Origin: Burkholderia singularis
Lineage (GTDB): Bacteria > Pseudomonadota > Gammaproteobacteria > Burkholderiales > Burkholderiaceae
Direction of reading: 5' to 3'
DNA length: 64,000 nucleotides
NCBI RefSeq assembly: GCF_900176645.1
Contig: NZ_FXAN01000083.1
Location: 62,001 to 126,000 of the forward strand
The position numbers and the translations under genes were made by a program. Below the pieces are notes generated by a model, which worked only from the letters and a program-made list of their open reading frames with translations, searched no databases and was not told the DNA's origin. Below, one piece after another: positions 1 through 64,000 of this stretch. Every line of letters begins with the position of its first letter. Position 1 is the stretch's first letter.

Positions 1-480
1 CCCGATTATTTCGCCAACAACTTCTCCGTTACCGAACTCGACCAGACGGGCTCGACCCAATACCGGTTGACGGCCGAGGGGCTGGTTCATTACGAAGACG
101 ACGAAACCAGCGATCTGACGCTGCCCGCGCTGCGCGCGTTCCAACCGGGCAAGCCCACCGTGACCGCGACCGCCAAACGCGGCGTCGTCAACGGCGACGT
201 CTCGATCGTCGATCTATACGACAACGCGCAGATCGTGCGCGCGGCAGGCCCGAACGATCCGCCGATGCAGGCGGATTCCGAGCATTTCCGGGTGTTGGTC
301 AACGACGATGTGATCGAGACCGAAAAGCCGGTTAAACTTCAGCGCGGCCTGTCGATCGCAAACGCCACGGCCGGCATGAAGTACAACAACGTCACCCGGG
401 TCATCGAGCTGTATGGCAACGTGCGCGGCATGATCGCCGCGTCCGACACGTCGGGCGGCGCGCGAAGCCAACCCAAGTAA
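1..480 (+). CDS. lptC: LPS export protein LptC (C-terminal part, cut by window edge)
   Basis: The reading frame is open from base 1 and gives about 159 C-terminal residues, so the N-terminal membrane anchor lies outside the window. LptC is the bitopic inner-membrane protein that takes LPS from LptBFG and passes it to LptA. The identification rests on the beta-rich fold, with phrases such as VSIVDLYDNAQIVRA and HFRVLVNDDVIETEKPV, and on its position directly before lptA (6-nt gap) and lptB. Co-transcription with both is likely. An internal TTG at 67 is not a credible start because the frame continues upstream of it. Confidence 0.9.
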   Translation, partial: PDYFANNFSVTELDQTGSTQYRLTAEGLVHYEDDETSDLTLPALRAFQPGKPTVTATAKRGVVNGDVSIVDLYDNAQIVRAAGPNDPPMQADSEHFRVLVNDDVIETEKPVKLQRGLSIANATAGMKYNNVTRVIELYGNVRGMIAASDTSGGARSQPK

Positions 481-486
481 CTCACC

Positions 487-1164
487 ATGCGGAACTGCAT
501 GAACGAATCGTTCCCCTGTTTATTGCCGAGCGGCGCCCATCGCGCCGCTCGCGCCGCACTCGCGGCAGCGCTCGTCGTGCTGCCGCTCGCGGGCGTGGCG
601 CCTGCGGCGCACGCCGAAAGAGCCGACCGCGACAAGCCGATCAACGTCGAGGCGGACAACCTGACCTATGACGATCTGAAGCAAGTGACGGTCGCCACGG
701 GCAACGTCGTCATCACGAAGGGCACGATCATCATCAAGGGCGATCGCGTCGAAGTGCGCCAGGACCCGCAAGGCTATCAGTACGCAACCGCGACGGCGTC
801 CGGCAAACGGCACGCGTCGTTCCGCCAGAAGCGCGAAGGCCTCGACGAATACATCGACGGCGATGCCGAGCGCATCGACTACGACGGCAAGCAGGATCTC
901 ACGACGCTGACGACGAACGCGACCGTGCGCCGGCTGCAAGGCCAGTCCACCGTCGCCGACACCGTGCACGGCAGCGTGATCACTTACGACGGCCAGCGCG
1001 ATTTCTACACCGCCCGCGGCGGCAAGGACGTCATCGCGCCGGGCAACCCCGGCGGCCGCGTGCGCGCGATGCTGACGCCGAAAAGCGGCGGCGCCGCGCC
1101 GCTCGTCGGCGGGCCGGCCAAGCTCGCGCCGTCGACCGATCTGCAGGGAGCGCCCGCCCAATGA
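487..1164 (+). CDS. lptA: LPS transport periplasmic protein LptA
   Basis: A 225-residue periplasmic protein that bridges LPS from LptC to LptD. An N-terminal signal peptide with a hydrophobic core at about residues 22-38 ends in AHA, with cleavage expected near residue 43. The mature protein opens with the typical [12 protein letters not shown] of the OstA/LptA domain (about 50-165), followed by repeated short beta strands ([22 protein letters not shown]) that form the LPS-carrying jelly roll. The Gly/Pro/Ala-rich C-terminal tail is low complexity. An in-frame ATG at 499 is an alternative start. The stop overlaps the lptB start (ATGA at 1161), which indicates translational coupling. Confidence 0.93.
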
Positions 1165-1937
1165 ACGCCCTCCCGAACCGTCAGCCGGCCGGCACGTCGA
1201 GTTCGCTCGTCGTGCGCAACCTGAAAAAGCGCTATGGCTCGCGCACCGTCGTCAAGGACGTGTCGCTCGACGTGAAAAGCGGCGAAGTGGTCGGCCTGCT
1301 CGGCCCGAACGGCGCCGGCAAGACCACGTCGTTCTACATGATCGTCGGCCTCGTGCCGCTCGACGCGGGCGATATCTCGCTGAACGGCAGCCCGATCAGC
1401 CTGATGCCGATCCACAAGCGCGCATCGCTCGGCCTGTCGTATTTGCCGCAGGAGGCGTCGGTGTTCCGCAAGCTGAGCGTCGAGCAGAACATCCGCGCGG
1501 TGCTCGAATTGCAGCACGGCGACAACGGTAAGCGGCTCACGAAAGACGAGATCGGCGCGCGCGCCGAGGCGCTCCTCGACGAGCTGCAGATCGCGCACCT
1601 GCGCGAGAATCCGGCGCTGTCGCTGTCGGGCGGCGAGCGCCGCCGTGTCGAGATCGCGCGCGCGCTCGCGAGCAACCCGAGTTTCATCTTGCTAGACGAG
1701 CCGTTCGCGGGCGTCGATCCGATCGCGGTGCTCGAAATCCAGAAGATCGTGAAGTTCCTCAAGCAGCGCAACATCGGCGTGCTGATCACCGATCACAACG
1801 TGCGCGAAACGCTCGGCATCTGCGATCACGCGTACATCATCAGCGACGGGTCGGTTCTCGCCTCCGGCGCGCCGCAGGAAATCATCGAAAACGAAAGCGT
1901 GCGGCGCGTCTACCTCGGCGAGCACTTCCGCATGTGA
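1161..1937 (+). CDS. lptB: LPS export ABC transporter ATPase LptB
   Basis: A 258-residue cytoplasmic ATPase that powers LPS extraction by LptFG-LptC. All ABC motifs are visible: Walker A GPNGAGKT (residues 48-55), signature LSGGER (155-160), Walker B ILLDEP (176-181) and the switch His in LITDHN (H212). The C-terminal [11 protein letters not shown] is typical of LptB. The start overlaps the lptA stop by 4 nt. The next gene is rpoN, an order widely conserved in proteobacteria. Confidence 0.96.
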
Positions 1938-2084
1938 GCGGCGCGGAATCCCCCGCCCGCCCTTTCGCACGCCGCCGCGCTTCGCGCGGTGCGCGCTCCC
2001 GCGCCCCTTCCGCTGCCGCGCGTCATTCGATCGCCTCAATGCGCCGCCCTCGTGGCAAACTGCCGGTATGACTCCCTCTTTGCC

Positions 2085-3581
2085 ATGAAAGCCAGTCTCC
2101 AACTCCGCCTGTCGCAGCATCTCGCGCTCACGCCGCAACTGCAGCAATCGATCCGGTTGCTGCAGTTGTCGACGCTTGAACTGCAGCAGGAAGTCGCGAT
2201 GGCGGTCGCGCAAAATCCGCTGCTCGAAAACGACGACTGGATCGCGAGCCCGCTGCGCGTTGCGGCCGACGGCTCGTTGATCGCGCACACGCCCGCCCCG
2301 TCCGCACCCGATCCGCAACCCGGCCTGTCGAACGGCACCAGCTCGACGAGCGAGCACACCGAACCTGCGGGCGTCGATGAATACGATAACTATTCGTCCG
2401 ACAGCAGCGACACAAGCCCGTGGAATCTCGACGAATTCGGCCGCTCGAGCGCCGCCTCCGACGACGACGATCTGCCACCGCTGCAAATCCACGAAACGGC
2501 GACATCGCTGCGCGATCATCTCACCGCCCAACTGTGCGTCACGCAGGCCAGCCCGCGCGATCGCGCACTCGTAACGTTCCTGATCGAATCGCTCGACGAC
2601 GACGGCTATTTGACGGCATCGCTCGACGAAATCCTCGCCGATCTGCCGGCCGAACTCGAAGTCGACGCCGACGAGTTGAACGCGGCGCTCGCGCTGCTGC
2701 ACAGCTTCGATCCGGCGGGCGTCGGCGCGCGCTCCCCGGCCGAGTGCCTGAAGCTGCAATTGCTGCGCCTCGATCCGTCCCCGACACGCGCGCTCGCGCT
2801 CGACATCGTGTCGCAGCATCTGGAGCTGCTCGCCGCGCGCGATTTCACGCGCCTGCGCAAGCAATTGAAGACGGGCGACGACGAGCTGCGCGATGCGCAC
2901 GCGTTGATCCGCTCGCTCGAACCGTTCCCCGGTGCGGCATACGGCAAGGCCGAAGCGGACTACGTGGTGCCCGACATCATTGTGAAGAAAGCGGGCCAGG
3001 GCTGGCAGGCCGAACTCAATCCGGACGTGGTGCCGCGGCTGCGGATCAACCATCTGTACGCGAATATTCTGCGCAATAGCCGCGGCGATCCGGGCACGGG
3101 TTCGCTCAAGCAGCAATTGCAAGAGGCGCGCTGGCTGATCAAGAACATCCAGCAGCGCTTCGAGACGATTCTTCGCGTTGCACAAGCGATTGTCGAGCGT
3201 CAAAAGAATTTCTTCGCGCACGGCGAAATTGCCATGCGCCCCTTGGTTTTGCGGGAAATAGCTGATACGCTGGGCCTACACGAGTCGACTGTCTCCCGTG
3301 TGACAACCGGCAAGTACATGTTGACCCCGTTCGGTACGCTCGAATTCAAGTACTTTTTTGGATCGCACGTATCGACGGACACCGGGGGCGCCGCGTCATC
3401 CACTGCGATCCGCGCCCTCATCAAACAACTGATAGGAGCCGAAGACCCTAAATCTCCTCTTTCAGACAGCCGCATAGCCGAGCTGCTGGCGGAACAGGGG
3501 TTCGTGGTCGCGCGCCGCACGGTTGCCAAGTATCGCGAAGCCCTGAAAATCCCCGCGGTGAATCTGCGCAAGTCTCTGTAG
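2085..3581 (+). CDS. rpoN: RNA polymerase sigma-54 factor RpoN
   Basis: A 498-residue sigma-54. The ATG at 2085 was chosen because it begins with the conserved Gln/Leu-rich activator-response region I ([21 protein letters not shown]). The frame is open further upstream but the extra residues look non-coding. An acidic, low-complexity region II (about residues 65-140) follows, then the core-binding domain, a helix-turn-helix ([18 protein letters not shown]), and the RpoN box [10 protein letters not shown] (476-485) that reads the -24 promoter element. It recruits polymerase to promoters that need an AAA+ activator. The conserved 3' part (about 3200-3560) is visibly less GC-rich than its surroundings. 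Confidence 0.96.
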
Positions 3582-3732
3582 CCCGTCGTGCTCGGCGGGC
3601 ATTTTCCGGCCGCCGCACCGTCGACGGCAAAGCCGGCCGATCCATCCGCTCGCCACCGCGAGCACCGGCATACGCGATCGGCAGGCGCTGCCGCCTCTAC
3701 GCGGAAGGTGGTCATCAGCATGGAGAAGCACT

Positions 3733-4089
3733 ATGAACCTGAAGATCAGTGGACACCATCTCGAAGTCACGCCTGCTATTCGCGAATACGTGATCACCAA
3801 GCTCGACAGGGTGCTACGACATAGCGATCAGGTCATCGATGGCGCTGTGATCCTCACGGTCGACAATCACAAGGAAAAGGACAGACGGCAAAAAGCGGAA
3901 ATCACGCTGCATCTGAAAGGTAAAGACATCTTCGTCGAAAGCGCGAACGGCGATATGTATGCAGCGATCGATCTGCTGATCGACAAGCTCGACCGGCAAG
4001 TCGTCAAGCACATGGAGCGCTTGCAAGCGCACGTTCACGAACCGATCAAGCATCATCAGTCGGCCGAAATCGAGTTGCCTCCGCAATGA
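3733..4089 (+). CDS. hpf: Ribosome hibernation promoting factor (short form)
   Basis: A 118-residue protein that binds the 30S decoding centre and promotes 100S ribosome dimers in stationary phase. It starts [20 protein letters not shown] and shows the beta-alpha-beta-beta-beta-alpha pattern of the YfiA/HPF family (ADVILTV-type strand, [17 protein letters not shown], then a long basic helix). The C-terminal dimerisation domain of long HPFs is absent. It lies 151 nt after rpoN and before ptsN, the usual rpoN-cluster order, and is followed by a good intrinsic terminator. Confidence 0.93.
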
Positions 4090-4117
4090 CCGGCGGCGCA
4101 TCCGCGCCAACCAAGCG

Positions 4118-4139
4118 GCCCGCCACGCGCGGGCTTTTT
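4118..4139 (+). terminator. Intrinsic terminator after hpf
   Basis: A 6-bp GC stem, GCCCGC at 4118-4123 paired with GCGGGC at 4129-4134, is followed directly by five T residues (4135-4139). It sits 29 nt after the hpf stop and separates rpoN-hpf from ptsN. Confidence 0.75.
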
Positions 4140-4375
4140 CATGAGCCGAATGCCGCCGCACGATGCGCGCGGGCCGTATCCGGCAAGCGACGGCCCGTGT
4201 TTAGCACGATGCGCGGCACCGCTTACAGTGCTCTATAATGTCCGAATTATCATCGGGGGCGTGAACCGGTTCGCCGCGTTTTCTCCAGTCTCCGTCGCCT
4301 AACGCCGTCTTTTTGTCCAATATGGAAAATCAGTCCGCCGCGAGGAGACCCCAGGCCGCCCTCATGCTTGCCAAC

Positions 4376-4831
4376 ATGAATCGCCTAGCCAAAATCCTGC
4401 CTCCGGAGAATGTCGTCGTCGACCTCTCCGTCACCAGCAAGAAACGCGTCTTCGAACAAGCCGGCCTGATCTTCGAGAATCAGAACGGCATCGCCCGCAG
4501 TACCGTCACCGACAATCTCTTCGCACGCGAGCGCCTCGGCTCGACGGGCCTCGGCGAAGGCGTCGCGATTCCGCACGGCCGGATCAAGGGGCTCAAGCAC
4601 CCGCTCGCCGCGTTCGTAAGGCTCGCGGAACCGATTCCGTTCGAAGCGCCGGACGGTCAGCCCGTCTCGCTGCTGATCTTTCTACTCGTGCCGGAACAGG
4701 CGACGCAGCAGCATCTCGAAATCCTCTCCGAAATCGCCCAGCTCTTATCCGACCGCGACACACGAGAGCGTCTGCACACCGAAACGGACCGCGATGAGTT
4801 GCATCGGCTGCTGACTCAGTGGCAACCTTGA
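4376..4831 (+). CDS. ptsN: Nitrogen-regulatory PTS EIIA protein PtsN (EIIA-Ntr)
   Basis: A fructose/mannitol-type EIIA domain that is the terminal phosphoacceptor of the regulatory PTS-Ntr chain and affects potassium transport and stress responses. The active-site His is in VAIPHGRI (H67 with this start), preceded by the family motif RERLGSTGLGEG. The start is uncertain: ATG codons at 4322, 4364 and 4376 are in frame. I chose 4376 because homology-like sequence begins at MNRLAKILPP, giving 151 residues. An AGGAG at 4343-4347 would fit 4364 only loosely. A TATAAT at 4234-4239 may be the -10 of a promoter for ptsN-hprK-rapZ. Confidence 0.93.
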   Translation: MNRLAKILPPENVVVDLSVTSKKRVFEQAGLIFENQNGIARSTVTDNLFARERLGSTGLGEGVAIPHGRIKGLKHPLAAFVRLAEPIPFEAPDGQPVSLLIFLLVPEQATQQHLEILSEIAQLLSDRDTRERLHTETDRDELHRLLTQWQP

Positions 4832-4951
4832 GGGAACGGTTCGCGCCCCATTGGTGCGGCTTGCGCCGCCAGACCGAGCCGCCCACCGCCGGGCTCGCGC
4901 CGCAACCGCCGTTGCGGCATCGGCGTGCCGATCCCTTGGAGTGACGGACTC

Positions 4952-5920
4952 ATGGATACGTCCAGCATCAACGCCCAGAGCATCTTCGACGACAACGCCG
5001 CCATGCTGAAACTCAGCTGGCTGACGGGGCATGAAGGCTGGGAGCGCGGATTCTCCGCCGACACGGTCGCGAACGCGACGTCGAGCGCCGATCTCGTCGG
5101 CCACCTGAATCTGATCCACCCGAACCGGATCCAGGTGCTGGGCGAAGCGGAAATCGACTACTACCAACGCCAGACTGACGAGGATCGCTCTCGCCACATG
5201 GCCGAGTTGATCGCGCTCGAACCGCCGTTTCTCGTGGTCGCGGGCGGCGCAGCTGCGCCGCCGGAGCTTGTTTTGCGCTGCACGCGCTCGTCGACGCCGC
5301 TTTTCACCACGCCGATGTCGGCCGCCGCCGTGATCGACAGCCTGCGCCTCTACATGTCGCGCATCCTCGCGCCGCGCGCGACGCTGCACGGCGTGTTCCT
5401 CGACATCCTCGGCATGGGCGTGCTGCTCACCGGCGATTCGGGGCTCGGCAAGAGCGAGCTTGGGCTCGAATTGATCAGCCGCGGGCACGGGCTGGTCGCC
5501 GACGACGCCGTCGATTTCGTCCGACTTGGCCCCGATTTCGTCGAAGGGCGCTGCCCGCCGCTGCTGCAAAACCTGCTCGAAGTGCGCGGCCTCGGCCTGC
5601 TCGACATCAAGACGATCTTCGGCGAAACCGCGGTGCGCCGGAAAATGAAGCTGAAGCTGATCGTTCAGCTCGTGCGCCGGCCGGACGGCGAATTCCAGCG
5701 GCTGCCGCTCGAAAGCCAAACGGTCGACGTGCTCGGCCTGCCGATCAGCAAGGTCACGATTCAAGTCGCGGCGGGCCGCAACCTCGCGGTGCTCGTCGAG
5801 GCGGCGGTGCGCAACACGATCCTGCAATTGCGCGGCATCGATACCCTGCGCGACTTCATGGACCGCCAGCGCCTGGCCATGCAAGACCCGGACAGCCAGT
5901 TCCCCGGCAAGCTCGTCTAA
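4952..5920 (+). CDS. hprK: HPr kinase/phosphorylase
   Basis: A 322-residue bifunctional enzyme that phosphorylates or dephosphorylates a regulatory Ser on HPr-like proteins. Walker A GDSGLGKS is at residues 161-168. The catalytic His is in TLHGVF (H146), and the HprK signature [10 protein letters not shown] is at 210-219. The ATG at 4952 is preceded by TTGGAG at 4936-4941. In many proteobacteria HprK works with PTS-Ntr rather than in catabolite repression, which fits its place between ptsN and rapZ. No stand-alone HPr gene is present in this cluster. Confidence 0.95.
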
Positions 5921-5992
5921 CCCGCGCCGGCTGCGCGACGATGCGCGCACGCGAGCCGGTGCTATGATGAAACGTCACGATTCCCTCTGCTC

Positions 5993-6886
5993 ATGCGCAT
6001 TGTCCTCATCACCGGCATTTCCGGCTCCGGCAAATCCGTCGCGCTGAACGCGCTCGAGGACGCAGGCTACTACTGCGTCGACAACTTGCCGCCGCGCGTT
6101 CTGCCCGAGCTTGCCCGCTATCTAGCCGACGAAGGTCAGCACCGGCTCGCCGTGGCGATCGACGCGCGCTCGAGCGCATCGCTCGACGAAATGCCCGTCT
6201 TGATCCGGGCGTTGTCGCACGCGCACGATGTGCGCGTGCTGTTTCTGAACGCAAGCACGCAGGCGCTGATCCAGCGCTTCTCCGAGACGCGCCGCCGCCA
6301 CCCGCTGTCGGGCTCGCCGTCGCAGGACGCGGACATCGGCCTGCTATCGTCGCTGGAAGAAGCCATCGAGCGCGAGCGCGACCTCGTCGCCCCGCTCGCC
6401 GAGTTCGGCCATCAGATCGACACGAGCAATCTGCGCGCGAACGTACTGCGCACGTGGGTCAAACGTTTCATCGAGCAGAAAAACGACGATCTCGTGTTGA
6501 TGTTCGAATCGTTCGGCTTCAAGCGCGGCGTGCCGCTCGACGCCGATTTCATGTTCGACGTGCGCGCGTTGCCCAATCCGTACTACGATCACGAACTGCG
6601 CCCGCTCACCGGGCTCGACAGGCCGGTCGTCGCGTTTCTCGACGCATTGCCCATCGTCCATCAAATGCTGGACGACATCGAATCGTTTCTCGTCAAATGG
6701 CTGCCGCATTTTCGCGAAGACAACCGCAGCTATCTGACAGTCGCCATCGGCTGCACAGGCGGCCAGCACAGGTCGGTATTTCTCGCGGAGACGCTTGCCG
6801 CCCGTCTTTCGCAACAGGCCAATGTGATCGTGCGGCATCGTGACGCGCCCGTCGATGTGGACGCGTCGTCGCGGCTAGTCACCTAG
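5993..6886 (+). CDS. rapZ: RNase adapter protein RapZ (UPF0042 nucleotide-binding family)
   Basis: A 297-residue P-loop protein. Walker A GISGSGKS is at residues 8-15, and the conserved VDNLPP motif follows shortly after. The C-terminal GCTGGQHRS (about 253-261) is the family signature of the RNA/metabolite-binding half. In E. coli RapZ senses glucosamine-6-phosphate and targets the sRNA GlmZ for RNase E. Whether the same circuit exists here cannot be seen. It follows hprK by 72 nt and completes the rpoN-ptsN-rapZ neighbourhood. The GlcNAc genes later in the window would supply the same metabolite pool. Confidence 0.93.
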
Positions 6887-6912
6887 CGCCGCTCCTGCAC
6901 CCCGGCCCTGCC

Positions 6913-7545
6913 ATGTCCTCTCTGTCGACCACGCTAATCGATTTGCCGCTTTTCCCGCTGCATACGGTACTGTTCCCCGGCGGGCTGCTGCCTCTGAAAG
7001 TGTTCGAGGCGCGTTATCTGGACATGGCGCGCGCCTGCCTGCGCGACAATGCACCGTTCGGCGTATGCCTGCTGAAAAGCGGCCCCGAAGTCGCTCAGGA
7101 AGGCGAAATATCAGTGCCGGAAACGATCGGCTGCATGGCGCGGATCATCGAATGCGACACCGGCGAATTCGGCATGCTCTACCTGCGCACGCTCGGCACG
7201 CAGCGCTTCGAGCTGTTGTCGCACCGGGTCGAATCGAACGGCTTGCTGGTCGGCATCGCCGAGCCGATGCAAGACGACCTCCCGCTCGACGGCGACGACG
7301 CGCTTGCCCGCTTCGGCGCGTGCTCGGAAGCACTCGAGCGGATCATCGAGGCGTTGCGCAAATCCGGGACCGAGCTGCCGTTCATCGAGCCATTTCGTTT
7401 CGACGACCCTACCTGGGTGTCGAATCGGCTTGCCGAAGTGCTGCCGCTCGATTTACGCGCGCGGCAAAAGCTGATGGAGTTTCCCGATGTCGGCGCGCGC
7501 ATCGACGCGGTGCATCGGGAATTGCATCGGCATGGATGGCTGTAG
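6913..7545 (+). CDS. LON substrate-binding (N-terminal) domain protein, protease-less
   Basis: A 210-residue protein consisting only of the LON-SBD (PUA-like) domain, starting with the typical LPLFPLHTVLFPGGLLPLKVFEARY. The AAA+ ATPase and Ser-Lys protease domains of Lon are absent. Family members are annotated as peptidase S16 Lon-domain proteins but cannot be proteases, and their cellular role is not settled. It lies 27 nt after rapZ on the same strand, probably in the same transcript. A weak GC hairpin followed by five T residues at 7693-7713 may end it. Confidence 0.88.
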   Translation: MSSLSTTLIDLPLFPLHTVLFPGGLLPLKVFEARYLDMARACLRDNAPFGVCLLKSGPEVAQEGEISVPETIGCMARIIECDTGEFGMLYLRTLGTQRFELLSHRVESNGLLVGIAEPMQDDLPLDGDDALARFGACSEALERIIEALRKSGTELPFIEPFRFDDPTWVSNRLAEVLPLDLRARQKLMEFPDVGARIDAVHRELHRHGWL

Positions 7546-7692
7546 ATCACGCCGGGATCGCCATTGCAGGGGCCCCCGCCGCGGCAATCCGTTGCGCCTT
7601 GCTGTCCTGCCCCCTCCAGCGCCGGTAATGGCGATGCTCCGGCGCTGCTCGCCGCTGCCTTTCGGCGCAGGCAGCACCAGCCGCTCGGATCA

Positions 7693-7713
7693 GCCCGTTC
7701 GGGCCGCCTTTTT
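7693..7713 (+). terminator. Candidate terminator between the LON-domain gene and mutY
   Basis: GCCC-GTTC-GGGC (7693-7704) is followed by CGCC and five T residues. The stem is short and the T run is offset, so this is only a weak candidate. It lies in the convergent gap between the plus-strand LON-domain gene and minus-strand mutY. Confidence 0.35.
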
Positions 7714-7766
7714 CGACCCGGCCGGACGCCGAATAACCGCCCAAACGGCATTACCGCCCTCGTCCC

Positions 7767-8873
7767 CTAAAGCAACGACCCGGTCAACCCGTCGAGCAGC
7801 TTGCGCACCGGCGCGGGCACGCCGTAAGCATCGAGCTTGTCGAGCGGCACCCATGCGGTCTCGTCGTCGGCCGCTTGCGGCACGGCCGCCGCCGTGCCGT
7901 CGAGTTGCGCGAGCCGCGGCTCGATCTCGAGCTTGAAGTGCGTAAACGTATGGGTGAGCGGCGCGAGCGGCACCGGCTTCGCGCCGCCGAATTCGCGCGC
8001 GCGGCGCGCGAGCGCCGCATCGCCGTCCGCCTCGGGCAGGCTCCATAAGCCGCCCCAAATGCCTGCGGGCGGGCGCCGCTGCAACAACACCGCGTCGCCG
8101 TCACGCAGCACCAGCATCCACGTGCGGCGCGTGGGCACTGCCTTCTTCGGGCGCGCGGCCGGCAGCTCGCGCTGTCTGCCGGTGCGCTGCGCGACACAAT
8201 CGCCCGCGAACGGGCAGCGCGCGCAATCGGGCTTGCCGCGCACGCACAGCGTCGCGCCAAGGTCCATCAAACCCTGCGTGTAAGCGGTCACGTCGGCCGG
8301 GTTGGCCGCATCCGGCAACAACGCCTCGGCAAGCGCCCACATCTCGTTCTCGACGCGCTTGTCGCCCGGAAAACCCTCGACGCCGAACACGCGCGCGAGC
8401 ACCCGCTTCACATTGCCGTCGAGGATCGTCGCACGCGCGCCAAACGCGAACGACGCGATCGCCGCGGCCGTCGAGCGGCCAATGCCCGGCAATTCGGCAA
8501 GCGCGTCGGGCGTCGCAGGAAATGCGCTGCCATGCTGCTCGACAACCGCCTGCGCGCAACGATGCAGATTGCGCGCGCGCGAGTAGTAGCCAAGCCCGGC
8601 CCACAACGCCATCACATCGTCGATCGGCGCGGCCGCGAGCGCGGCGACGTCCGGATAACGCTCAAGAAAGCGCACATAGTACGGCACGACCGTCGATACC
8701 TGCGTCTGCTGGAGCATGATCTCGGACAACCAGATCCGGTACGGATCGCGCGTGTTCTGCCACGGCAGATCGTGGCGGCCGTGCTTGCACTGCCATTCGA
8801 TCAGCGTCGGCGCAAAGCTCCGGTGAAGCGGCGTGACGGCGGGGGCTGGGGGAGAAGTGCGAGGCGGTTTCAA
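7767..8873 (-). CDS. mutY: A/G-specific adenine DNA glycosylase MutY
   Basis: A 368-residue enzyme that removes adenine mispaired with 8-oxoguanine. It has the helix-hairpin-helix LPGIGRSTA (about 128-136), the catalytic Glu in SEIMLQQT (E51) and Asp in LDGNVKRV (D152). The [4Fe-4S] ligands are C210, C217, C220 and C226 (C-x6-C-x2-C-x5-C). A C-terminal MutT-like domain for 8-oxoG recognition follows. No ATG is available at the right place; the TTG at 8873, 4 nt after the mutM stop, fits best. The frame is open upstream but there only shadows mutM. Probable two-gene transcript with mutM. Confidence 0.93.
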   Translation of the reverse strand: MKPPRTSPPAPAVTPLHRSFAPTLIEWQCKHGRHDLPWQNTRDPYRIWLSEIMLQQTQVSTVVPYYVRFLERYPDVAALAAAPIDDVMALWAGLGYYSRARNLHRCAQAVVEQHGSAFPATPDALAELPGIGRSTAAAIASFAFGARATILDGNVKRVLARVFGVEGFPGDKRVENEMWALAEALLPDAANPADVTAYTQGLMDLGATLCVRGKPDCARCPFAGDCVAQRTGRQRELPAARPKKAVPTRRTWMLVLRDGDAVLLQRRPPAGIWGGLWSLPEADGDAALARRAREFGGAKPVPLAPLTHTFTHFKLEIEPRLAQLDGTAAAVPQAADDETAWVPLDKLDAYGVPAPVRKLLDGLTGSLL

Positions 8874-8877
8874 GATT

Positions 8878-9705
8878 TCAATGCTGGCAATTCGGACAAA
8901 AATAGGTCGACCGCTGACCCTGGACGATCTGCCGGATCGGCGTGCCGCAAACCCGGCACGGCTTGCCCGCGCGGTCGTAGACGAAACAGTCGAGCTGAAA
9001 GTAGCCGCTCTCGCCGCTGCTGCCGACGAAATCGCGCAGCGTGCTGCCGCCCCGGTCGATTGCATCGGCAAGCGTGGCGCGCACGGCGTCGGCCAGACGC
9101 TCGTAACGCGGCAACGACACGCGCCCGGCCGCGACAGTCGGCCGGATGCCCGCGCGAAACAGGCTCTCGGACGCATAGATATTGCCCACGCCGACGACGA
9201 TATCGCCCGCAAGCAGCGCCTGCTTGACCGACACCGTGCGCCCGCGCGTGCGCACATGCATCAGCGCGCCCGAAAAAGCTTGAGAGAACGGCTCGACACC
9301 CAGGCTCGCGAGCAGCGGGTGCGCACTCACGTCGCCGGCATCGCGCGGATGCCAGAGCACGGCGCCAAAACGGCGCGGATCGCGAAAGCGCAACACGAAT
9401 TCGTCAAAGATCCAATCGACGTGATCGTGCTTTTCAGGCGCTGGCGGCTTACCGGTCGGCAGCACGCGCAGCGTACCCGTCATGCCGAGATGGACGATGA
9501 ACCATCCCGCATCGACTTCGAACAACAGATATTTGCCGCGACGCGTGACGCCGCGCACCTCGCGCGCCTTCAGCAAATCGGCGAGATCGGCTGGCACCGG
9601 CCAGCGCAACATCGTGGTGCGCACGTCGACGCGCTTCACGCACCGGCCTGCGACGAACGGCTCGATGCCGCGGCGGGTAACCTCGACTTCCGGCAACTCT
9701 GGCAT
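8878..9705 (-). CDS. mutM: Formamidopyrimidine-DNA glycosylase MutM (Fpg)
   Basis: A 275-residue bifunctional glycosylase/AP lyase that removes 8-oxoguanine. It begins MPELPEVEV, with the catalytic P2 and E3. The H2TH region is followed by a C-terminal zinc finger with Cys at about 250, 253, 270 and 273 (CRVC ... CPNC), all four present. It lies directly upstream of mutY, so the two enzymes of the GO repair system are paired in one operon. It is divergent from the TPR gene at 10223. Confidence 0.96.
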
Positions 9706-10222
9706 GGTTGACTGGTCTCTATCTCACTGAGCAAAGGCTGCTGACATTCGCGATGACATGCACGCGCAGCCCACGGCGATGCCCGCTTGCGCGGCGCCGA
9801 GCCGCCGCGCCCGCCTACTTGCGGCACGAGCCGCCGGAAATCCCGTCACCGCGACGGACAGCGCACATGCCCGCGGGATGCGGTACGGGTAACGCCCGCA
9901 TATCCCGGCGGCAAGCGTCATGCAGCGCAAACGTCCGCCCGCCCGACAAGCGCGAACCGAAAACGGCTGCCGCAAGCATGCCCGAAATCGCCCGTATGAC
10001 GGCGCGGCCCGTCGCGGCGACGCCGGCTGGGCCGACACCGCGGCATCGGAGCCCGCCCGCCGCCAAACCACCCGCCCGCGCCTGGAAGAAATTTTCCGCC
10101 GGGAACGGGCGGTTTCGGACGTTCGCGCGCATGTTTCGGGCGTAACACACGCTAGCAAATGGCAACAGTGCGCGTATTGTAGCGAGCGCGTTACAATCGG
10201 CTGAAACATTGAACGGATTTCC
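9706..10222 (+). other. 517-nt intergenic region, no gene supported
   Basis: The gap between mutM (-) and the TPR gene (+). Most of 9770-10135 is GC-rich with open frames in several phases, but none has family-like sequence or a convincing ribosome site, and the translations are Arg/Pro/Ala-rich. The composition relaxes near 10140. TACAAT at 10192-10197, close to the TPR gene, could be a -10 box, though no good -35 is visible. It must also hold the mutM promoter. Confidence 0.5.
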
Positions 10223-12043
10223 ATGACCTTGCCCTCGAAGCTGTTCCCGAAGCGCGTTGCCGCTGCGCGCAGCCCGCGCACCGCCACGGTACGCCGCACG
10301 ATCGGCGCCGCGCTCATCGCGGCGTGGACGTTGGCCGCCTTCCCCGTCCATGCGCAAGACCAGGCAGACGACGACGCATCGCAAGACGCCTTCGCGCCGA
10401 CGTTGCCGGAAGAGCAGAAAAATCTGCCGAATGTCCCGTTGACAAGCCAGATCGTCTATCAGGTGCTCGCGGCCGAGGTCGCCCTGCAGCGCAATCTGCC
10501 CGCGCCCGCGTACCAGACCTACCTGGCGCTCGCGCGCGACACGCGCGATCCGCGCATGGCACAGCGCGCGACCGAAATCGCGCTCGCCGCGCAAAGCCCG
10601 GCCGATGCGCTGTCCGCAGCGAATCTGTGGCGCGAGTATGCGCCGAATTCGCAGCGCGCCGGGCAAGTCGACGCCGCTTTGCTCGTGCTCGGCGGCCGGC
10701 CCGCCGACGCGCAGCCGCTGCTCGCGCAAGAACTCGCGCGCACGTCGCCCGACACCCGGGGCGACGCGATTCTCGCGCTGCAGGCGCTGCTGTCGCGCGG
10801 GCCGAACCGCGTCGGCGGCCTGACCGTTCTGCAGGATCTGCTGAAGAACGACATGAACCGTCCGCAAGCGCGGCTCGCGATCGCGCGGCAGCTGCTCGCG
10901 ACCGACGACAAAACCGGCGCGGTGCAGTCGCTGAAGGAAGCGCTGCGCATCAAACCCGACTATCTGCCCGCAGCGCTGATGCTGTCGCAAATGGGGCCGG
11001 CCGAACGCGCGAGCGGCATCGCATCGTTCGAAAAGTTCGTCCAGCAGAACCCGAAGTCACGCGACGGCCGCTTGGCGCTCGCCCAGCTCTATCTTGCCGA
11101 CGATCGCCTGAACGATGCGCAAACGCAATTCGAAGCGATGCGCAAGAACGACTCGCGCGACCCGACGCCGCTGATGGCGCTCGCGCTCATCAAGATTCAG
11201 CAGAAGCATCTCGACGAGGCAAGCGCGTACCTGAAGGATTATGTGCGGGTCGCGCAGAAGAAATCCGGCGCGGACGTCGGGCAGGCTTACGTCTATCTCG
11301 CGCAGATCGCGCTCGACCAGAACAACGATGCGCTTGCCGCGCAATGGCTCGACAAGGTCGACGAATCGAGCCAGCAATACCTGTCCGCGCAGATCACGCG
11401 CGCGCAATTGCTGCAAAAGCAAGGCAAGACCGACGAAGCGCGCAAATTGCTCGCGAACCTGCAGCCGTCCGACCCGCGCGACGCCGCAATGGTCGTGCGC
11501 ACCGACGCATCGCTCCTCTTCAGCGCGAAGCGCTACAAGGAAGCCGCGGACCGGCTCGCGCAGGCCGTCAACGATTTTCCGGACGATGCCGATCTGCGTT
11601 ACGACTACGCAATGGCGTGCGAAAAGATCGGCCAATACACGACGATGGAACAGCAATTGCGCCTGCTGATGCGTGCGCAGCCGGACAATCCGCAGGCGTA
11701 CAACGCGCTCGGCTATTCGCTTGCCGATCGCAATCTGCGCCTGCAGGAAGCGAGCAAGCTGATCGAGAAGGCGAACACGCTCGCGCCCAACGACGCATTC
11801 ATCATGGACAGCCTCGGCTGGGTCAAGTATCGCCTCGGCGATACCGCCAACGCCAAACAAATCCTGCAGCGCGCATACGATCTGCAGCCGAACGCGGAAA
11901 TCGGCGCGCATCTCGGTGAAGTGCTGTGGAAAAGCGGCTCGCAGGACGAAGCACGCGCCGCGTGGCGCGCCGCGCGCAAGCTCGAGCCGGACAACGACAC
12001 GCTCGTGCAGACGCTCAAGCGTTTTCAGGTGAACGGGCTTTGA
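10223..12043 (+). CDS. Tetratricopeptide-repeat protein, exported
   Basis: A 606-residue protein with an N-terminal signal sequence (hydrophobic core AALIAAWTLAAF, cleavage expected after VHA near residue 45) and successive TPR-like helix pairs through to the C-terminus, such as ARLAIARQLLATDDKTGAV and AYNALGYSLADRNLRLQEA. The last repeats (ALGYSLAD, DSLGWVKYRLGD) are a typical TPR consensus. The function is not defined. Homologues occupy this place before lolB in Burkholderia and relatives, which suggests an envelope role. The stop overlaps a possible TTG start of lolB and lies 5 nt before its ATG. Confidence 0.85.
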   Translation: MTLPSKLFPKRVAAARSPRTATVRRTIGAALIAAWTLAAFPVHAQDQADDDASQDAFAPTLPEEQKNLPNVPLTSQIVYQVLAAEVALQRNLPAPAYQTYLALARDTRDPRMAQRATEIALAAQSPADALSAANLWREYAPNSQRAGQVDAALLVLGGRPADAQPLLAQELARTSPDTRGDAILALQALLSRGPNRVGGLTVLQDLLKNDMNRPQARLAIARQLLATDDKTGAVQSLKEALRIKPDYLPAALMLSQMGPAERASGIASFEKFVQQNPKSRDGRLALAQLYLADDRLNDAQTQFEAMRKNDSRDPTPLMALALIKIQQKHLDEASAYLKDYVRVAQKKSGADVGQAYVYLAQIALDQNNDALAAQWLDKVDESSQQYLSAQITRAQLLQKQGKTDEARKLLANLQPSDPRDAAMVVRTDASLLFSAKRYKEAADRLAQAVNDFPDDADLRYDYAMACEKIGQYTTMEQQLRLLMRAQPDNPQAYNALGYSLADRNLRLQEASKLIEKANTLAPNDAFIMDSLGWVKYRLGDTANAKQILQRAYDLQPNAEIGAHLGEVLWKSGSQDEARAAWRAARKLEPDNDTLVQTLKRFQVNGL

Positions 12044-12048
12044 TCGCG

Positions 12049-12678
12049 ATGAAGCGTTTCGCCATGCCACGCGCGGCACGCGGCTTTGCGTTCGCCGCAT
12101 CGGTCTGCGCCGCGCTCGCGCTTGCCGGCTGCGCGTCGCCGCCGCGCACGAGCGCGCCCGGCGCGGCTGCCGCCGCTTCGGACGCGCTGCGCACCGCGTC
12201 GAGCCGCGCATATACGGGCCGCTTCGCGGTGCAATACCATGATGAACTCGGCACGGCGCGCAACGTCTACGGCAATTTCGACTGGCAGGAGCAAGGCGCG
12301 AGCGTGACGCTCGAATTGAGGAATCCGCTCGGGCAAACACTCGCAATCGTCAAATCGGCGCCCGACGGCGCATCGCTCGAGTTGCCGAACCGCGAACCGC
12401 AGTATGCATCGGACGTCGGCGAGCTGATGCAAAAAACGCTCGGCTTCTCGCTGCCGCTCGACGGGCTGCGCTACTGGCTACAGCCGGCCCCCGCTCCCGC
12501 GACGCCCGCCGAAACCGTGCGCGACCCGCAAGACGGCACACGCATCAAGGAAATCCGCCAGGACGGCTGGACCATCGATTATCTCGCATACGCCGACGCG
12601 CCCGCAGTCGGCGTCAAGCGCGTCGACCTGATGCGGCAAGAGCCCGCGCTCGACATCAAGCTCGTGCTCGAGCACTGA
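12049..12678 (+). CDS. lolB: Outer-membrane lipoprotein receptor LolB
   Basis: A 209-residue lipoprotein. The lipobox LAGC places the lipidated Cys at residue 28 after a hydrophobic stretch. LolB takes lipoproteins from periplasmic LolA and inserts them in the outer membrane. Family-like segments are RFAVQYHDE, NFDWQEQGASVTLELRNPLGQTLA and the C-terminal VDLMRQEPALDIKLVL. The order TPR-lolB-ispE-tRNA-Gln-prs is the common beta-proteobacterial arrangement. The ATG at 12049 is preferred over the overlapping TTG at 12040. Confidence 0.9.
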   Translation: MKRFAMPRAARGFAFAASVCAALALAGCASPPRTSAPGAAAAASDALRTASSRAYTGRFAVQYHDELGTARNVYGNFDWQEQGASVTLELRNPLGQTLAIVKSAPDGASLELPNREPQYASDVGELMQKTLGFSLPLDGLRYWLQPAPAPATPAETVRDPQDGTRIKEIRQDGWTIDYLAYADAPAVGVKRVDLMRQEPALDIKLVLEH

Positions 12679-12711
12679 GCGCGTGCATTTTTGTTCGAAA
12701 AAGTTTTTCGC

Positions 12712-13593
12712 ATGACCGATACGACCCGCTCGCTGCGCAACTGCCTCGCCCCGGCGAAACTGAACCTGTTCCTGCATATCACGGGCCGCCGTCCGGACGG
12801 CTACCATGAACTGCAAAGCGTGTTCCAATTGCTCGACTGGGGCGACATGCTGCACTTCACGTTGCGCGACGACGGCCAAGTCTCGCGCAAGACCGACGTG
12901 CCGGGCGTGCCGGCGCAAGCCGACCTCGTGGTGCGTGCGGCCTTGCTGCTTAAGACGCACGCCAGCGTCGCGGCCGGCGTCGACATCGAAATCGACAAAC
13001 GCCTGCCGATGGGCGCGGGCTTGGGCGGCGGCAGCTCCGACGCGGCAACGACGCTGCTCGCGTTGAACCGGCTCTGGCGCCTCGATCTGCCACGCGCGGA
13101 ATTGCAGGCGCTGGCGGTCAAGCTCGGCGCGGACGTACCGTTCTTCGTATTCGGAAAAAATGCATTCGCTGAGGGTATCGGAGAAGCGCTCCAACAGGTA
13201 GAATTACCGCCTCGTTGGTTCTTGGTTGTGACACCATCGGTTCATGTTCCAACCGCAGCGATTTTTTCCGATAAATCGTTGACAAGAGATTCAAAGCCCG
13301 TCACAATTATGGACTTTCTTGCACAGCGTAGCAGCGAAGCAGGATGGCCAGACAGCTTTGGCCGGAATGATATGCAAGCTGTTGTGACAAGGCAGTACGC
13401 GGAAGTTGCAAAGGTGGTCGATTGGTTTTATAATCTGGCCCCCGCTCGGATGACGGGCTCTGGTGCAAGCGTTTTTGCGGCATTCGGCAGCAAAGACGAG
13501 GCAAAAGCGGTGCAAGCCAAATTGCCGGAAAGCTGGAGCAGCACGGTTACCGAGAGCTTGAGTGAGCATCCACTCTACGCTTTCGCGTCATGA
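12712..13593 (+). CDS. ispE: 4-diphosphocytidyl-2-C-methyl-D-erythritol kinase IspE
   Basis: A 293-residue GHMP kinase of the MEP isoprenoid pathway. It starts [21 protein letters not shown], with a conserved Lys (K16). The ATP-binding glycine motif [14 protein letters not shown] is at residues 100-113, and the third GHMP motif [11 protein letters not shown] lies near the C-terminus. A TTG at 12691 could extend it by seven residues. The gene is intact, but from about 13140 to its end the DNA loses the third-position GC bias of the first half and becomes AT-richer, a change that continues up to the adjacent tRNA gene. Confidence 0.94.
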
Positions 13594-13646
13594 AGTTTCG
13601 CGGCATCGGATGGCCTACACTTCCGATGTTGCTCAAAGTTGAGTGT

Positions 13647-13723
13647 AGGGGAGTCGCCAAGTTGGTCAAGGCACCGGATTTTGATTCCGGCATGCGAGGG
13701 TTCGAGTCCTTCCTCCCCTGCCA
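13647..13723 (+). tRNA. tRNA-Gln (anticodon TTG), CCA encoded
   Basis: The full cloverleaf is visible. Acceptor arms are AGGGGAG (13647-13653) and CTCCCCT (13713-13719), with discriminator G13720 and encoded CCA 13721-13723. The D arm is GCC/GGC. The anticodon arm is CCGGA-TTTTGAT-TCCGG with anticodon TTG, and the T arm is GAGGG-TTCGAGT-CCTTC. It sits between ispE and prs, as in many beta-proteobacteria. Confidence 0.97.
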
Positions 13724-13766
13724 AACATTTCCCGCATTTCCCGCCTAAGCCCGAAGCAGGTGCATG

Positions 13767-14723
13767 ATGAGCAGCCATGACGGCCTGATGGTTTTTACTG
13801 GCAACGCCAATCCCGCGCTTGCACAGGAAGTCGTCAAAATTCTCGGTATTCCCCTCGGCAAAGCAATGGTCAGCCGTTTCTCCGACGGCGAGATCCAAGT
13901 CGAGATCCAGGAAAACGTGCGGGGCAAGGATGTTTTCGTCCTTCAATCCACGTGTGCGCCGACGAATGACAACCTGATGGAGCTGATGATCATGGTCGAT
14001 GCGCTGAAGCGCGCATCCGCCGGCCGGATCACCGCCGCCATCCCCTACTTCGGCTACGCGCGCCAGGATCGCCGCCCGCGTTCCGCACGCGTCGCGATTT
14101 CCGCGAAGGTCGTCGCGAACATGCTGGAAATCGCCGGCGTCGAGCGGATCATCACGATGGATCTGCACGCCGACCAGATTCAGGGCTTCTTCGACATCCC
14201 GGTCGACAACATTTACGCCACGCCGATCCTGCTCGGCGATCTGCGCAAGCAAAGCCATCCGGATCTGCTCGTCGTGTCGCCGGACGTCGGCGGCGTCGTG
14301 CGCGCCCGCGCGCTCGCGAAGCAGTTGAACTGCGACCTGGCGATCATCGACAAACGCCGCCCGAAAGCGAACGTCGCCGAAGTGATGAACATCATCGGTG
14401 AAGTTGACGGCCGGACATGCGTGATCATGGACGACATGGTCGATACCGCCGGCACGCTCTGCAAGGCCGCGCAAGTGTTGAAGGAGCGCGGCGCGAAGCA
14501 GGTGTTCGCGTATGCGACCCACCCTGTCCTGTCGGGCGGCGCGGGCGACCGGATCGCCGCATCGGCGCTCGACGAACTCGTCGTCACCGATACGATCCCG
14601 CTGTCGGCCGAGTCGCTCGGCTGCCCGAAGATTCGTGCGCTGTCGAGCGCCGGTCTGCTGGCCGAGACGTTCTCGCGAATCCGCCGCGGCGATTCGGTGA
14701 TGTCGCTGTTCGCGGAATCGTAA
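13767..14723 (+). CDS. prs: Ribose-phosphate pyrophosphokinase (PRPP synthase)
   Basis: A 318-residue class I enzyme making PRPP from ribose 5-phosphate and ATP, for nucleotide, His and Trp synthesis. It starts [19 protein letters not shown]; the preceding ATG at 13764 is a less likely start. Hallmarks are [16 protein letters not shown], the metal/ATP loop [21 protein letters not shown], and the PRPP-binding signature [13 protein letters not shown]. It is followed by a strong terminator. Confidence 0.97.
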
Positions 14724-14752
14724 AACGAACCGCCGCTGCAAAGCATGCGCAG

Positions 14753-14779
14753 AAAGCGAAGCGTCGAGCTTCGCTTTTT
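14753..14779 (+). terminator. Intrinsic terminator after prs
   Basis: A perfect 10-bp stem, AAAGCGAAGC (14753-14762) with GCTTCGCTTT (14768-14777), has a GTCGA loop and ends in a T run. It lies 30 nt after the prs stop. Confidence 0.88.
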
Positions 14780-14885
14780 GCATAATCGGCCGGGACTGAC
14801 GAACCCCCGGCCGTTCGTCGAAGGCTCCGTGCGATAGCGGGGCCCTGTTTTACTGCCTGGTCGCGGGCAGTCATTGGAGAAAGTC

Positions 14886-15500
14886 ATGAAAGTCGTCGCT
14901 TTCGAGCGCAAACAGCAAGGTACGGGTGCGAGCCGCCGCCTGCGTAATGCCGGCAAGACCACGGGTATCGTGTACGGTGGCGAAGCCGCGCCGCAAATGA
15001 TCGAGATCGATCACAACGCGCTGTGGCACGCGCTGAAGAAGGAAGCCTTCCACTCGTCGATCCTCGATCTCGAAGTCGAAGGCAAGTCGCAACGCGTGCT
15101 GCTGCGCGACGTGCAATATCATCCGTTCCGTCAGCTCGTGCTGCACGTTGACTTCCAGCGCATCGACCCGAAGAAGAAGCTGCACACGAAGGTGCCGCTG
15201 CACTTCCTGAACGCGGAAACGAGCCCGGCCGTGAAGCTGTCGAGCGCGGTCGTGTCGCACGTCGTCACGGAAATCGACGTCGAGTGCCTGCCGGGCGACC
15301 TGCCGGAATTCCTCGAAGTCGATCTGTCGAAGATCGAAGCGGGCCAGTCGCTGCATGCGAAGGACATCGCGCTGCCGAAGGGCGTCGCGCTGACCCCGCA
15401 TGTCGACGCAGAAAACCCGGTGGTTGCCTCCGCGACGATTCCGGCCGGCGCCGTGTCGGAAGAAGCGGCGGCGGGCGAAGGCGAAACGCCGGCTGCTTAA
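14886..15500 (+). CDS. rplY: 50S ribosomal protein L25, long CTC/TL5 type
   Basis: A 204-residue protein that binds 5S rRNA. The N-terminal half ([20 protein letters not shown], ending near [10 protein letters not shown]) is the L25 fold. The second half is the TL5/CTC extension found in long forms and absent from E. coli L25. The ATG at 14886 has GGAGAA about 6 nt upstream. The Ala/Glu-rich tail is low complexity. It has its own terminator at 15546-15575 and is followed by pth, a common pairing. Confidence 0.95.
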
Positions 15501-15545
15501 GCGCCCTTCAGCGCCTTCCCGGACCGTTTTTCACAACGGTCGACG

Positions 15546-15575
15546 ACCCGCCGCGGCTTGCCCGGCGGGTTTTTC
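15546..15575 (+). terminator. Intrinsic terminator after rplY
   Basis: An 8-bp stem, ACCCGCCG (15546-15553) with CGGCGGGT (15563-15570), is followed by four more T residues. It lies 46 nt past the rplY stop. Confidence 0.82.
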
Positions 15576-15625
15576 TTTGTTGCGACCCACCAGGGCGGCG
15601 GCGTGCCCTGACAGGCGAGTACATC

Positions 15626-16234
15626 ATGATCAAGTTGATCGTCGGCCTCGGCAATCCCGGGGCAGAATATACGGCAACGCGCCACAACGCGGGCTTCTGG
15701 CTCGTCGATCAGCTCGCGCGCGAAGCCGGCGCGTCGCTGCGCGACGAGCGGCGCTTCCACGGCTGCTATGCAAAGGCACGGCTCTTCGGCGAAGAGGTGC
15801 ACCTGCTCGAGCCGCAGACCTACATGAACCGCTCTGGCCAATCGGTCGTCGCGCTCGCGCATTTCTTCAAGATCCTGCCGGACCAGATCCTGGTCGCGCA
15901 CGACGAACTCGATCTGCCGCCCGGCGCTGTCAAGCTGAAGCTCGGCGGCGGCAGTGGCGGGCACAACGGCCTCAAGGACATCTCCGCACATCTGTCGTCG
16001 CAGCAATACTGGCGGCTGCGGATCGGTATCGGCCATCCGCGCGAGCTGATTCCCGAAAGCGCACGCGCCGGCGCGAAGCCCGACGTCGCGAACTTCGTGC
16101 TGAAGCCGCCGCGCAAGGAAGAGCAGGATGTGATCGACGCGGCGATCGAACGCGCGCGCGCGGTGATGCCGCTCGTCATCAAAGGCGAACTCGAACGCGC
16201 GATGATGCAGTTGCACCGCAACAGCGGCGCGTAA
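15626..16234 (+). CDS. pth: Peptidyl-tRNA hydrolase
   Basis: A 202-residue bacterial Pth that frees peptides from dropped-off peptidyl-tRNAs. It starts [21 protein letters not shown], which contains the catalytic His (H20) and the GLGNPG motif. [12 protein letters not shown] and the substrate-binding [12 protein letters not shown] are also present. The frame is open upstream through rplY, but [12 protein letters not shown] fixes the start at 15626. Confidence 0.96.
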
Positions 16235-16369
16235 CAGGCTGCGGATAGGCGCGGCGGCGCGCGGGCTTCGCGGATTGCGCCGGTTTGGTCTTTTACGGGC
16301 TCGCCCGTGCCGCGCGCACGGCGTGCGCATCGGTTAATCTCATTGTTTTATCGCGTCAGGAGCCCAGTA

Positions 16370-17437
16370 GTGAGCCGTTATTGGAGCGACATCGTTCATC
16401 GACTCGAGCCCTATGTGCCGGGCGAACAGCCCGCGCTCGCGCATCCCGTCAAACTGAACACGAACGAAAACCCCTATCCGCCGTCGCCGCGTGCGCTCGA
16501 CGCGATCCGGCGCGAGCTTGGCGAAACGGGCGATGCGCTGCGCCGCTATCCGGACCCCGTCGCGCGCCGGCTGCGCAAAACGGTGGCCGCGCATCACGGG
16601 CTCGCGCCCGAGCAGGTGTTTGCCGGCAACGGCTCCGACGAGGTGCTCGCACACACGTTCCAGGCGCTGCTGCAACACGAGCGGCCGCTGCGCTTTCCGG
16701 ACATCACATACAGCTTCTATCCGACGTATGCGCGGCTCTATCGAATCGCCTACGAGACGATACCGCTTGCCGACGATTTCTCGATTCGCGTCGACGACTA
16801 TCTCGACGATTCGGGCTGCGTGCTGTTCCCGAACCCGAACGCGCCGACGGGCCGCGCGCTGCCGCTCGCCGATATCGAGCGCATTGTCGCCGCGAATCCG
16901 AGTTCCGTCGTCGTGATCGACGAAGCGTATGTCGACTTCGGCGCGCAATCGGCGGTATCGCTGATCGCACGCTATCCGAATCTGCTTGTCGTGCAAACGG
17001 TATCGAAGGCGCGCTCGCTGGCCGGGATGCGCGTCGGCTTTGCGTTCGGCGACGCGGAGCTGATCGACGCGCTCACGCGCGTCAAGGACAGCTTCAACTC
17101 GTATCCGCTCGACCGTCTCGCGCAGGCCGCGGTGCAAGCGTCATATGAGGACGATGCGTGGTTCGAGAAAACGCGCGCGCAGGTGATCGCAAGCCGCGAA
17201 CGGCTCATCGGCGCGCTCGCGGCGCTCGGCTTCGACGTCGTGCCGTCTGCCGCGAACTTCGTGTTCGTGCGCCATCCGCGCCACGACGCAGCGGCGCTCT
17301 CGGCACGGCTGAAAGAACGGGAGATTTTCGTGCGGCACTTCAAGCTGCCGCGAATCGATCAGCATCTGCGAATCACAATCGGCACCGACGCCGAGTGCGA
17401 TACGCTCGTCGCGGCGTTGCGCGAGCTGCTCGTCTGA
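16370..17437 (+). CDS. hisC: Histidinol-phosphate aminotransferase
   Basis: A 355-residue PLP enzyme of histidine synthesis, fold type I. The GTG at 16370 follows CAGGAG (16357-16362) and gives the expected N-terminus [20 protein letters not shown]. Family motifs are [31 protein letters not shown] and the PLP-binding Lys in [10 protein letters not shown] (K213). It is a single gene away from any main his operon, so it may be a second copy. No such operon is visible here. Confidence 0.93.
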
Positions 17438-17590
17438 GCAAGGTCCAAGGCGGTCCGCTCAACCGGCTCGCCTGCATCGGTCAGTATCCGGATACGGCGC
17501 CGGATAGCAAACCGGCTGAATCGCGAGCCGTTCGCGCCGGCAGCCCGCCGCCGGAACTCCATCCGGGCCATGCGCTGCCGCCCGCGCACG

Positions 17591-18490
<900 letters not shown>

Positions 18491-18547
18491 TCACCTGGTG
18501 CGGCGCCTCGGTAACACGTATCTGGCTCGTGTCGTTTGGAACGCGCA

Positions 18548-19177
18548 TTATTCATCATTTTCGCGTTGCAGCAAATGATAGTGAACGGCGCCCGCCTTGC
18601 CGTGCCGGCACACCTGCCAGCCCGCGAGCGACGCGTGCGCGGCCGGATCGAGCGGCGCGCCCGTCTCGACATACAGGCGCCCGCCCGGCGCGACGAGATC
18701 CGGCGCAAGCGCAAGCGCACGTGCGAGTGCGGCCGCGTCGCCGAACGGCGGATCGATGAACACGACATCGAACGAGCCGGGCGCGAGACCGGCGGCGATG
18801 CGCAGCGCGTCGGCCTCGGCGATCTCGATCGCGCGTGCGGCGAGTTTTTCCTTGAGCGCGCGCAACTGCTGCGCGGCGCGCGGATGACGCTCGACCATCA
18901 CGACGCTCGCCGCGCCCCGCGACGCCGCCTCGAAACCGAGCGCGCCGCTGCCCGCGAACAGATCGAGGCAGCGCCGGCCTTCGAGATCCTGGCCGAGCCA
19001 ATTGAAGAGCGTCTCGCGCACGCGGTCGGGCGTCGGTCGCAGGCCATCGACATCCAGCACCGGAAGCGGCGTGCGCTTCCAATCGCCGCCGATGATGCGG
19101 ATCGTGTGCGGCCTGCCTCGGCCTGCCGCTGCCGCAGCGCGTGGCGCGCAAGGCCGCGCCGGAGAAGTACGGGACAT
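18548..19177 (-). CDS. rsmD: 16S rRNA (guanine-966-N2)-methyltransferase RsmD
   Basis: A 209-residue Rossmann methyltransferase. The family start is IRIIGGDWKRTPLPV, then LRPTPDRVRETLFNWL, the SAM-binding LDLFAGSGALG (71-81), and the amino-methyl catalytic DPPF (142-145). It methylates a base in the P site of 16S rRNA. The first 20 residues are Ala/Arg-rich and could be a start mis-assignment. It is divergent from ftsY. Confidence 0.94.
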   Translation of the reverse strand: MSRTSPARPCAPRAAAAAGRGRPHTIRIIGGDWKRTPLPVLDVDGLRPTPDRVRETLFNWLGQDLEGRRCLDLFAGSGALGFEAASRGAASVVMVERHPRAAQQLRALKEKLAARAIEIAEADALRIAAGLAPGSFDVVFIDPPFGDAAALARALALAPDLVAPGGRLYVETGAPLDPAAHASLAGWQVCRHGKAGAVHYHLLQRENDE

Positions 19178-19427
19178 ACGAAGAATTCGATACGAACGAA
19201 AAACGCTGGAAACAGCCCGCGCCGCAGCACAAGCTGCGCACCGCGCACCGCAATGACGCGCACGTTACCACAAGCGGCGCGCGCCCTTTGCCGCGCGCGA
19301 GCGGCGAACCGCATGCGCCTGATAAAATATCGCGCTTCAGGCGCGCTTGGCGGCGCGCCTTCAGATGCTCGCATCGGGCCGGCCGACCGGTGCCGCGCCC
19401 GCCCCGCCTCTTTCCGCAAGCAAAATC

Positions 19428-20690
19428 ATGTTCAGCTTTTTCAAACGATTCAGGAAAGCGCCCGAAGCCACATCGGCCGAGCCGCAACCAACGCCCGACG
19501 CGGACCATCCGGCAGACGAGCTTGCGCAACACGACGCGCGCGACGAAGCGGCGCCGGCAGTTGTACCCGAAGCGCACGCGGATGCCGCCGCGCACGAAGA
19601 TGCGCCGGCAGCCGGCTCCGTGCCGCCGATACCCGCTACCTCCGCTGCCGTGCCCGCCGCAGACGGCTCGGCCGCCACGCCCGCCGCAGCGTCACCATCC
19701 GTCGTGGTGACGGTCACGCCATCCGCGAACCGCGACGGCGAAGTGGTCGAAACGGTCGAAATCGTACCGCCGCCCGCTGCCGAGCCGGCCGCGAAAAAAT
19801 CGTGGCTGACGCGGCTGAAATCGGGTCTCGCGAAAACGAGTTCGAACATCACAAGCGTGTTCGTCAACACGAAAATCGACGACGCGCTCTATGAAGAACT
19901 CGAAACGGCGCTGCTGATGTCCGACGCCGGCATCGACGCGACCGAGCATTTGCTCACCGCGCTGCGCGAAAAAGTGCGCGCGGCTCGCCTGACCGATCCG
20001 CAGCAAGTCAAGCGCGCGTTGCGCGACCTGATCGTCGAGCTATTGGCGCCGCTCGAGAAATCGCTCGTGCTAGGCCGCGCGCAGCCGCTCGTGATGATGA
20101 TCGCGGGCGTCAACGGTGCGGGCAAGACAACGAGCATCGGCAAGCTCGCGAAGCATCTGCAACGCTTCGATCAGTCGGTGCTGCTCGCGGCGGGCGATAC
20201 GTTTCGCGCGGCCGCGCGCGAGCAACTCGCGATCTGGGGCGAGCGCAACAACGTGACCGTCGTTCAGCAGGAAAGCGGCGATCCGGCCGCGGTGATCTTC
20301 GACGCGGTCGGCGCGGCGCGCGCGCGCAAAATCGACGTGATGATGGCCGACACGGCGGGCCGCCTGCCGACGCAACTCCATCTGATGGAGGAACTGCGCA
20401 AGGTCAAGCGTGTGATCGGCAAGGCGCACGACAGCGCGCCGCATGAAGTCCTGCTCGTGATCGACGCGAATACCGGCCAGAATGCGCTTACGCAGGTCAA
20501 GGCATTCGACGATGCGCTCGGCCTGACGGGCCTGATCGTCACCAAGCTCGACGGCACCGCGAAGGGCGGCATCCTCGCCGCGATCGCGCGGCAACGGCCG
20601 ATTCCGGTGTATTTCATCGGTGTCGGCGAGAAGGTCGAGGATCTGCAGCCGTTCAGCGCGGAAGAATTCGCGGACGCGCTGCTTGGCTGA
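19428..20690 (+). CDS. ftsY: Signal recognition particle receptor FtsY
   Basis: A 420-residue SRP receptor GTPase. The ATG at 19428 gives MFSFFKRFRKAP, an amphipathic membrane-targeting start. It is followed by a long acidic/Ala-Pro-rich A domain (about 14-130) and the NG domain. The P-loop GVNGAGKT is at residues 227-234, with DTFRAAAREQL, DTAGRLPTQLHLMEEL and TKLDGTAKGG as further SRP-GTPase motifs. TAAAAT at about 19324 may be part of its promoter. Confidence 0.96.
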   Translation: MFSFFKRFRKAPEATSAEPQPTPDADHPADELAQHDARDEAAPAVVPEAHADAAAHEDAPAAGSVPPIPATSAAVPAADGSAATPAAASPSVVVTVTPSANRDGEVVETVEIVPPPAAEPAAKKSWLTRLKSGLAKTSSNITSVFVNTKIDDALYEELETALLMSDAGIDATEHLLTALREKVRAARLTDPQQVKRALRDLIVELLAPLEKSLVLGRAQPLVMMIAGVNGAGKTTSIGKLAKHLQRFDQSVLLAAGDTFRAAAREQLAIWGERNNVTVVQQESGDPAAVIFDAVGAARARKIDVMMADTAGRLPTQLHLMEELRKVKRVIGKAHDSAPHEVLLVIDANTGQNALTQVKAFDDALGLTGLIVTKLDGTAKGGILAAIARQRPIPVYFIGVGEKVEDLQPFSAEEFADALLG

Positions 20691-20851
20691 CGCCGCGCAA
20701 TCATGCCGGCGCGTGCGCTGGAACGGGCGCGGCGCTTTGGGATTTGGGACGCCCGTTTGCCGAGTTTCATCCGGCCGGCAATCCAATCATTCGGCAAACC
20801 AGCTAATCGGCCGATCTCGGCTTGCCGCGCACGGGCAAAAACCGTGTGCGG

Positions 20852-21499
20852 CTACTGCTCCGCGTCCGGCTGCGCGGCGGGCACCGACGCCTTGAACGCA
20901 TCGAACGTCATCGCATGGTCGAAAATGCGCTGGATCGTCGGATAACGCGTGGTGTCGATCGCGAAGCGGTGCGCATTGAACACTTGCGGCACGACGCAGA
21001 GATCGGCAAGCGTCGGCGTGTCACCAAAGCACAGCTTGCCCGTGCGCGGATCGTGCGCGAGGCGCGCCTCGAGCTTCGCGAATCCGTCATCGATCCAATG
21101 GCGATACCACGCATCTTTTGCGTCGTCGTCGATCTTCAGTGTGTGCTTCAGGTACTTCAGCACGCGCAGGTTGTTGAGCGGGTGGATCTCGCAGGCCACC
21201 AACAACCCGATCGCGCGCACGTATGCGCGATCGAGCGGCACGTGCGGCAGCAGCGGCACATCCGGATACTTTTCGTCGAGATACTCGATGATCGCGAGCG
21301 ACTGATGCAGCGGCGAATCGCCGTCGACGAGCGTCGGCACGAGCGCGTCCGGATTCAGCGCGCGATAGTCTTCCTTCAATTGCTGGCCGCCGTCGCGCAA
21401 CAGGTGCACCGGCACATAATCGAACGGCAGCCCCTTCAGACGCAGCGCAATGCGCACGCGAAACGACGCCGAGCTGCGGAAATAACTGTATAGCTTCAT
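20852..21499 (-). CDS. maiA: Maleylacetoacetate isomerase (zeta-class glutathione S-transferase)
   Basis: A 215-residue GST-fold protein. The zeta signature SSASFRVRIAL near residue 9 carries the catalytic Ser. VPTLVDGDSPLHQSLAIIEYLDE is the glutathione-binding region, and a C-terminal all-helical domain follows. It isomerises maleylacetoacetate to fumarylacetoacetate in tyrosine catabolism. The usual partners hmgA and fahA are not adjacent, so another GST substrate is possible. The ATG at 21499 fits the family start MKLYSYFRSS. Confidence 0.88.
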   Translation of the reverse strand: MKLYSYFRSSASFRVRIALRLKGLPFDYVPVHLLRDGGQQLKEDYRALNPDALVPTLVDGDSPLHQSLAIIEYLDEKYPDVPLLPHVPLDRAYVRAIGLLVACEIHPLNNLRVLKYLKHTLKIDDDAKDAWYRHWIDDGFAKLEARLAHDPRTGKLCFGDTPTLADLCVVPQVFNAHRFAIDTTRYPTIQRIFDHAMTFDAFKASVPAAQPDAEQ

Positions 21500-22113
21500 C
21501 GTGATCCTCATTGCGTGGGCCGCCGATCGGCCGTTGCGACTGACACTGCCCGGCACTTGCCGCGCGGCTGAAAAGATGCTCCGCCCGTTGCGCAACGGCG
21601 AACGCGATCCGATAACCGATAACCGATAACCGATAACGGCCGAAAGTGTAACGCGCCGCCCGCGTCCCCGGCAGCCATGCGGGGCGCGTGACGTGGCGAA
21701 TGCCGCCGTGTCGGCCGGCACGGCGCGCAACCCGACGCGCGCCGCTAAAAAAACGAATGCCGCGCCTGCCGGCGGACCGGCAGGCGCCCGATTCAGCGCC
21801 CGATCGGGGGCGAAGCCCGGCTCGCCTGTCCGTCGCAGGAGCCTTCACGAGGCCCGCTTGCCAAATTCTCGCACCATCCCGATGCGCGCCCGCCGCCATT
21901 ACCGTGCGATAAAGACAGCAATGCGCCGCAAACAACCCGCCTCATGCCTGCGGCCATCCGTCAACGGCGTGCCAAGCCGCCGATGGCCGCCCGAAAGACA
22001 CTTGCGCTTGCAAGAATCACACAAATGCGGTACTCAGTGATTTCCCTGCATACCGAGTTGCGCGTTGCCGTTCGACCAACGAACCCAGTCCCGGCCGCCG
22101 CTCCCGCTCCTCA
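21500..22113 (+). other. 614-nt intergenic region with a 7-bp tandem repeat; no gene supported
   Basis: The divergent gap between maiA (-) and ybiB (+). It contains four tandem CCGATAA units (21609-21636), a GC-rich stretch of no clear function (about 21650-21960), and a relaxed-composition zone at 21980-22060 that may hold the ybiB promoter. Open frames here lack ribosome sites and family-like sequence. Confidence 0.5.
21609..21636 (+). repeat. Tandem heptanucleotide repeat, 4 x CCGATAA
   Basis: Four exact, head-to-tail 7-bp units at 21609, 21616, 21623 and 21630, about 110 nt upstream of the maiA start. The array is a candidate variable-number repeat. Confidence 0.95.
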
Positions 22114-23094
22114 ATGACCGATTCCGACGCCAACGCCCCGCTACCCGAACCTTTCGCGTGTGCCCGCTTCATCAAGGAGATCGGGCGCGGCCCCAACGGC
22201 GCCCGCCCGCTGCCCTTCGACGACGCGCTCGCCCTTTACCGCGCGATACTGGACGGCCACGTGTCGGACGTCGAACTCGGCGCGGTCCTGATCGCTTATC
22301 GGCTCAAAGGCGAAACGCCTGCCGAGCTGGCGGCGATGCTCGCCGCCGCGCACGCGTCGTTCGAGCCGCTGCACGTGCAGGACGGCGTCTTCCGCCCGGT
22401 ATCGATCCCGAGCTATAACGGCGCGCGCAAGCAGCCGAACCTCGTACCGCTTCTCGCGCTGTTGCTCGCGCGCGAGGGCGTGCCCGTGCTCGTGCACGGC
22501 GTCGCCGACGATCCGGGCCGCGTGACGAGCGCGGAAATCTTCAACGAACTGTCGATCCCGCCCGGCAGCACGCACGACGAGATCGAGGATACGCTCGCCG
22601 AGCGCCGCGTCGCCTTCGCGCCGATCGGCGTGCTCGCGCCGAAGCTCGCGCGCCTGATCGCGCTACGCCGCGTGCTGGGCGTGCGCAATTCGACGCACAC
22701 GATCGTCAAGCTGCTGCAGCCGTTCGAACCGGCTGGGCTACGCCTCGTCAACTACACCCACCCGCCGTACCGTGACAGCCTCATCGAACTGTTTCGCAAC
22801 CATCCGCCGGCAGCCGCCGGCGGCGCGCTGCTCGCTCGCGGCACCGAAGGCGAGGCGGTCGCCGACACGCGCCGCCAGGTGCAGATCGACTGGCTGCATG
22901 ACGGACTGTGCGAGACGGTCGTCGAGCCGGTACGCTCGTCACCCGATGCGCCGCCCGCCGAGTTGCCCGAATCGCGCGACGCGGCCACGACAGCCGCCTG
23001 GACCGATGCCGTCATGCGCGGCGAAATCCCGGTGCCGATCACGATCGCCACGCAGGTCGAGACGATCGTGCGGCTCGCGCGAATCGTCGAATAA
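22114..23094 (+). CDS. ybiB: YbiB/TrpD2-type DNA-binding protein (anthranilate phosphoribosyltransferase fold)
   Basis: A 326-residue protein with the N-terminal helical and C-terminal alpha/beta domains of the nucleoside-phosphorylase-like TrpD family (LPFDDALALYRAILDGHVSD, then ELGAVLIAYRLKGETPAELAA). The PRPP-binding motif of true TrpD is not conserved: the expected glycine-rich loop reads VPVLVHGVADDPGR. E. coli YbiB is a DNA/RNA-binding protein of the SOS regulon, and the enzymatic role is considered lost. No SOS box is obvious upstream here. Confidence 0.85.
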   Translation: MTDSDANAPLPEPFACARFIKEIGRGPNGARPLPFDDALALYRAILDGHVSDVELGAVLIAYRLKGETPAELAAMLAAAHASFEPLHVQDGVFRPVSIPSYNGARKQPNLVPLLALLLAREGVPVLVHGVADDPGRVTSAEIFNELSIPPGSTHDEIEDTLAERRVAFAPIGVLAPKLARLIALRRVLGVRNSTHTIVKLLQPFEPAGLRLVNYTHPPYRDSLIELFRNHPPAAAGGALLARGTEGEAVADTRRQVQIDWLHDGLCETVVEPVRSSPDAPPAELPESRDAATTAAWTDAVMRGEIPVPITIATQVETIVRLARIVE

Positions 23095-23133
23095 ACGCCG
23101 AGTGCGCTGCCGCACGGCGCTTGGCGCGCATGA

Positions 23134-23163
23134 TTGACAGCCCCCGCGAACTTCGCATAGAGT
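23134..23163 (+). promoter_or_regulatory. Candidate sigma-70 promoter of the leuA leader
   Basis: A perfect -35 TTGACA (23134-23139) stands 18 nt from TAGAGT (23158-23163). Transcription would start near 23169-23171, at or next to the ATG of the leader peptide, which implies a leaderless leader ORF. Confidence 0.55.
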
Positions 23164-23170
23164 TGTCGCC

Positions 23171-23245
23171 ATGCGTTCCTATCAGAACACCCTCCGAATT
23201 ACTTCCGGCCGCCTAGCGCGGCCGCTATCGCTACGACTAGCGTAA
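23171..23245 (+). CDS. leuL: Leucine-rich leader peptide upstream of leuA (putative attenuator peptide)
   Basis: A 24-codon reading frame: Met-Arg-Ser-Tyr-Gln-Asn-Thr-Leu-Arg-Ile-Thr-Ser-Gly-Arg, then Leu-Ala-Arg-Pro-Leu-Ser-Leu-Arg-Leu-Ala, stop TAA. The four leucines in the last ten codons (23213, 23225, 23231, 23237) are all CTA, a codon hardly used in this genome. That is how a ribosome-stalling attenuator peptide is built. It lies 235 nt before leuA. By analogy with known leu leaders, scarce charged tRNA-Leu would stall ribosomes here and allow leuA transcription. No purine-rich ribosome site precedes it, consistent with a leaderless message. Confidence 0.75.
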   Translation: MRSYQNTLRITSGRLARPLSLRLA

Positions 23246-23255
23246 AGCTGTCGTG

Positions 23256-23321
23256 GCGCCGTGCCGCACCGGCGCGGTCCCGCCCTTAGCAGTTCCCGCA
23301 GTTTCCTTCTCGCTGTTTTTT
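23256..23321 (+). promoter_or_regulatory. Candidate attenuator region between leader peptide and leuA
   Basis: A 6-bp GC stem (GCGCCG 23256-23261 with CGGCGC 23270-23275) lies 11 nt past the leader stop. A run of six T (23316-23321) lies 40 nt further. I could not derive a single clear terminator/antiterminator pair by eye, so the exact fold is open. Confidence 0.4.
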
Positions 23322-23332
23322 ACAACCCATAG

Positions 23333-25120
<1,788 letters not shown>

Positions 25121-25617
25121 GCGGCTCGGGCGCACGCCGTCACCATCAAGCACGAGCGAACCGGCCAGTACGGGCTGTAACGCGCGGCGCACCACGGCGC
25201 GCGTTGCCGGCGCAGGCGAGATCCGCGGCGCCGGCGCGAAATCGCGGCTCACGAAGCCGCTGCAAACGAAAAGGCCCCGATCAGGGGCCCGTCAATCCTT
25301 CTTGTTTCGATCGAAAACTCGCCAAAAACCACAAAACCCAACTCAATAAAAATAATCGGCAATAACCCACCGGCGCTTCGGGAAAAATGGCCGCCGGATA
25401 TGCACGCGTGTGCATCCCCGTAGCGGGCGCGCGCGCACGCGTTTGCCCGGCAATAGCGATACCGCGCCGGAAGAGGTGCACGATAGCCACGAACGACGAT
25501 CGCAGCAGTGAGCTGCGCCGGCGGAATCGGCAGGCGCAAACGCATATTCGCCGAATTGAGTGCTTTCGCCGACTTGGCCGTCCGCGCAAGCCCGTCACGG
25601 GCACGAGGGACTTCTTT
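25121..25617 (+). other. 497-nt convergent intergenic region
   Basis: The gap between leuA (+) and the NTF2-like gene (-). It contains a GC hairpin at 25273-25289. An AT-rich patch (about 25290-25380, poor in G) follows, then GC-rich sequence with no credible gene. Confidence 0.5.
25269..25289 (-). terminator. Hairpin between leuA and the NTF2-like gene, minus-strand terminator form
   Basis: A perfect 6-bp stem, GGCCCC (25273-25278) with GGGGCC (25284-25289), has a GATCA loop. On the minus strand it runs into TTTT. The plus strand has only a scattered T-rich tail, so it may serve both directions weakly. Confidence 0.5.
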
Positions 25618-26010
25618 CTAGCCCTCGGTCGCGCAGCGGGTTGCCTGCCACGCGAGAAGGCGCCAGCGGCCTTTCTCCTGCGTCTGCACCGCGGTGTACG
25701 CGATCGGAAACACCAAACCGCCGTTGTTGGTTTCCATTTCGACCAGCGCGCGCCCGGCGACGACGAAAGTGGCCTCGCCGAGCGGCAGCACGTCCTGTGA
25801 CTGAATCTCGATCTGCCGATAGCGGCGACGGCCGGTCACGATCGCGTCGATGAACTGCTGCTTGGTTTCGCGCTTGCCGTTCGTGTGCACGAAGTAGACA
25901 CCGTCGGACAACAACGCATCGAGCGCCTCGCCGTCGCCGTCGACCATCGCACGAAACCGGTCGCGCTCGAGCGCGCGAATCGCATCGATCCCCTTCGCCA
26001 CCATCGCCAT
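25618..26010 (-). CDS. NTF2-like/SnoaL-fold (DUF4440) protein
   Basis: A 130-residue cone-fold protein: an N-terminal helix (IRALERDRFRAMVDGDGEALDALLSDGVYFVH), then TKQQFIDAIVTGRRRY and strands ending YTAVQTQEKGRWRLLAWQAT. This is the DUF4440/NTF2 pattern. Members include small hydrolases, isomerases and ligand-binding proteins; no substrate can be assigned. The ATG at 26010 follows TTGAGGAG. It lies 34 nt downstream of the PagL-type gene and may be co-transcribed with it. Confidence 0.85.
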   Translation of the reverse strand: MAMVAKGIDAIRALERDRFRAMVDGDGEALDALLSDGVYFVHTNGKRETKQQFIDAIVTGRRRYRQIEIQSQDVLPLGEATFVVAGRALVEMETNNGGLVFPIAYTAVQTQEKGRWRLLAWQATRCATEG

Positions 26011-26044
26011 ACTCCTCAACTGCGGGCGCGCATACGCGCGCCGG

Positions 26045-26617
26045 TCAGAAGTTGTACTGCACGTAGAGTTGGCTGAAATTTATACCAGGATTCGGATGTT
26101 TGATACCTGCGTTGGATTCGTGCTGAAAGCGAAAACCAGCTTGATACTGCTGACGATCCCCGAATTGTGCGCCGATGCCCACCATATCGGCGAACTGGAA
26201 CGCCGTCGACATCGAGTAACGACTCGAAATCGTCGGATGCGTGAGAAGACGCACGCCGACGCCCGCCTCAATGAACGGCCGCACATAGCCCGAACCCTTG
26301 ATGAAGCGCAGCACCGGCGTCGCGCCGAATTCCCAGACGTTGCTGTGAATCGCCGCGTCGCCCGTGTACCGCCAGTACGATACGTGCCCCTCGGCAACGA
26401 ACGCGAAATGCCAACCGCCGATTTCCCACCAACTCCAATTCGGATCCCAGACCACGGCGATATCGCCCTTCTTCACATCATGGTCGCCGATGCCGCCGCC
26501 GAGTTGCAAACCCCAACGGTCCGCGCAAGCAACGCCGGAAACCCCCAGCAATGCGGCCGCGACGGCAATCCGCGCAACTGCCCGCCCTGTCCGAGCGCGA
26601 TTCTTCTTATAGTTCAT
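26045..26617 (-). CDS. pagL: PagL-type lipid A 3-O-deacylase, outer membrane
   Basis: A 190-residue protein with a signal peptide (hydrophobic VARIAVAAALLGVSG, cleavage after ACA near residue 32) and alternating beta strands of an eight-stranded barrel, ending in the outer-membrane C-terminal phenylalanine (QYNF). The PagL active site His-x-Ser-Asn is present as FQHESNAGIKHPNPG (H166, S168, N169). PagL removes the 3-O acyl chain of lipid A and can reduce recognition by host TLR4. It is divergent from rpoH, with 372 nt between them. Confidence 0.87.
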   Translation of the reverse strand: MNYKKNRARTGRAVARIAVAAALLGVSGVACADRWGLQLGGGIGDHDVKKGDIAVVWDPNWSWWEIGGWHFAFVAEGHVSYWRYTGDAAIHSNVWEFGATPVLRFIKGSGYVRPFIEAGVGVRLLTHPTISSRYSMSTAFQFADMVGIGAQFGDRQQYQAGFRFQHESNAGIKHPNPGINFSQLYVQYNF

Positions 26618-26989
26618 TTAGTCACTCCAACTTCTCAGGTTGAATAGAGCCTCGCCGCCACCTATCGGTGGATGACAGCCGGCTCGAGCGAACAGCATCT
26701 TATGGTAAAGGACTTTTTCGGTCGGCATCGTCGGACGAAATGGTTTTCTTCTGTTTCCACAAGAATCAGCAGCATTTGTTTGAATCGCCCGCAAAACAAT
26801 AGCTTACGTATGCCAGCTAGAATGGCATCTCAAGAGCAGCTATCAATTTGAAAAGGCGATAGCAAAAATGGGAACTCCGGCGGCCGCAAGCCTTCTAAGA
26901 ATTAGCACTCCGGTTGATGGAGTGCTAAGATTAAGCCTGGAATCGTCTCACCAACGGGGTTTGTCCCTGATTCCAAAGGAGTTTTTTAC
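26618..26989 (+). other. 372-nt divergent regulatory region between pagL and rpoH
   Basis: AT-richer than its neighbours. It holds the CIRCE operator at 26902-26928 and the AAGGAG ribosome site of rpoH at 26976-26981. No clear sigma-70 or sigma-32 promoter could be fixed by eye. Confidence 0.6.
26902..26928 (+). promoter_or_regulatory. CIRCE operator (HrcA-binding site) upstream of rpoH
   Basis: TTAGCACTC (26902-26910), nine bases, then GAGTGCTAA (26920-26928). Both 9-bp arms match the CIRCE consensus exactly. HrcA bound here would repress rpoH until heat stress titrates the GroEL system, linking the HrcA and sigma-32 regulons. The site lies 62 nt before the rpoH start. Confidence 0.93.
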
Positions 26990-27925
26990 GTGAGCAACGC
27001 ATTGACCCTTCCGAATACCCTGTGCCCGGCGTCCGCTAAGGCCGCATCGGCAGGCTCGCTGATGCTCGCATCTCATTCGATGCTGCCCGGCCAGCTTGGC
27101 AACATCGACGCGTATATCCAGGCCGTCAACCGGATTCCGCTGCTCACGCCCGACGAAGAGCGTCAGTACGCAACCGAGTACCGCGAGCACAACAACCTCG
27201 ACGCCGCGCGCCGGCTCGTGCTGTCGCACCTGCGGCTCGTCGTGTCGATCTCGCGCAACTATCTCGGCTACGGCCTGCCCCATGGCGACCTGATTCAGGA
27301 AGGCAACATCGGCCTGATGAAGGCAGTCAAGCGCTTCGACCCCGCGCAAAACGTGCGGCTCGTGTCGTATGCGATTCATTGGATCAAGGCCGAGATTCAC
27401 GAATACATCCTGCGCAACTGGCGGATGGTGAAGGTCGCGACGACGAAGGCGCAACGCAAGCTGTTCTTCAATCTGCGCAGCCACAAGAAAGGCACTCAGG
27501 CGTTCACGCCGGAGGAAATCGACGGCCTCGCGCAAGAGCTGAATGTCAAGCGCGAGGAAGTCGCCGAGATGGAAACCCGTCTCGCGGGCGGCGATATCGC
27601 GCTCGAAGGCCAGGTCGAAGACGGCGAGGAGTCATACGCGCCGATCGCCTATCTTGCCGATTCGCATAACGAGCCGACCGCCGTGCTCGCCGCGCGGCAG
27701 CGCGACATGCTGCAGACGGACGGCATTGCGCAAGCGCTCGATTCGCTCGACGCGCGCAGCCGCCGAATCATCGAGGCGCGCTGGCTGAACGTCGACGACG
27801 ACGGTTCGGGCGGCTCGACGCTGCACGATCTCGCCGCCGAATTCGGCGTGTCGGCGGAGCGTATTCGCCAAATCGAGACAAGCGCAATGAAAAAGATGCG
27901 CACGGCGCTCGCCGCATACGCATGA
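26990..27925 (+). CDS. rpoH: Heat-shock sigma factor RpoH (sigma-32)
   Basis: A 311-residue sigma factor directing transcription of chaperone and protease genes. Region 2 reads HLRLVVSISRNYLGYGLPHGDLIQEGNIGLMKAVKRF. The sigma-32-specific RpoH box QRKLFFNLR is at residues 155-163. The region 4 helix-turn-helix is HDLAAEFGVSAERIRQIE. The GTG at 26990 follows AAGGAG (26976-26981) with 8-nt spacing. The CIRCE element upstream points to HrcA control. A strong terminator follows. Confidence 0.96.
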   Translation: MSNALTLPNTLCPASAKAASAGSLMLASHSMLPGQLGNIDAYIQAVNRIPLLTPDEERQYATEYREHNNLDAARRLVLSHLRLVVSISRNYLGYGLPHGDLIQEGNIGLMKAVKRFDPAQNVRLVSYAIHWIKAEIHEYILRNWRMVKVATTKAQRKLFFNLRSHKKGTQAFTPEEIDGLAQELNVKREEVAEMETRLAGGDIALEGQVEDGEESYAPIAYLADSHNEPTAVLAARQRDMLQTDGIAQALDSLDARSRRIIEARWLNVDDDGSGGSTLHDLAAEFGVSAERIRQIETSAMKKMRTALAAYA

Positions 27926-27961
27926 AAGACCGGCCCGACCGGGCCGCCACGTGTTCGGCGC

Positions 27962-27992
27962 AAGCCCGCTGTCATTCGACAGCGGGCTTTTT
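27962..27992 (+). terminator. Intrinsic terminator after rpoH
   Basis: A 12-bp stem, AAGCCCGCTGTC (27962-27973) with GACAGCGGGCTT (27978-27989), has an ATTC loop and is followed by T residues. It lies 37 nt past the rpoH stop. Confidence 0.92.
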
Positions 27993-28322
27993 CATTTGCG
28001 GCCGCCACTGCGATTCGCCTCTTCCGCCGTCCGGCTGCGCCAAGCGCTTCCAATGATTTTTTTCATGGCGCCCGCGCGTGGATTCGCGGCTGGTTCAGTG
28101 GTCAATGCGGCGCAAAATTTCACCCGACCCTGCCCGATTCGCTCACTTATTGAGCCAACTCAAATTTCCCCACGCATTTAGCGACGGTGTGCCGCAGCGC
28201 CATACGCCGAGTTGGCAAGGAGTCCTCCTACAATTGGGATGACCGGCCAAGCCATGCCGCGCGCGTCCGAGCGCATCGCGAAGCCGGCGCCGCTCCATGC
28301 CTATCGCGTCATTCTGGACATC

Positions 28323-28601
28323 ATGGCTTCGACTCTCGCCGACAAAAAAACGCCGCATCCCCCAACGCCGGCCGGCCAGCGCGGCCGGATCGCCAAATGG
28401 GTCCAAGGCCCGAGCTTCGCGCGCGACATTACGCTCGTGCTGATCGTCAAGCTGATCCTGCTCGTCGCGCTCAAATACGCATTCTTCAACCATCCGCAGG
28501 CCGAGCACATGTCGCTGCCGCCTGCCGTCGTCGCCACGCAACTGCTGTCGGCGGCGCCGCCACACGCATCCACCCACGGAGACCGCCATGATAAGCAGTG
28601 A
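28323..28601 (+). CDS. cydP: Cytochrome bd oxidase small subunit CydP
   Basis: A 92-residue single-span protein preceding cydA. The diagnostic segment is [26 protein letters not shown], where the membrane helix is flanked by the RDI and [15 protein letters not shown] motifs of CydP. In beta-proteobacteria CydP associates with the bd oxidase complex. The start is unsure: in-frame ATGs at 28239 (with AAGGAG 16 nt upstream), 28254 and 28323 are possible. I chose 28323 because the MAST...TPAGQRGR start resembles the usual length. Its 3' end overlaps cydA by 14 nt, indicating coupling. Confidence 0.8.
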
Positions 28602-30183
28602 AGTCGTCGAACTGTCACGTCTGCAGTTCGGCATTACCGCGCTCTACCATTTTTTATTCGTCCCGCTCACGCTCGGCCTGTCATGGCTGCTCGTCATCAT
28701 GGAAGCGGTTTATGTGATGACCGGCAAGGAAGTCTACAAGGACATGACCCAGTTCTGGGGCAAGCTCTTCGGGATCAACTTCGCCATGGGCGTGACCACC
28801 GGCATCACGCTCGAATTCCAGTTCGGCACGAACTGGTCTTACTACTCACATTACGTCGGCGATATCTTCGGCGTGCCGCTCGCCGTCGAAGGGCTGATGG
28901 CGTTCTTTCTCGAATCGACGTTCGTCGGGCTGTTCTTCTTCGGTTGGAAGCGCCTGTCGAAAGTCCAGCACCTGATCGTCACGTTCCTCGTCGCGCTCGG
29001 CTCGAACCTGTCGGCGCTGTGGATTCTCGTCGCGAACGGCTGGATGAACAACCCGGTCGGCGCCGAGTTCAACTACCAGACGATGCGCATGGAGCTGACG
29101 AATCTCTTCGACGTGATCTTCAATCCGGTCGCGCAGGTGAAGTTCGTGCATACCGTGTCGGCCGGCTACGTGACCGCGTCGATGTTCGTGCTCGGCATCT
29201 CGGCGTGGTATCTGCTCAAGCGCCGCGACATCGATTTCGCGCTGCGCTCGTTCGCGGTCGCGGCGGGCTTCGGGCTCGCGTCGACGCTGTGCGTGATCGT
29301 GCTCGGTGACGAATCCGGCTATACGACGGGCGAAGTGCAAAAGATGAAGCTCGCCGCGATCGAATCCGAATGGGAGACGCAGCCGGCGCCCGCATCGTTC
29401 ACGTTGATCGGCATCCCTAACCAGCAGGCCGAACGGACCGATTACGCAATCCGCATTCCGTATGCGCTCGGGCTGATTGCCACGCGCTCGATCGACGAGC
29501 CGGTGATCGGCTTGCGCGATCTCGCGAAGTACAGCGAGGCACACATCCGAAGCGGCATGATCGCTTACGGCGCGCTGCAGAAGCTGAAGTCGGGCGATAC
29601 CAGCGCCGAGACGAAGGCGACCTTCGACGCGCACAAGCAATATCTCGGCTACGGGCTGATGCTCAAGCAGTTCACGCCGAACGTGACGGATGCGACTGCC
29701 GAACAGATCAAGGCGGCCGCGAAGCGGACCATCCCGCCGGTTGCGCCCGTGTTCTTCTCGTTCCGCATCATGGTGTTCCTCGGTGTGCTGTTCCTCGTGA
29801 CGTTCATCGCCGCGTTCTGGTTCTGCGCGCGCCGTCAGTTGCTGCAAGACAAGCGCCGCTGGTTCCTGCGCTGGGCCGTGTGGGCGATTCCGCTGCCGTG
29901 GCTCGCCGCCGAGTTCGGTTGGGTCGTTGCCGAAGTGGGCCGCCAGCCGTGGACGATCGCCGGCATCCTGCCGACGCACCTGTCCGCGTCGAGCCTCACC
30001 CCCACCGATCTGTACCTGAGTCTCGCCGGCTTCATCCTGTTCTACACGGTGCTGTTCATCGTCGAAATCACGCTGATGTTCAAGTACGCGCGGCTCGGCC
30101 CGTCTTCGTTGCACACCGGCCGCTATCACTATGAGCAGGCCGTACACGGGCTTGGCAACGCCGTCGGCAAGACGGCCGCGTGA
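28588..30183 (+). CDS. cydA: Cytochrome bd ubiquinol oxidase subunit I
   Basis: A 531-residue integral membrane subunit carrying haems b558, b595 and d. Ligand candidates align with the family: H21, H188 and M395. The acidic pair E101/E109 sits in [12 protein letters not shown]. The quinol-binding Q loop contains [13 protein letters not shown] (about 252-264). The extended GRQPW motif (451-455) and long Q loop place it with E. coli-type L-form bd oxidases. It provides high-affinity, proton-motive but non-pumping respiration at low oxygen. Confidence 0.97.
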
Positions 30184-30220
30184 TGCGCGCCGCACGATCG
30201 AATTCGGACAAGGAATCGCT

Positions 30221-31357
30221 ATGGACTACGCAACTCTCAAGGTGATCTGGTGGGTGCTCGTCGGCGCGCTGATCATTGGCTTCTCGCTGACCGACGGCTT
30301 CGACATGGGCGCGACCGTGCTGCTGCCGTTCATCGGCAAGACCGACGACGAGCGCCGTATTGTCGTCAACACCGTCGGCGCGACCTGGGAAGGCAACCAG
30401 GTGTGGCTCATCACGGCGGGCGGCGCGATGTTCGCCGCGTGGCCGCTCGTCTATGCGGCGTCGTTCTCGGGCTTCTACTTCGCGATGCTGCTCGTGCTGT
30501 TTGCGCTGTTCTTCCGCCCGGTCGGCTTCGACTATCGGAGCAAGCGCGACGATCCGCGCTGGCGCGCATGCTGGGACTGGGGACTGTTCGCCGGCGGCTT
30601 CGTGCCCGCGCTGGTGTTCGGCGTCGCGTTCGGCAATCTGCTGCAAGGCGTGCCGTTCGCATTCGACAGCGACCTGCGCGTCAGCTATCACGGCAGTTTC
30701 TGGGCGCTGCTGAATCCGTTCGCGCTGCTGTGCGGGCTGGTGAGCCTGGCGATGTTCGTCGCCCACGGCGCCGCGTTCGTCAAAATGAAGACGGACGGCG
30801 CGATCGCCAAGCGCGCCGCGTTCGCGCTGCGCGTATCGGCGCTCGCCGCGGCCGTGCTGTTCGCGATCGCGGGCGTGCTCGTCGCGTCATTCGTCGACGG
30901 CTATCGGATCACGCAGGCGGCGCCCGTCGATACTGTCGCGAACCCGCTCGTCAAGCAGGTCGCGGCCGGCTCGGGCCTCTGGTTCGCGAACTACGGCCAG
31001 TATCCGTGGATGCTCGCCGCCCCCGCTGTCGGCATCGCGGGCGGCTTGATCGCGGCATGGCTGGCCGGTTCGAAGCGCGAGAAGACCGCGTTCGTTTGCA
31101 CCGGCCTCACGATCGTCGGCGTGATTCTGACCGCGGCCTTTTCGATGTTCCCGTTCATCATGCCGTCTTCGCTCGACCCGAAGAGCAGCCTCACCGTTTG
31201 GGATTCGACCTCCAGCCGCCTGACGCTCGAGGTGATGCTCGGCGCCGTGATCGTGTTCCTGCCGCTCATCCTGGTCTATACGGGCTGGGTGTACCGCGTG
31301 GTGCGCGGCAAAGTCACGCCGGACGTGCTCAACGAAAACCGGCATTCAATGTATTAA
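30221..31357 (+). CDS. cydB: Cytochrome bd ubiquinol oxidase subunit II
   Basis: A 378-residue partner of CydA with about nine hydrophobic helices. It has the family start [25 protein letters not shown], and the conserved W and D57/58-type residues appear in [21 protein letters not shown]. The ATG at 30221 is preceded by AAGGA, 37 nt after cydA. Co-transcribed with cydP, cydA and cydX. Confidence 0.96.
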
Positions 31358-31457
31358 CGTTGCGCTCGACCGGCGCCGGTCCGCTTGGGCGGCAGCGCCG
31401 GATTCGCGCAGCGTTGGAACCGTTCGCAAGAAGCAAGAAATCGGAAGGAGTCGAATC

Positions 31458-31571
31458 ATGTGGTACTTCAGTTGGATTCTCGGCATCGGCGTCGCGCTCG
31501 CATTCGGCACGATCAATGCAATGTGGCTCGAGGCGCGTCAGAAACGCGGCTCGGGTGTAACACGGGCATGA
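31458..31571 (+). CDS. cydX: Cytochrome bd accessory subunit CydX (YbgT family)
   Basis: A 37-residue single-helix protein beginning MWYFSWILGIGVALAFGT with INAMWLE after the helix, the standard CydX pattern. The ATG at 31458 has GGAAGGAG at 31443-31450. CydX stabilises the haems of the CydAB complex. It ends the operon 109 nt before a strong terminator. Confidence 0.93.
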   Translation: MWYFSWILGIGVALAFGTINAMWLEARQKRGSGVTRA

Positions 31572-31679
31572 CGGGCAGCGCACGCGCCACGGCGCAGGCG
31601 TACGCAGCCAAGCGCCGCGCGAACGTCCGCGCTCCACCGCCTCATGCGATCAAACGATCGATCGCTTGCAACAAACCAC

Positions 31680-31708
31680 GCTCTCGCCTCACGCGAGAGC
31701 TTTTTTTT
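31680..31708 (+). terminator. Intrinsic terminator of the cyd operon
   Basis: A perfect 8-bp stem, GCTCTCGC (31680-31687) with GCGAGAGC (31693-31700), has a five-base loop and eight T residues. Confidence 0.95.
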
Positions 31709-31740
31709 CGCCAAATCCAATGCCAATACAAATCCAAATT

Positions 31741-31777
31741 AATACCACTTGAACACCAATAAAAGGTTTCATAAGAT
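31741..31777 (+). promoter_or_regulatory. Promoter of the hexosaminidase gene with overlapping TGGT-repeat operator
   Basis: TTGAAC (31749-31754) and TAAGAT (31772-31777) are 17 nt apart. The -35 is straddled by two TGGT half-sites on the minus strand (forward ACCA at 31744-31747 and 31755-31758), 11 bp apart. A like-spaced pair sits in the nagA promoter, so a shared repressor such as a NagR/DasR-type GntR protein is inferred. Confidence 0.5.
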
Positions 31778-31963
31778 CCTCTGGAGGCTGTCGACAGGCC
31801 GCATCCCATTGGCGGAGGAGGCATCCCAGTTCCCGTTCGGCCTGCGCCGCCGCTTTCGCCACGGCCCGCTCGCGGCGGCCTTTTTCCCGCTTCCTTGAAA
31901 GACCCGATTGCAGCGACGTAATCCAACGGCGTCGTATCGCCGTACCTTTTCCAAGGACTCCAC

Positions 31964-34453
31964 ATGAACCTGATTCCCCGTCTTTTTGGTGCCGGCTGGC
32001 TGGCCGTGGCCACTTTGCTGCCGGTCGCCGCGCCCGCGCAGCTTGCCGCGCCCGAAACCGCCGGCCCGGCGGCGAGCCCAGCACGCCCCGTCGTGCCCGG
32101 CACGCTTGCGGCTCTGCTGTCGAACAGCCTCGCGCTGCGTGTCGCCATCGACAACAACCACGCTGCATCGGCCGGCGTGCCGTGCGCGAATCTCGGCGCC
32201 GACTGGGCAAGCTGCGCGACCGGCCGCTTGATCCTGCAAAATCGCGGCCGCCAGCTCATCACGGACGGCGGCTGGCGGCTCTATCTGCACAGCATCCGCC
32301 GGCTCTTCAAGATCGATCGGCCAGGCTTCACGCTGCGCCACCTGACGGGCGATCTGTACGAGCTGACGCCGCAAGCGGGCGCGCTCAAACTCGCGCCAGG
32401 CGAGCGCGTCGAGTTGCCGTTCGTCGCCGAATACTGGTTCCTGCGCTACAGCGACGTGCTGCCTCGACCGTATGTCGTCGTCGCCGGCGCGGCGCCCGCG
32501 GTGCTCCGCTACAACGACACCGACGACGAAACGCGCTACGTCGAATCCCTGCCCGCCGATGCGCAGAGCAACTCGGCCGGCAACGCGCCGGCCGTGGCCG
32601 CGCAGCCGGTCACGAGCCGCGCGCTGCCTAGCGTGAAGCGCCAGCGCGCGCTCGGCGGCGCGCTCGAACTGCGCGGCGTCGCGCTGATGCTGCCGGATCT
32701 CGCGCCCACGCACGTCGCCGCGCTGCGCGAGCGCGCCGGCACGCTGGGGCTCGACAGTGCGAACGGCGCGCCGGTCGCGGGCATGCTCGCGCCGCGCCGA
32801 CTGCCCGCCGATATCGCGGTGCCGGGCGGCTACCGGCTCACGATCGGCCCGCGCGGCGCATTTATCGAAGGCTACGATACCGCCGGCCTCTACTATGGCG
32901 TGCAGACGCTCTTTTCGCTCACGCCCGCAGGCGGCGGACGGATTCCCGCGATGCTCGTCGAAGACGCGCCGCGCTTCCCGCACCGCGGAATGCACGTCGA
33001 TCTCGCGCGCAATTTCAAGCATCCCGCGACGCTGCGCCGCCTGATCGACCAGATGAGCGCGTACAAGCTCAACCGGCTGCACCTGCATCTGTCCGACGAC
33101 GAAGGCTGGCGAATCGAGATTCCGGGGCTGCCGGAGTTGACCGAGATCGGCGCGCGCCGCTGCCACGATCCGAGCGAAACGCGCTGCCTGCTGCCGCAAC
33201 TCGGCTCGGGGCCCGATAACCGCTCAGGCGGCGGCTATCTGACGCGCGACGACTACATCGGCTTGCTGCGCTATGCGGCCAGCCGCTTTGTCGACGTGAT
33301 CCCCGAAATCGACATGCCTGCGCACTCGCGCGCGGCCGTCGTGACGATGGAAGCGCGCTATCGGCGCCTGCACGCCGCCGGCCGCGAACAGGAGGCGAAC
33401 GCATACCGCCTGCTCGATCCGCAGGACACGTCGCGGCTCACGACGGTTCAGTTCTACGACAGGCGCAGCGATCTGAATCCGTGCGTGCCCGGCGCGCTGA
33501 ACTTCGCATCGAAGGTGATCCGCGAAATCGCCGCGATGCACGCCGACGCGCAAGCGCCGCTCGCTACCTGGCACTTCGGCGGCGATGAGGCGAAGAACAT
33601 CCTGCTCGGCGCCGGATTCCAGGCGCTCGACGGGACCGATCCCGGCAAGGGGCGCGTCGACCTCGCCGCTCAAGACAAGCCGTGGGCCCGCTCGCCGATG
33701 TGCAATGCGCTGTTGCAGCGTGGCGAGATCAAGTCGATCGACGAGCTGCCCACGCGCTTCGCGAAACAGGTCAGCGCGATCGTCGCCGCCAACGGCATCG
33801 GCACGATGGCCGCTTGGCAGGACGGTCTCAAGCATGCGAACGGTCCGCAGGACTTCAGCACGAAGCACGTGATGGTGTCGCTGTGGGACACCGTATTCTG
33901 GGGCGCGGCCGACAGCGCACGCGACTGGAGCGCGAAGGGCTACGAGACCGTGCTCGCGCTGCCCGACTACTTGTACTTCGATTTCCCGTACACGACGAAC
34001 CCGCGCGAACGCGGCTATTACTGGGGCTCGCATGCGACGGACGAGTACAAGGTGTTCTCCTTCGCGCCGGAAAACCTGCCGCAAAACGCCGAGTTGTTCG
34101 GCGATCGCGACGGCAATCCGTTCGACGTGACGGGCACCGGCGCCGCACCGCGAATCGAAGGCATCCAGGGGCAGGCTTGGGGGGAAGTGATGCGTAACGA
34201 CCGGCTGCTCGAATACATGGCATACCCGAGGCTTCTCGCGCTCGCCGAACGCGCGTGGCACAAGGCGGACTGGGAGTTGCCCTACGCGGCGGGCGTGCGC
34301 TACAAGCTCGGCGACACCCATCATGTCGACAAGGCCGCGCTCGAACGCGACTGGGCGGGCTTCGCGACGGTGCTCACGCAGCGCGAACTCGCCAAGCTGC
34401 AGCGTGCGGGCATTGGGTATCGGGAGCCGACGTTCGTGCTGACGAACGAGTGA
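31964..34453 (+). CDS. Exported beta-N-acetylhexosaminidase, GH20 family
   Basis: An 829-residue glycosidase that releases GlcNAc from chitooligosaccharides or glycans. The signal peptide (GAGWLAVATLLPVAAPAQ) predicts export. An N-terminal chitobiase-like carbohydrate-binding domain (about 35-180) is followed by a GH20b domain and the catalytic TIM barrel, which starts at RFPHRGMHVDLARNFKHPATL. The catalytic Asp-Glu pair in HFGGDEAKN is D541-E542, used in substrate-assisted retention. WQDGLKHANG and WGEVMRNDRLLEYMAYPR shape the pocket. It feeds the convergent GlcNAc phosphotransferase operon. An alternative specificity such as GalNAc is possible. Confidence 0.93.
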   Translation: MNLIPRLFGAGWLAVATLLPVAAPAQLAAPETAGPAASPARPVVPGTLAALLSNSLALRVAIDNNHAASAGVPCANLGADWASCATGRLILQNRGRQLITDGGWRLYLHSIRRLFKIDRPGFTLRHLTGDLYELTPQAGALKLAPGERVELPFVAEYWFLRYSDVLPRPYVVVAGAAPAVLRYNDTDDETRYVESLPADAQSNSAGNAPAVAAQPVTSRALPSVKRQRALGGALELRGVALMLPDLAPTHVAALRERAGTLGLDSANGAPVAGMLAPRRLPADIAVPGGYRLTIGPRGAFIEGYDTAGLYYGVQTLFSLTPAGGGRIPAMLVEDAPRFPHRGMHVDLARNFKHPATLRRLIDQMSAYKLNRLHLHLSDDEGWRIEIPGLPELTEIGARRCHDPSETRCLLPQLGSGPDNRSGGGYLTRDDYIGLLRYAASRFVDVIPEIDMPAHSRAAVVTMEARYRRLHAAGREQEANAYRLLDPQDTSRLTTVQFYDRRSDLNPCVPGALNFASKVIREIAAMHADAQAPLATWHFGGDEAKNILLGAGFQALDGTDPGKGRVDLAAQDKPWARSPMCNALLQRGEIKSIDELPTRFAKQVSAIVAANGIGTMAAWQDGLKHANGPQDFSTKHVMVSLWDTVFWGAADSARDWSAKGYETVLALPDYLYFDFPYTTNPRERGYYWGSHATDEYKVFSFAPENLPQNAELFGDRDGNPFDVTGTGAAPRIEGIQGQAWGEVMRNDRLLEYMAYPRLLALAERAWHKADWELPYAAGVRYKLGDTHHVDKAALERDWAGFATVLTQRELAKLQRAGIGYREPTFVLTNE

Positions 34454-34580
34454 AAGTGATGCGCGGATAGGCGGTACACGGGGCCGGGCCGATAAATGGC
34501 TCGGCCCGTGCCGGCCGAGCGCCGGCCGATCGAGACGTCAGCGGCGGCCGGACGCCGGAAGCGCCACGCAGCCCTGGCTG

Positions 34581-34627
34581 AAAAACAAAAGAGCGGTGAC
34601 GGGCCTCGGATGGCCGTCACCGCTCTT
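34581..34627 (-). terminator. Intrinsic terminator of the nag operon
   Basis: On the minus strand, a 12-bp stem (forward GAGCGGTGACGG 34591-34602 with CCGTCACCGCTC 34614-34625) runs into TTTTGTTTTT (forward 34581-34590). It lies 62 nt past the nagE stop. Confidence 0.88.
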
Positions 34628-34688
34628 GCTCACTGCTCGCGGCCCCTGCGCCCCACCCACACGGGAACCGCGCCCTACGCGCGCGGCA

Positions 34689-36473
34689 TCAAGCCGGCTG
34701 AGCCGCCGCGCCGCCGCCCGTCGACGGCAGACGCGCCGCCAGATACTGCGCATAGCGCGATGCCGACGGTCCGCAGACGATATGGAACGTATCGGCCGCC
34801 ACCCACGCGACGTCGAGCGCCGCGAGACGCTGACGATCGACCGCCGACGGATCGCGCACGACCACGCGCAGCCGCGTCGCCGCAATGGCGTCGAGCGCCG
34901 CCACGTTGGTTGCACCGCCAAACACCGCGAGCCAGCGCGCCGGGTCCGGATCGAGCGGCCCGGTCTGCGCGCTCGCGGATGCACCGGCCATCGGCGCCGA
35001 GTCGGCCGCCGCGGCCGGGACCGCTGCCGAAGCCGCAGCACCGGCAACGCCCGCGCCACCGCTAATGGCCGTGCGGATTTCGTCGGCGATGAGATCCGCC
35101 TCCGGCCCGATGATCACCTGCACGCTGCTGCCGCCACGCTTGAGCACACCACGCGCGCCGATTGTCCGCAGATCGGCTTCCGACACCTTGTCCGGATCGA
35201 CGACCGACAAACGCAGGCGCGTCGTGCATGCATCGACGACCGACAGATTCGCCGCGCCGCCAAGCGCCGCGATGTAGCGCTGCGCGCGCGGCACGGCCGC
35301 CCCCGCCGCCGGCGCGACGAAGCCGCCTGCCGCGAACGACTGGGCCTGCGCATCGGCACCAGCCGGCTCGCGGCCCGGCGTCGCCATATTGAATTTGCGG
35401 ATGAACCAGCGGAACAACCCGTAATACACAGCGCCATACGCCAGCCCGAGCGGAATCGCCACCCAGCCCTTCGTCGACAGCCCGTAATTCAGCACGTAGT
35501 CGATCGCGCCGCCCGAGAACGTGAAGCCGAGCTTCACGCCGAGCAGTTGACAGATCGCGAGCGACAAGCCCGTCAACACCGCATGGATGACGTAGAGCAC
35601 CGGCGCGAGGAACATGAAGCTGAACTCGATCGGCTCGGTCACGCCCGTCAGGAACGAGGTCAGCGCCATCGAGAACAGCAGCCCGCCGACGATCGCGCGC
35701 CGCTCCTTCGGCGCCTCATGAAACATCGCGAGGCAAGCGGCGGGCAAGCCGAACATCATGACCGGGAAAAAGCCCGCCATGAAGCTGCCCGCGCCCGGAT
35801 CGCCGGCGAAGAAGCGGTGCAGATCGCCCGTCACTGCCGCGCCGCCGGCTGGCGTGAACGTGCCGAACACGAACCAGACGAGCGAGTTGATGATGTGATG
35901 CAGGCCCGTGACAAGCAGCAGACGGTTCAGGAAGCCGTAGACGAACGTGCCGATCGCGCCCGCCGTCAACAACCACTGGCCGACCGCGTCGATCGCGTGC
36001 TGCACAGGCTGCCACACATAGCCGAACACGATCCCGAGCACCACGCACACGAGTCCGGTGATGATCGGCACGAAGCGCTTGCCGCCGAAGAACGCCAGGT
36101 AATCGGGCAGCTTGATATCTTTGTAACGGTTGTACAGAAGCCCCGCGACCACGCCCGCGATGATCCCCGACAGCACGCCCATGTTCAGCTTCGGATCGAT
36201 GTCCTTCATGACCGCGACTTCGATCAGATAGCCGATCACGCCCGCGAGCGCCGCGACGCCGTTGTTGTCCTTCGCAAAGCCGACTGCAACGCCGATCGCG
36301 AACAGCAGCGGCAGATTGTCGAAGATGGCGCCGCCCGCGTCGGCGATCATCTTGATGTTGAGCACGTCCTGCTGCCCGAGACGCAGCAAGATGCCCGCCA
36401 CCGGCAGCACCGCGATCGGCAGCATCAGCGCTCGGCCTAGGCTCTGTATTTTCAGAAACGGATTCCCGTCCAT
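34689..36473 (-). CDS. nagE: GlcNAc-specific PTS permease EIICB with an extra degenerate EIIB domain
   Basis: A 594-residue membrane transporter that phosphorylates N-acetylglucosamine during uptake. The EIIC domain (about 1-370) starts FLKIQSLGRALMLPIAVLPVAGI. The first EIIB domain (about 390-465) carries the phosphorylated Cys in VDACTTRLRL (C416). After an Ala-rich linker, a second EIIB-like domain (about 508-594) ends the protein, but its equivalent loop reads LDAIAATRLRV and lacks the Cys, so it cannot carry phosphate. The ATG at 36473 follows GGAGG. It lies downstream of the EIIA-HPr-EI fusion, which supplies the phosphoryl chain. Confidence 0.93.
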   Translation of the reverse strand: MDGNPFLKIQSLGRALMLPIAVLPVAGILLRLGQQDVLNIKMIADAGGAIFDNLPLLFAIGVAVGFAKDNNGVAALAGVIGYLIEVAVMKDIDPKLNMGVLSGIIAGVVAGLLYNRYKDIKLPDYLAFFGGKRFVPIITGLVCVVLGIVFGYVWQPVQHAIDAVGQWLLTAGAIGTFVYGFLNRLLLVTGLHHIINSLVWFVFGTFTPAGGAAVTGDLHRFFAGDPGAGSFMAGFFPVMMFGLPAACLAMFHEAPKERRAIVGGLLFSMALTSFLTGVTEPIEFSFMFLAPVLYVIHAVLTGLSLAICQLLGVKLGFTFSGGAIDYVLNYGLSTKGWVAIPLGLAYGAVYYGLFRWFIRKFNMATPGREPAGADAQAQSFAAGGFVAPAAGAAVPRAQRYIAALGGAANLSVVDACTTRLRLSVVDPDKVSEADLRTIGARGVLKRGGSSVQVIIGPEADLIADEIRTAISGGAGVAGAAASAAVPAAAADSAPMAGASASAQTGPLDPDPARWLAVFGGATNVAALDAIAATRLRVVVRDPSAVDRQRLAALDVAWVAADTFHIVCGPSASRYAQYLAARLPSTGGGAAAQPA

Positions 36474-36587
36474 TCGATCCTCCAATCCTTTGATGTCTCG
36501 TCGTCGAATAATTTATTCAGTCATGCTGATTGATGCTGAAATACCCCGCAACACTACACCCGCGATCAACGCAACGCCGGACGCTGC

Positions 36588-39248
36588 TCAGTCCGCCGGC
36601 CAGATCTCGCGGCTTGCCGCTCTTACCGCCTGCGCCGATTCGAGCGCGAGCAAATCCTGCGCGCGCTGACGGCACAATGGGTAATCGAGACCGCGCACGC
36701 GCGCCTTGATGCCCGGCACCGACACCGGGTCCACCGACAGCTCCGTCACGCCGAGACCGACCAGGAGCGGCACCGCGACGGGATCGCCGCCGAGCGCGCC
36801 GCACACGCCGACCCACTTGCCGTGCTTGTCCGCGCCGCGCACCGTCGCGTCGATCAGCCGCAGCACGGCCGGATGCAGGCCGTCCGCGAGCGCGGCGAGA
36901 TCCGCCTGGCACCGGTCCATCGCGAGCGTATATTGGGTCAGGTCGTTGGTGCCGATCGACAGAAAATCCGCGTGCTGCGCGAGCTGATCGGCGAGCAGCG
37001 CCGCCGACGGCACCTCGATCATCACACCCACCTCGACCGGCGCCGTGCGGCCCATCGCGTGCGCGAACGCGTCGATGCGCTTTCTGATCCTCACCAGCTC
37101 GCCTACATCGGTGACCATCGGCAACAGGATTCGCACCGAGCCGTATGGCTGCACCGCGAGGAGGCCCTGCAACTGATCGTCGAGCAAATCGGGGCGCACC
37201 TGCGCGAGCCGGATTCCGCGCAGGCCCAGCGCCGGATTCGGCTCGGGCGGCAGCGTCAGGTAATCGACTTCCTTGTCGGCGCCGACGTCCAGCGTGCGGA
37301 TGATCGCCGTGCGGCCCTGCAACGCATCGACGATCGATTGATAGCTGTCCCGATGCTCGGCCGTCGTCGGTGCGGCCTGCCGGTGGATGAACATCAACTC
37401 GGTGCGCAACAGGCCGATCGCATCGGCGCCGTTGTCGAGCGCGATGCGGGCATCGTCGAGCGTCGCGATGTTCGCGGCCACCTCGATCTTGCGGCCATCA
37501 CGCGTCACCGCGGCCTCGCCCGACATCCGGCGATTCGCCTCGCGCACGCCGGCAAGCCGTTTGCGCTCGAGCCGCGCGCGCTCGACGTCGAGCTCGGTCG
37601 GCGCATATTCGATGCGGCCCGCGCTCGCATCGACGACGACCTGCGTGTGCTCCGGAATCGCGAAAAGCGCGTCGCCGACCGCGACGAGCGCCGGAATGCC
37701 GAGCTGCCGCGCGATGATCGCCGCGTGTGATGTCGCGCCGCCGCGCGCCATCACGAGCGCCGTCACGCGCTCGCGATCGAGCGACGCGAGATCGGACGGC
37801 GTGAACTCCTCGGCCGCGAGTACCGCTTCGGCGGGCAATTCGCGCGCGGTTGCGCTCGTATAGCCGAGCGCGCGCAGCACGCGCTTGTCGATGTCGCGCA
37901 AATCGGCCGCGCGCTCGGCGAGCAGCGCGTCATCCACGCCGGACAGCACCGCGATCTGCGCGCGGATCGTCTCGCGCCACGCGTGGCCCGCGCTCTTGCC
38001 GAGACTGATCAAGTCACGCGCGGCATCGACGAGCGCCGGGTCCTCGAGCAGCACGCGATGCACGGAGAAGATACCCGCCTCGCCGACCGCGCCGCGCTGC
38101 GATGCTTCGCGCACCGTCGCCTCCAGCTCCGCGTCGACAGCGGCGAGCGCGCGGTCGAGCAGACGGCTTTCGGCGGCCGGCGTACCGGCCGCGAGTTCGG
38201 GCGGTGCGACGTCGGCGTCGTCCCAACGCACCAGCGCGCCGACCGCAATGCCGGGCGACGCGCATACGCCCGCGAGCGTGTTCGGATCGAGCGGCGCACG
38301 TGCCGCCGCAAAGACAGGCGCGGCGGCCGGTGCCGGCGACGCCGCGCGCGCCGGCTTTTCCTCGGCTTCGCCATGCGCTTCGCGCAGCAGCTCGTGTGCG
38401 ACGAGTTCGACCGCCCGCGCCGCATCGCGGCCCGTGCCGACCAGCTCGATCGTCGCGTTTTCTCCCGCGCCGAGGCCGAGCAGCCCGACGACGCTTTGCA
38501 ACGCCGCGCGGCGCCCGTCGAAGTGCACGTCGACCTGCGCATCGAGCCCGCGCGCAGCTTCGCGCGCGCGCGCGGCCGGGCGCGCGTGCAGGCCGCCCGG
38601 CTGCGTGAGCGTGATCGACCGGCGCACCTCGGGCAATTCGGCCGTGGCAGGCTGGCCGCCCCCCGCATACGCGCCGGCAACCAGGCCAGCCGCCTCGCCG
38701 GCATCGCTTGCGGCTGCCGCGTTGCCCGCCGAGACCGCCGCGCCGCCGCGCGCGCGCAGCGTGAGGAGTGGTCCGGCGCCCGCCTTCACGACACCCGCGC
38801 CCGCGCGCTCGACGATTTCGAACGCATCCGAATTGGCGATCGCGACCACCGATACGAGGCTCGGCGCCGAACGCGCGACCAGATCCTGATCGAACTCGAT
38901 CAGCAGATCGCCCGCCGCAACGCGCGTGCCTGCGGCCACTTTCGCGGTGAAACCGAGCCCGTCAAGCTCGACCGTGTCGATGCCGATATGCAACAGGATT
39001 TCGGCGCCGCTGTCGGACGTGACCGTCACGGCGTGGCCCGTGCGCGCGACGTGCGACACGATGCCCGCGCACGGCGCGACGAGCCGGCCCTCGAGTGGAT
39101 CGATACCGATGCCGTCGCCGAACATGCCGCCCGAGAACACCGGATCGGGTACGTCGGCGAGCGGCACGACAGGGCCCGTCAGCGGAGCGAGCAGGATGGT
39201 CTGATCGTGGGGCGGCTGCTTCAACTGGAACTCCTCGGCGCGTCTCAT
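36588..39248 (-). CDS. nagF: PTS multiphosphoryl transfer protein, EIIA(Glc-type)-HPr-EI fusion
   Basis: An 886-residue soluble protein that combines three phosphocarriers. Residues about 10-155 are a Glc-family EIIA with the active His in LLHIGIDTV (H87). About 210-295 is HPr, with GLHARPAA (H221). About 325-886 is enzyme I, with GGATSHAAI (H508), a PEP-binding barrel and conserved GTNDLTQY. Together with NagE it makes a complete PEP-dependent GlcNAc chain. HPr lacks a recognisable Ser-46 context, so HprK control is uncertain. Ala/Gly-rich linkers join the domains. The ATG at 39248 is chosen; a TTG at 39269 overlaps the upstream stop. Confidence 0.94.
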   Translation of the reverse strand: MRRAEEFQLKQPPHDQTILLAPLTGPVVPLADVPDPVFSGGMFGDGIGIDPLEGRLVAPCAGIVSHVARTGHAVTVTSDSGAEILLHIGIDTVELDGLGFTAKVAAGTRVAAGDLLIEFDQDLVARSAPSLVSVVAIANSDAFEIVERAGAGVVKAGAGPLLTLRARGGAAVSAGNAAAASDAGEAAGLVAGAYAGGGQPATAELPEVRRSITLTQPGGLHARPAARAREAARGLDAQVDVHFDGRRAALQSVVGLLGLGAGENATIELVGTGRDAARAVELVAHELLREAHGEAEEKPARAASPAPAAAPVFAAARAPLDPNTLAGVCASPGIAVGALVRWDDADVAPPELAAGTPAAESRLLDRALAAVDAELEATVREASQRGAVGEAGIFSVHRVLLEDPALVDAARDLISLGKSAGHAWRETIRAQIAVLSGVDDALLAERAADLRDIDKRVLRALGYTSATARELPAEAVLAAEEFTPSDLASLDRERVTALVMARGGATSHAAIIARQLGIPALVAVGDALFAIPEHTQVVVDASAGRIEYAPTELDVERARLERKRLAGVREANRRMSGEAAVTRDGRKIEVAANIATLDDARIALDNGADAIGLLRTELMFIHRQAAPTTAEHRDSYQSIVDALQGRTAIIRTLDVGADKEVDYLTLPPEPNPALGLRGIRLAQVRPDLLDDQLQGLLAVQPYGSVRILLPMVTDVGELVRIRKRIDAFAHAMGRTAPVEVGVMIEVPSAALLADQLAQHADFLSIGTNDLTQYTLAMDRCQADLAALADGLHPAVLRLIDATVRGADKHGKWVGVCGALGGDPVAVPLLVGLGVTELSVDPVSVPGIKARVRGLDYPLCRQRAQDLLALESAQAVRAASREIWPAD

Positions 39249-39265
39249 GGGGCGGTCTCGTCTCG

Positions 39266-40273
39266 TCAATGTGTTTCGGTGACTTTATGCAGATGGCGCG
39301 GCGTGTCCGGATCGCGGCCGCGAGCGGCGGCCAACTCGGCCGCCATGACATAAAACGACAGGATCGCGGCGATCGGATCGAGCGCCGGATGCGCGGTGCC
39401 CGCGAGCGGCAGCGTCGCCTCGGGCGTACCCGGCGGCGCCGCGACGAGCACGCGCGCGCCGCGCGCGCGCATGTCCCGCGCAAGCTGCAACAAACCCTGC
39501 TGCTCGGGGCCGGGCAACGCGAACACCAGCAGCGGATAGTCGCGATCGATCAGCTCCATCGGACCGTGCCGCACTTCGGCGCTCGAGAACGCCTCGGCCT
39601 GGATGCCCGACGTCTCCTTCAACTTGAGCGCCGCCTCCTGCGCGATCGCAAGACCAAGCCCGCGGCCGATCACGATCATCCGCTCGATGTCGCGCAATTC
39701 TCCGACAGCGCACGACCAATCGAGCCGGCCCGCCTGAACGAGCACGTCGGGCAGAGCACGCAGCGCGGTGACGAGCGCGGCGTCGCGCTGCCAGAACGCG
39801 ACGAGTTGCGCGGCAACCGACAGCATCGCGATATAGCTTTTCGTCGCGGCAACCGACAGCTCGGGGCCGGCCAGCAACGGCAGCCGATACTCGCAGGCAT
39901 CGGCGAGCGGCGACGGCAGCACGTTGACGGCGGCGACCGTCAGCGCGCCCGCGTCGCGCAGCGCGGACATCGTATTGACGAGATCGGGACTCTTGCCCGA
40001 TTGCGAAAACGCAAGCGCGAGCTGGCCTTGAACCTTCAGCGGCGCCTGCTGCAGCGTCGCGACCGACATCGGCAGCGATGCGACCGGCACGCCGACGCGG
40101 CTCATCGTCAGGCTTGCGAAATAGCTCGCCGCGTGATCGGAGCTGCCGCGCGCCACGCTCAGCGCGACTTGCGGCGCGCGCTCGGCAAGCCGCCGGGCGA
40201 GCGCCTCGACGAGGCTCGTGTCCGCGAGTTGCGCGGCGACGACCTGCGCGGACTCGCGCGCCTCGTTAAGCAT
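39266..40273 (-). CDS. SIS-domain glucosamine-6-phosphate deaminase (NagB-II/GlmS-like)
   Basis: A 335-residue protein of two SIS sugar-isomerase domains without the glutaminase domain of GlmS. Motifs are ARGSSDHAA, FSQSGKSPDLV, LSVAATKSY, and the C-terminal KLKETSGIQAEAFSSAEVRHGP with the catalytic Glu/His. In nag operons lacking a NagB of the hexose-isomerase type, this family deaminates GlcN-6-P to fructose-6-P. The ATG at 40273 overlaps the nagA stop (40266) by 8 nt, showing coupling. Confidence 0.9.
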   Translation of the reverse strand: MLNEARESAQVVAAQLADTSLVEALARRLAERAPQVALSVARGSSDHAASYFASLTMSRVGVPVASLPMSVATLQQAPLKVQGQLALAFSQSGKSPDLVNTMSALRDAGALTVAAVNVLPSPLADACEYRLPLLAGPELSVAATKSYIAMLSVAAQLVAFWQRDAALVTALRALPDVLVQAGRLDWSCAVGELRDIERMIVIGRGLGLAIAQEAALKLKETSGIQAEAFSSAEVRHGPMELIDRDYPLLVFALPGPEQQGLLQLARDMRARGARVLVAAPPGTPEATLPLAGTAHPALDPIAAILSFYVMAAELAAARGRDPDTPRHLHKVTETH

Positions 40274-41369
40274 ATTCGACAATCGATTCTCCTTCGACGT
40301 AGGTCGCGGTAAGGTTCAGATCGCGATCGAGCGCGACGAGATCGGCCCATGCGCCGCGCGCGATGCGGCCGCGATCGGCAAGGCCCAGATAATCGGCCGC
40401 ATAGCGCGACATCCGGTTCGACACGTCGGCGATCGGCAAGCCGAGCGACACGAGGTTGCGCAACGCCTGGTCCATCGTCAGCGTGCTGCCCGCCAGCGTG
40501 CCGTCGGCAAGCCGCACGCCGCCCAGGCACTTCGTCACGTGCTGGCTGCCGAGCCGGTATTCGCCGTCGGGCATGCCGGTGGCCGACGTGCTGTCGGTGA
40601 CGACGTACAGGCGCGGAATCGCGCGCAGCGCCGCGCGAATCGCGCCCGGATGCACGTGCAGCAGGTCGGGAATGATCTCCGCGTACTCCGCATGCGCGAG
40701 CGCCGCGCCGACGAGCCCCGGATTGCGGTGATGCAGCGGCGACATCGCGTTGAACAAATGCGTGAAACCGCAAGCGCCGTGTTTGAGCGCGGCGACGGCG
40801 TCGTCGTAGGTTCCGAGCGAATGGCCAAGCTGCACGCGCACGCCGCGCGCGGCCATCTCCGAGATGATCTCGATATGGCCGGCGATCTCCGGCGCGAGCG
40901 TGACGACGCGGATCGGCGCGATCGACAGGTAATCGAGCACTTCGTCGAGCACGGCCGAGACGGCGGCGTCCGGCTGCGCGCCGAGCTTGCCGGGGTTGAT
41001 GTACGGCCCCTCGAGGTGCACGCCGAGCACGCGCGAGCCGCCCGGCGTGCGCGCGCGCGCGACGCCGCCAAGCTCCGCGACGACGCGTTTGAGTTCGTCG
41101 CGCGGCGCCGTCATCGTCGTGGCCAGCAGGCTCGTCGTGCCGTAGCGCGCGTGCGTGCGGACGATCGTCTCGATCGCATCGCCGCCTTCCATGACATCGG
41201 CGCCGCCCGCGCCGTGCACGTGCAGATCGATGAAACCGGGCAGGATGTAAGGCGCGTCGTTCTTCGACGGGTCCGTCGCGGCGCCCGACAGCGCCGTGAT
41301 TCGGCCGTTCTCGAACTCGATCGTGCCGTGAATCCAGCCTTCGGCAGTGAGTATGTTTCCGGTCAGCAT
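40266..41369 (-). CDS. nagA: N-acetylglucosamine-6-phosphate deacetylase
   Basis: A 367-residue amidohydrolase, first cytoplasmic step of GlcNAc use. The metal-binding HxH is in PGFIDLHVHGAGG (H50, H52). VHLEGPYINPGKLGA carries the conserved Glu ligand, QLGHSLGTY and FTHLFNAMSPLHHRNPG the His ligands, and VTDSTSATGMPDG the catalytic Asp region. It is the first gene of the operon nagA-SIS deaminase-nagF-nagE. The ATG at 41369 follows AAGAGAA. A strong promoter lies 150 nt upstream. Confidence 0.95.
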   Translation of the reverse strand: MLTGNILTAEGWIHGTIEFENGRITALSGAATDPSKNDAPYILPGFIDLHVHGAGGADVMEGGDAIETIVRTHARYGTTSLLATTMTAPRDELKRVVAELGGVARARTPGGSRVLGVHLEGPYINPGKLGAQPDAAVSAVLDEVLDYLSIAPIRVVTLAPEIAGHIEIISEMAARGVRVQLGHSLGTYDDAVAALKHGACGFTHLFNAMSPLHHRNPGLVGAALAHAEYAEIIPDLLHVHPGAIRAALRAIPRLYVVTDSTSATGMPDGEYRLGSQHVTKCLGGVRLADGTLAGSTLTMDQALRNLVSLGLPIADVSNRMSRYAADYLGLADRGRIARGAWADLVALDRDLNLTATYVEGESIVEYA

Positions 41370-41519
41370 GATGTTCTCTTCAGGATCGGGTCGGCGTGCG
41401 TCAGATGTGCGAGAGGAAGAAAACCGGCCGCACGCGCGTATGCTCAGTCTCGCACATCGGCACAACAGCTCGGCTGACGAAATCGCGACGGCAGACGCCG
41501 CCCGTCGAAAGGCGAGGCC

Positions 41520-41547
41520 ATTATATAACCAAAATAATACCAGTCAA
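41520..41547 (-). promoter_or_regulatory. nag operon promoter with TGGT-repeat operator in the spacer
   Basis: Minus-strand TTGACT (41547-41542) and a perfect TATAAT (41525-41520) are 16 nt apart. Two TGGT units 11 bp apart fall between the boxes (starting at the TGGT at the -35 edge and ending near the -10). A protein bound there would block polymerase. The similar element at the hexosaminidase promoter suggests one regulon. Confidence 0.6.
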
Positions 41548-41821
41548 TTTGACCCCGGCGCGTACCGCACGAGGCCGTAAAGCGTTGCGGCATAAGGGTT
41601 TGCGCGGCCTTTAACCCTTTATTTACAGGGGATTGCAGGCTAGGTATTTACCCGAACATATAAAAATATGTATTCGCGGTGTGATCTCGAAGGGCGGGAT
41701 TTTTACGAGATAGCAACCGAAATCGCACCGATATTGGAGCACTGGTATGAATTGGTATGCTCCACGTTCCGGCCACCGTATCGGCCTCCATATCAGCCTC
41801 CACATCGGCCGATATGGGGCC
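41548..41821 (+). other. AT-rich structured spacer between nagA and dnaE2
   Basis: About 270 nt clearly AT-richer than both flanks. It holds an inverted repeat ACATAT-AAAA-ATATGT (41656-41671), a GGAGCA/TGCTCC palindrome around two TGGTATG copies (41736-41763), and 12-bp imperfect tandem repeats (41777-41824). A frame from 41668 encodes repeated Arg-Pro-Pro-Tyr-like units but runs antisense into dnaE2 and has no ribosome site, so no gene is called. Confidence 0.6.
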
Positions 41822-41824
41822 TCA
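41777..41824 (+). repeat. Imperfect 12-bp tandem repeats at the 3' end of dnaE2
   Basis: Four units near the consensus CATATCGGCCTC: CGTATCGGCCTC, CATATCAGCCTC, CACATCGGCCGA and TATGGGGCCTCA. The last unit overlaps the dnaE2 stop codon. Confidence 0.7.
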
Positions 41825-44800
41825 ATGAAACTCGCGGCTCGACGTCCGTAAGTCGCCCAGCAGCGCCGTCAGATCCTCGAGATATTGCGCAACCAGGTGC
41901 GCGACGCCATGATCGCTCTGCCAGACGCCCGACACCGCCAGCAGCTGCGAATCGAGCGTCTCGCGGCGCTGCCGCTCAAGCAGCTCGGGCTTGACGATCA
42001 CGTTTACGCACCCCGTCTCGTCCTCCAGCGTGACGAACAGTACACCTTTCGCGGTGCTGGGCATCTGCCGCGCCGTCACGATCCCGCATGCGCGCGCAAG
42101 CCGGCCATCGCGGCACGCGCGCAGCGCCTGAGCGGAAGACAGCCGCCGCGCATCGAGCACTGCGCGCAACAATGCGAGTGGATGCCGGTTCAGCGTGAGC
42201 CCCATGGTTCGGTAGTCGGCGTGAATGTCTTCAGCTTCGGTCGGCACGCCAAGCGCGGGCCTTACCGGCTCATCGATCGGGGCGGCGGCAAGCAGGCCGC
42301 GCTCCGGCGCCGCAGCCACCGCCTGCCACAGCGCGTCGCGGCGATTGCCGGCGAGCGTCGCGAACGCGTTCGCGGCGGCCAACGCCTCGAGATCGCGGCG
42401 TGTCAGGCTCGCGCGGCGCGCCAGCTCGTCCACGCTCGCAAACGGCCCCGCCGCGCGCGCCGCCTCAATCCGCCGCGCCGCGTCCTCGCCTAGCCCGCGC
42501 ACGAGCGACAGCCCGAGTCGCACCGCCGGTTGGCCATCGGGCGGCGGGCTGCCGGGCAGTGCCTCGAGCGAGGCGTGCCAGCCGCTTTTCGTCGCATCGA
42601 CCGGCAGTACCGTCACGCGATGGCGCTTCGCGTCCTGCACGAGTTGCGCAGGCGGATAAAAGCCCATCGGCTGACTGTTCAGCAGCGCGGCAAGAAAGAT
42701 CGCCGGCTCGTGGCATTTGAGCCAACTGCTCGCATAGACGAGATGCGCGAAGCTCGCCGCATGACTCTCCGGAAAGCCATATTCGCCGAAGCCCTTGATC
42801 TGCTCGAAGATTTGCTCAGCGAATTCGCGCGAATACTGGCGCTCGAGCATGCCGTCGATGATTTCTTTCCGATATTTGGCAATATCGCCCTTGCGCTTCC
42901 ACGAAGCCATCGCGCGGCGCAGTTCGTCTGCCTCGCCGGGAGTGAAGCCGGCCGCGACGATCGCGATCTGCATCACCTGTTCCTGGAAAATCGGAATGCC
43001 GAGCGTGCGCTCGAGCACCTTCTCGAGATCGGCGCTCGGATACGTGATCTGCCCCGGCTCCTCGCCGGACTTGATCCGGCGCCGCTGCAGATACGGATGC
43101 ACCGCGCCGCCCTGGATCGGGCCAGGCCGCACGATCGACACCTCGACGACCAGGTCGTAATACTTGCGCGGCCTGAGCTTGGGCAGCATCGCCATCTGCG
43201 CACGCGATTCGATCTGGAATACGCCGACCGTATCGGCGCGGCAGATCATGTCGTAGGTCGCCTTGTCGTCCTGCACGATGCTGTCCATCCCGAACGGCTT
43301 GCCGTTGCGCTTGCCGCGCCACGCGTCGATCATGTCGAACGCGCGATGCAGCGCCGACAGCATCCCAAGCGCGAGCACGTCGACCTTCATCAGCCTGAGC
43401 GACTCCAGATCGTCCTTGTCCCACTGAATCACGCGCCGCCCGTCCATCGCCGCGTTCTCGACCGGCACGAGCCGCGTGAGCTTGCCGCGGCTGATCACGA
43501 AGCCGCCCGAATGCTGCGACAGATGGCGCGGAAAACCGAGCAGCCGCGCGGCGAGCGCAGCCCAAGCCCGAATCAGCGGCGTATCCGGATCGAGCCCCGC
43601 CAGCGCGAACTGCGCGAGCAGATCGTCGCTACCGTCGAACCAGCGGTGCGCTTTGGCCACCTGCTCGATCAGCATCGGATCGACGCCGAGCGCCTTGCCG
43701 GTCTCGCGCAGCGCGCCGCGCGGGCGGTACGTCGCAACGGCGGCGGCGAGCGCGGCGCGATCGTGGCCGTATTTCTCGTAGAGATACTGGATGACTTCTT
43801 CGCGGCGCTGATGCTCGAAATCGACATCGATATCGGGCGGCTCGCCGCGCTCGCGGCTGATGAAACGCTCGAACAGCGTCGTGCTCCGGTCGGGGTCCAC
43901 CTCGGTCACGTGCAGGCAATAACAGACGACCGAATTCGCCGCCGAACCCCGGCCCTGGCACAGGATGTTCCGGCTGCGCGCATATTGGACGATGTCGTAG
44001 ACCGTCAGGAAATAAGGCTCGTATTCCAGCTCGGCGATCAAGCCGAGTTCGTACTCGATGCTCCGGCGCACCCTGTCCGGTATGCCTTCAGGATAGCGCT
44101 TGCGCGCGCCCGCCCAGGTTTGCTGCTCCAGGTAGCTCGCGGGCGTGTGCCCTGCCGGCACGATCTCGTGCGGATACTCATAGCGCAATTCGTCGAGCGA
44201 GAAATGGCACGCGTCCAATATCCGGCACGTTTGCGCAAGCTCGGCGGCGTCGAACAACTGCGCCAGCCGAGGACGTGCACGCAAATGCTGCTCAGCATTC
44301 GGTGCAAGCGCGTAGCCACATTCCGCGATCGGCATGCCGAGCCGGATCGCCGTCATTGCGTCCTGCAACGGTTTGCATGAGCGCACGTGCATCGTCACGT
44401 CGCCGAGCGCGACGACGTGCATCCCGCGCCGCGCGCCGGCCGCGCGAACCTCGTCGCGATGCGCGCCGTCGAGCGCGCGCTCCAGCCGCACGAGTCCGAG
44501 CCGCGCACGCGTGCCGAACAGCGCGTCGAACCAGGCGAGTTGCATATCGAGCACATCGGCACGAGCCGGATACGTCGGCACGAGGATCGCGAAGCAGTCG
44601 GGCACGCCGCGCAAATGCGCGAACGCCAGCGGCGGTGCAGCCAGCATGCTCGGCGTCAGCCGGTATGTGCCTTTCGGCGCGCTCATCCGCCGCCATGAGA
44701 TCAGCTCGGACAAGTTACCGTAGCCCTCGCGGTTCTGCGCGAGCAGCACGAGGCCGAACGCGCCGGGCCCCGGATCGCGGCCGGGTTCGACATCGTCCGG

Positions 44801-45037
44801 CGTCACATCGAAGTACGCGCCAACGACGAGCCGCAGATTCTTCCCCTTCGCCGCGGCATGCATGCGCGGCGCGCCCGCGAGCGAGCACTCGTCGGTAATC
44901 GCGATGCCGCGATAGCCGAGTTGCAATGCGCGCTCGACGAGTTCCTCCGCATGCGATGCCCCACACAGAAACGAAAAATTCGACCGGCAGAACAGCTCCG
45001 CATAGTCGGGCAAGCGATGGAACGAGGCTCCGTCCAT
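41822..45037 (-). CDS. dnaE2: Error-prone DNA polymerase III alpha subunit DnaE2 (ImuC)
   Basis: A 1071-residue C-family polymerase used in SOS translesion synthesis. The N-terminal PHP domain begins YAELFCRSNFSFLCGASH and includes GYRGIAITDECSLAG. The catalytic palm has the PDIDVDFEHQRREEVIQY aspartates (about D400-D402). A C-terminal helix-hairpin-helix and OB domain follow, ending with CGIVTARQMPSTAKGVLFVTLEDETG. It starts 6 nt after the imuB stop. The replicative DnaE lies elsewhere. ImuB is expected to recruit it to the sliding clamp. Confidence 0.95.
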   Translation of the reverse strand: MDGASFHRLPDYAELFCRSNFSFLCGASHAEELVERALQLGYRGIAITDECSLAGAPRMHAAAKGKNLRLVVGAYFDVTPDDVEPGRDPGPGAFGLVLLAQNREGYGNLSELISWRRMSAPKGTYRLTPSMLAAPPLAFAHLRGVPDCFAILVPTYPARADVLDMQLAWFDALFGTRARLGLVRLERALDGAHRDEVRAAGARRGMHVVALGDVTMHVRSCKPLQDAMTAIRLGMPIAECGYALAPNAEQHLRARPRLAQLFDAAELAQTCRILDACHFSLDELRYEYPHEIVPAGHTPASYLEQQTWAGARKRYPEGIPDRVRRSIEYELGLIAELEYEPYFLTVYDIVQYARSRNILCQGRGSAANSVVCYCLHVTEVDPDRSTTLFERFISRERGEPPDIDVDFEHQRREEVIQYLYEKYGHDRAALAAAVATYRPRGALRETGKALGVDPMLIEQVAKAHRWFDGSDDLLAQFALAGLDPDTPLIRAWAALAARLLGFPRHLSQHSGGFVISRGKLTRLVPVENAAMDGRRVIQWDKDDLESLRLMKVDVLALGMLSALHRAFDMIDAWRGKRNGKPFGMDSIVQDDKATYDMICRADTVGVFQIESRAQMAMLPKLRPRKYYDLVVEVSIVRPGPIQGGAVHPYLQRRRIKSGEEPGQITYPSADLEKVLERTLGIPIFQEQVMQIAIVAAGFTPGEADELRRAMASWKRKGDIAKYRKEIIDGMLERQYSREFAEQIFEQIKGFGEYGFPESHAASFAHLVYASSWLKCHEPAIFLAALLNSQPMGFYPPAQLVQDAKRHRVTVLPVDATKSGWHASLEALPGSPPPDGQPAVRLGLSLVRGLGEDAARRIEAARAAGPFASVDELARRASLTRRDLEALAAANAFATLAGNRRDALWQAVAAAPERGLLAAAPIDEPVRPALGVPTEAEDIHADYRTMGLTLNRHPLALLRAVLDARRLSSAQALRACRDGRLARACGIVTARQMPSTAKGVLFVTLEDETGCVNVIVKPELLERQRRETLDSQLLAVSGVWQSDHGVAHLVAQYLEDLTALLGDLRTSSREFH

Positions 45038-45043
45038 CGCCGC

Positions 45044-46684
45044 TCACCCGAAAAGGCCGTGCAGAAACCAGCGCGGCCCGGCGCCGCCGCGGCTGCTCAC
45101 GCGTTCCTGGTAGACCCAATAGCACGCGCCTGCGGCGTCCTGCGCGACATGGTAGTCACGTTCGACCAGCTGACCATCGAACCAGCCCGCCTCGATACGC
45201 TCGGCCGACGACATGATCCTGAGCAGCGTGCGGTAAACCGGCCGGTTCTCTTGCGTTTCGAGCAGCAACGGCTCGACCAGCAGCCATGCGGGACGCGGCG
45301 GCGCGGCGGGCGATGCGGCAAACGCCGCAGCAGGCGAGCCCGCCGGCGTTCCGGCCGACTTGGCTGCCGGCGTATGCAGCGGCACCCAGCGGTTGGCCGC
45401 CTCGGGCCGATAATCGGCAGCGGGCGCCGCACGCAGCACGCTGTCCGCACCGAGCCGCGCGCTCAGCAGTTCGACAAGCCGCGCCCGCGCCTCGCGTGTG
45501 CGGCCCGGCTCGGGAAACAGATCACCGGCGCTCAGCGCGACCGATTCGACGCGCGTGACAGTCAACCGCACCGCAATCACCGCGGCAGGCAGGGCGAGCC
45601 GCGCGAGCCGCTCGCCGAGCACGCGCATGAAGTGCGTTTCGTCGCGCGCGGGCTCGGCAAACGCGAGCGTCAGCGATGTCGGCGGCACCGCTTGCCGGCC
45701 GCGCTCGTGCTCGAGCGCAAATGTCATTGCCGCCAATGACAATTGCCGCGCGGCGAGCCAGCCGCATAGCTGCACGACGAGCCGGCGTGCGACGAACAAT
45801 ACTGCCTGCGCATAGTCGACGCGCTCCGGCAACTCGATCCGTGCGTCGAAGACAGGCGGCACCGGCAGCCACGCATGCAACTCCGCGGCATCGCCATAAG
45901 CCCGATCGAGCGCGGCGACGAGCGCGGGGCCGCAACGGCGCTGCAGCCCCGCACGCGGCAAGCGGCGCAGATCGGCAAGCGTGCGGCAGCCGAGGCCGCG
46001 CAACCAGTCCGCATACGGACGCGCACCGGGCAGCAGCTCGCATGGCAGCGCATCGAGCGCGCGCACGAGCGACGCAAGACGCGTGACGCGGCGCCGGGCG
46101 CACCGGCCATCCGGCGCTCGCGCAAGCAGCCATGCGCCGCCCCCGGTCGGTGCGGCCGCGAGGCGCGACGCATAACCGAGCGTGGCGAGCGTCGCCCGCA
46201 CCTGCCGGCACAACGACGGCAAACCGCCGAACAAACGCAAGCTCGCCCCGACATCGACGATCAGCGTTGCTTCGTCTTCGAGCGCCACACAGGGCGAAAA
46301 CCTCAGCAACGCGAGTGCAACGGCGCGCAACGCATCGGCCTCGCGCAGTGGATCGCGCTCGATGAGCCGCGTGCCGGGCGATAACGTCAGCACGCCGCCG
46401 CGTTTCATGCCCACGCGCACACCACGCGCACCGGCGCACGCGTCGGCGATCAGCACGACGCCTTGCTCGAGCACCACGCAGCCCGCGGCGCGCTGGCTTC
46501 CGGTGTCGTGCCCAGGCCCCGCAAGGTTGCGTTTTGCCGCTTGCCCATGCCTGGTTGCAAACTCACGCTTTGCAGCCGCCCCATCATCGACGCCGCGCCC
46601 GCAACCCGCAACGCGCTCAAGCGACTGCGGTACGCACACGTCGAGCGGCAGACGAGGCAAATGGATAGCGAGCAAGACGCGCAT
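45044..46684 (-). CDS. imuB: Y-family-like mutasome protein ImuB
   Basis: A 546-residue relative of DNA polymerase IV lacking part of the catalytic acidic residues, which acts as an adaptor between the clamp, ImuA and DnaE2. It starts MRVLLAIHLPRLPLDVCVPQ. FSPCVALEDEATLIVDVGASLRLFGG is the palm remnant, and WLRGLGCRTLADLRRLPRAGLQRR is the helix-hairpin-helix. The start lies inside the imuA 3' end (68-nt overlap), and no later in-frame start preserves the conserved N-terminus. The C-terminal part has an Ala/Pro-rich insertion near 430-450. Confidence 0.92.
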   Translation of the reverse strand: MRVLLAIHLPRLPLDVCVPQSLERVAGCGRGVDDGAAAKREFATRHGQAAKRNLAGPGHDTGSQRAAGCVVLEQGVVLIADACAGARGVRVGMKRGGVLTLSPGTRLIERDPLREADALRAVALALLRFSPCVALEDEATLIVDVGASLRLFGGLPSLCRQVRATLATLGYASRLAAAPTGGGAWLLARAPDGRCARRRVTRLASLVRALDALPCELLPGARPYADWLRGLGCRTLADLRRLPRAGLQRRCGPALVAALDRAYGDAAELHAWLPVPPVFDARIELPERVDYAQAVLFVARRLVVQLCGWLAARQLSLAAMTFALEHERGRQAVPPTSLTLAFAEPARDETHFMRVLGERLARLALPAAVIAVRLTVTRVESVALSAGDLFPEPGRTREARARLVELLSARLGADSVLRAAPAADYRPEAANRWVPLHTPAAKSAGTPAGSPAAAFAASPAAPPRPAWLLVEPLLLETQENRPVYRTLLRIMSSAERIEAGWFDGQLVERDYHVAQDAAGACYWVYQERVSSRGGAGPRWFLHGLFG

Positions 46685-47327
46685 AGCGGCTCTCCACGAT
46701 GGGCGACGGCAATTCGAGCACGAGCGGCGCGCCGTGCGCCGGCCCGCGACGCTTGACGATCTCGACCGACACGCCGCCTGCAGCCGGATGAAGCGCGACG
46801 CGCAGCACCGCGGGCGACGGCTGCCGCGCCGCCGACGGCGGCCGGAACACCACGCACAGCGTGTCGCCCGCGCGGGCGGCGGCAACGTGCAAGCGACGCA
46901 GCGCCTCGACGCGCACGTCCTGCTGCCAAAGCAAAAGCGCTCCGCAGCAGCCGGTCTTGAGGGCCTGCTCGGCCGCCCACAGCGCGTCCCCGCCGCGTTC
47001 GGCGCGCAGCCATAGCAACGCATCAAGCGGTATGCCGAGGCTGGCAAGCGCACATGCATGCGGCACATACGGCGGCGCGGCGAGCACCAGCGGCCGCCGT
47101 GCGCTGCCGGCGGCGGCCAGCGCGGGCGCAAGCACGCGCAACTCGCCGCAACCCGCATGCGGCACGAGCATTTCGACGAGCCCGTCGACGGGCCAGCCGC
47201 CTCCCGGCAGCTCGGTGGACAACGACGCGAAGCCGGTATCGAGCGTGCGCGGCCCGCTGCGCGCAAGCTGGGAGCCGCGCCAGAGCGAAGGATGGAGCGA
47301 TTCGAGGGAGATGGAGGAAACGGACAT
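46617..47327 (-). CDS. imuA: SOS mutasome protein ImuA (RecA/SulA-like)
   Basis: A 236-residue RecA-fold relative and first gene of the SOS translesion cassette. Typical stretches are TLDTGFASLSTELPGGGWPVDGLVEML and PHACALASLGIPLDALLWLRAE. It lacks a proper Walker A lysine motif, as usual for ImuA. The ATG at 47327 was chosen because the LexA box ends just 15 nt upstream; the frame upstream of that is not coding. Confidence 0.9.
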   Translation of the reverse strand: MSVSSISLESLHPSLWRGSQLARSGPRTLDTGFASLSTELPGGGWPVDGLVEMLVPHAGCGELRVLAPALAAAGSARRPLVLAAPPYVPHACALASLGIPLDALLWLRAERGGDALWAAEQALKTGCCGALLLWQQDVRVEALRRLHVAAARAGDTLCVVFRPPSAARQPSPAVLRVALHPAAGGVSVEIVKRRGPAHGAPLVLELPSPIVESRYARLARYPFASSAARRVRTAVA

Positions 47328-47341
47328 CGCATCACCAATAA

Positions 47342-47357
47342 CTGTATATATATACAG
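47342..47357 (-). promoter_or_regulatory. LexA (SOS) box of the imuA-imuB-dnaE2 operon
   Basis: CTGT-ATATATAT-ACAG, a perfect 16-bp palindrome matching the proteobacterial LexA consensus, lies 15 nt before the imuA ATG. LexA bound here would repress the mutasome until DNA damage. Confidence 0.93.
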
Positions 47358-47626
47358 TATATGGCAACGCACTCGCGGTGCACAACGCCGATGCGAAACT
47401 AACCGTTCGTCAGAGGATAGGCGGCGGAAAACCGGCGCGGACTCTGGCAGGCAACCACGTGCGCGCCCACGAAAAGCCCGCTCGCGCGCGATTGCCGCCC
47501 AACCGGCGCACCGCAACCACCCGCCGTCGCCGAACCACGGCAAGCAACTTCTTCATGCGACACGCCAGCCGCGCGCGCGGCCGACGACACGGCCGTGCGG
47601 CCATGCCGCCGCCCCGCGGGCGGATC

Positions 47627-48421
47627 TCAGCCAAGCAGCAACGCATCATCATCGAGCTGCTCACGCCGCGTCTGCTCGAACATCTTCAGCAGATCGGGCA
47701 CGTCGAGCCCGCGCCGCGCATCGCCGGCTACGTCGAGCACCACCTGCCCTTGATGCAGCATCACCGTGCGATCGCCGTAATCGAGTGCCTGCCGCATGCT
47801 GTGCGTGACCATCATCGTCGTCAGTTTGCTGTCGGCGACGATCCGCGCGGTCAACTCCAGCACGAACGCGGCCGTCTTCGGATCGAGCGCGGCCGTGTGC
47901 TCGTCGAGCAGCAGAATCCGCGACGGTCGCAGCGACGCCATCAACAAGCTCACCGCCTGCCGCTGCCCGCCCGACAGCAAGCCGATCCGATCGGTCAAAC
48001 GGTTTTCGAGCCCGAGATTGAGCAGCCGCAGCTTGTCGCGAAACAGCTCGCGCGACGTGCGGTTCAGCGCCGCCCGAAAACCGCGCCGCTCGCCGCGCGC
48101 AAGCGCGAGCGCCATGTTTTCCTCGATCGTCAGCGCCTCGCAGGTGCCCGCCATCGGATCCTGGAACACGCGCGCGACGAGCGGCGCACGATCCCACGCG
48201 GGTTTGCGCGTAACATCGGCGCCGTCGATCGTGATGCTCCCCGAATCGACCATCTGGTCGCCGCTGACCGCGTTCAGGAACGTCGACTTGCCGGCGCCGT
48301 TCGAGCCGATCACGGTAACGAACTGGCCGTTCGGAATCTCGAGCGAAAGCCCGCGCAGCGCACGCGTCTCGATCGGCGTGCCGGCGTTGAACGTCAATTT
48401 CAGATCTTGCGCCAACAGCAT
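47627..48421 (-). CDS. ABC transporter ATP-binding protein
   Basis: A 264-residue ATPase with Walker A GSNGAGKS (39-46), LSGGQRQ signature, ILLDEHTAALDP Walker B and an MMVTHSM switch His. It belongs to the group paired with DUF534-type binding proteins (PF04392; TrpXYZ-like and relatives), supported by the two genes upstream. It overlaps or abuts the permease by a 1-nt gap (48422). The substrate is unknown. It is the last gene of the operon, 300 nt upstream of imuA. Confidence 0.9.
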   Translation of the reverse strand: MLLAQDLKLTFNAGTPIETRALRGLSLEIPNGQFVTVIGSNGAGKSTFLNAVSGDQMVDSGSITIDGADVTRKPAWDRAPLVARVFQDPMAGTCEALTIEENMALALARGERRGFRAALNRTSRELFRDKLRLLNLGLENRLTDRIGLLSGGQRQAVSLLMASLRPSRILLLDEHTAALDPKTAAFVLELTARIVADSKLTTMMVTHSMRQALDYGDRTVMLHQGQVVLDVAGDARRGLDVPDLLKMFEQTRREQLDDDALLLG

Positions 48422-48422
48422 T

Positions 48423-49319
48423 TCACGCCCCTCCCGTCTTGCGGGCGAACAGCTTCTTGCGCGTCGCGGGCAACACCAGCGCGAGCGTCACCAGCACGGC
48501 CGTCACGAGATTCAGATCCTGCGCCTTCAGCCCGATGAAATCGCTATTGAGCGCGAGCGCGATGAAGAAACGATAAAGAATCGCGCCGAGCACCACGGCG
48601 AACGTCGTGAACACGAGCCGGCGTGCGGGCACGAGCGTCTCGCCGATGATCACCGCGGCCAGACCGATCACGATCGTGCCGATCCCCATCGAGATATCGG
48701 CGCCACCCTGCGTCTGCGCAAACAACGCGCCGGCGAGCGCGACGAGCGCGTTGGACAACGCCATCCCGGCGAGCGTCGCGCGGCCGGTCGCGATGCCCTG
48801 TGCACGCGCCATGCGCGGATTCGCGCCGGTTGCACGCATCGCGAGGCCCAATTGCGACGAGAAAAACCAGTCGAGCCCGAGCTTCGCGACAACCACCACC
48901 ACGAACAACAACGCCGGCCGCAGCACGTAATCGGGCAGCCAGTCAGGCTGGAGCGCCGTGAAGAGCGTCGGCTCGGTGATGAGCGGCACGTTCGGCCGGC
49001 CCATGATCCGCAGGTTCACCGAATAGAGCGCGATCATCATCAGAATGCTCGCGAGCAGATCCATGATTTTCAGGCGCACGTTCAGCCAGCCGGTAACGAA
49101 GCCCGCGCATGCGCCGGCGAATATCGCAGCCAGCGTCGACGTGAACGGATCGTAGCCTGCGGCGATCAGCGTCGCGGCAACGGCGCCGCCCAGCGGAAAG
49201 CTGCCGTCGACAGTCAAATCGGGAAAGTTGAGGATGCGAAACGAGATCAGCACCCCGAGCGCGACGAGGCTGAAAACGAGGCCGATTTCGAGCGCGCCCA
49301 GCAGAGAAAACAGAGACAT
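48423..49319 (-). CDS. ABC transporter permease
   Basis: A 298-residue membrane protein with about eight to nine hydrophobic helices, of the BPD_transp_2 type seen in branched-chain amino acid and ribose permeases (LEIGLVFSLVALGVLISFRILNFPDLTVDGSFPLGG, and ANPRMARAQGI as the cytoplasmic coupling loop). The ATG at 49319 is 132 nt downstream of the binding-protein gene. Confidence 0.9.
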   Translation of the reverse strand: MSLFSLLGALEIGLVFSLVALGVLISFRILNFPDLTVDGSFPLGGAVAATLIAAGYDPFTSTLAAIFAGACAGFVTGWLNVRLKIMDLLASILMMIALYSVNLRIMGRPNVPLITEPTLFTALQPDWLPDYVLRPALLFVVVVVAKLGLDWFFSSQLGLAMRATGANPRMARAQGIATGRATLAGMALSNALVALAGALFAQTQGGADISMGIGTIVIGLAAVIIGETLVPARRLVFTTFAVVLGAILYRFFIALALNSDFIGLKAQDLNLVTAVLVTLALVLPATRKKLFARKTGGA

Positions 49320-49451
49320 GATTGAAGAAATCCTATTGCTGCAAGCGGCGAACCTGCGAGCAGCGGCCGGCCGGCGTCGCGCCCGGCCGCATGCATCGCC
49401 CGCGCCGCCGCCGCGCCCGCGAGGGCGGCCGCGGCGGCGCGCGTCATGCGA

Positions 49452-50423
49452 TCACTTGATGACCGTCTTCGCCTCCTTGACCAGATCCGGCGAGAGCGTC
49501 ACGCCCTGTTTCGCGGCTGCATCGGTATTGACGAACAGCTCGAGGTTGCTGCTCGTCTCGGACGCGATCGCGCCCGGCTTCTCGCCCTTCAGAATGCGCG
49601 CGACGATCTTACCGGTCTGCCGCCCGAGATCGCCGTAATTGATGCCGAGCGCCGCGATGCCGCCGCGCTTCACGCTGTCGGTGTCGCCGGCGACGAGCGG
49701 GATCTTTGCGTCGTTGGCGACCTTCACCAACGATTCGTAAGCGGACACGACGTTGTTGTCGGTATTCGTGTAGATCACGTCGACCTTGCCGATCAGGCTC
49801 TTCGCGGCGGGCGCGATGTCGACCGTGCGCGGCGCGGCCGCCTCCTTGAGCGTCATCCCCTGCTTCGCGAGAATCTCCTTGAGCTCCTTCACCACGACCA
49901 CCGAGTTCGCCTCGCCGGGGTTGTAGACCATGCCGACCGTCTTCGCCTTCGGCACGACGCGCTTGATCAGCGCGACCTGCCTGTCGAGCGGCAGCTTGTC
50001 GGACACGCCCGTCACGTTGGTACCCGACGGCCCCCAGCCCTTGACGAGTTGCGCGGCAACGGGATCGGTCACGCCCGAGTAGACGACGGGCACGCTCTTC
50101 GTCGATGCGACGACCGCCTGCGCGGCAGGCGTCGCAATCGCGACGATCACGTCCGGCTGGTCGCCGATGAACTTGCGCGCGATCTGCGCGGCGGTGCCCG
50201 CGTTGCCCTGCGCGCTCTGATATTCCCACTTCAGCTTGTCCTCGCCGTAGCCTTCGGCTTTCAGCTCCGCGCGCACGCCGTCGCGAATCGCATCGAGCGC
50301 CGGATGATCGACGATCGACAGCACCTTGACGGTCTGCGCATGAGCGGCCGCGCCGCCGAGCATCGAAAACGCCGCGACGCCTGCGGCGATCGCGTGAACG
50401 GCAACGAACTTGAATCGTTTCAT
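49452..50423 (-). CDS. ABC transporter substrate-binding protein (DUF534/ABC_sub_bind family)
   Basis: A 323-residue periplasmic protein. The signal peptide ends AHA-Q near residue 30. The mature protein has two Rossmann-like lobes, with VKVLSIVDHPALDAIRDGV and PDVIVAIATPAAQAVV typical of PF04392, relatives of which bind tryptophan, other aromatic or small organic ligands. The ligand is not predictable from sequence alone. The ATG at 50423 is followed by a Lys/Arg-rich n-region. First gene of the operon binding protein-permease-ATPase. Confidence 0.92.
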   Translation of the reverse strand: MKRFKFVAVHAIAAGVAAFSMLGGAAAHAQTVKVLSIVDHPALDAIRDGVRAELKAEGYGEDKLKWEYQSAQGNAGTAAQIARKFIGDQPDVIVAIATPAAQAVVASTKSVPVVYSGVTDPVAAQLVKGWGPSGTNVTGVSDKLPLDRQVALIKRVVPKAKTVGMVYNPGEANSVVVVKELKEILAKQGMTLKEAAAPRTVDIAPAAKSLIGKVDVIYTNTDNNVVSAYESLVKVANDAKIPLVAGDTDSVKRGGIAALGINYGDLGRQTGKIVARILKGEKPGAIASETSSNLELFVNTDAAAKQGVTLSPDLVKEAKTVIK

Positions 50424-51371
50424 GAGTCTTGTCTCCCCCGGTTCGGTTCTGCATGACGCTGCGAGCCGCGTTCTCCGGAGCGCACGCGGCTCGCGCCGGC
50501 CCCGAAAACGGGGAACGACGGCCAATTTTCAAGGATATTACGCTTGCCAATATCCGTTACCCATCAAGGCTTTGAAGCGATCGCCTGCATCGGCGGCCGA
50601 ACCAGCGCCGGCAGCGCCCGGCCCTACTTCCGCCTCAGCCGCGCGTCATTCTAGCCCGGCAAATTAAGGCATCGTGGGAGATTTGAAGGTATCCGCAACA
50701 ATCGATTGTTATACAAGGGATTTTTATCTGCGAACACCTCTCCGGAACCCGCACGGGCGGGCATGCGCCGGGCAGGACTAATGAAGAATGAACAAGCAGC
50801 GGATGCAGTCGACTAGCGGGGCATCCATCAACGACCGCGCAACCGAGACAGCGCAAGCAACAAGTATCTGCACATGGCCGCTGCACCCGCATGCTGGCTG
50901 CTGGCGTGCGATGCAAGCCTACCCATTTTTGCCAAATTCGCAGGCACATGAATCGATGTAAATCAATTTCACACATCGCCTCAATGCGACCCAATGAATA
51001 CGATTTCCCGCTTACCAAATCACCGGCATGAAAGATCCGGATAATGAACCCTCCTTTCCGGCCACTGTTGCGGGATTTTAAAATTCCAGAAAAACAATCT
51101 TCACAAACAAATTTATCACCTGTCCCATTGAATTATCCCTTCATCCTTCCTAGACTGAAGACGTTTAAAAAGTCACCGCAACCACTTAACCGAAACACTC
51201 TTCATTCACGAAAAATCATCCTCACGAGCCTTCCTCAAGCACAAACTCAAAACAGCAACCCATTTTCGCCACGCAAACCAAAACAAACGGCCCGTATTTT
51301 ATTTTTCGCTCAGAACAAGACATTCGAAATCCCTAAACTCACCACCAAGCAGACTCAAAGGAGCAAATGAA
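50424..51371 (+). other. 948-nt AT-rich gap upstream of the secreted-protein pair
   Basis: GC content falls steadily from the ABC operon. It holds a 14-bp palindrome (50697-50710). From 51061 to 51360 the plus strand is strongly G-poor: by hand count about 33 G against 90 C. An open frame from 51044 to 51370 exists but its composition reads as non-coding. Confidence 0.55.
50697..50710 (+). promoter_or_regulatory. Perfect 14-bp palindrome, possible operator
   Basis: AACAATCGATTGTT in the AT-rich gap, perfectly symmetric about the central CG. It is about 270 nt upstream of the ABC binding-protein gene and 660 nt before the first secreted-protein gene. No known regulator can be assigned. Confidence 0.35.
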
Positions 51372-51707
51372 ATGAAAAAATCATGGAGGGCCATTGCCCA
51401 ATTCAGCGCCATGCTATTTATATTTGTCATTGGAATGCGCTATTGCTACGCAGAAGACGCCGGCTGCCCGGCTCAGAATGTAACGATCTCCGCCATCTCA
51501 TACGATATAGGCGACTGGACACCGCGCATTCTGTTCAGCGGTCAAGACATGTCCAAAAACTGGAATACGCTTGGTTATGCACACGGCATGGACACATTCA
51601 ATGGAAAAGCCATGCTCGAGATCGCCGCGCTGGCTTACACCACCGGCGCAACGGTACAAACGAATTGCGCCGGAAACGATATCTCGCTCATTCGCCTCAT
51701 GCCATAA
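51372..51707 (+). CDS. Small secreted protein of unknown function
   Basis: A 111-residue protein. A Lys-rich start and hydrophobic segment (FSAMLFIFVIGM) form a signal peptide with cleavage likely after CYA near residue 27. The mature 84 residues have two Cys (GCPAQN and QTNCAG) that could form a disulfide. Near the C-terminus a helix-then-strand pattern, KAMLEIAALAYTTGATVQTNC, recalls the B subunits of AB5-type toxins and related small OB-fold lectins, but this is weak. RBS AAGGAG lies just upstream. Codon use is AT-rich compared with all neighbours, suggesting transfer. No family is recognised with confidence. Confidence 0.7.
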   Translation: MKKSWRAIAQFSAMLFIFVIGMRYCYAEDAGCPAQNVTISAISYDIGDWTPRILFSGQDMSKNWNTLGYAHGMDTFNGKAMLEIAALAYTTGATVQTNCAGNDISLIRLMP

Positions 51708-51876
51708 CCATCAAGCATCACTGTCTTTCACGGCGCACAAACCGGCTTTTTATGCGAATAAGGTGCGGCAGCGTCGATGCGGTGCTGCCCGCATATTAAT
51801 AATCATCGGCTCAACGAATAATTTCGATCAGCCACATCACATGATAAAAAACTGATTGAACCACAAAGGAAGAAAT

Positions 51877-52428
51877 ATGAACAAGGCGCTCATGTCCATG
51901 TTCGCAAAACCAGTAAGCCTCATATTAGCAACGGGTATATTTCATGCCGCCCATGCAGACCCGTCCACTCCAGGCACTGTTGAATGGTGGAACAACACCG
52001 CATATCAGATCAAGATAACAAAAACCTCCTCCAATTCGTGCATAACCTATTCCGGCCCCAGCACATTTACCATCCCGCGCCGCCGGACGCACAAAATCGA
52101 TATAACAATCAATCCGTGCAGCATCGGTCAAGCGAAGATTTCCTGGAGTTTTCGTTTGTACTGGAATGACCACACTTTTGGCAGCGGCGACGGCACGCCC
52201 CTGAGCAAAACAGGTCAGGTTACCTACACCAGGACCAGCGGCGCTCCTCAGGGATGGGTAAAAGAAACCAAAGTCGTTATTTCCGCCCCCTTTAGATCCC
52301 CGATATTCACAGTTAGCTGCGACGGCCGCAATTCCCCCGATACCCACGATTGCGAGAAAGGGATAAAAACGGATGTCGTCAAAGTTCGTATTGGTTTGGT
52401 GCCGCCTATGGCTATCATGCCGCGCTAG
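51877..52428 (+). CDS. Secreted beta-rich protein of unknown function
   Basis: A 183-residue protein with a signal peptide (ANKALM-type n-region, hydrophobic PVSLILATGIFHAAHA, cleavage near residue 28). The mature part is rich in Thr/Ser and aromatic residues in strand-like blocks (GTVEWWNNTAYQIKITKT, KISWSFRLYWNDHTFG) with four Cys. The ATG at 51877 follows AAGGAAG. It lies 169 nt after the other secreted gene, on the same strand and with the same AT-rich composition, so the two probably arrived and work together. No family recognised. Confidence 0.7.
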   Translation: MNKALMSMFAKPVSLILATGIFHAAHADPSTPGTVEWWNNTAYQIKITKTSSNSCITYSGPSTFTIPRRRTHKIDITINPCSIGQAKISWSFRLYWNDHTFGSGDGTPLSKTGQVTYTRTSGAPQGWVKETKVVISAPFRSPIFTVSCDGRNSPDTHDCEKGIKTDVVKVRIGLVPPMAIMPR

Positions 52429-52750
52429 ACCCATCACGGGCAAACGCACGCCCTGCGCGTGAAAACCGGGTCGGCCAAACAACCGGTTGCTCGTTGATCG
52501 CTGGATCGACAGGGCCGCTATCCCTTTCGCCAATCATAACGAGCTACGCTGAATCGATAAAAACACCGCCGCGTCGCAGCATCATGGACAGGATAAACAG
52601 TAGGTCATGATCCACTTGCGTTGCCGAGTTCAATGTGCGTAGCAAACCTCGCGCACAAAAACAAAAGCCCGCGCAAGCGCGGGCCTTCGGCAATTCGAAA
52701 TGGGCGTCGGCGGGATTCAGCGATCCTTCGACACCCCGATCAAACGGTGC
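52429..52750 (+). other. 322-nt convergent gap between secreted gene and metQ
   Basis: Composition returns toward the genome average. The only clear element is the metQ terminator at 52657-52684. No gene is supported. Confidence 0.5.
52657..52684 (-). terminator. Intrinsic terminator of metQ
   Basis: Forward GCCCGCGC (52667-52674) pairs with GCGCGGGC (52677-52684). On the minus strand it runs into TTTTGTTTTT (forward 52657-52666). It lies 67 nt past the metQ stop. Confidence 0.9.
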
Positions 52751-53569
52751 TCAGAACGACGCGACCATCGCCCCCTTGAACTGCTTCGCGATGAATTCCT
52801 TCACTTCCGGCGACTGGTAAGCCTTTACAAGCTTCTTCACCCACGGCTGATCCTTATCCTTCGCGCGCACCGCGATCAAATTCGCGTATGGGCTCGTCAG
52901 CGATTCAAGCGCGATCGCATCCTTGGTCGGCTGCAGGTTCGCTGCAAGCGCGTAATTCGTATTGATCACCGCCGCGTCGACATCGCCCAGCACACGCGGC
53001 AGTTGCGCGGCATCGAGTTCGGTCAGCTTCAGCTTCTTCGGATTGTCGGCAATATCGAGCACGGTCGCGTTATTGCCGCCCGTGCCCGCGCCGGCCTTCA
53101 GCTTGATCACGCCCTGCGACTGCAACAGCAGCAGCGCGCGATTCTCGTTGGACGGATCGTTCGGCAACGCAACCTTCGCGCCGGCCGGCAGATCCTTCAA
53201 CGACTTGTATTTCTTCGAATACACGCCGATCGGCGAGATATACGTGAGGCCAACGCTGACGATCTTGTAACCGCGCTGTTTGACTTGGCTGTCGAGATAC
53301 GGCTGATGCTGGAAGCTGTTCGCGTCGAGGTCGCCCGAATCGAGCGCGGCGTTCGGTTGCACGTAGTCGTTGAACTCGATCACTTTCACATCGAGCCCTT
53401 CTTTCTCCTTCGCGACTTTCTGCACGACCTGCCAAACCTCGGCGTCGGGCCCCGACACCGTGCCGACCTTGATCGTCTTGCTCTGCGCATATGCGCCGAC
53501 AGAAACGGACAGCGCGGCCGCACCGGCCGCCACCGCGGAAACCACCTTCAGGAGAGTGCGACGCTTCAT
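52751..53569 (-). CDS. metQ: MetQ/NlpA-family methionine-binding protein
   Basis: A 272-residue periplasmic binding protein of the NlpA family: IKVGTVSGPDAEVWQVVQKVAKEKEGLDVKVIEFNDY, then DANSFQHQPYLDSQ and ALPNDPSNENRALLLL. The signal peptide (MKRRTLLKVVSAVAAGAAALS) ends in AYA with no lipobox Cys, so it is likely soluble. The RR in KRRTLLK is Tat-like. MetN and MetI partners are not adjacent. It may serve a transporter encoded elsewhere, or bind another ligand. Confidence 0.88.
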   Translation of the reverse strand: MKRRTLLKVVSAVAAGAAALSVSVGAYAQSKTIKVGTVSGPDAEVWQVVQKVAKEKEGLDVKVIEFNDYVQPNAALDSGDLDANSFQHQPYLDSQVKQRGYKIVSVGLTYISPIGVYSKKYKSLKDLPAGAKVALPNDPSNENRALLLLQSQGVIKLKAGAGTGGNNATVLDIADNPKKLKLTELDAAQLPRVLGDVDAAVINTNYALAANLQPTKDAIALESLTSPYANLIAVRAKDKDQPWVKKLVKAYQSPEVKEFIAKQFKGAMVASF

Positions 53570-53805
53570 CTGTTTTTCTCGCTTACTGGAACCATTCAGG
53601 CTCGATAAAAGGAGCGCGACAGCCTGTTAGGCCAAGCCGCGCCTTGGAAAACGCAGATGGTGTCACAAGATCGAAGCGCTGTGAAATACATCCCGCTTAT
53701 ATGGGTATGGAGCAGCGTCATGCGCGGGCCGGCTCCAAACCGCCCGCGTATTGCCGCCTCAAACATCGAGCGCCGACGCCGGAGGCCGGCGCGCGCCGCC
53801 ACCGC

Positions 53806-54412
53806 TCAATCGAGCAGCAGCTTCAGATCGTGGACCCACGGCCCCGGCCCCTGGCCATCGCGCACGAACAGGCGGAGCTTGCCGCTGGGATCGAACATGT
53901 AGCTCGCGGCAGTGTGGTCCATCGTGTAACTGTCGGGCGTCTTGCCCGGCACCTTGGCGTAGTAGATGCGGAAGTCCTTCGCGATCTTCTTCAGTTGCGC
54001 ATCGTCGGCGGGCCTCAGCGCGACGAAAGCCGGATTGAACGCGCTCGCGTACTGCGACATGATCTGCGCGGTATCGCGCTCGGGATCGACGGTGACGAAC
54101 AGCACCTGCACGCGCTTGCTGTCCGGGCCGAGCTGCTGCATCGCCTGCGCAAGCTCCGCGAGCGTCGTCGGGCAAACGTCCGGGCAATGCGTGTAGCCGA
54201 AAAACAGCACGACAGCGCGCCCCTTGAACTCACCGAGGGTGCGGATCTTGCCCGCCGTATCGGGCAATGCGAAGTCGGCGCCGAACTGCGTGTTGCCGGT
54301 GATGTCGAGATTCTGGAACGCGGTCGCAGCCCGCAGCCGTCAATGCGAGTGCCAGCGCGCAGGCGAACAACCAGCCGCGGCGCGCGCGGCGTGCAAACAG
54401 GGATTTGAGCAT
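53806..54412 (-). pseudogene. SCO1/SenC copper chaperone, frameshifted in this sequence
   Basis: The start at 54412 encodes a lipoprotein signal (MLKSLFARRARRGWLFACAL...TAAGC, lipobox Cys about residue 29). That frame then runs into unrelated residues and stops at 54230. The expected continuation, FQNLDITGNTQFGADFALPDTAGKIRTLGEF, is in the +1 frame and runs to 53806 with the copper-binding CPDVCP and the MDHTAASY His. A net +1 (or -2) change just after the lipobox, near 54318-54335, breaks the gene. An intact gene would deliver copper to CuA of subunit II. Either a true mutation or a sequencing error in the GC-rich stretch. Confidence 0.88.
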
Positions 54413-54431
54413 CGCAGTCGAAGCGAAAGAG

Positions 54432-55334
54432 TCACATCCCGATCACGGGACGCGCGTAGTGATCGACGAGCAGCGCCGCGAACAGCAGCGACAAATACAC
54501 GATCGAGTAACGGAACGCACTGCGTGCGAGCGCATCCGAGTAATCGCGGTAGATTTTCCACGCGTAGCCGACGAAGATCGCGCCGAGCAGCACCGCGCTC
54601 GTCAGAAAAACGATTCCGCTCATGCCCGAGATGAACGGCATCATCGACACGGCAAACAGAATCAGCGTGTAAAGCAAGATATGCAGCCGCGTGAATTTTT
54701 CGCCGTGCGTGACGGGCAGCATCGGCAGCCCCGCGTTCTCGTAATCCTTGCGGCGGTACAGCGCGAGCACCCAGAAGTGCGGCGGCGTCCAGACGAAGAT
54801 GATAAGGACGAGAATCCACGCGTCGCCCGGCACCGCGCCCGTGACGGCCGCCCAGCCGAGCGCCGGCGGCATCGCGCCCGATGCGCCGCCGATCACGATG
54901 TTCTGCGGGGTGGCGGGCTTGAGCAGCAGCGTGTAGATCACCGCATAACCAACAAACGTGGCGATCGTCAGCCACATCGTCAGCGGATTCGTGAACGTGT
55001 ACAGCGTGAACGCGCCGGCACCGCCCAGCACGGCCGAGAACAACAGGATCTGCACGGTGGTGATCTCGCCGCGCGCGGACGGGCGCCACGCGGTGCGCCG
55101 CATCATCGCGTCGATTTTCTGCTCGACAAGGCAATTGATCGCGAACGCCGCGCCGGCCAACAGCCAGATGCCGACCGTGCCGCCGACGAGCACCTTCCAC
55201 GGCACCATCCCCGGCGTCGCGAGGAACATCCCGATCACGGCACAAAACACCGCAAGTTGCGTGACACGCGGCTTCGTCAGCGCAAGGTATTGGGATAGGC
55301 GGTTACCGGGATGTCGGGAAAGCGTGGTGTCCAT
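54432..55334 (-). CDS. ctaB: Haem O synthase (protoheme IX farnesyltransferase)
   Basis: A 300-residue UbiA-family membrane prenyltransferase, nine helices, that adds farnesyl to haem B. Starts [21 protein letters not shown]. The first Asp-rich motif is in [19 protein letters not shown], and the second, with conserved polar residues, is in [18 protein letters not shown]. It is 12 nt downstream of ctaA and 20 nt upstream of the sco1 start, forming a run of haem A and copper assembly genes. Confidence 0.95.
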
Positions 55335-55346
55335 GCTTGGTAGGCG

Positions 55347-56456
55347 TCACGCGGGCGCGGTATCGCGCGCGGGTTGCGCGATGCGGCCGGAACGGCTTGA
55401 AAGGATGCGCAAGTTTAACATGACGACGAGCAGCAGCAGGACCGCAGCCCCGCCGTTGTGCATGACGGCGACGGGCAGCGGCCACTGTAGCACGATGTTC
55501 GTCAGGCCCGTCGCGCATTGCAGCGCGACGACGGCGAGCACCCCATCGGCCGGCCGCCGCAACGACGCGATGCGCCGCACCTTCAGCGCGAACGCGACCA
55601 AATAGGTCACGACGACGAATGCGAAAGTCCGGTGCGTCCAGTGGATCGCAACGAGCGCGTCCTGCGTGATCGCGTCGCCGTCGTTTGTCATGCCGAGCGC
55701 GCGCCATAGGTGAAAGCCGTTGCGGAAATCCATCGGCGGAATCCACGCACCGTTGCAAGTCGGGAAATCGGTACAGGCGAGCACCGCGTAGTTCGTGCTG
55801 ACCCAGCCGCCCAACGCGATCTGCGCCACCAGCAGCACGAGCGCCGCGAGCGCCGCCGCGCGGTAGCGGCCGGCGGCGGCGTCGATCGCGGGCGGCGGCG
55901 TGAGCCGCGCGGCCAGCCAGCCGAGCGAGCCGAGCAGCGTCAGCCCGAGCAGCAGATGGATCGTCACGATCACGGGTTGCAGTTTCATCGTCACGGTCCA
56001 CGCGCCGAACGCGCCTTGCACGAGAATCAGCATCAGCAGGCCGGTCGGCCACCACGGCGACACGCGCAGCGTCCGGCCGCGCAGCCGCGCCGCCCATGCA
56101 ATGACCATCTGCGCGATGATCAGCACGCCGATGGCCATCGCGAAATAGCGGTGCACCATCTCGATCCACGCCTTCGTCATGCTGACCGGGCCGGTCGGCA
56201 TCGCCTGATGCGCGGCGGTGATCGCCGCATGCGCGATGAACGGCGACGACGTCCCGTAACAACCCGGCCAATCCGGGCAACCGAGGCCGGAATCGGTGAG
56301 CCGGGTAAAGCCGCCGAACATCACGAGATCGAGCGTCAGGAAAGTCGTCACCCAGACGAGCTTGCGGAATTTGTCGTCGTCCGCCTTCACCCATACGTAA
56401 GACAACGGCAGCAACGCGATACAGAGGCCGATCAGGCCGAGTTGCAGTAGATACAT
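55347..56456 (-). CDS. ctaA: Haem A synthase (COX15/CtaA)
   Basis: A 369-residue eight-helix membrane protein converting haem O to haem A. Conserved His-containing helices include GGFTRLTDSGLGCPDWPGCYG, KAWIEMVHRYFAMAIG and VAIHWTHRTFAFVV. The family duplication of two four-helix bundles is visible. Next to ctaB on one side and the SCO-like gene (56500) on the other. Confidence 0.94.
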   Translation of the reverse strand: MYLLQLGLIGLCIALLPLSYVWVKADDDKFRKLVWVTTFLTLDLVMFGGFTRLTDSGLGCPDWPGCYGTSSPFIAHAAITAAHQAMPTGPVSMTKAWIEMVHRYFAMAIGVLIIAQMVIAWAARLRGRTLRVSPWWPTGLLMLILVQGAFGAWTVTMKLQPVIVTIHLLLGLTLLGSLGWLAARLTPPPAIDAAAGRYRAAALAALVLLVAQIALGGWVSTNYAVLACTDFPTCNGAWIPPMDFRNGFHLWRALGMTNDGDAITQDALVAIHWTHRTFAFVVVTYLVAFALKVRRIASLRRPADGVLAVVALQCATGLTNIVLQWPLPVAVMHNGGAAVLLLLVVMLNLRILSSRSGRIAQPARDTAPA

Positions 56457-56499
56457 CGGTTCTTCTCTCCTACCTTCGTCGCCGGGCGCGGCCGGCGCT

Positions 56500-57144
56500 T
56501 TAGCCGATGCTCGACCACTTGAGGAGCTTGGTCACGTCCCGCTTGATCTTGCTCGGGTCCGGGTCTTTCGGGAAACGCATCATCAGGTTCCCGCTGGGAT
56601 CGACGATATAGATATGGTCGGTCACGCGCGTGCCCGCATCGGCCGGCAGCCATGCCGCCACGGCGGCCGGATCGGCGCGCAGCTTGCGGGTGTCCGGATA
56701 CGCGCGCTCGATCGTCGCGGGCACCGCCGCCGCATCGCTCTTCAGCCAGACCATCGTGATCCGCTGCCGCTCGCCTGCCTGCGTCGCGCGCACCTGGCGC
56801 ATGAAATAGAGCTTCTTTGCGCACGCGGCATCGCATGCGCCGCTGTCCTCCATCACGAACAGCCAGACGCCGCGCAGCGACGCAAGCGGCACCGTCCGCC
56901 CGGCCTCATCGACCACGGTCAGCTCAGGCGGAATCGGCCGCTGCGGCTCGATCAACGTACCGTAGTTTGTCGATCCGCCGTTCGGCTTGATCACGTAATA
57001 CGTGAAGTACGACGCAATCACGGGCGCCGCGCAGACGAGCGCAAGCGCGAGCAACACCCAGCGGCCCCGCTGCCAGGAGCCGCGCTGCGCGGATGCCGTT
57101 CGCGGAGCATCGGCTGACTGCTGCGTCGGACGAGAAGAATGCAT
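56500..57144 (-). CDS. Membrane-anchored SCO-like thioredoxin-fold protein, oxidase assembly
   Basis: A 214-residue protein with a single membrane helix (about residues 27-50) followed by a thioredoxin-like domain. C104-x3-C108 (GACDAAC), a downstream DHIYIVDPSGNLMMRF with H177, and the PSKIKRDVTKLLK ending match the SCO copper-chaperone pattern. The usual database label is only hypothetical transmembrane protein, so the role in CuA or subunit assembly is inferred from motif and neighbours. The ATG at 57144 (AAGAGG 9 nt upstream) was chosen; 57150 is an alternative. Confidence 0.8.
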   Translation of the reverse strand: MHSSRPTQQSADAPRTASAQRGSWQRGRWVLLALALVCAAPVIASYFTYYVIKPNGGSTNYGTLIEPQRPIPPELTVVDEAGRTVPLASLRGVWLFVMEDSGACDAACAKKLYFMRQVRATQAGERQRITMVWLKSDAAAVPATIERAYPDTRKLRADPAAVAAWLPADAGTRVTDHIYIVDPSGNLMMRFPKDPDPSKIKRDVTKLLKWSSIG

Positions 57145-57394
57145 GTTCATAAACCTCTTGAAACATTGAAAACGGAACGCGGCGCCACGCCACGCAAGCC
57201 GGCCGGTTCGGCCGCACCGCGCCGGATCGTCCAAACTATGGCGAATCAAGCCGACGCTTAGCCAGACGGCGCGCACCTTACGTCATAGGCTTTACGGCAT
57301 GCCGGCGGGATTCAGACGATGCGCGCACCATTCGCCGCGTTGCCGTCCAATGGCCGCCCCCGCCTGCCGCACCTGAATGACGAATCGGCCGGCT

Positions 57395-58129
57395 TCAAGC
57401 CGCATCGGCACGCCCGGCCTGCTTTTTTCCCGGACGCCTCGCCGCTCGCCACGCGGCATAAAGGCCCAACCCGGCCGCCGCCGCCGCCATCGCCCACCAC
57501 TGCAACATATAGCCGTAGTTGCGCTCGACGCCCATCGTCGGCGCGGGCCAGTCGCGCACCAGGTGGTCGCCGTCGTCGCTCGTCTGCTGAATCACGAACG
57601 GCTGCAGCGGCAAGCCGGTTTCGCGCGCATAGGCGGCAACGTCGAGATTCTGCCGAATCCTTTGCCCCGCGGCCGACCCGCCGCTGCCGAGTTCGAATAC
57701 GCGAGTCGCGTCGCGACGCGCGATGCCGCCGAGCGTCACCTCGCCCGCGGGCGTCACGAACGGCTGGATCGCGGTACGGTCGGCGATGTTGCGCGGCAAC
57801 CAGCCGCGGTTCACAAGCACATAAGCGCCGTTGGCCAGCTTCATCGGCATCACGACGTAAAAGCCGGGCTGATCACGGTAGGGCCGATTGTCGAGAAAAA
57901 CAGCGGCTTCACGCATGAAGCGCCCGGTCGCGCGCACGCGATGGAACTCGATCTCGTTGAGTTCGACGCGTTCGCGCGGCACATCGACCGGGCTCGCGTG
58001 CTCATAGCGCGCGATCTGCGCATCGAGCGCCTCCTTCTGATGCGCGCGGTCGCGCTGCCAGAAGCCGAGCCGCACCGTCACCGCGATCACGGCAAGAATC
58101 AGCAGCGCGGGCAACCAGCGGACCTTCAT
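57395..58129 (-). CDS. SURF1-family cytochrome oxidase assembly factor
   Basis: A 244-residue protein with two membrane helices, one at each end (LPALLILAVIAVTVRLGFWQ and YGYMLQWWAMAAAAAGLGLY). The soluble core has the SURF1 motifs FWQRDRAHQKEALD, VRATGRFM, PGFYVVMPMKLANGAYVLVNRGWLP and NYGYMLQWW. SURF1 helps place haem A in subunit I. The frame is open upstream of 58129, but that region shadows the divergent small gene. Confidence 0.92.
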   Translation of the reverse strand: MKVRWLPALLILAVIAVTVRLGFWQRDRAHQKEALDAQIARYEHASPVDVPRERVELNEIEFHRVRATGRFMREAAVFLDNRPYRDQPGFYVVMPMKLANGAYVLVNRGWLPRNIADRTAIQPFVTPAGEVTLGGIARRDATRVFELGSGGSAAGQRIRQNLDVAAYARETGLPLQPFVIQQTSDDGDHLVRDWPAPTMGVERNYGYMLQWWAMAAAAAGLGLYAAWRAARRPGKKQAGRADAA

Positions 58130-58216
58130 CGCGGCTGCCTCCGGAGGCAGCCGCCGCGCGGCCGAAATGAGATAATCGAGATCTCCGTTACGAACTGCCG
58201 CTTTCCGGCCAGCTTC

Positions 58217-58426
58217 ATGCACATTCTCGTTCCGATCGCCTTCGTCCTCATCGTTGCCAGCATGGCATCCGCGCTGTATTTCATGATGCACGACCGGGGC
58301 CATACGAAGCGGATGGTTTGGTCGCTCGCGATGCGCGTCGGACTGTCGATCTCGTTGTTCCTGTTCATCCTGGTCGCAAACTGGATGGGCTGGATCCATT
58401 CGACCGGCATTCCGATCGGCCGCTGA
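58217..58426 (+). CDS. Twin transmembrane helix small protein (DUF2909)
   Basis: A 69-residue protein with two helices (VPIAFVLIVASMASALYFMM and GLSISLFLFILVANWMGW) joined by a short basic loop DRGHTKRM. This is the DUF2909 pattern. It is regularly found in beta-proteobacterial cytochrome oxidase clusters. Here it is on the strand opposite to the rest and overlaps no gene. A role in oxidase assembly is inferred from location only. Confidence 0.85.
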   Translation: MHILVPIAFVLIVASMASALYFMMHDRGHTKRMVWSLAMRVGLSISLFLFILVANWMGWIHSTGIPIGR

Positions 58427-58471
58427 TACAACCGGGTGCGGCATATCGCCGCACGCACGCCACCATCAAGC

Positions 58472-58502
58472 AAAAACGCCGCCCGACAAAGTCGGTGCGG
58501 CG
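58472..58502 (-). terminator. Intrinsic terminator after ctaE
   Basis: Forward CGCCGCCCGAC (58477-58487) pairs with GTCGGTGCGGCG (58491-58502) through 11 pairs and one T bulge, with an AAA loop. On the minus strand it is followed by five T. It ends the ctaC-to-ctaE unit and may also stop the convergent DUF2909 gene. Confidence 0.82.
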
Positions 58503-58588
58503 CATCGGCCCAGTTGCCGGCGGCGCGTACACAGCGCATCGGCAAATCAAGCCAGCGGCCCGCGCGGGCATCGCGTGGGCCGTTTCCG

Positions 58589-59446
58589 TTACAGCCAGTA
58601 GACGACGACGTAAAGACCCAGCCAGACGACGTCGACGAAGTGCCAATACCACGCTGCGCCTTCGAATGCGAAGTGGTGATCCGGCTTGAAGTGACCGCGG
58701 ATCATCCGCACCAGCACGACCGCGAGCATCGTGCCGCCAAGGAACACGTGGAAACCGTGGAAGCCCGTCAGCAGGAAGAACGTCGAGCCGTACACGCCGG
58801 AGCCGAGCGTCAGGTTCAACTCGTTGTATGCGTGGAAATATTCGAAACCTTGCAGGAACAAGAAGCAGACCCCAAGCACGAGCGTCGCGGCAAGCCATGC
58901 GATCGCCTTGCTCCGGTGATCTTCACGCAGCGCGTGGTGCGACACCGTCAGCGTCGCGCCCGACGACAGCAGCAACGCGGTGTTCAGCGTCGGAATCGGC
59001 CACGGGCCCATCGTCTTGAAATGGCCCGCGAGCGCGGCCGGCCCTTCGTTCGGCCAAACGGCGGAGAAATCCGGCCAGATCAGCTTGTAGTCGAGGCTGC
59101 CGAGCTGGTGCAGCGCGATTTCACGCGCGTAGAAAAGCGCGCCGAAGAATGCGCCGAAGAACATCACTTCGGAGAAGATGAACCAGCTCATGCTCCAGCG
59201 GAACGACTTGTCGACATTCTTGCCGTACATCCCGCCTTCCGATTCGCCGATCGCATCGCCAAACCAGTGATACAGCGTGAACAGCAGCCAAAGCAGGCCG
59301 ACGAGCGCGGTAAAGGGTGCCCACGGCTCACCGTTGATCCACAGCGCGAACGATCCGAGCATGACCAGCAGGCCGATGGCCGCGCTGATCGGGTGCTGCG
59401 ACGGATGCGGCACAAAATAGTACGGGCTCTCGTTTTGACCGGTCAT
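58589..59446 (-). CDS. ctaE: Cytochrome c oxidase (aa3) subunit III
   Basis: A 285-residue seven-helix subunit. Typical motifs are SWFIFSEVMFFGAFFGALFY, HHALREDHRSKA and the C-terminal FHGFHVFLGGTMLAVVLVRMIRGHF with FEGAAWYWHFVDVVWLGLY. It stabilises the catalytic core and proton uptake. Last structural gene of the run ctaC-ctaD-small-ctaG-DUF2970-ctaE. Confidence 0.96.
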   Translation of the reverse strand: MTGQNESPYYFVPHPSQHPISAAIGLLVMLGSFALWINGEPWAPFTALVGLLWLLFTLYHWFGDAIGESEGGMYGKNVDKSFRWSMSWFIFSEVMFFGAFFGALFYAREIALHQLGSLDYKLIWPDFSAVWPNEGPAALAGHFKTMGPWPIPTLNTALLLSSGATLTVSHHALREDHRSKAIAWLAATLVLGVCFLFLQGFEYFHAYNELNLTLGSGVYGSTFFLLTGFHGFHVFLGGTMLAVVLVRMIRGHFKPDHHFAFEGAAWYWHFVDVVWLGLYVVVYWL

Positions 59447-59576
59447 GCTTGATTCTCCACTTCAGTCCAATTTGTTCCGGAACGCTCCGGCTTATTTCTC
59501 GGCGACGCACGCGGCGCCGTCTCGCTTGTTGCATCCCGGCACGCGCAATCGGCGCACCGTCTCAATCCGTATTGAC

Positions 59577-59780
59577 CTACCCCACCACCGCGTGTACGAC
59601 GAGGATCAACACGGCGATGAAGATCGCCGCGCCGATCAGCGCGGCGCTCAACACGTGCAGCGGGTTCAACTGCGTCGCGTCGGCCTCGAGATCGCGCCGC
59701 CGCCTCACGCCGAAAAACGACCACAGCACCGCTTTCATCGACTGTGCGAATGTGCCTTTTCTACCCATTTCGCTCATCAT
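59577..59780 (-). CDS. DUF2970 small membrane protein of the oxidase cluster
   Basis: A 67-residue protein with one C-terminal helix (LSAALIGAAIFIAVLILVVHAVVG) after a basic domain with SMKAVLWSFFGVRRRRDLE, the DUF2970 signature. It sits between ctaG and ctaE. The function is not known; an assembly role is inferred from this constant location. Confidence 0.85.
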   Translation of the reverse strand: MMSEMGRKGTFAQSMKAVLWSFFGVRRRRDLEADATQLNPLHVLSAALIGAAIFIAVLILVVHAVVG

Positions 59781-59797
59781 CGTCGCCTCCCTCGGTC

Positions 59798-60400
59798 TTA
59801 CGCGGCGGGCTTCGCCGCAGCGCGGCCCGGCTCTTGCGCCGCACCGCGAGCAGGCGCGGGCGCATTCAATTCGAAGAACGTGTACGACAGCGTGATCGTT
59901 TTCACGTCCTTCGGCAACTTCGGGTCGATCACGAACACGACCGGCATGTCACGTGTCTCGTGCGCCGCGAGCGTCTGTTGCGTAAAGCAGAAACACTCGA
60001 TTTTCTTGAAAAACTCGGTGGCCTGCTTCGGCGCGTAACTCGGAATCGCCTGCGCGACCACCGTCCTGCCCTGGCCGTTCGTGACTTCGTAGACAACCGT
60101 CGTCAATTCGCCCGGATGCACATCAATGCTGCCGAGCTTCGGCTTGAAGCCCAGCGGCCCACGCGCGTTCGCATCGAGTTCGATCGACACCTTGCGGCTG
60201 TAATCGACCTGCGTATTCTTCGCCTCGCTCGCGCTGACGTCGCGCTGCAGCAGGTTGTTCAGGCCGGTGATCTGGCAGATCGCGCGGTACATCGGCACCA
60301 GCGCGAAGCCGAAGCCGAACATCAACCCCGCCACGACGACGAGCTTCAACAGCATCGACCGGTTGAACGCGCGATCGACATGCGCGCCGGACTTCGACAT
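59798..60400 (-). CDS. ctaG: Cytochrome c oxidase assembly protein CtaG (Cox11)
   Basis: A 200-residue protein that inserts CuB into subunit I. A single N-terminal helix (LLKLVVVAGLMFGFGFALVPMYRAICQITG) anchors a periplasmic immunoglobulin-like domain with the copper-binding CFCF in KKIECFCFTQQTL. The ATG at 60400 follows GAGGAA. It lies 17 nt upstream of the DUF2970 gene. Confidence 0.95.
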   Translation of the reverse strand: MSKSGAHVDRAFNRSMLLKLVVVAGLMFGFGFALVPMYRAICQITGLNNLLQRDVSASEAKNTQVDYSRKVSIELDANARGPLGFKPKLGSIDVHPGELTTVVYEVTNGQGRTVVAQAIPSYAPKQATEFFKKIECFCFTQQTLAAHETRDMPVVFVIDPKLPKDVKTITLSYTFFELNAPAPARGAAQEPGRAAAKPAA

Positions 60401-60422
60401 CACGACTTCCTCAAGTACTGCG

Positions 60423-60563
60423 TCAGGACGTGGACGCAATCCACTGCCTCACGACGGCACCCACAAAAAAGACGGCGGCGACGATCACGAGGATCAGCCC
60501 CATCCGCTTGTTGCCCGCGCTGATCTGCTCGGGCGTGCGTCTTTGTTGTGGATTCCGGGTCAT
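60423..60563 (-). CDS. Cytochrome oxidase small assembly protein
   Basis: A 46-residue single-helix protein starting MTRNPQQRRTPEQISAGNKRMGLILV, matching the short protein usually placed between ctaD and ctaG in beta-proteobacteria. It ends 22 nt before the ctaG start. The molecular role is unknown. Confidence 0.85.
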   Translation of the reverse strand: MTRNPQQRRTPEQISAGNKRMGLILVIVAAVFFVGAVVRQWIASTS

Positions 60564-60637
60564 GCGTAGGTTCGTATTGCTTCGATCGGAACCGCCGCCC
60601 GCGTCATGCGACGCGGGCGGCAAATACCGGACAATCG

Positions 60638-62245
60638 TTACTCGACCGTCGGCGGCTGCTCGAACGTGTGGAACGGAGCCGGGCTCGGGATCGTCCATTC
60701 GAGGCCCGTCGCGCCATCCCACGGCTTGTCACTTGCTTTCTCCAGTTCGCCGCCACCGCGGTAGGCGGGCAGCACGACCGCGAACAGGAAGTACACCTGC
60801 GCGAGGCCGAAGCCGAACGCGCCGATCGTCGCCACCTGGTTGAAGTCGGTGAACTGCGCCGCATAGTCCGCATAACGGCGCGGCATGCCGGCGAGGCCCA
60901 GGAAGTGCATCGGGAAGAACGTGACGTTGAAGAAAATCATCGACGCCCAGAAATGGATCTTGCCGCGCGTTTCGTTGTACATCCAGCCGGTCCACTTCGG
61001 CGACCAGTAATACCAGCCGGCGAACAGCGCGAACAGCGAACCCGCGACGAGCACGTAATGGAAGTGCGCGACGACAAAATACGTGCCGTGATACTGGATA
61101 TCGAGCGGTGCCATCGCGAGCATCAGGCCCGTCAGGCCGCCGAACGTGAACACGAACAGGAAGCCGATCGCGAACAGCATCGGGGTTTCGAACGTCATCG
61201 AACCGCGCCACATCGTCGCGAGCCAATTGAACACCTTCACGCCCGTCGGCACCGCGATCAGCATCGTCGCGTACATGAAGAAGAGCTGGCCCGTGACCGG
61301 CATGCCGGTCGCGAACATGTGGTGCGCCCAGACCATAAACGACAGGATCGCGATCGACGCCGTCGCGTACACCATCGAGCTATAGCCGAACAGCGGCTTG
61401 CGCGCGAACGCCGGGATCACCTGCGACACGATCCCGAACGCCGGCAGAATCATGATGTACACCTCGGGGTGGCCGAAGAACCAGAAGATGTGCTGGTACA
61501 TCACCGGATCGCCGCCGCCCGCCGCATTGAAGAACGACGTGCCGAAATGGCGGTCGAACAGCACCATCGTGATCGCGCCGGCCAGAACCGGCATCACGGC
61601 GATCAGCAGGTACGCGGTGATGAGCCAGGTCCACGCGAACATCGGCATCTTCATCAGCGTCATGCCCGGCGCGCGCATGTTCAGGATCGTCACGATGATG
61701 TTGATCGAGCCCATGATCGACGACGCGCCCATGATGTGCACCGCGAAGATCGCGAAGTCCATGCCCGGGCCCATCTGCGTCGACAGCGGCGCGTACAGCG
61801 TCCAGCCGGCGGCCGTCGCGCCGCCCGGCGCGAAGAACGAGCCGACGAGCAGCACCGCCGCGACCGGCAGCAGCCAGAAGCTGAAGTTGTTCATCCGCGC
61901 GAACGCCATGTCGGATGCACCGATTTGCAGCGGAATCATCCAGTTCGCGAAGCCGACGAACGCCGGCATGATCGCGCCGAACACCATGATCAGGCCGTGC
62001 ATCGTCGTGAGTTCGTTGAAGAACTCCGGACGCATGATCTGCAACCCCGGCTCGAACAACTCGGCGCGGATGCCGAGCGCCATCACGCCGCCCGACAGGA
62101 ACATGATGAACGAGAACAACAGGTACAGCGTACCGATGTCCTTATGGTTGGTGGCATACAGCCACCGCCGCCAGCCGTGCGGCGTTTCGTGCGCGTGGTC
62201 GTCGTGCGCGTGGCCCGCGGTTACGTCGTGCCCGATGCTAGACAT
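60638..62245 (-). CDS. ctaD: Cytochrome c oxidase (aa3) subunit I
   Basis: A 535-residue catalytic subunit with about twelve helices. CuB/haem ligands are in FWFFGHPEVYIMILPAFG (His-Tyr cross-link site), WAHHMFATGM, and HGTYFVVAHFHYVL (haem a3 and a ligands); the first haem a His is in TTMHGLIM. It reduces O2 to water and pumps protons. It lies 43 nt downstream of ctaC. Confidence 0.97.
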   Translation of the reverse strand: MSSIGHDVTAGHAHDDHAHETPHGWRRWLYATNHKDIGTLYLLFSFIMFLSGGVMALGIRAELFEPGLQIMRPEFFNELTTMHGLIMVFGAIMPAFVGFANWMIPLQIGASDMAFARMNNFSFWLLPVAAVLLVGSFFAPGGATAAGWTLYAPLSTQMGPGMDFAIFAVHIMGASSIMGSINIIVTILNMRAPGMTLMKMPMFAWTWLITAYLLIAVMPVLAGAITMVLFDRHFGTSFFNAAGGGDPVMYQHIFWFFGHPEVYIMILPAFGIVSQVIPAFARKPLFGYSSMVYATASIAILSFMVWAHHMFATGMPVTGQLFFMYATMLIAVPTGVKVFNWLATMWRGSMTFETPMLFAIGFLFVFTFGGLTGLMLAMAPLDIQYHGTYFVVAHFHYVLVAGSLFALFAGWYYWSPKWTGWMYNETRGKIHFWASMIFFNVTFFPMHFLGLAGMPRRYADYAAQFTDFNQVATIGAFGFGLAQVYFLFAVVLPAYRGGGELEKASDKPWDGATGLEWTIPSPAPFHTFEQPPTVE

Positions 62246-62288
62246 GAGAATCTCCTAATGCGAATACGTCGACAAACACAGCGACACG

Positions 62289-63857
62289 TCAAGCCGCCGG
62301 ACCGATCTCGACCCGCCGGGCTTCCTTCGCGTCCGCCCCGCCCGTGATCGTTTCCGGCTTTTTCATGATGATGCGCGCTTCGGCGACGCCCGCGGCTTTC
62401 AGCGCATCGCGCACCGCCTGCGCACGATGCTTCGCCAGCTCCTCGTTCGTCGCGACCGAGCCCGTCTTGTCGGTATAGCCCGACAGCACGAGCTTCGCGT
62501 CCGGATGTGCGTTCGCGTAATCGACGGCTGCGGCGATCGCGCCCTTCGCGTCCGCGGGCAGCTCGCTCTTGCCGATCTCGAAGTAGATCGCAGCCGGCAG
62601 CGCCTGGGCTTGAGCCTGCTGCGCCGGTGCGGAGGCGCCCGATGCGGCTTCGGCGGCGGGTGCCGCGGCGGCCTCGCCCGCGGCCGGCGCGCTGTCCGCC
62701 GGCAACTTGCCGTTACGCGCATCGGCCACCTGTTTCGGCTGCAGCGAATCGCCCTTATGGTTGCCCCACGAATTGCGCTCGAACGTGATCACCGACGCGA
62801 TGTCGAGATCCGACAGCGACGCCCACGACGGCATCGCGCCGTTGCCCTTCAGCACGCGCTCGACATGCGCGGCGATCGGACCGTTCGCGATCTGGCCGCC
62901 ATCGATTGCCGGGAATGCGCCGAGACCCTTGCCATTCGGCTGGTGGCATACCGCGCAGTTCGCCTTGTAGACTTCCTCGCCGTGCGCAATCAGCTCGGCG
63001 CGCGTATAGACCTTGTTCGGATCGACCGCGCCCGCGGCGAGCTTGGCCTTCTGCGCGCTCACCCACTTCGCGTAATCGTCGTCCGACAGCACCTCGACGA
63101 CGACGGGCATGTACGCATGCTCCTTGCCGCACAGCTCGGTACAGAAACCGCGGTAGGTGCCGACCTTGTCGGCCTTGAACCACGTGTCGCGCACGAAGCC
63201 GGGAATCGCATCCTGCTTCACGCCGAACGCGGGCACATACCAGGAATGGACGACATCGTTCGCGGTCGTGATGATGCGAATCTTCTTGTTAACCGGCACG
63301 ACGAGCGGATTGTCGACTTCCTGCAGATAGGTATCGGAAATCGGCTTCTGGCCGTTGACCTCGCTGCGCGGCGTCGTCAGCGTCGACAAAAAGCCGATGC
63401 CTTCGCCCGGACCCTTCACGTAGTCATACGCCCACTTCCATTGGTAACCGGTGACCTTGATCGTCAGATCGGCGTTCGTCGTGTCCTTCATTGCGACGAC
63501 GGCCTTCGTCGCGGGCAGCGCCATCAGCACGACGATGATGAACGGCACGATCGTCCAGATGATTTCGACCGTGGTGCTTTCGTGGAAATTGGCGGCCTTG
63601 TGGCCTTTCGATTTGCGGTGCGCGAAGATCGAATAGAACATCACGCCGAACACGCCGACGAAGATCACCGTACAGAGGATCAGCATCATCGTGTGAAGGT
63701 CGTAAAGCTCCTCGGCAATCTTCGTCACGGGCGGCTGGAGATTGATCTCGTTGACGCGGGGGCCGCCCGGGCTGTCGCCGACCGCCGCAGCGGCACCGGC
63801 GAAGAGCAGCCCGCTGCATGCCAGCACGCCCGTGAGGGCTCGCTTGATTGTTTTCAT
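62289..63857 (-). CDS. ctaC: Cytochrome c oxidase subunit II fused to cytochrome c and OmpA-like domains
   Basis: A 522-residue protein. Signal/anchor segment, two helices (about 55-78 and 97-118), and a CuA domain with H204, C239, C243, H247 and M250. Next comes a cytochrome c domain with haem-binding CAVCH (301-305) and axial M342. A Pro/Ala/Glu-rich linker (about 385-420) leads to an OmpA-like domain (about 421-520) with the peptidoglycan-binding YTDKTGSVATNEELAKHRAQAV. So the electron entry subunit may be tied to the cell wall. The ATG at 63857 follows AAGGAAG. Confidence 0.95.
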   Translation of the reverse strand: MKTIKRALTGVLACSGLLFAGAAAAVGDSPGGPRVNEINLQPPVTKIAEELYDLHTMMLILCTVIFVGVFGVMFYSIFAHRKSKGHKAANFHESTTVEIIWTIVPFIIVVLMALPATKAVVAMKDTTNADLTIKVTGYQWKWAYDYVKGPGEGIGFLSTLTTPRSEVNGQKPISDTYLQEVDNPLVVPVNKKIRIITTANDVVHSWYVPAFGVKQDAIPGFVRDTWFKADKVGTYRGFCTELCGKEHAYMPVVVEVLSDDDYAKWVSAQKAKLAAGAVDPNKVYTRAELIAHGEEVYKANCAVCHQPNGKGLGAFPAIDGGQIANGPIAAHVERVLKGNGAMPSWASLSDLDIASVITFERNSWGNHKGDSLQPKQVADARNGKLPADSAPAAGEAAAAPAAEAASGASAPAQQAQAQALPAAIYFEIGKSELPADAKGAIAAAVDYANAHPDAKLVLSGYTDKTGSVATNEELAKHRAQAVRDALKAAGVAEARIIMKKPETITGGADAKEARRVEIGPAA

Positions 63858-64000
63858 AGCTTCCTTACCCAAAATTTCCATTCAAACCCTGCCCCGCCGC
63901 AGGCCGCCCGCTACACCGGCCACCCGTTTCAGCCACCGCGCATCAACGATGCACGTAGCTCGCGCGCAAACTGAGCGCGCCGGTATTGCGCAAGATGCTG

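Follow-up and report, generated by a model that had tools for sequence, protein, structure and literature searches.

A probable leucine-sensing leader peptide on a predicted leaderless transcript ahead of leuA in Burkholderia singularis and its relatives

The window, by which we mean the whole 64,000-nt stretch of DNA analyzed here, covers positions 62001–126000 of contig C95 in the 5.54 Mb draft genome. It contains leuA, the closest named relatives of which are for the most part from Burkholderia, together with the neighboring gene ybiB and a number of smaller elements that are collected in Table 1. The leuA start at 23480 is preceded by CGAGGTCACG. Upstream of this start the reading frame stays open as far as an ATG at 23390, so automatic annotation may begin leuA 30 codons early; of the two starts, 23480 is the one with the better ribosome site and the one that agrees with the relatives. 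PF00682 (HMGL-like) genes are also found elsewhere in the genome, with five matches in total and the top one on contig C106. As this contig also bears an acetolactate synthase over the family cut-off, the genome is likely to have another leuA, placed in an ilv cluster.

Table 1. Features of the leuA upstream region and adjacent genes (window coordinates).
Feature	Position	Strand	Description and basis
ybiB	22114-23094		Neighboring gene; NF006005
Promoter TTGACA-N18-TAGAGT	23134-23163	+	Consensus scan; same geometry at 95/110 loci; transcript predicted to start at the ATG or one base upstream
Leader peptide ORF	23171-23245	+	24 codons + TAA, MRSYQNTLRITSGRLARPLSLRLA; sequence, codon usage, conservation
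Hairpin H1	23206-23224	+	Within the ORF, CTA codon in loop; fold, pair counts on 15 sequences
Hairpin H2	23229-23258	+	5' arm 23229-23237 in last CTA codons, 3' arm 23250-23258 past stop; fold, pair counts
Hairpin H3	23259-23277	+	GC-rich, immediately 3' of H2; fold, pair counts
Candidate Rho loading site	23278-23329	+	C-rich, G-poor, T run 23316-23321 inside; C minus G in top 0.7-1.2% of window positions, both strands
Hairpin H4	23339-23371	+	Behind conserved AGTCGTC; hairpin of -5 kcal/mol or better in 40/40 group members, no control run
leuA	23480-25120	+	2-isopropylmalate synthase (TIGR00970 type), regulated gene; NCBIfam match over cut-off, relatives

A reading of the DNA made from its letters alone (the sequence-only reading) had picked out a 24-codon ORF before leuA as a leucine leader peptide. 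The ORF is indeed present, 234 nt from leuA, and its leucine codons are as described: four lie within the last ten codons (15, 19, 21, and 23) and are all CTA, while the remaining one, codon 8, is CTC. The claimed rarity of CTA also holds, with 23 of 1663 leucine codons (1.4%) across 39 window ORFs that were selected by a composition rule. When all six frames of the window are searched for ten-codon stretches with four CTA codons, only two are found, which overlap and span 23210–23242. Clustered control codons in a short ORF before the matching biosynthetic gene, the usual mark of an attenuator, are thus seen at this locus.

The promoter boxes are TTGACA at 23134–23139 and TAGAGT at 23158–23163, with an 18-nt spacer between them, and the consensus promoter scan found this one promoter compared with 0.2 expected in shuffles. 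The leader ATG comes 7 nt after TAGAGT, which makes its A the eighth base past the −10 box. The distance of a transcript start from the −10 box is set by the usual promoter geometry, and the spacing seen here therefore predicts a 5′ UTR of 0–1 nt, in agreement with the earlier proposal of a start at or next to the ATG. Equally in line with that proposal, no Shine-Dalgarno-like sequence was seen by eye before the leader ATG, neither in 23134–23170 nor in the relatives. The arrangement is rare: a search of the entire 5.54 Mb genome for TTGACA-N16..18-TANNNT-N5..8-ATG gave two hits, one of them the site described here, and the reversed pattern gave one. In B. cenocepacia a minority of mRNAs are established as leaderless (PMC4603805), and in Cupriavidus leaderless mRNAs make up 4.67% of primary start sites (PMC7563307). 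Transcription start sites of B. cenocepacia have been published, and leuA is not mentioned in the main text of that paper (PMC4603805) or in the main text of a study of small RNAs in B. thailandensis (PMC4035088).

In order to assess the conservation of this plan we scanned 110 leuA loci (80 named and 30 more) for TTGACA, a spacer of 16–19 nt, TANNNT, a gap of 4–10 nt, an ATG, and an ORF of 15–60 codons with at least three CTA codons. A search of relatives for the ORF had been put forward as a check on the sequence-only reading, and the same plan was found at 95 of the 110 loci, with 46 distinct ORFs among them; many of the 95 loci are closely related and some genomes are possibly counted twice. 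The leader is present at all 89 Burkholderia-group loci and at all six Collimonas/Glaciimonas loci, with none excluded by the CTA requirement, and the genera represented are Burkholderia, Paraburkholderia, Caballeronia, Trinickia, Collimonas, and Glaciimonas. The 15 loci failing the scan (L061–L064, L069, L072–L081) are labeled Cupriavidus, Ralstonia, or Burkholderiaceae. A spacer of 18 nt is shared by 94 of the 95 loci, the remaining one having 17 nt; the −10 box and the ATG are separated by 7 nt at 67 loci, by 6 nt at 27, and by 9 nt at a single locus. The bases in the gap vary between genera and its length is kept. This geometry, fixed across genera although the gap bases change, supports a leaderless start, and we regard such a start of the leader ORF as very likely.

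The CTA codons are likewise kept in the relatives, as the sequence-only reading would have it. In the 40 distinct Burkholderia-group leaders, CTA is found at −2, −4, and −6 from the stop codon without exception, and at −10 in 38 of them, the other two having it at −9. Neighboring degenerate codons vary: the arginine codon at −3 is CGT in 20, CGA in 18, and CGC in one, plus AGT in one, and the alanine codon at −1 is GCG in 31 and GCC in 9. The leucine codon at −17 is CTC in 34 or CTT in three, and never CTA. Pairing does not hold the CTA at −10, as this codon is in the H1 loop; that it is nevertheless fixed while its degenerate neighbors vary points to selection on the codon itself. Selection on the CTA codons is thus supported by the comparison of sequences. 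For the peptide as a whole selection was not evident: of the single-base codon differences between pairs of 24-codon leaders, 629 were silent and 861 changing. Collimonas and Glaciimonas carry CTA-rich peptides at the same place that are quite unlike the Burkholderia-group peptide.

A wider set of 54 loci consisted of 26 from 25 genomes chosen to cover genera and 28 new ones, the latter taken from the top matches by score in 200 genomes drawn across the order. As the genomes were hand-chosen and the best-scoring matches taken, these loci are not a random sample. Four of them (L148–L151) were dropped before the count. The pattern TTGACN-N16..19-TANNNT-N5..8-ATG followed by a Leu-rich ORF was found at 17 of the remaining 50 loci; control windows taken from these loci had it in 5 of 1654 cases. 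The other 33 loci failed this leaderless rule. The peptides at L126–L128 and L152 are plainly Burkholderia-type, that at L159 is Collimonas-type, and the others diverge more. The matches include five more family groups of the order, namely f8 (to which L159 belongs), f22, f26, f35, and f37. Near misses at L131, L134, L137, L142, and L165, which resemble the leader by eye, were not counted. Before an ilvI-type gene (L114), a search for a leader ORF of 12–50 codons, the last 16 of which include seven Leu/Ile/Val, gave none.

Folding of the window leader gave a z-score of −3.80 relative to shuffles, and the hairpins H1, H2, and H3 recur in tandem in the Burkholderia group. On 15 hand-picked sequences, 94.8% of the cells in H1–H3 are paired, and four pairs, with nine cells, are changed on both sides. 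The paired percentage, cells, and covariation score were matched by none of 500 shuffles, the number of two-sided pairs by 14, and the number of pair types by 107. When the partners were shifted by −2 columns, two-sided changes were still seen at four pairs and seven cells, yet just 46.3% of the cells paired. As the structure tested is the window's own fold, a choice that favors it, we take the pair counts as support for the predicted hairpins, not as proof. Further folding, ribosome masking, and the terminator and H4 counts were based on an alignment set for which a CTA-rich core was required; it covers 79 of the 89 loci in the Burkholderia group, among which 74 are distinct, and was reduced from these to 40. 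The set leaves out ten reverse-strand loci (L093, L096, L098–L102, L107, L108, and L110), at all of which the leader is present.

Further downstream, AGTCGTC and H4 (23329–23371) are kept throughout the Burkholderia group. A long-range pairing between the last CTA codons and AGTCGTC, which appeared in a 230-nt fold of the window, was rejected, because it is broken in the Paraburkholderia rows of the alignment by a change from CGA to CGT that leaves H2 in place. The Rfam covariance models (4227 families) gave two matches below their gathering scores (E 0.2 and 0.26), neither of which is a leader family. The enterobacterial leu leader is presumably among these families.

Taken together, we consider it highly probable, as judged from sequence comparison, that the region is a functional leucine-sensing leader of leuA. 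Of the leu attenuation by a leaderless leader that the sequence-only reading had described, the Leu leader peptide, the selected CTA codons, and, by its fixed geometry, the predicted leaderless start stand; the GC stem and T run as a classical terminator do not. A classical ribosome-mediated attenuator would end transcription at an intrinsic terminator, placed either at the six T of 23316–23321 or at a hairpin at about 23402–23445. The latter was seen in the window with −18.1 kcal/mol in the folding test, followed by TTGTCTTC, and is a weak terminator candidate. A consensus scan detected no terminator-like site at the T run, just a 5-pair stem at 23427–23441. H3 ends at 23277, which leaves 38 nt between it and the T run, and terminator-like sites between leader and leuA are at chance level, with 8 of 40 group members (window included) compared with 34 of 150 random 300-nt windows. 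They were seen at none of the six Collimonas/Glaciimonas loci and at 5 of the 17 wider loci. These counts come from a detector that undercounts, having missed the clear terminator at L146, presumably in the same way in tests and controls. Among the alignment rows listed, the six-T run is absent from Paraburkholderia and Trinickia, and T runs occur in some Caballeronia (L047, L053). We rejected the T run as a conserved intrinsic terminator on account of the 38-nt separation and the chance-level sites.

The search for alternative terminator and antiterminator forms by folding, another check that had been proposed, gave no conserved terminator either. No consistent antiterminator appeared in the 40 sequences when a ribosome was masked on the CTA codons, and masking and folding from the stop codon gave a weak, inconsistent extension of H3. 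Textbook terminators do follow a leaderless Leu-rich leader at two loci from small genomes, L146 and L147 (CCTCGGCA...TGCCGAGG plus a T run, by eye), and these speak for intrinsic termination. For the leader in the window we regard a classical attenuator as unlikely.

What recurs behind H3 is a C-rich, G-poor stretch (Table 1). Of 65 named loci that carry the leader, 60 have this stretch in their top 5% by position, and 45 are below 0.05 when compared with random places of equal span. Two results speak against Rho. The C excess is modest beyond the Burkholderia group, with 4 of 16 below 0.05, and ribosome masking leaves access to the stretch nearly the same: its mean unpaired fraction over the 40 sequences is 0.55 when free, compared with 0.53–0.54 with a ribosome stalled on the later CTA codons. 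A recurring stretch of this kind past H3 would suit Rho, which we name as the terminator tentatively, with slightly less than even confidence. Given the C-rich stretch in the Burkholderia group, the modest C excess outside it, and the terminators at L146 and L147, it seems that lineages share the leaderless Leu leader but vary in the device used for shut-off.

The reading that we favor, and hold to be fairly probable, is that a leucine-sensing, leaderless leader peptide controls leuA and that the transcript is cut short, most likely by Rho. The first transcribed base would be the A of the leader ATG or its immediate upstream neighbor, and with the start at or next to the ATG the ribosome would load on the 5′ end of the transcript and translate the leaderless ORF without a Shine-Dalgarno sequence. 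With plentiful leucine, the ribosome would pass the four CTA codons and depart at the stop codon. H1–H3 would then form, the C-rich stretch behind them would stay open, and the transcript would end before leuA, most likely by the action of Rho. With charged tRNA-Leu for CUA in short supply, the ribosome would be expected to stall on CTA codons 19–23 and hold H2 open, and more transcripts would get to leuA, this direction of control being a prediction.

The leader could also act on the leuA mRNA itself, through its translation or its stability and not through termination; this has been proposed for the Actinobacterial LEU element. That element combines a leader ORF bearing a leucine run with a pseudoknot, in the base stem of which the Leu codons are paired to the Shine-Dalgarno box of leuA, and codon mutations in the leader of Streptomyces coelicolor did not fit classical attenuation (PMC1262725). 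The window leader resembles it in having an ORF with leucine codons upstream of leuA and no obvious terminator, and a pseudoknot leader of similar style stands before leuA in other genera. It differs in that the test applied found no outer arms of a pseudoknot in the window, for which reason a structure of the LEU-element type was rejected here, and in that exact complementarity between the leader and the leuA ribosome site extends to 5 nt at most. Moreover, masked folding predicted nearly constant access to the leuA ribosome site whatever the ribosome position. We therefore judge an effect on translation or stability to be distinctly unlikely.

The pseudoknot leader of other genera is a second type of leader, found up to 320 nt upstream of leuA at L066–L068, L077, L080, L153, L160, L020, and others. 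Its ORF often ends ...LPIGCRA or similar, and a GUGGC/GCCAC pseudoknot is interleaved with GGUUGCC/GGCAACC-type arms that co-vary between lineages. In a pattern test, 32 of 131 upstream regions had this leader, compared with 6 of 131 reversed ones. This second leader resembles the Actinobacterial LEU element. At Cupriavidus-type loci (L061, L069, L074–L080), TTCCTCGCT, which lies just before the Leu codons of the second leader, complements AGCGAGGAA at the leuA ribosome site (several loci, by eye), and this complementarity would suit translational control.

Returning to the leaderless leader and the proposed termination by Rho, its predicted start is the next point at which another explanation could apply. 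If transcription began several bases upstream, or from another promoter, the ORF would not be truly leaderless. The gap of 6–7 nt in 94 of 95 loci despite differing gap bases, and the excess of the leaderless pattern at wider loci over control windows, leave this a small chance.

The leader RNA or peptide might also be mainly trans-acting, in the manner of Sinorhizobium rnTrpL and peTrpL. The S. meliloti rnTrpL transcript begins with the trpL leader ATG and acts in trans (PMC7298713), which agrees with the statement of the sequence-only reading that leaderless trpL leader peptides are known in rhizobia. The window leader, also from a proteobacterium, is like it in the predicted start of the transcript with the leader ATG; S. 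meliloti trpL differs in that it responds to tryptophan, is an attenuator with a terminator, and has products known to act in trans. The stable hairpins and short conserved unpaired stretches of the window leader would be compatible with trans action, but its peptide is under no strong constraint beyond the Leu codons and paired bases, as seen from the silent and changing differences given above, and we give mainly trans action a slight chance. That the ORF is a functionless chance product, as short ORFs commonly are in GC-rich DNA, is contradicted by its conservation with fixed CTA codons, by the sole such CTA cluster in 64 kb, and by the hairpin pair changes, and is practically negligible.

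The leucine-sensing, leaderless leader proposed here can be compared with several known systems. The leu leader of Salmonella and E. coli has a Shine-Dalgarno-led ORF and an intrinsic terminator, and in these features, as well as in its hairpins, it differs from the window leader. The two are alike in using the rare CUA as control codons, and in Salmonella the change of the control codon CUA to CUG lowered sensitivity (as told in PMC1183508). Campylobacter jejuni LeuL, a 28-aa leader before leuABCD, similarly has rare Leu codons at its C-terminal end (PMC3847290, PMC11955535). It was identified via its ribosome binding site and is thus not leaderless, and it belongs to another class of bacteria. 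LeuL1 of Streptomyces lividans, located before leuA, is a leaderless Leu-rich leader that lacks a typical Rho-independent terminator (PMC8079986), a description that the window leader shares in all these respects, its leaderless start being predicted. Unlike the window leader, LeuL1 has 15 codons with four adjacent leucines, MRFGLLLLSCRGEGL, shows no likeness in peptide sequence, and comes from an Actinobacterium. The Streptomyces leaderless leuA leader is a closer precedent than rhizobial trpL. Among the titles and passages seen in a search of openly accessible papers, we found no description of such a leuA leader in beta-proteobacteria.

The occurrence of the leader across these genera and family groups suggests that a type of control best described in Actinobacteria is probably common in beta-proteobacteria. 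The regulatory logic would be ordinary, the start unusual, the taxonomic range broad, and the mechanism unfinished. As a naturally occurring system, the leader would lend itself to studies of the reason for which a regulatory ORF became tied in evolution to the first transcribed base, and of the way in which a ribosome loaded at the 5′ end governs termination without an intrinsic terminator. A more speculative and, to us, rather doubtful extension is that the leader represents a class of leucine switches over several beta-proteobacterial families, in which every leuA transcript would start with the first codon of a Leu-codon peptide and one nucleotide would serve transcription initiation, translation initiation, and leucine sensing together, with shut-off in most lineages by Rho and not by an intrinsic terminator, an aborted three-hairpin RNA that may act in trans like rnTrpL, and a tandem pseudoknot leader in several lineages.

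Both types of leader, in tandem, are seen in Collimonas and Glaciimonas. At L142, L143, L171, and L177, a second CTA-containing ORF near leuA crosses the leuA start codon, with its stop at +4 or +7, which suggests translational coupling.
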